From Nitrospinota bacterium (lineage in GTDB: Bacteria; UBA8248; JACPRG01), in assembly GCA_030740135.1 (NCBI GenBank), contig JASLXW010000181.1, forward strand, positions 1 to 7,850: a DNA stretch of 7,850 bases, read 5' to 3'. Under the pieces are notes generated by a model. It saw only the letters and a program-made list of their open reading frames with translations. It made no database searches and was not told the DNA's origin. Of the stretch, positions 1-7,850 are shown piece by piece; the first letter of the stretch is position 1; every line of letters starts with the position of its first letter. The translations under genes and the position numbers were made by a program.

Positions 1-299
1 AGATTCATCGCCGCCCTCGGAATGACAGATTGGGGCATTTCAGACCCCTCAGAATCGTTTTTCCGCAACCTGTTAGTGAAGGGATGGCCATCGGCGGCTT
101 TGTCGCGTTGAAGGGGCAATTACACAAAACGGTCGGTTTTTCGGGCGGGGACGGGGGAAAACCCCTACGGGTAAACAGGGTTTTTTCGCCGTAGACGGCC
201 TGTCTTGAATATCCAGTTTTTTCTGTCACAGGCCCGTATTTCGGACAACCGGGGCGAAGGGCGGCGCGTCTCTCCCCGCCTCTCGGGAGGTCCCGCCCC
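1..299. other. Non-coding region downstream of the Mo/W enzyme gene
   Basis: No convincing gene is seen on either strand; the short open frames have no ribosome binding site and no recognisable protein. The stretch is less GC-rich than the genes and contains several A/T runs. It holds a candidate bidirectional hairpin terminator (about 158-186) and a separate 7-bp inverted repeat (GGCCTGT at 198-204, ACAGGCC at 228-234, 23-nt loop) that is not followed by a T-run in either direction. The first 120 bases look like intergenic repeat-type sequence, but only one copy lies in the window, so this cannot be shown. Confidence 0.5.
158..186. terminator. Possible bidirectional intrinsic terminator
   Basis: On the plus strand, AAAACCCCT and AGGGTTTTTT flank a loop of about 10 bases, giving a stem of A-T and G-C pairs with one bulged C and six T residues at the end. 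Read on the minus strand, the same element ends the stem with GGGGTTTT. It therefore has an A-run on one side and a T-run on the other, as bidirectional terminators do. It lies about 115 bases after the stop of the Mo/W enzyme gene and could end that transcript. The minus-strand T-run is short (four), so termination in that direction would be weak. Confidence 0.35.
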
Positions 300-2651
300 T
301 CAGGGGGCCTCTTCCGCCCGGTAGACCTTGCAGAGAAAGCCCCGGAGCTGGGGTCCTCCGTAGATGGGGTCGAAGCCCTGGCCCCGGTCGTTCCGGGTGA
401 TCATGTTCAGGTTGCTCTCCCGGACTCCGTACTCGGGTCCCTCGCGCTCGGGGTACCACCAGGCGTGCTGGTTGCAGATCACCCGGGGGTGGATCCCGTC
501 CAGCAGCTTGGCCTTCTGCCGGATGCGGCCCTTCGGGGTCTCGATCCAGACCCAGTCGCCGTCGCCGATGCCCAGGTCCTCGGCCGCCTTGCGGTTCATC
601 TCCACCAGGGGGTCGGGATTGCGCCGCCGGAGCTCGGGCACCTGGTGGTGTTCGGAATGGAAGAAGTGGGCGGTCCGCCGCGTCGTCGAGATGAAGGGAT
701 ATGGTTCGGACAGCGCGGCGTTGTGCGGCGATTCCTCCTTCGGCTCGACGTAGAAGGGGAAGGGGTCGTGGCCGTGCTTTTTGAAGGTCGTCTGGAACAC
801 CTCGACCCGTCCCGTCCGCGTCGGGAAACCGCCGCCCTCGCGGAAGTGGTCCCCCTCATGCTTGCGGTAGGTCTGGGGGTGGATGTACTGCCCCTCCCGC
901 TTGAGATCCTGGAAGGTCATGCCCGTCCGGGCCAGCCGCCAGTCGAAATACTCCTCCACAGTCTTCCAGGGGAAGGCCACGTGGAGGCCCATGCGGTGGG
1001 CCGTCTCGAGGAGGATGTCCTCGTCGTCGCGGCACTCGCCGGGCGGCTCGACCGCCTTGCAGCGCGCGAACTGGCCGAAGCGGGTGTAGGGCGTCGTGAG
1101 CTGGTCGCGCTCGAGCCACGTCGTCACCGGCAGGAACAGGTCGGACAGCGCGGCCGTGGGCGTCATGAACAGGTCGAAGGTCACCGAGAAGGGGATCTTG
1201 TGCATGACCTGGCGGCACGTCTCGGTGTCCTCGGCCGTCAGGAGGAAGTTGTGCCCGATGATGAAACACACCTGGACCGGCAGCTCGCCCGCGACGATGG
1301 CGTTATTGACCAGCGAGCCGTGGGTGATGCCCAGGATGGGAAACTCACGCGCGCCGTAATCGGCCAGCATCGCGCGGGATTTCTCGGGCAGCAGGTCCGG
1401 CCGCTCGTGCTCGGGGCCGAAGGGGTCCACGAACGGGCCGTGCTCCCAGATGGCCATCCCGCCCGGAACGTCCAGGTTGCCCGTCACGGTCATGAGAAGA
1501 ATGGCCACCTGCATCGTCTGGGAGTTGTTCACCCCCTGGACGTCCAGGGCGTTGCCCCACTGTATGACGGCCGGCTTGGTCGTGGCGAAGATGCGCGCGG
1601 CCTCGACAATCTTCTCGGCCGGAACCCAACAGATCTCGGCGACGCGCTCGGGGGGATACTCCCGGACCCGCTCGAGCAGGATGTCCCAGGCGGGGCGCAC
1701 CGAGACTCCGTTCACCTGGTAGGTTCCGGTGAGCGCCGGACGCTTTGAGTCATCCGGCGCACAGGGGCCGCCGGTTTCAGCGTCCCAAACGAGATATCTC
1801 AGCGCCCCCTCCTCCTCCTCCTCGCCCGCGTTCAGGAGGTCGCCGGTGTCCTCCCGGACCAGGAATGGGGCATTCGTCCAGCGCTCGACGAAGGGGCGGT
1901 CGTAGAGGCCCTCGTTCAAGATGACGTTGAGCAGACCGAGGCCCAGGGCGCCGTCCGTCACGGGTCGGATCTGAAGCCAGCAGCAATCGTTCCGTCTCGC
2001 CCAATGGGTCTCGATGGGGTCGATGAGGATGATCCGGGCCCCGCCCTTTATGGTCGGCGTCAGCCGGTTGCTGATCATCCCGTCGGCGTTGGTGAGGGGG
2101 TCGTTTCCCCACATCATGACGCATTTGGGATACTCCCCGCCCCAGCCGTAATAGTCGGCGACGGGGATCTTGGCGCCGAGGGTGACCTTGGCGACAGCCA
2201 CGCGGGGGAAATAGCAAAGGGGCGAGCGCCCCACGTTGAGGACCGCCCCCAGGGAATTGAAGAAGCGGTTGCCGAAGTTGTTCCACTCCCGGCCGGTCCC
2301 GCAGGCCTTGCCGATGTACTCGGGTCCGTAGTCCCGGATGGCGTCCTTGCATTTCCGCTCGAGCAGGTCCATGGCCTCCTCCCAGGAGACCCGCTCCCAC
2401 TGCCCCGAACCCCGGGGACCCGCCCGCTTCATGGGATGGATGACCCGGTCGGGACTGTTGGAGTATGAGATCGAGTAGCGGCCCTTGGTGCAGAGGTATC
2501 CCAGGCTGGTCGGACAATCGGGGTCGCCCTTGATGTCCACGGCCTTGCCGTCTTCGACCGTCACAAACGCCCCGCACGCGCCGTGACAATTGCGGCACAT
2601 CGTCCGGATGACTTGGGTGGAGGAATCGCCGGCCACTGGGTCCGAGGACAT
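300..2651 (-). CDS. Acetylene-hydratase-like Mo/W bis-pterin enzyme (DMSO reductase superfamily)
   Basis: A 783-aa catalytic subunit of the molybdopterin oxidoreductase superfamily. The N-terminal [4Fe-4S] motif is C19-x2-C22-x3-C26-x27-C54. The probable Mo/W ligand is C146 in RSPLCYFPR. The pterin-binding body includes MMWGNDPLTNADG and FMTPTAALSDLFLPVTTWLE, and the dinucleotide-binding domain covers roughly residues 650-775. By recall of the Pelobacter acetylenicus acetylene hydratase sequence, the two match along their length (HP-K--G-RG--QWER, the FMTPTA block, the GDWVWIET-type C-terminus). The query adds an insert of about 40 residues after the PFV region, with a five-Glu run. The catalytic Asp13 of acetylene hydratase, just after the second cluster Cys, is His23 here, so acetylene hydration is not expected; the substrate is unknown. 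No Tat signal or membrane segment is seen, so it is probably cytoplasmic. The ATG at 2651 is chosen because AAAGGAGG lies 7 bases upstream. An in-frame TTG at 2783 would add 44 residues but lacks such a site. The gene has its own promoter (2817-2844). Confidence 0.9.
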   Translation of the reverse strand: MSSDPVAGDSSTQVIRTMCRNCHGACGAFVTVEDGKAVDIKGDPDCPTSLGYLCTKGRYSISYSNSPDRVIHPMKRAGPRGSGQWERVSWEEAMDLLERKCKDAIRDYGPEYIGKACGTGREWNNFGNRFFNSLGAVLNVGRSPLCYFPRVAVAKVTLGAKIPVADYYGWGGEYPKCVMMWGNDPLTNADGMISNRLTPTIKGGARIILIDPIETHWARRNDCCWLQIRPVTDGALGLGLLNVILNEGLYDRPFVERWTNAPFLVREDTGDLLNAGEEEEEGALRYLVWDAETGGPCAPDDSKRPALTGTYQVNGVSVRPAWDILLERVREYPPERVAEICWVPAEKIVEAARIFATTKPAVIQWGNALDVQGVNNSQTMQVAILLMTVTGNLDVPGGMAIWEHGPFVDPFGPEHERPDLLPEKSRAMLADYGAREFPILGITHGSLVNNAIVAGELPVQVCFIIGHNFLLTAEDTETCRQVMHKIPFSVTFDLFMTPTAALSDLFLPVTTWLERDQLTTPYTRFGQFARCKAVEPPGECRDDEDILLETAHRMGLHVAFPWKTVEEYFDWRLARTGMTFQDLKREGQYIHPQTYRKHEGDHFREGGGFPTRTGRVEVFQTTFKKHGHDPFPFYVEPKEESPHNAALSEPYPFISTTRRTAHFFHSEHHQVPELRRRNPDPLVEMNRKAAEDLGIGDGDWVWIETPKGRIRQKAKLLDGIHPRVICNQHAWWYPEREGPEYGVRESNLNMITRNDRGQGFDPIYGGPQLRGFLCKVYRAEEAP

Positions 2652-2672
2652 GGGACCCCCTCCTTTCCCCCC
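2644..2672 (-). promoter_or_regulatory. Strong ribosome binding site of the Mo/W enzyme gene
   Basis: Reading the minus strand, AAAGGAGG is followed by about seven bases and then ATG (2651-2649). This near-perfect Shine-Dalgarno decides the start against the longer in-frame TTG extension. The first residues after this ATG (MSSDPVAGDSSTQVIRTMC) lead directly into the [4Fe-4S] motif, as in related cytoplasmic enzymes. Confidence 0.8.
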
Positions 2673-2741
2673 CGGTCCCGGCCGCCTCTCCGTTGCGATC
2701 CGGGCCCATCGGGTGGCTGAGAATGAATCGGAAAATCCCGC

Positions 2742-2767
2742 CGAAACACAGCGCCGCGGCCGTTTCG
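2742..2767 (-). other. Stem-loop in the leader of the Mo/W enzyme mRNA
   Basis: Perfect 6-bp complementary arms CGAAAC (2742-2747) and GTTTCG (2762-2767) enclose a 14-base GC-rich loop within the predicted leader of about 160 nt. No T-run follows, so it is not a terminator. I cannot match it to a known riboswitch; a molybdenum-cofactor-type leader is conceivable only from gene context. Confidence 0.25.
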
Positions 2768-2793
2768 CACAAACCCCGGCCAACGACGATTTC

Positions 2794-2853
2794 GCTTCCG
2801 CGTGTTTTGACTTCAGCCTATACGGTGGGGCCGAATGTTGTCAACGCGGAAGC
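2794..2853. promoter_or_regulatory. 10-bp inverted repeat flanking the promoter (candidate operator pair)
   Basis: GCTTCCGCGT (2794-2803) and ACGCGGAAGC (2844-2853) are exact reverse complements, 50 bp apart arm to arm. The upstream arm abuts the -35 box and the downstream arm lies about 7-16 bases after the predicted transcription start, so the whole promoter lies between them. The upstream arm also overlaps a 10-bp palindrome, GGAAGCTTCC (2848-2857), giving three GGAAGC half-sites in all. Spacing of about five helical turns would suit a repressor binding both arms. No regulator is encoded in the window. Confidence 0.45.
2817..2844 (-). promoter_or_regulatory. Sigma70-like promoter of the Mo/W enzyme gene
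   Basis: On the minus strand a perfect TTGACA (2844-2839) is followed by a 16-bp spacer and TATAGG (2822-2817, 4 of 6 to consensus). The predicted start of transcription near 2810 gives a leader of about 160 nt before the ATG at 2651. It lies between the OCD-family gene and the Mo/W enzyme gene, so the enzyme can be expressed separately from the upstream operon. Confidence 0.55.
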
Positions 2854-2870
2854 TTCCAAGGGGCGGAATT

Positions 2871-2934
2871 GGGGTCAGGACTTTACTTTTTGAGGCGGCC
2901 CCAGGGCCGGCGCGGGGTCAGGTCTCACGTTCCA
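2871..2934. repeat. REP-like element: two GGGGTCAGG copies around a hairpin
   Basis: GGGGTCAGG occurs at 2871-2879 and again in the same orientation at 2914-2922, each followed by a related segment (ACTTTACTT and TCTCACGTT). Between them CGGCCC (2896-2901) and GGGCCG (2904-2909) form a perfect 6-bp stem with a two-base gap. No T-run follows on either strand, so it is not a simple terminator. GGGGTCAGG-type units with short hairpins resemble, by my recollection, intergenic elements associated with REP-associated Y1 transposases. No transposase is present, so the assignment is tentative. Confidence 0.4.
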
Positions 2935-2937
2935 ACA

Positions 2938-4050
2938 TCACACGGATTGGCCGGGACCGGATGTCAGGTCGTTCCGGAAGACGAACGGCTGACCCACGCC
3001 CTTCTCGACCGCCAGCCCGTAGGCCCACCTCCCCACCGCCGCGTCCCACAAGCCCATGCCCTGCGTGGAACAAAGGGTGATCTCCTCCCCGCTCCGGCGG
3101 CCGGGGTCCCGGCCCGCGATGACGCCGGAGAGCTCGAAAACGTCCTCGTCCTTTAATTCGCCCGACGCCATCAGGTCCCCGAACGGCTGCATGGGCGGCG
3201 TATCATGAAGGATCTGGTCCTTCCAGACGGTGAAGACCCGGGAGCGCCGGACGGTCGTCGCGTCGATCTCGCCGCGGGCCACCTGCGTCACGTGGGTTCC
3301 CGGCCCGATCCATTCCCCGGCGAAGACCGGCTTCCCGGCGTTCGTGCACGTGACGACGATGTCGCACCCCTTCACCGCGTCCTCGGGGCGATCCACGGGG
3401 ACGATCTTCCGGGAGACTTCCCCGGCAAGCCGCTCGGCCAGGGCGTCGCGCCGGGCGGGCGTCCGGCCGCACAGCCGGACCTCTTCAATCCCGGGCCGCT
3501 CGTTCAGGACGGATTTGATCTGCGCGCTCGCGTGCCGGCCGGCGCCGAAGAAGCCGAAGACGCGCGAATCCTCCCGGGCCAGATGGCGGACCGAAAGCGC
3601 CGTGGGCGCGGCCGTCCGGGCGTTCATCAGGAGATAATGACTCATGACGGCGACGAGCTTCATCCCGTTGTCGTAGTCGTACACGACGAGAAGCTCCGAC
3701 CCCATCCGGTAATCGATGTCCTCCGCTTTCCTCGAGGGGTCGAGCACCCGGCCGCCGTGGTGGTCCGGGTAGGCGCGAAACGCGGCGACGCCCAGGCCGG
3801 GGAGGATGCAGGGAAGGATGCGAATGACCGATCCGTCCTCGTAACCCCGGCCTTCCGGGTAATCGACGTGCACCCGGGGGTGAAGCCGGAGGTCTCCGCC
3901 GGCCTGCTCGATGAAGGCCCGCTCAATCCAGTCGGTGGCCCCGGCGACAATCTCCGCCTCGGTCATCCCCTCGAAGAGGCTTTGAACGTCCCGCTCGCTG
4001 AGGATGAGCGTCGTATCGCCTTCTTTGAGCTCGCTTTCAGACCGGTTCAT
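2938..4050 (-). CDS. Ornithine cyclodeaminase/mu-crystallin family NAD(P)-dependent protein
   Basis: A 370-aa protein, slightly longer than the usual 310-350. The N-terminal half carries the family's substrate-domain signature, LLMNARTAAPTALSVRHLA, around R145 (the conserved RTAA motif). A Rossmann domain follows from about residue 160 with a GAGRHA dinucleotide-binding turn at 169-174, and a C-terminal segment holds LWDAAVGRWAYGLAVEKG. The family deaminates ornithine to proline or reduces imines or oxidises amino acids (alanine dehydrogenase, ketimine reductase, opine-type enzymes). Here the usual substrate Lys region reads AAFRAYPDHHGG with R92, and the usual D-x-x-G-K-x-E-L-D loop is shortened to VARGEID (257-263), which lacks the catalytic Asp. 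The true substrate is therefore unknown. ATG overlaps the stop of the VWA gene (ATGA), which indicates translational coupling; GGAG lies 9 bases upstream. Family assignment is firm, reaction is not. Confidence 0.85.
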   Translation of the reverse strand: MNRSESELKEGDTTLILSERDVQSLFEGMTEAEIVAGATDWIERAFIEQAGGDLRLHPRVHVDYPEGRGYEDGSVIRILPCILPGLGVAAFRAYPDHHGGRVLDPSRKAEDIDYRMGSELLVVYDYDNGMKLVAVMSHYLLMNARTAAPTALSVRHLAREDSRVFGFFGAGRHASAQIKSVLNERPGIEEVRLCGRTPARRDALAERLAGEVSRKIVPVDRPEDAVKGCDIVVTCTNAGKPVFAGEWIGPGTHVTQVARGEIDATTVRRSRVFTVWKDQILHDTPPMQPFGDLMASGELKDEDVFELSGVIAGRDPGRRSGEEITLCSTQGMGLWDAAVGRWAYGLAVEKGVGQPFVFRNDLTSGPGQSV

Positions 4051-5831
4051 CGGGCGTCACTCCGCAATTGGGTCGCTGAGGGCGGGGGGCCGTTTTGGCC
4101 GCCGCCAAACATGCATCGCCGCCGGCCCAGAAGCTCCCGCTCCAGGAGGGCGATCAACTCCGTCGCGAGCTGGGCCATGTCCTCGACCACGACGTGGTTC
4201 GGATAGATCTCCCGGACGTAATCGTCTTCGACTCCCACGGCGATGATCCGGTAACCGCGCCGGCCCAGCTCCCCCACCGCCTCGATCAGGTTGTGCGCGC
4301 TCCCGTTGGGTTGGCCGTCCGAGATGATGATGATGACCTTCGCGTTTTCCGGCCGTCCCGCCATGCGGCGCGCGGCGAACCCCAGGTGCTCTTCGTCCCA
4401 GTTGTTGAACCGGGGCGCGATGTGGACGAGCCGCGTCCTCACGGCCCGGAATGAATCGTCGAACGTCTTGTAGAGCCTGTGCTGGAGCCGGCTGTGCCGG
4501 ATGTGGCGATATTGGAACACCGGGACGTGGCCGCAGTTGTGGGCCATCACGGCCTCGGAGGCTTCGGTCGAGTATCCGATGATTTCGAAGGGGACCGAGA
4601 TTCCGTCCAGGGCCTCGGCGCAAAGGACGGACGCCCGGCGGGCCACGAGGAATTTCTTCTTTCGGTTCATGCTGCCGCTCTCATCCACCAGGAGCGAGAA
4701 GGCCACGTCCAGGCGATCCGGCTCGACCCTGCGTTGGAACAGCCGGTAATTTCCGGTCCGCTGCTTCCAGAGTTTCGCCGGGTTCAGCCTCCCCGACCGG
4801 TAGGCCCCCGCGTACCGGACGTACTGCCGCTCCCGGATCACCCGCTGGAGCCTCTGAACCATGACGCGGACCTGGCTGCCGGCCTCCGAGAGGATGTCCT
4901 GGTATTCGTCCAACCGTCCCCCGGGCGGCAGGACGATTGTCCGCTCGTCCGGGGCCAGGGCGTCGGGATGGATCTCCTTCGGCCGCGAATCCCCCTCCAG
5001 CCGCGGACTCCCCGTGAAGCTCAGGTTCGCCAGCTCCTCCGGCTCGATGCCGAGGAGCATTTCCCCCTCTTCCTCATCATCTTCGGAATATTCCGCGGCT
5101 CCGTCCTCGAATCGGACCTCCGCGCCGTCCTCGGCGCCGGACGTGGCGGGGGGCGCCCCCCGGGGGGAAAGCGTTTCTTCGGACAACTCGAAGAAGGGCG
5201 CGCAGCGTCGGAAGATTTCCAGTGCGGCGTCGGCGACCTCCTCCGGGTCTTCACAGGCGGCCGCCCGCTCCACCAGGGGGCCGATGAGCCCCAGGGCCAG
5301 GCGGGTGTCTTCATCCAGGCCGCCGGCCCCCTTCCCCCTCCCGGCGCGGTACATCCCCCACGCCAGACGGACCAGGAGGTGGAGCGCTCCCAACCCGGCG
5401 TCTCTTCGGGAATCGTTTTCCGCGCGCACCTCCAAAAAGGCGTCCGCGCCGGGGTAGCGATCGAGGAAGATGTTTTCCGCGCGCGCGTCTTCGAGCGCGT
5501 GCCAGATCAGGTGGATCGCCAGGGACTCGGCGAGGGAGCGGCCCGCCGACAGGCCGGCGGCCCGCCGGCTTCCGCGCGCGCTGCCCACGAAGAGATGGGC
5601 CGATTCGTGGAGGGTCTCTCCCCGCTCGGCGAGGGCGTCGGCCTCCCTTTGGATGCTGACCCGTGACCCGTCGGTCCCGTGGCCGGGCCCGAAGTCCAGC
5701 TTCACCTTGAAGTCTTGGGAGGCGATCTGCGCGAGACGCTCCCACCGGAGCCGGCGGAACGCGTCGGCGGAGGAGGAGGAAACGTCGGATGTCGGTTTTG
5801 GGGGGGGGTGAGAATGCCGGACGGGCGCCAC
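4047..5831 (-). CDS. CobT/NorD-like VWA-domain protein with N-terminal HExxH motif
   Basis: A 594-aa partner of the MoxR ATPase encoded just upstream. Residues about 60-135 hold an N-terminal domain with HESAH (75-79, an intact HExxH) and then HALEDARAENIFLDRYPGA (about 111-129). The latter matches the E-x-A-R-x-E segment known in CobT and NorD proteins. An acidic linker lies at about 235-265 (SEDDEEEGE). A basic segment follows, then a VWA domain of about 378-575 with the MIDAS motif DESGS (383-387) and ISDGQP (D505). The stretch from RHIRHSRLQHRLYK to WDEEHL resembles CobT. Such proteins pair with AAA+ partners to insert metals or remodel metalloenzymes (cobalt chelation, NO reductase, CO dehydrogenase). 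GTG at 5831 is chosen: AGGGAG lies 7 bases upstream and overlaps the TAG stop of the ATPase gene, and no in-frame ATG occurs before the conserved N-terminal domain. The target here is unknown; cobalamin synthesis genes are absent from the window. Confidence 0.85.
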   Translation of the reverse strand: MAPVRHSHPPPKPTSDVSSSSADAFRRLRWERLAQIASQDFKVKLDFGPGHGTDGSRVSIQREADALAERGETLHESAHLFVGSARGSRRAAGLSAGRSLAESLAIHLIWHALEDARAENIFLDRYPGADAFLEVRAENDSRRDAGLGALHLLVRLAWGMYRAGRGKGAGGLDEDTRLALGLIGPLVERAAACEDPEEVADAALEIFRRCAPFFELSEETLSPRGAPPATSGAEDGAEVRFEDGAAEYSEDDEEEGEMLLGIEPEELANLSFTGSPRLEGDSRPKEIHPDALAPDERTIVLPPGGRLDEYQDILSEAGSQVRVMVQRLQRVIRERQYVRYAGAYRSGRLNPAKLWKQRTGNYRLFQRRVEPDRLDVAFSLLVDESGSMNRKKKFLVARRASVLCAEALDGISVPFEIIGYSTEASEAVMAHNCGHVPVFQYRHIRHSRLQHRLYKTFDDSFRAVRTRLVHIAPRFNNWDEEHLGFAARRMAGRPENAKVIIIISDGQPNGSAHNLIEAVGELGRRGYRIIAVGVEDDYVREIYPNHVVVEDMAQLATELIALLERELLGRRRCMFGGGQNGPPPSATQLRSDAR

Positions 5832-5842
5832 CGGTGCGCTCC

Positions 5843-6751
5843 CTACTCGGGTTGATCCCGCGCGCCCGGCGGGCCGAAATAGTTCTCGACGACGTCCTGG
5901 ATCACCCGGGCGTCGAAGGCGGGCGCCTTGCTGAGCAGCGTGTGCCGCGCGGCCTCCAGCGGGCCGAACCGCTGGGCCATGCGGGCCCAGTCAATCACCC
6001 GGCGGGTGCTGCACGACCCGAAGAGCTTTTCCTCGGAGATGGCGGCCCGCAAATCCGCCGCGCACCGGACCATCTTCCGCACCGCGTCCTCGTCGGGATT
6101 GCCGCTCTGGACCCGGACCGCTTCCACCTCGGCATCCTCCGAGAGGTAGGTCATCCGCAGGGTCATGGGAAAGCGGTCCAGGAAGGCCTCGTTGAGGGGT
6201 TTTGTCCCGCCGTATTTCCGCTCTTCGGACGGGTTCATGGTGGCGAAAAGGCGGAAATCCGGATGGGGCCGGATGATCCGCCCATCATATTCCGTCAGGA
6301 CGATCATCCGGTCGTCGTCCAGCAGCGAATGGAGGCAAAAGGCGATTTCCGGCAGACAGGCGTTGATCTCGTCGATGAGGATCCAGTCGCCGGCCTCCAT
6401 GGCTTGGACCAAGACCCCGTTGGACCAGTACGTGCCGGAATTGTTGATCATCAGCTTGCCGACGAACTCGTCCACGGTCGTCATCCCGTTCAGGTTGACG
6501 CGGCGAAAACCGTTGTTGGTTTCGTGGGCCAGGTGGCGGATGGCGAGGGTCTTGCCGACGCCGGTTTCGCCGATGAGGAGGACGGGGAGGCTTTGGGACA
6601 CCGCCCACATGACCTTTTCCAACGCGCCGCCGGCCGGGATGTAGAACTGGGGCGGGGGGACGAAGTCGCTCGCGCCGTCCTCCCGGACGGGCAGCTCCAT
6701 CGAGCCGAGGCGAAACACCCGTTTTGGGCGAACGCGGTCTGGGCGTGTCAT
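5843..6751 (-). CDS. CobS-like MoxR-family AAA+ ATPase
   Basis: A 302-aa AAA+ ATPase. It has Walker A GETGVGKT (61-68), Walker B WILIDE (123-128), sensor 1 in LFATMNP (N173), an arginine finger in FLDRF (R193) and sensor 2 arginines in STRRVIDW (R250/R251). The IIRPHPDFRLFATMNP block and the length resemble CobS of cobaltochelatase, NorQ and CoxD. It probably forms a hexameric motor that acts with the VWA protein on a metal centre. The gene for that protein starts 11 bases downstream. ATG at 6751 is chosen: it lies 16 bases after the stop of the YqeB-like gene and precedes the conserved region. It has no clear Shine-Dalgarno, so termination-reinitiation coupling is likely. A GTG at 6823 would add 24 residues and overlap the upstream gene by 56 bases, but its GGGGGAG directly abuts the codon. 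Cobalt chelation itself is doubtful because no CobN subunit or cobalamin gene is nearby. Confidence 0.87.
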   Translation of the reverse strand: MTRPDRVRPKRVFRLGSMELPVREDGASDFVPPPQFYIPAGGALEKVMWAVSQSLPVLLIGETGVGKTLAIRHLAHETNNGFRRVNLNGMTTVDEFVGKLMINNSGTYWSNGVLVQAMEAGDWILIDEINACLPEIAFCLHSLLDDDRMIVLTEYDGRIIRPHPDFRLFATMNPSEERKYGGTKPLNEAFLDRFPMTLRMTYLSEDAEVEAVRVQSGNPDEDAVRKMVRCAADLRAAISEEKLFGSCSTRRVIDWARMAQRFGPLEAARHTLLSKAPAFDARVIQDVVENYFGPPGARDQPE

Positions 6752-6767
6752 TGGGAAGGGCTGAAAA

Positions 6768-7583
6768 TCAGTCGGCGACGCGGTTTTGCATCGAGAGACG
6801 CATGAGCAGGGCTTCCAGGACACCTCCCCCGATCGCGCGGGCCTTGTCCGAGATGGTGAAACAGTGCTCCGGGCGGCACCGGGGGTCCACGTCGGCCACT
6901 TTGAATCCTTCGGTCACCGCCAGGCCGTCCCGGAGCAGCCCCCGAAGGATCCCGTCGATCTCCGTCACGACCGGCCGGCCTTCGACCTCGGCCACCGCCT
7001 CACCGGACCGGACCGGATCGGCGATCTCCCGGAGGGATTGAAAGACGCCCGCGCAAGGGGCCCGCAGGACCCGTTCCGCGCCCTTTCCCCCCACGTTGCC
7101 CGGCACGCCGGTGTTGGGCTCGGCCGAGCCTTCCAGGATGACCCGGGCGAGATCGTGGCCCCGGTTGGTCTCGATGACGGCGTCTACGTCTTCGCCCGCG
7201 GTGAAACCCGGCCCCAGGCCGATCACGACATCCGCGATTCCCCGGCGGGTGCCGACGTTCCGCTTGGCCAGGATCGCGTCCACGACGGCGAAAGGATTCA
7301 ACCGTTCCACGATCCGGGCCCCGGGGTCCACCAGGACGGGGACAATCCCCTCCCGGCCGACGCGCATCGCTTCTTCCAGGCCGTCCACCCGGCGGGCCGT
7401 GATTCCCTCGACGGTGCATTCGCCTTCCGGAACGGCCTCGGCAAAGGCCACGGTCCGGCGAATGACGGTGGGGGAAGCGATATCGGTCGCGATGACGGGA
7501 AATCCGGAACGGACGAGACGGTGAATCACGCCCGTCGCCAAGTCCCCCGCGCCCCGAATGACAACCCAACTCTCTTCAAACAT
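6768..7583 (-). CDS. yqeB: YqeB/EF2563-family molybdenum-enzyme maturation protein
   Basis: A 271-aa protein that matches, by recall, the C-terminal half of E. coli YqeB. Matching stretches are VVIRGAGDLATG (residues 7-18, a Rossmann-like glycine turn), SPTVIRRTVAFAEAV (37-51), VDAILAKRN (101-109), LGPGFTAGEDVDAVIETNRG (123-142), NTGVPGN (157-163) and SDKARAIGGGVLEAL (245-259). Residues about 172-225 look like a lipoyl-type barrel. The family (EF2563) belongs to selenium-dependent molybdenum hydroxylase systems and is thought to help supply the labile selenium or mature the cofactor; the exact reaction is not known. E. coli YqeB carries an extra XdhC-like N-terminal part of about 270 residues that is absent here, as in EF2563. 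C236 and C241 form a C-x4-C pair near the end. ATG at 7583 is preceded by GAGG with a 7-base spacer. It is the first gene of the leftward operon. No molybdenum hydroxylase subunits are seen in the window. Confidence 0.88.
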   Translation of the reverse strand: MFEESWVVIRGAGDLATGVIHRLVRSGFPVIATDIASPTVIRRTVAFAEAVPEGECTVEGITARRVDGLEEAMRVGREGIVPVLVDPGARIVERLNPFAVVDAILAKRNVGTRRGIADVVIGLGPGFTAGEDVDAVIETNRGHDLARVILEGSAEPNTGVPGNVGGKGAERVLRAPCAGVFQSLREIADPVRSGEAVAEVEGRPVVTEIDGILRGLLRDGLAVTEGFKVADVDPRCRPEHCFTISDKARAIGGGVLEALLMRLSMQNRVAD

Positions 7584-7597
7584 CCTGAATCCTCAGG
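7584..7597 (-). promoter_or_regulatory. Ribosome binding site inside a small hairpin
   Basis: Directly before the ATG of the YqeB-like gene, CCTGA and TCAGG form a perfect 5-bp stem around the loop GGAT on the minus strand. The Shine-Dalgarno GAGG spans the stem and loop, so folding could partly hide it. The structure is short and may be chance. Confidence 0.35.
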
Positions 7598-7627
7598 AAG
7601 TTTCGGATAAACCGGCAACCATATCTC

Positions 7628-7657
7628 AGTATACCATTGGGCCAATGATCACTGCAA
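7628..7657 (-). promoter_or_regulatory. Predicted promoter of the yqeB-MoxR-VWA-OCD operon
   Basis: On the minus strand, TTGCAG (7657-7652, 3 of 6 to the -35 consensus) is followed by an 18-bp spacer and TATACT (7633-7628, 5 of 6 to the -10 consensus). The predicted start near 7621 leaves a leader of about 38 nt before ATG 7583. The region is also markedly A/T-rich compared with the genes. Confidence 0.5.
7635..7647. promoter_or_regulatory. 13-bp inverted repeat in the promoter spacer (candidate operator)
   Basis: CATTGG-G-CCAATG is a perfect 6-bp inverted repeat with one central base. It sits between the -35 and -10 boxes of the leftward promoter, where a bound protein would block or remodel RNA polymerase. 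It lies about 135 bp upstream of the divergent GNAT gene and could serve both directions. Confidence 0.4.
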
Positions 7658-7673
7658 TTAAGGGACCGTGATC

Positions 7674-7679
7674 TATATA
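7674..7679 (+). promoter_or_regulatory. Possible -10 box for the rightward GNAT gene
   Basis: TATATA lies about 100 bases before the GNAT start in the divergent intergenic region. No good -35 hexamer is found at the proper distance (the bases there read ACTGCA), so this is a weak call based mainly on position and A/T content. Confidence 0.25.
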
Positions 7680-7781
7680 GGATGTAACCGGGCGTCGGTC
7701 GCGGAGGAATGGAATTGCGCGCGTCCCGGAGTCCCTTGCGAGCCCCGGGGCGACGAACCCCCAGAAGGAAAATTGTCGGCG

Positions 7782-7850
7782 ATGTCATCCACCAAGCCGA
7801 AAATGTCCGTCCGGATACGTGAGATGCGGGAAGCGGACCTTGGCGCCGTC
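7782..7850 (+). CDS. GNAT-family N-acetyltransferase, N-terminal fragment
   Basis: Only the first 23 codons are present; the gene runs off the window end. The peptide contains MSVRIREMREADLGAV, whose IREMREADLGAV core is the typical first strand and helix of Gcn5-related (GNAT, RimI-like) acetyltransferases, which transfer acetyl from acetyl-CoA to an amine. The first ATG is at 7782, with AAGGA about 12 bases upstream, rather far. A second in-frame ATG at 7803 begins at the conserved MSVRIRE and may be the true start. It is divergent from the YqeB-like gene and shares its 198-base intergenic region. The acceptor substrate cannot be told from this fragment. Confidence 0.7.
   Translation, partial: MSSTKPKMSVRIREMREADLGAV

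What the first reader, a model, noticed from the sequence alone, without database searches (positions are those of the whole stretch)
300..7583. Candidate new Mo/W-enzyme maturation module: YqeB-like, CobS-like AAA+, CobT-like VWA, OCD-family and acetylene-hydratase-like enzyme
Seen: a nearly gapless operon links a YqeB/EF2563 protein, a MoxR AAA+ ATPase, a VWA protein and an OCD-family protein, and is followed by a bis-pterin Mo/W enzyme on the same strand. Known: MoxR/VWA pairs mature metal centres (CobS/CobT; NorQ/NorD; CoxD/CoxE for the Mo-Cu-S site of CO dehydrogenase), and YqeB proteins belong to selenium-dependent molybdenum hydroxylases. Inference: here the two maturation themes are combined for a DMSO-reductase-superfamily enzyme, or for a hydroxylase just outside the window. 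I know of no described system with this set.
Basis: partly seen in the sequence, partly recalled or inferred. Interest (0 to 1): 0.7.

Follow-up and report, generated by a model that had tools for sequence, protein, structure and literature searches.

The report
Selenium-molybdenum maturation operon with ATPase
In a little-known group of environmental bacteria, the gene that marks selenium loading of molybdenum enzymes sits in one tight gene block with an ATP-driven motor and its partner protein, which suggests a motor step in building this poorly understood selenium cofactor.

Summary
The five genes are real: YqeB (371.7 bits, cut-off 220), a CobS-like AAA+ ATPase, a CobT-like VWA protein and an OCD-family protein in a tight row, then, 286 nt on, an acetylene-hydratase-like enzyme. 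But the conserved system is a different set. In the 18 held genomes of one related phylum, YqeB-AAA-VWA are neighbours in 16 (contig ends hide the other two), and YqeC and XdhC follow in 16 of 16 readable cases. OCD and the Mo enzyme are not part of it. The core is therefore a YqeB/YqeC/XdhC selenium-molybdenum-hydroxylase maturation operon with a MoxR/VWA pair built in. The pair is not CobST (no CobS over cut-off in 18 genomes, CobN in 5) and not CoxD/CoxE, which 16 of 18 carry elsewhere. One genome of another phylum has MocA-YqeB-YqeC-XdhC followed by a CoxD/CoxE-type pair, suggesting a second recruitment. Inferred mechanism: the motor opens the apo-hydroxylase so that YqeB/YqeC/XdhC can place selenium on molybdenum, as CoxDE/CoxF do for sulfur and copper. 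Weak points: most YqeB loci lack such a pair, no target gene is adjacent, and the window lacks yqeC and xdhC.

The parts
6768..7583 (-). yqeB (TIGR03309): putative selenium-cofactor maturation protein; model shows a Rossmann-like part and a barrel-sandwich (biotinyl-like) domain
   Evidence: 371.7 bits, cut-off 220; model pLDDT 89.5; fold matches; Cys241 invariant in 26 of 26 aligned rows
5843..6751 (-). MoxR-type AAA+ ATPase, CobS-like but not CobS
   Evidence: AAA_5 95.6 bits; TIGR01650 83.2 bits, cut-off 558.55; Walker A, Walker B, sensor-1 Asn and four arginines invariant in 17 of 17 aligned rows (motif names recalled); own group in trees
4047..5831 (-). VWA protein, CobT_C-type, partner of the AAA+
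2938..4050 (-). OCD/mu-crystallin-family protein; start overlaps the VWA stop by 4 nt; local accessory, not seen in relatives' blocks
   Evidence: PF02423 149.4 bits; NCBIfam matches all under cut-off; no OCD hit in the loci printed
300..2651 (-). acetylene-hydratase-like bis-pterin Mo/W enzyme; neighbour, probably not part of the module
   Evidence: relatives at E<=1e-100 in 7 of 18 genomes, all on other contigs than yqeB

Best explanation
The core (YqeB, AAA+, VWA) is a variant of the selenium-cofactor maturation operon for molybdenum hydroxylases. Shown: the conserved neighbourhood YqeB-AAA-VWA-YqeC-XdhC in one phylum; separateness from CobST and from the genomes' own CoxDE; intact ATPase and MIDAS motifs; a different MoxR/VWA pair beside YqeB-YqeC-XdhC in one genome of another phylum. 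Inferred: the AAA+ ring, steered by the VWA protein, binds and remodels a folded apo-hydroxylase so that its buried molybdenum site becomes reachable. XdhC brings or holds the molybdenum cofactor, and YqeB (with YqeC) delivers activated selenium made by SelD. This parallels CoxD/CoxE/CoxF, which add sulfur and copper to CO dehydrogenase after it has folded.
For: 16 of 18 genomes of the phylum of G013 show YqeB-AAA-VWA contiguous and in order (G001-G004, G006-G013, G015-G018; in G013 and G016 the VWA gene runs into the contig end). G005 has the block split over two contigs, and in G014 yqeB is cut by the contig end. YqeC and XdhC follow the VWA gene in 16 of 16 genomes whose contig goes on (families named in L006). 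TIGR01650 finds exactly one protein per genome in 17 of 18, and it is this AAA+. In a 386-genome sample this AAA+ type (E<=1e-60) is in 17, all with YqeB. selD over cut-off in 11 of 13 plus 3 of 5, so 14 of 18 of the phylum's genomes, against 2 of 14 control genomes. All 18 carry 5-14 MoCoBD_2 hydroxylase hits. L213 (G066): MocA-YqeB-YqeC-XdhC-CoxD-type AAA-CoxE on one strand, selD present. [quoted passage not shown]
Against: The window lacks yqeC and xdhC and has OCD and another Mo enzyme there instead. Four canonical loci (E. coli, Haloarcula, Collinsella, Enterococcus) and 17 of 18 YqeB loci outside the phylum (several end at a contig end near yqeB) show no such pair, so it is not generally needed. 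G009 has a second YqeB without the pair (L144). selD was not found over cut-off in 4 of 18 genomes; these are draft genomes and the tool gives no completeness. No hydroxylase gene was seen in the block. Many close AAA+ relatives exist whose gene context could not be read; three of the listed ones carry Chloroflexota or Anaerolineales names. The phylum counts are largely one evolutionary event, and the second case is one genome. Support for the module AAA+ group fell from 96/93 to 49/69 in the second tree.
Confidence: 0.62

Rival explanations
1. The pair serves molybdenum hydroxylases in general (cofactor insertion or Mo sulfuration together with XdhC), and selenium is incidental: YqeB and YqeC merely share the operon.
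For: XdhC is the fifth gene in 16 of 16 readable genomes; CoxDE also works on a hydroxylase without selenium; 5-14 hydroxylase hits per genome; selD not found in 4 of 18 genomes; [quoted passage not shown]
Against: The AAA+ gene lies directly next to yqeB, not next to xdhC; 16 of 18 genomes have a second, separate CoxDE-type pair.
Confidence: 0.2
2. One reading: the four genes mature the acetylene-hydratase-like enzyme beside them.
For: Same strand and next gene in the window.
Against: 286-nt gap, with a GGAGG-like stretch of its own just before the ATG; absent from the relatives' blocks; where close relatives of the enzyme exist (7 of 18 genomes at E<=1e-100) they are on other contigs than yqeB, and 11 of 18 genomes with YqeB have none at that threshold.
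Confidence: 0.05
3. The pair has another client (for example a respiratory complex or the OCD protein) and lies next to yqeB for historical or regulatory reasons.
For: MoxR/VWA pairs have many clients (PMC7159879, passages); module-type AAA+ proteins also exist in contexts I could not read.
Against: Order kept in 16 of 18 genomes and an apparently independent MoxR/VWA neighbour in G066.
Confidence: 0.13

Closest known systems
CoxD/CoxE/CoxF-I, maturation of [CuSMoO2] CO dehydrogenase (Oligotropha carboxidovorans)
   Same: MoxR-type AAA+ plus VWA plus XdhC-family protein acting on a molybdenum hydroxylase
   Different: Other AAA+ group and other VWA family; YqeB and YqeC instead of copper handling; 16 of 18 genomes carry a CoxE with a CoxD-like AAA beside it as well
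Selenium-cofactor (SDMH) loci: YqeB, YqeC, XdhC, MocA, SelD (E. coli, Enterococcus, Haloarcula, Collinsella)
   Same: YqeB, YqeC and XdhC together in the relatives; selD in 14 of 18 genomes
   Different: No AAA+/VWA pair in the loci read
Cobaltochelatase CobS/CobT
   Same: Nearest curated NCBIfam models for both proteins
   Different: Far under cut-off (83.2 of 558.55; 45.8 of 759.05 bits); CobN not found in 13 of 18 genomes
NorQ/NorD
   Same: VWA model close to NorD VWA
   Different: AAA+ falls outside the NorQ/CbbQ group; no nor genes beside it
Acetylene hydratase (2e7z)
   Same: Best solved relative of the fifth gene; a Cys is aligned in both at the place recalled as metal ligand
   Different: The residue after the second cluster Cys is His, not the Asp of the hydratase (the catalytic role of that Asp is recalled)

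Membership tests
Selenium-cofactor (SDMH) trait | YqeB over TIGR03309 cut-off | tested here: met
   371.7 versus 220 bits
Selenium-cofactor (SDMH) trait | YqeC together with YqeB | tested here: inconclusive
   Not in the 7850-base window; after the VWA gene in 16 of 16 readable relatives; the window's genome is not held
Selenium-cofactor (SDMH) trait | selD in the genome | tested here: inconclusive
   Window's genome not held; 14 of 18 relatives over cut-off
Selenium-cofactor (SDMH) trait | labile Se at the Mo site of a hydroxylase | not testable with these tools
   Needs protein; relatives have 5-14 hydroxylase hits
Cobaltochelatase CobNST | CobS and CobT over their curated cut-offs | tested here: not met
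   0 of 18 relatives have a CobS over cut-off
Cobaltochelatase CobNST | CobN in the genome | tested here: inconclusive
   Window's genome not held; 13 of 18 draft genomes of relatives show no CobN
NorQ/NorD | AAA+ within the NorQ/CbbQ group, nor genes adjacent | tested here: not met
   NorQ/CbbQ rows form their own group, 100/100 and 99/99; no nor gene in the window
CoxD/CoxE | AAA+ in the CoxD group; VWA_CoxE over cut-off | tested here: not met
   CoxD rows apart at 100/100; VWA_CoxE 20.2 bits, cut-off 26.4
MoxR/VWA pairs (broad kind) | intact Walker A/B and MIDAS, genes adjacent | tested here: met
Acetylene hydratase | Asp directly after the second Fe-S Cys (role recalled) | tested here: not met
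   His in the aligned place

The most novel reading that the evidence does not exclude
A MoxR/VWA motor is a dedicated selenium-insertion machine for molybdenum hydroxylases, recruited at least twice from different MoxR/VWA lineages (CobS-like here, CoxD-like in G066), and it lets these bacteria load selenium into fully folded enzymes.
Probability: 0.42. Interest if true: 0.78.

Novelty: new variant of a known kind. Interest (0 to 1): 0.6.

Why it matters
The selenium modification of molybdenum hydroxylases is called the least understood mechanism of biological selenium use in PMC11448449 (passage), and the papers I looked into name YqeB, YqeC, XdhC-type proteins and SelD for it. A conserved ATPase/VWA pair in the operon gives a concrete new component and an energy-using step, and links this pathway to the CoxDE system for the copper site. 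Expressing the five genes with and without the pair would make the open question testable.

Tried and rejected
Considered and dropped: cobaltochelatase, NorQ/NorD and CoxDE identity; a five-gene module including OCD and the Mo enzyme; an adjacent hydroxylase as target (the two long ORFs downstream in L002 matched no molybdenum-enzyme family).

Led nowhere: matching contig lengths of protein hits to infer linkage. Fifteen lengths were shared between the VWA and AAA lists, but only one and two with YqeB, and short lengths can agree by chance. The context of AAA+ relatives outside the phylum could not be read. VWA against plasmids gave 953 records, none covering 80% of the query; the 20 listed are 27% identical matches in Klebsiella. 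The viral-contig scan gave two AAA loci: L113 (49% identity; put in the first tree; no YqeB hit in the 11.7 kb held) and L114, not studied. Two distant YqeB-like plasmid loci (35-39%) also showed no pair. Promoter and terminator scans did not exceed shuffles, and Rfam gave nothing. Hydroxylase targets: one search had a logic slip and found 2 proteins; one search repeated it and found 50 ORFs over 450 aa in 50 partly overlapping loci; no single target emerged. I sent 4 of G006's 5 hydroxylase hits to NCBIfam; none passed a cut-off. OCD was never searched genome-wide, only by tblastn on fetched loci. The Mo enzyme was searched only at E<=1e-100.

Trees: module AAA+ rows (22) group at 96/93 but at 49/69 after I dropped two long rows (L159, L113) and added L213. 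Holding module plus CobS as one clade is disfavoured (p-AU 0.012), but I named that group after seeing the first tree.

Literature: 'selenium-dependent molybdenum hydroxylase' with 'AAA+ ATPase': 0 papers; CobS, CobT, MoxR, selenium: 0; 1, a review of magnetic interactions, listing only; 1, on CO dehydrogenase. PMC2432076, PMC5322559 and PMC5029168 were searched for ATPase, MoxR, von Willebrand and chelatase: 0 hits but for 3 'ATPase' in the last, not of this kind. Most of the 9, 12 and 25 papers found I saw only as listings. Only open-licence papers are held.
Full report
WHAT IS THERE. On the minus strand lie yqeB (7583-6768), an AAA+ gene (6751-5843), a VWA gene (5831-4047), an OCD-family gene (4050-2938) and, after 286 nt, a bis-pterin Mo/W enzyme gene (2651-300). 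YqeB scores 371.7 bits against its curated cut-off of 220. The AAA+ and VWA proteins hit CobS and CobT models far under cut-off (83.2 of 558.55; 45.8 of 759.05 bits). The AAA+ keeps Walker A, Walker B and sensor residues in 17 of 17 aligned rows. The VWA keeps MIDAS Asp383, Ser387, Thr422 and Asp505 in 23 of 23 rows and Ser385 in 22 of 23 (motif names recalled).

WHAT IS CONSERVED. A scan of genome contigs with the VWA protein gave 13 loci, titled Nitrospinota, Nitrospinae, Nitrospinaceae, Tectomicrobia or just bacterium. The phylum of G013 has 18 held genomes, these 13 included. YqeB is in 18 of 18, 17 over cut-off, and the VWA protein in 17 of 18. YqeB-AAA-VWA are contiguous, in order and on one strand in 16 of 18; in two of these (G013, G016) the VWA gene runs into a contig end. 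Of the other two, G005 is split between two contigs and G014's yqeB is cut by a contig end. After the VWA gene come YqeC and XdhC in 16 of 16 genomes whose contig goes on. In L006 these are YqeC (TIGR03172, 167.2 bits, cut-off 73.05) and XdhC (both Pfam XdhC domains over cut-off; NF045664 339.2 bits, just under its 350). Taking the longest reading frames, the L006 joints are -4, 11, -4 and 23 nt. OCD is in none of the loci printed. The Mo enzyme has relatives at E<=1e-100 in 7 of 18 genomes, best 68% in G008, always on contigs other than the yqeB contig. So the module is YqeB-AAA-VWA-YqeC-XdhC; OCD and the Mo enzyme are local to the window.

WHAT THE PAIR IS NOT. The CobS model gives one hit per genome in 17 of 18, always this AAA+, never over cut-off. 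CobN is found in 5 of 18, each time on another contig than yqeB. CoxE (PF05762) is found elsewhere in 16 of 18, in all 16 with a CoxD-like AAA beside it (loci L086-L101). In a tree of 39 AAA+ rows CoxD, NorQ/CbbQ and CobS (joined by Burkholderiales CobS-like rows) each stand apart from the module rows, which group at 96/93. A second tree of 38 rows keeps the separations but supports the module group at only 49/69. The pair is best called a MoxR/VWA lineage of its own, on the CobS-like side.

HOW SPECIFIC THE LINK IS. In a 386-genome sample (the 18 plus 368 others) the module-type AAA+ at E<=1e-60 occurs in 17 genomes, all in the phylum and all with YqeB. YqeB occurs in 36 at E<=1e-40, 34 over cut-off: 18 in the phylum and 18 outside. 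I read the surroundings of all 18 outside. One, L213 of G066, has MocA-YqeB-YqeC-XdhC followed on the same strand by a CoxD-type AAA+ (62% to the CoxD of G013) and CoxE (PF05762, 206.6 bits). This AAA+ falls in the CoxD group, so it is a different MoxR/VWA lineage. The other 17 showed no AAA/VWA gene with eight such queries, several of them near contig ends. G066 is the only held genome of its phylum, so this second case rests on one genome. The E. coli, Haloarcula, Collinsella and Enterococcus loci show no pair. The phylum counts are not independent events.

SELENIUM AND TARGETS. selD is over cut-off in 11 of 13 and 3 of 5 of the phylum's genomes, and in 17 of 18 outside genomes with YqeB; among the 14 control genomes it is in 2. 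PMC2276186 (part 1 of 4 of the text) reports TIGR03309 only in selD-positive genomes. The five misses here may be gaps in draft assemblies, whose completeness the tool does not give, or true exceptions. All 18 genomes have 5-14 MoCoBD_2 hydroxylase hits. Comparing 50 large-subunit ORFs and testing four from G006 singled out no target; known hydroxylase families were matched only under cut-off.

MECHANISM (INFERRED). In CO dehydrogenase the [CuSMoO2] cluster is completed inside the folded apoenzyme with CoxD (MoxR-like AAA+), CoxE (VWA) and CoxF (XdhC-like) (PMC4240915; PMC2997495, passages). The module has the same kinds of protein with YqeB and YqeC in place of copper handling. The simplest reading is a motor that opens the hydroxylase active site so selenium can be set on molybdenum. 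The link between pair and YqeB is shown by gene order only; client, selenium transfer and ATP use are inferred.

WINDOW-SPECIFIC POINT. Here OCD follows the VWA gene with a 4-nt overlap where relatives have yqeC. Either yqeC and xdhC moved elsewhere or were lost; the window's genome is not held, so I cannot say. The window's AAA+ pairs with P0123 and, at 82/98, groups with rows of which three carry Chloroflexota or Anaerolineales names, rather than with the 18-genome rows.

VERDICT. The five-gene idea is replaced by a conserved YqeB-AAA-VWA-YqeC-XdhC module. I found no paper describing it in the searches listed, within an open-licence library.

Noticed in passing
window 2871-2882 and 2914-2925: Two near-identical 12-nt copies, GGGGTCAGG(A/T)CT, between the OCD and Mo-enzyme genes; such repeats recall mobile or REP-like remnants (recalled), perhaps marking a rearrangement. 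Short two-copy repeats can be chance.
   Followed up: no
L144 5958-6758 (G009:C125): Second YqeB (317.6 bits) in a genome that also has the module; no AAA, VWA, YqeC or XdhC hit in the 14 kb read.
   Followed up: partly
L013 19-1493: The closest relative's VWA gene is read in two frames (tblastn 19-930 and 927-1493): an assembly slip or a broken gene.
   Followed up: no
L108 5677-8524 and L158 4656-7606: Burkholderiales plasmids carry a CobS-like/CobT-like pair with no cobN in the stretch shown; function unknown.
   Followed up: no
L054-L069: One hydroxylase group spans 15 genomes of the phylum; an AYRGAGR loop (CoxL form II motif, recalled) is seen in 16 of its 17 rows, the G012 row being a fragment.
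   Followed up: no
P0160, P0165, P0170, P0205: AAA+ relatives 68-69% identical to the window's, three of these four named Chloroflexota or Anaerolineales. The VWA and AAA hit lists share 15 contig lengths, so the pair is probably also linked elsewhere.
   Followed up: partly
L089 1465-3616: The phylum's CoxD/CoxE-type pair scores best, under cut-off, with NCBIfam models named MadB and MadC.
   Followed up: no
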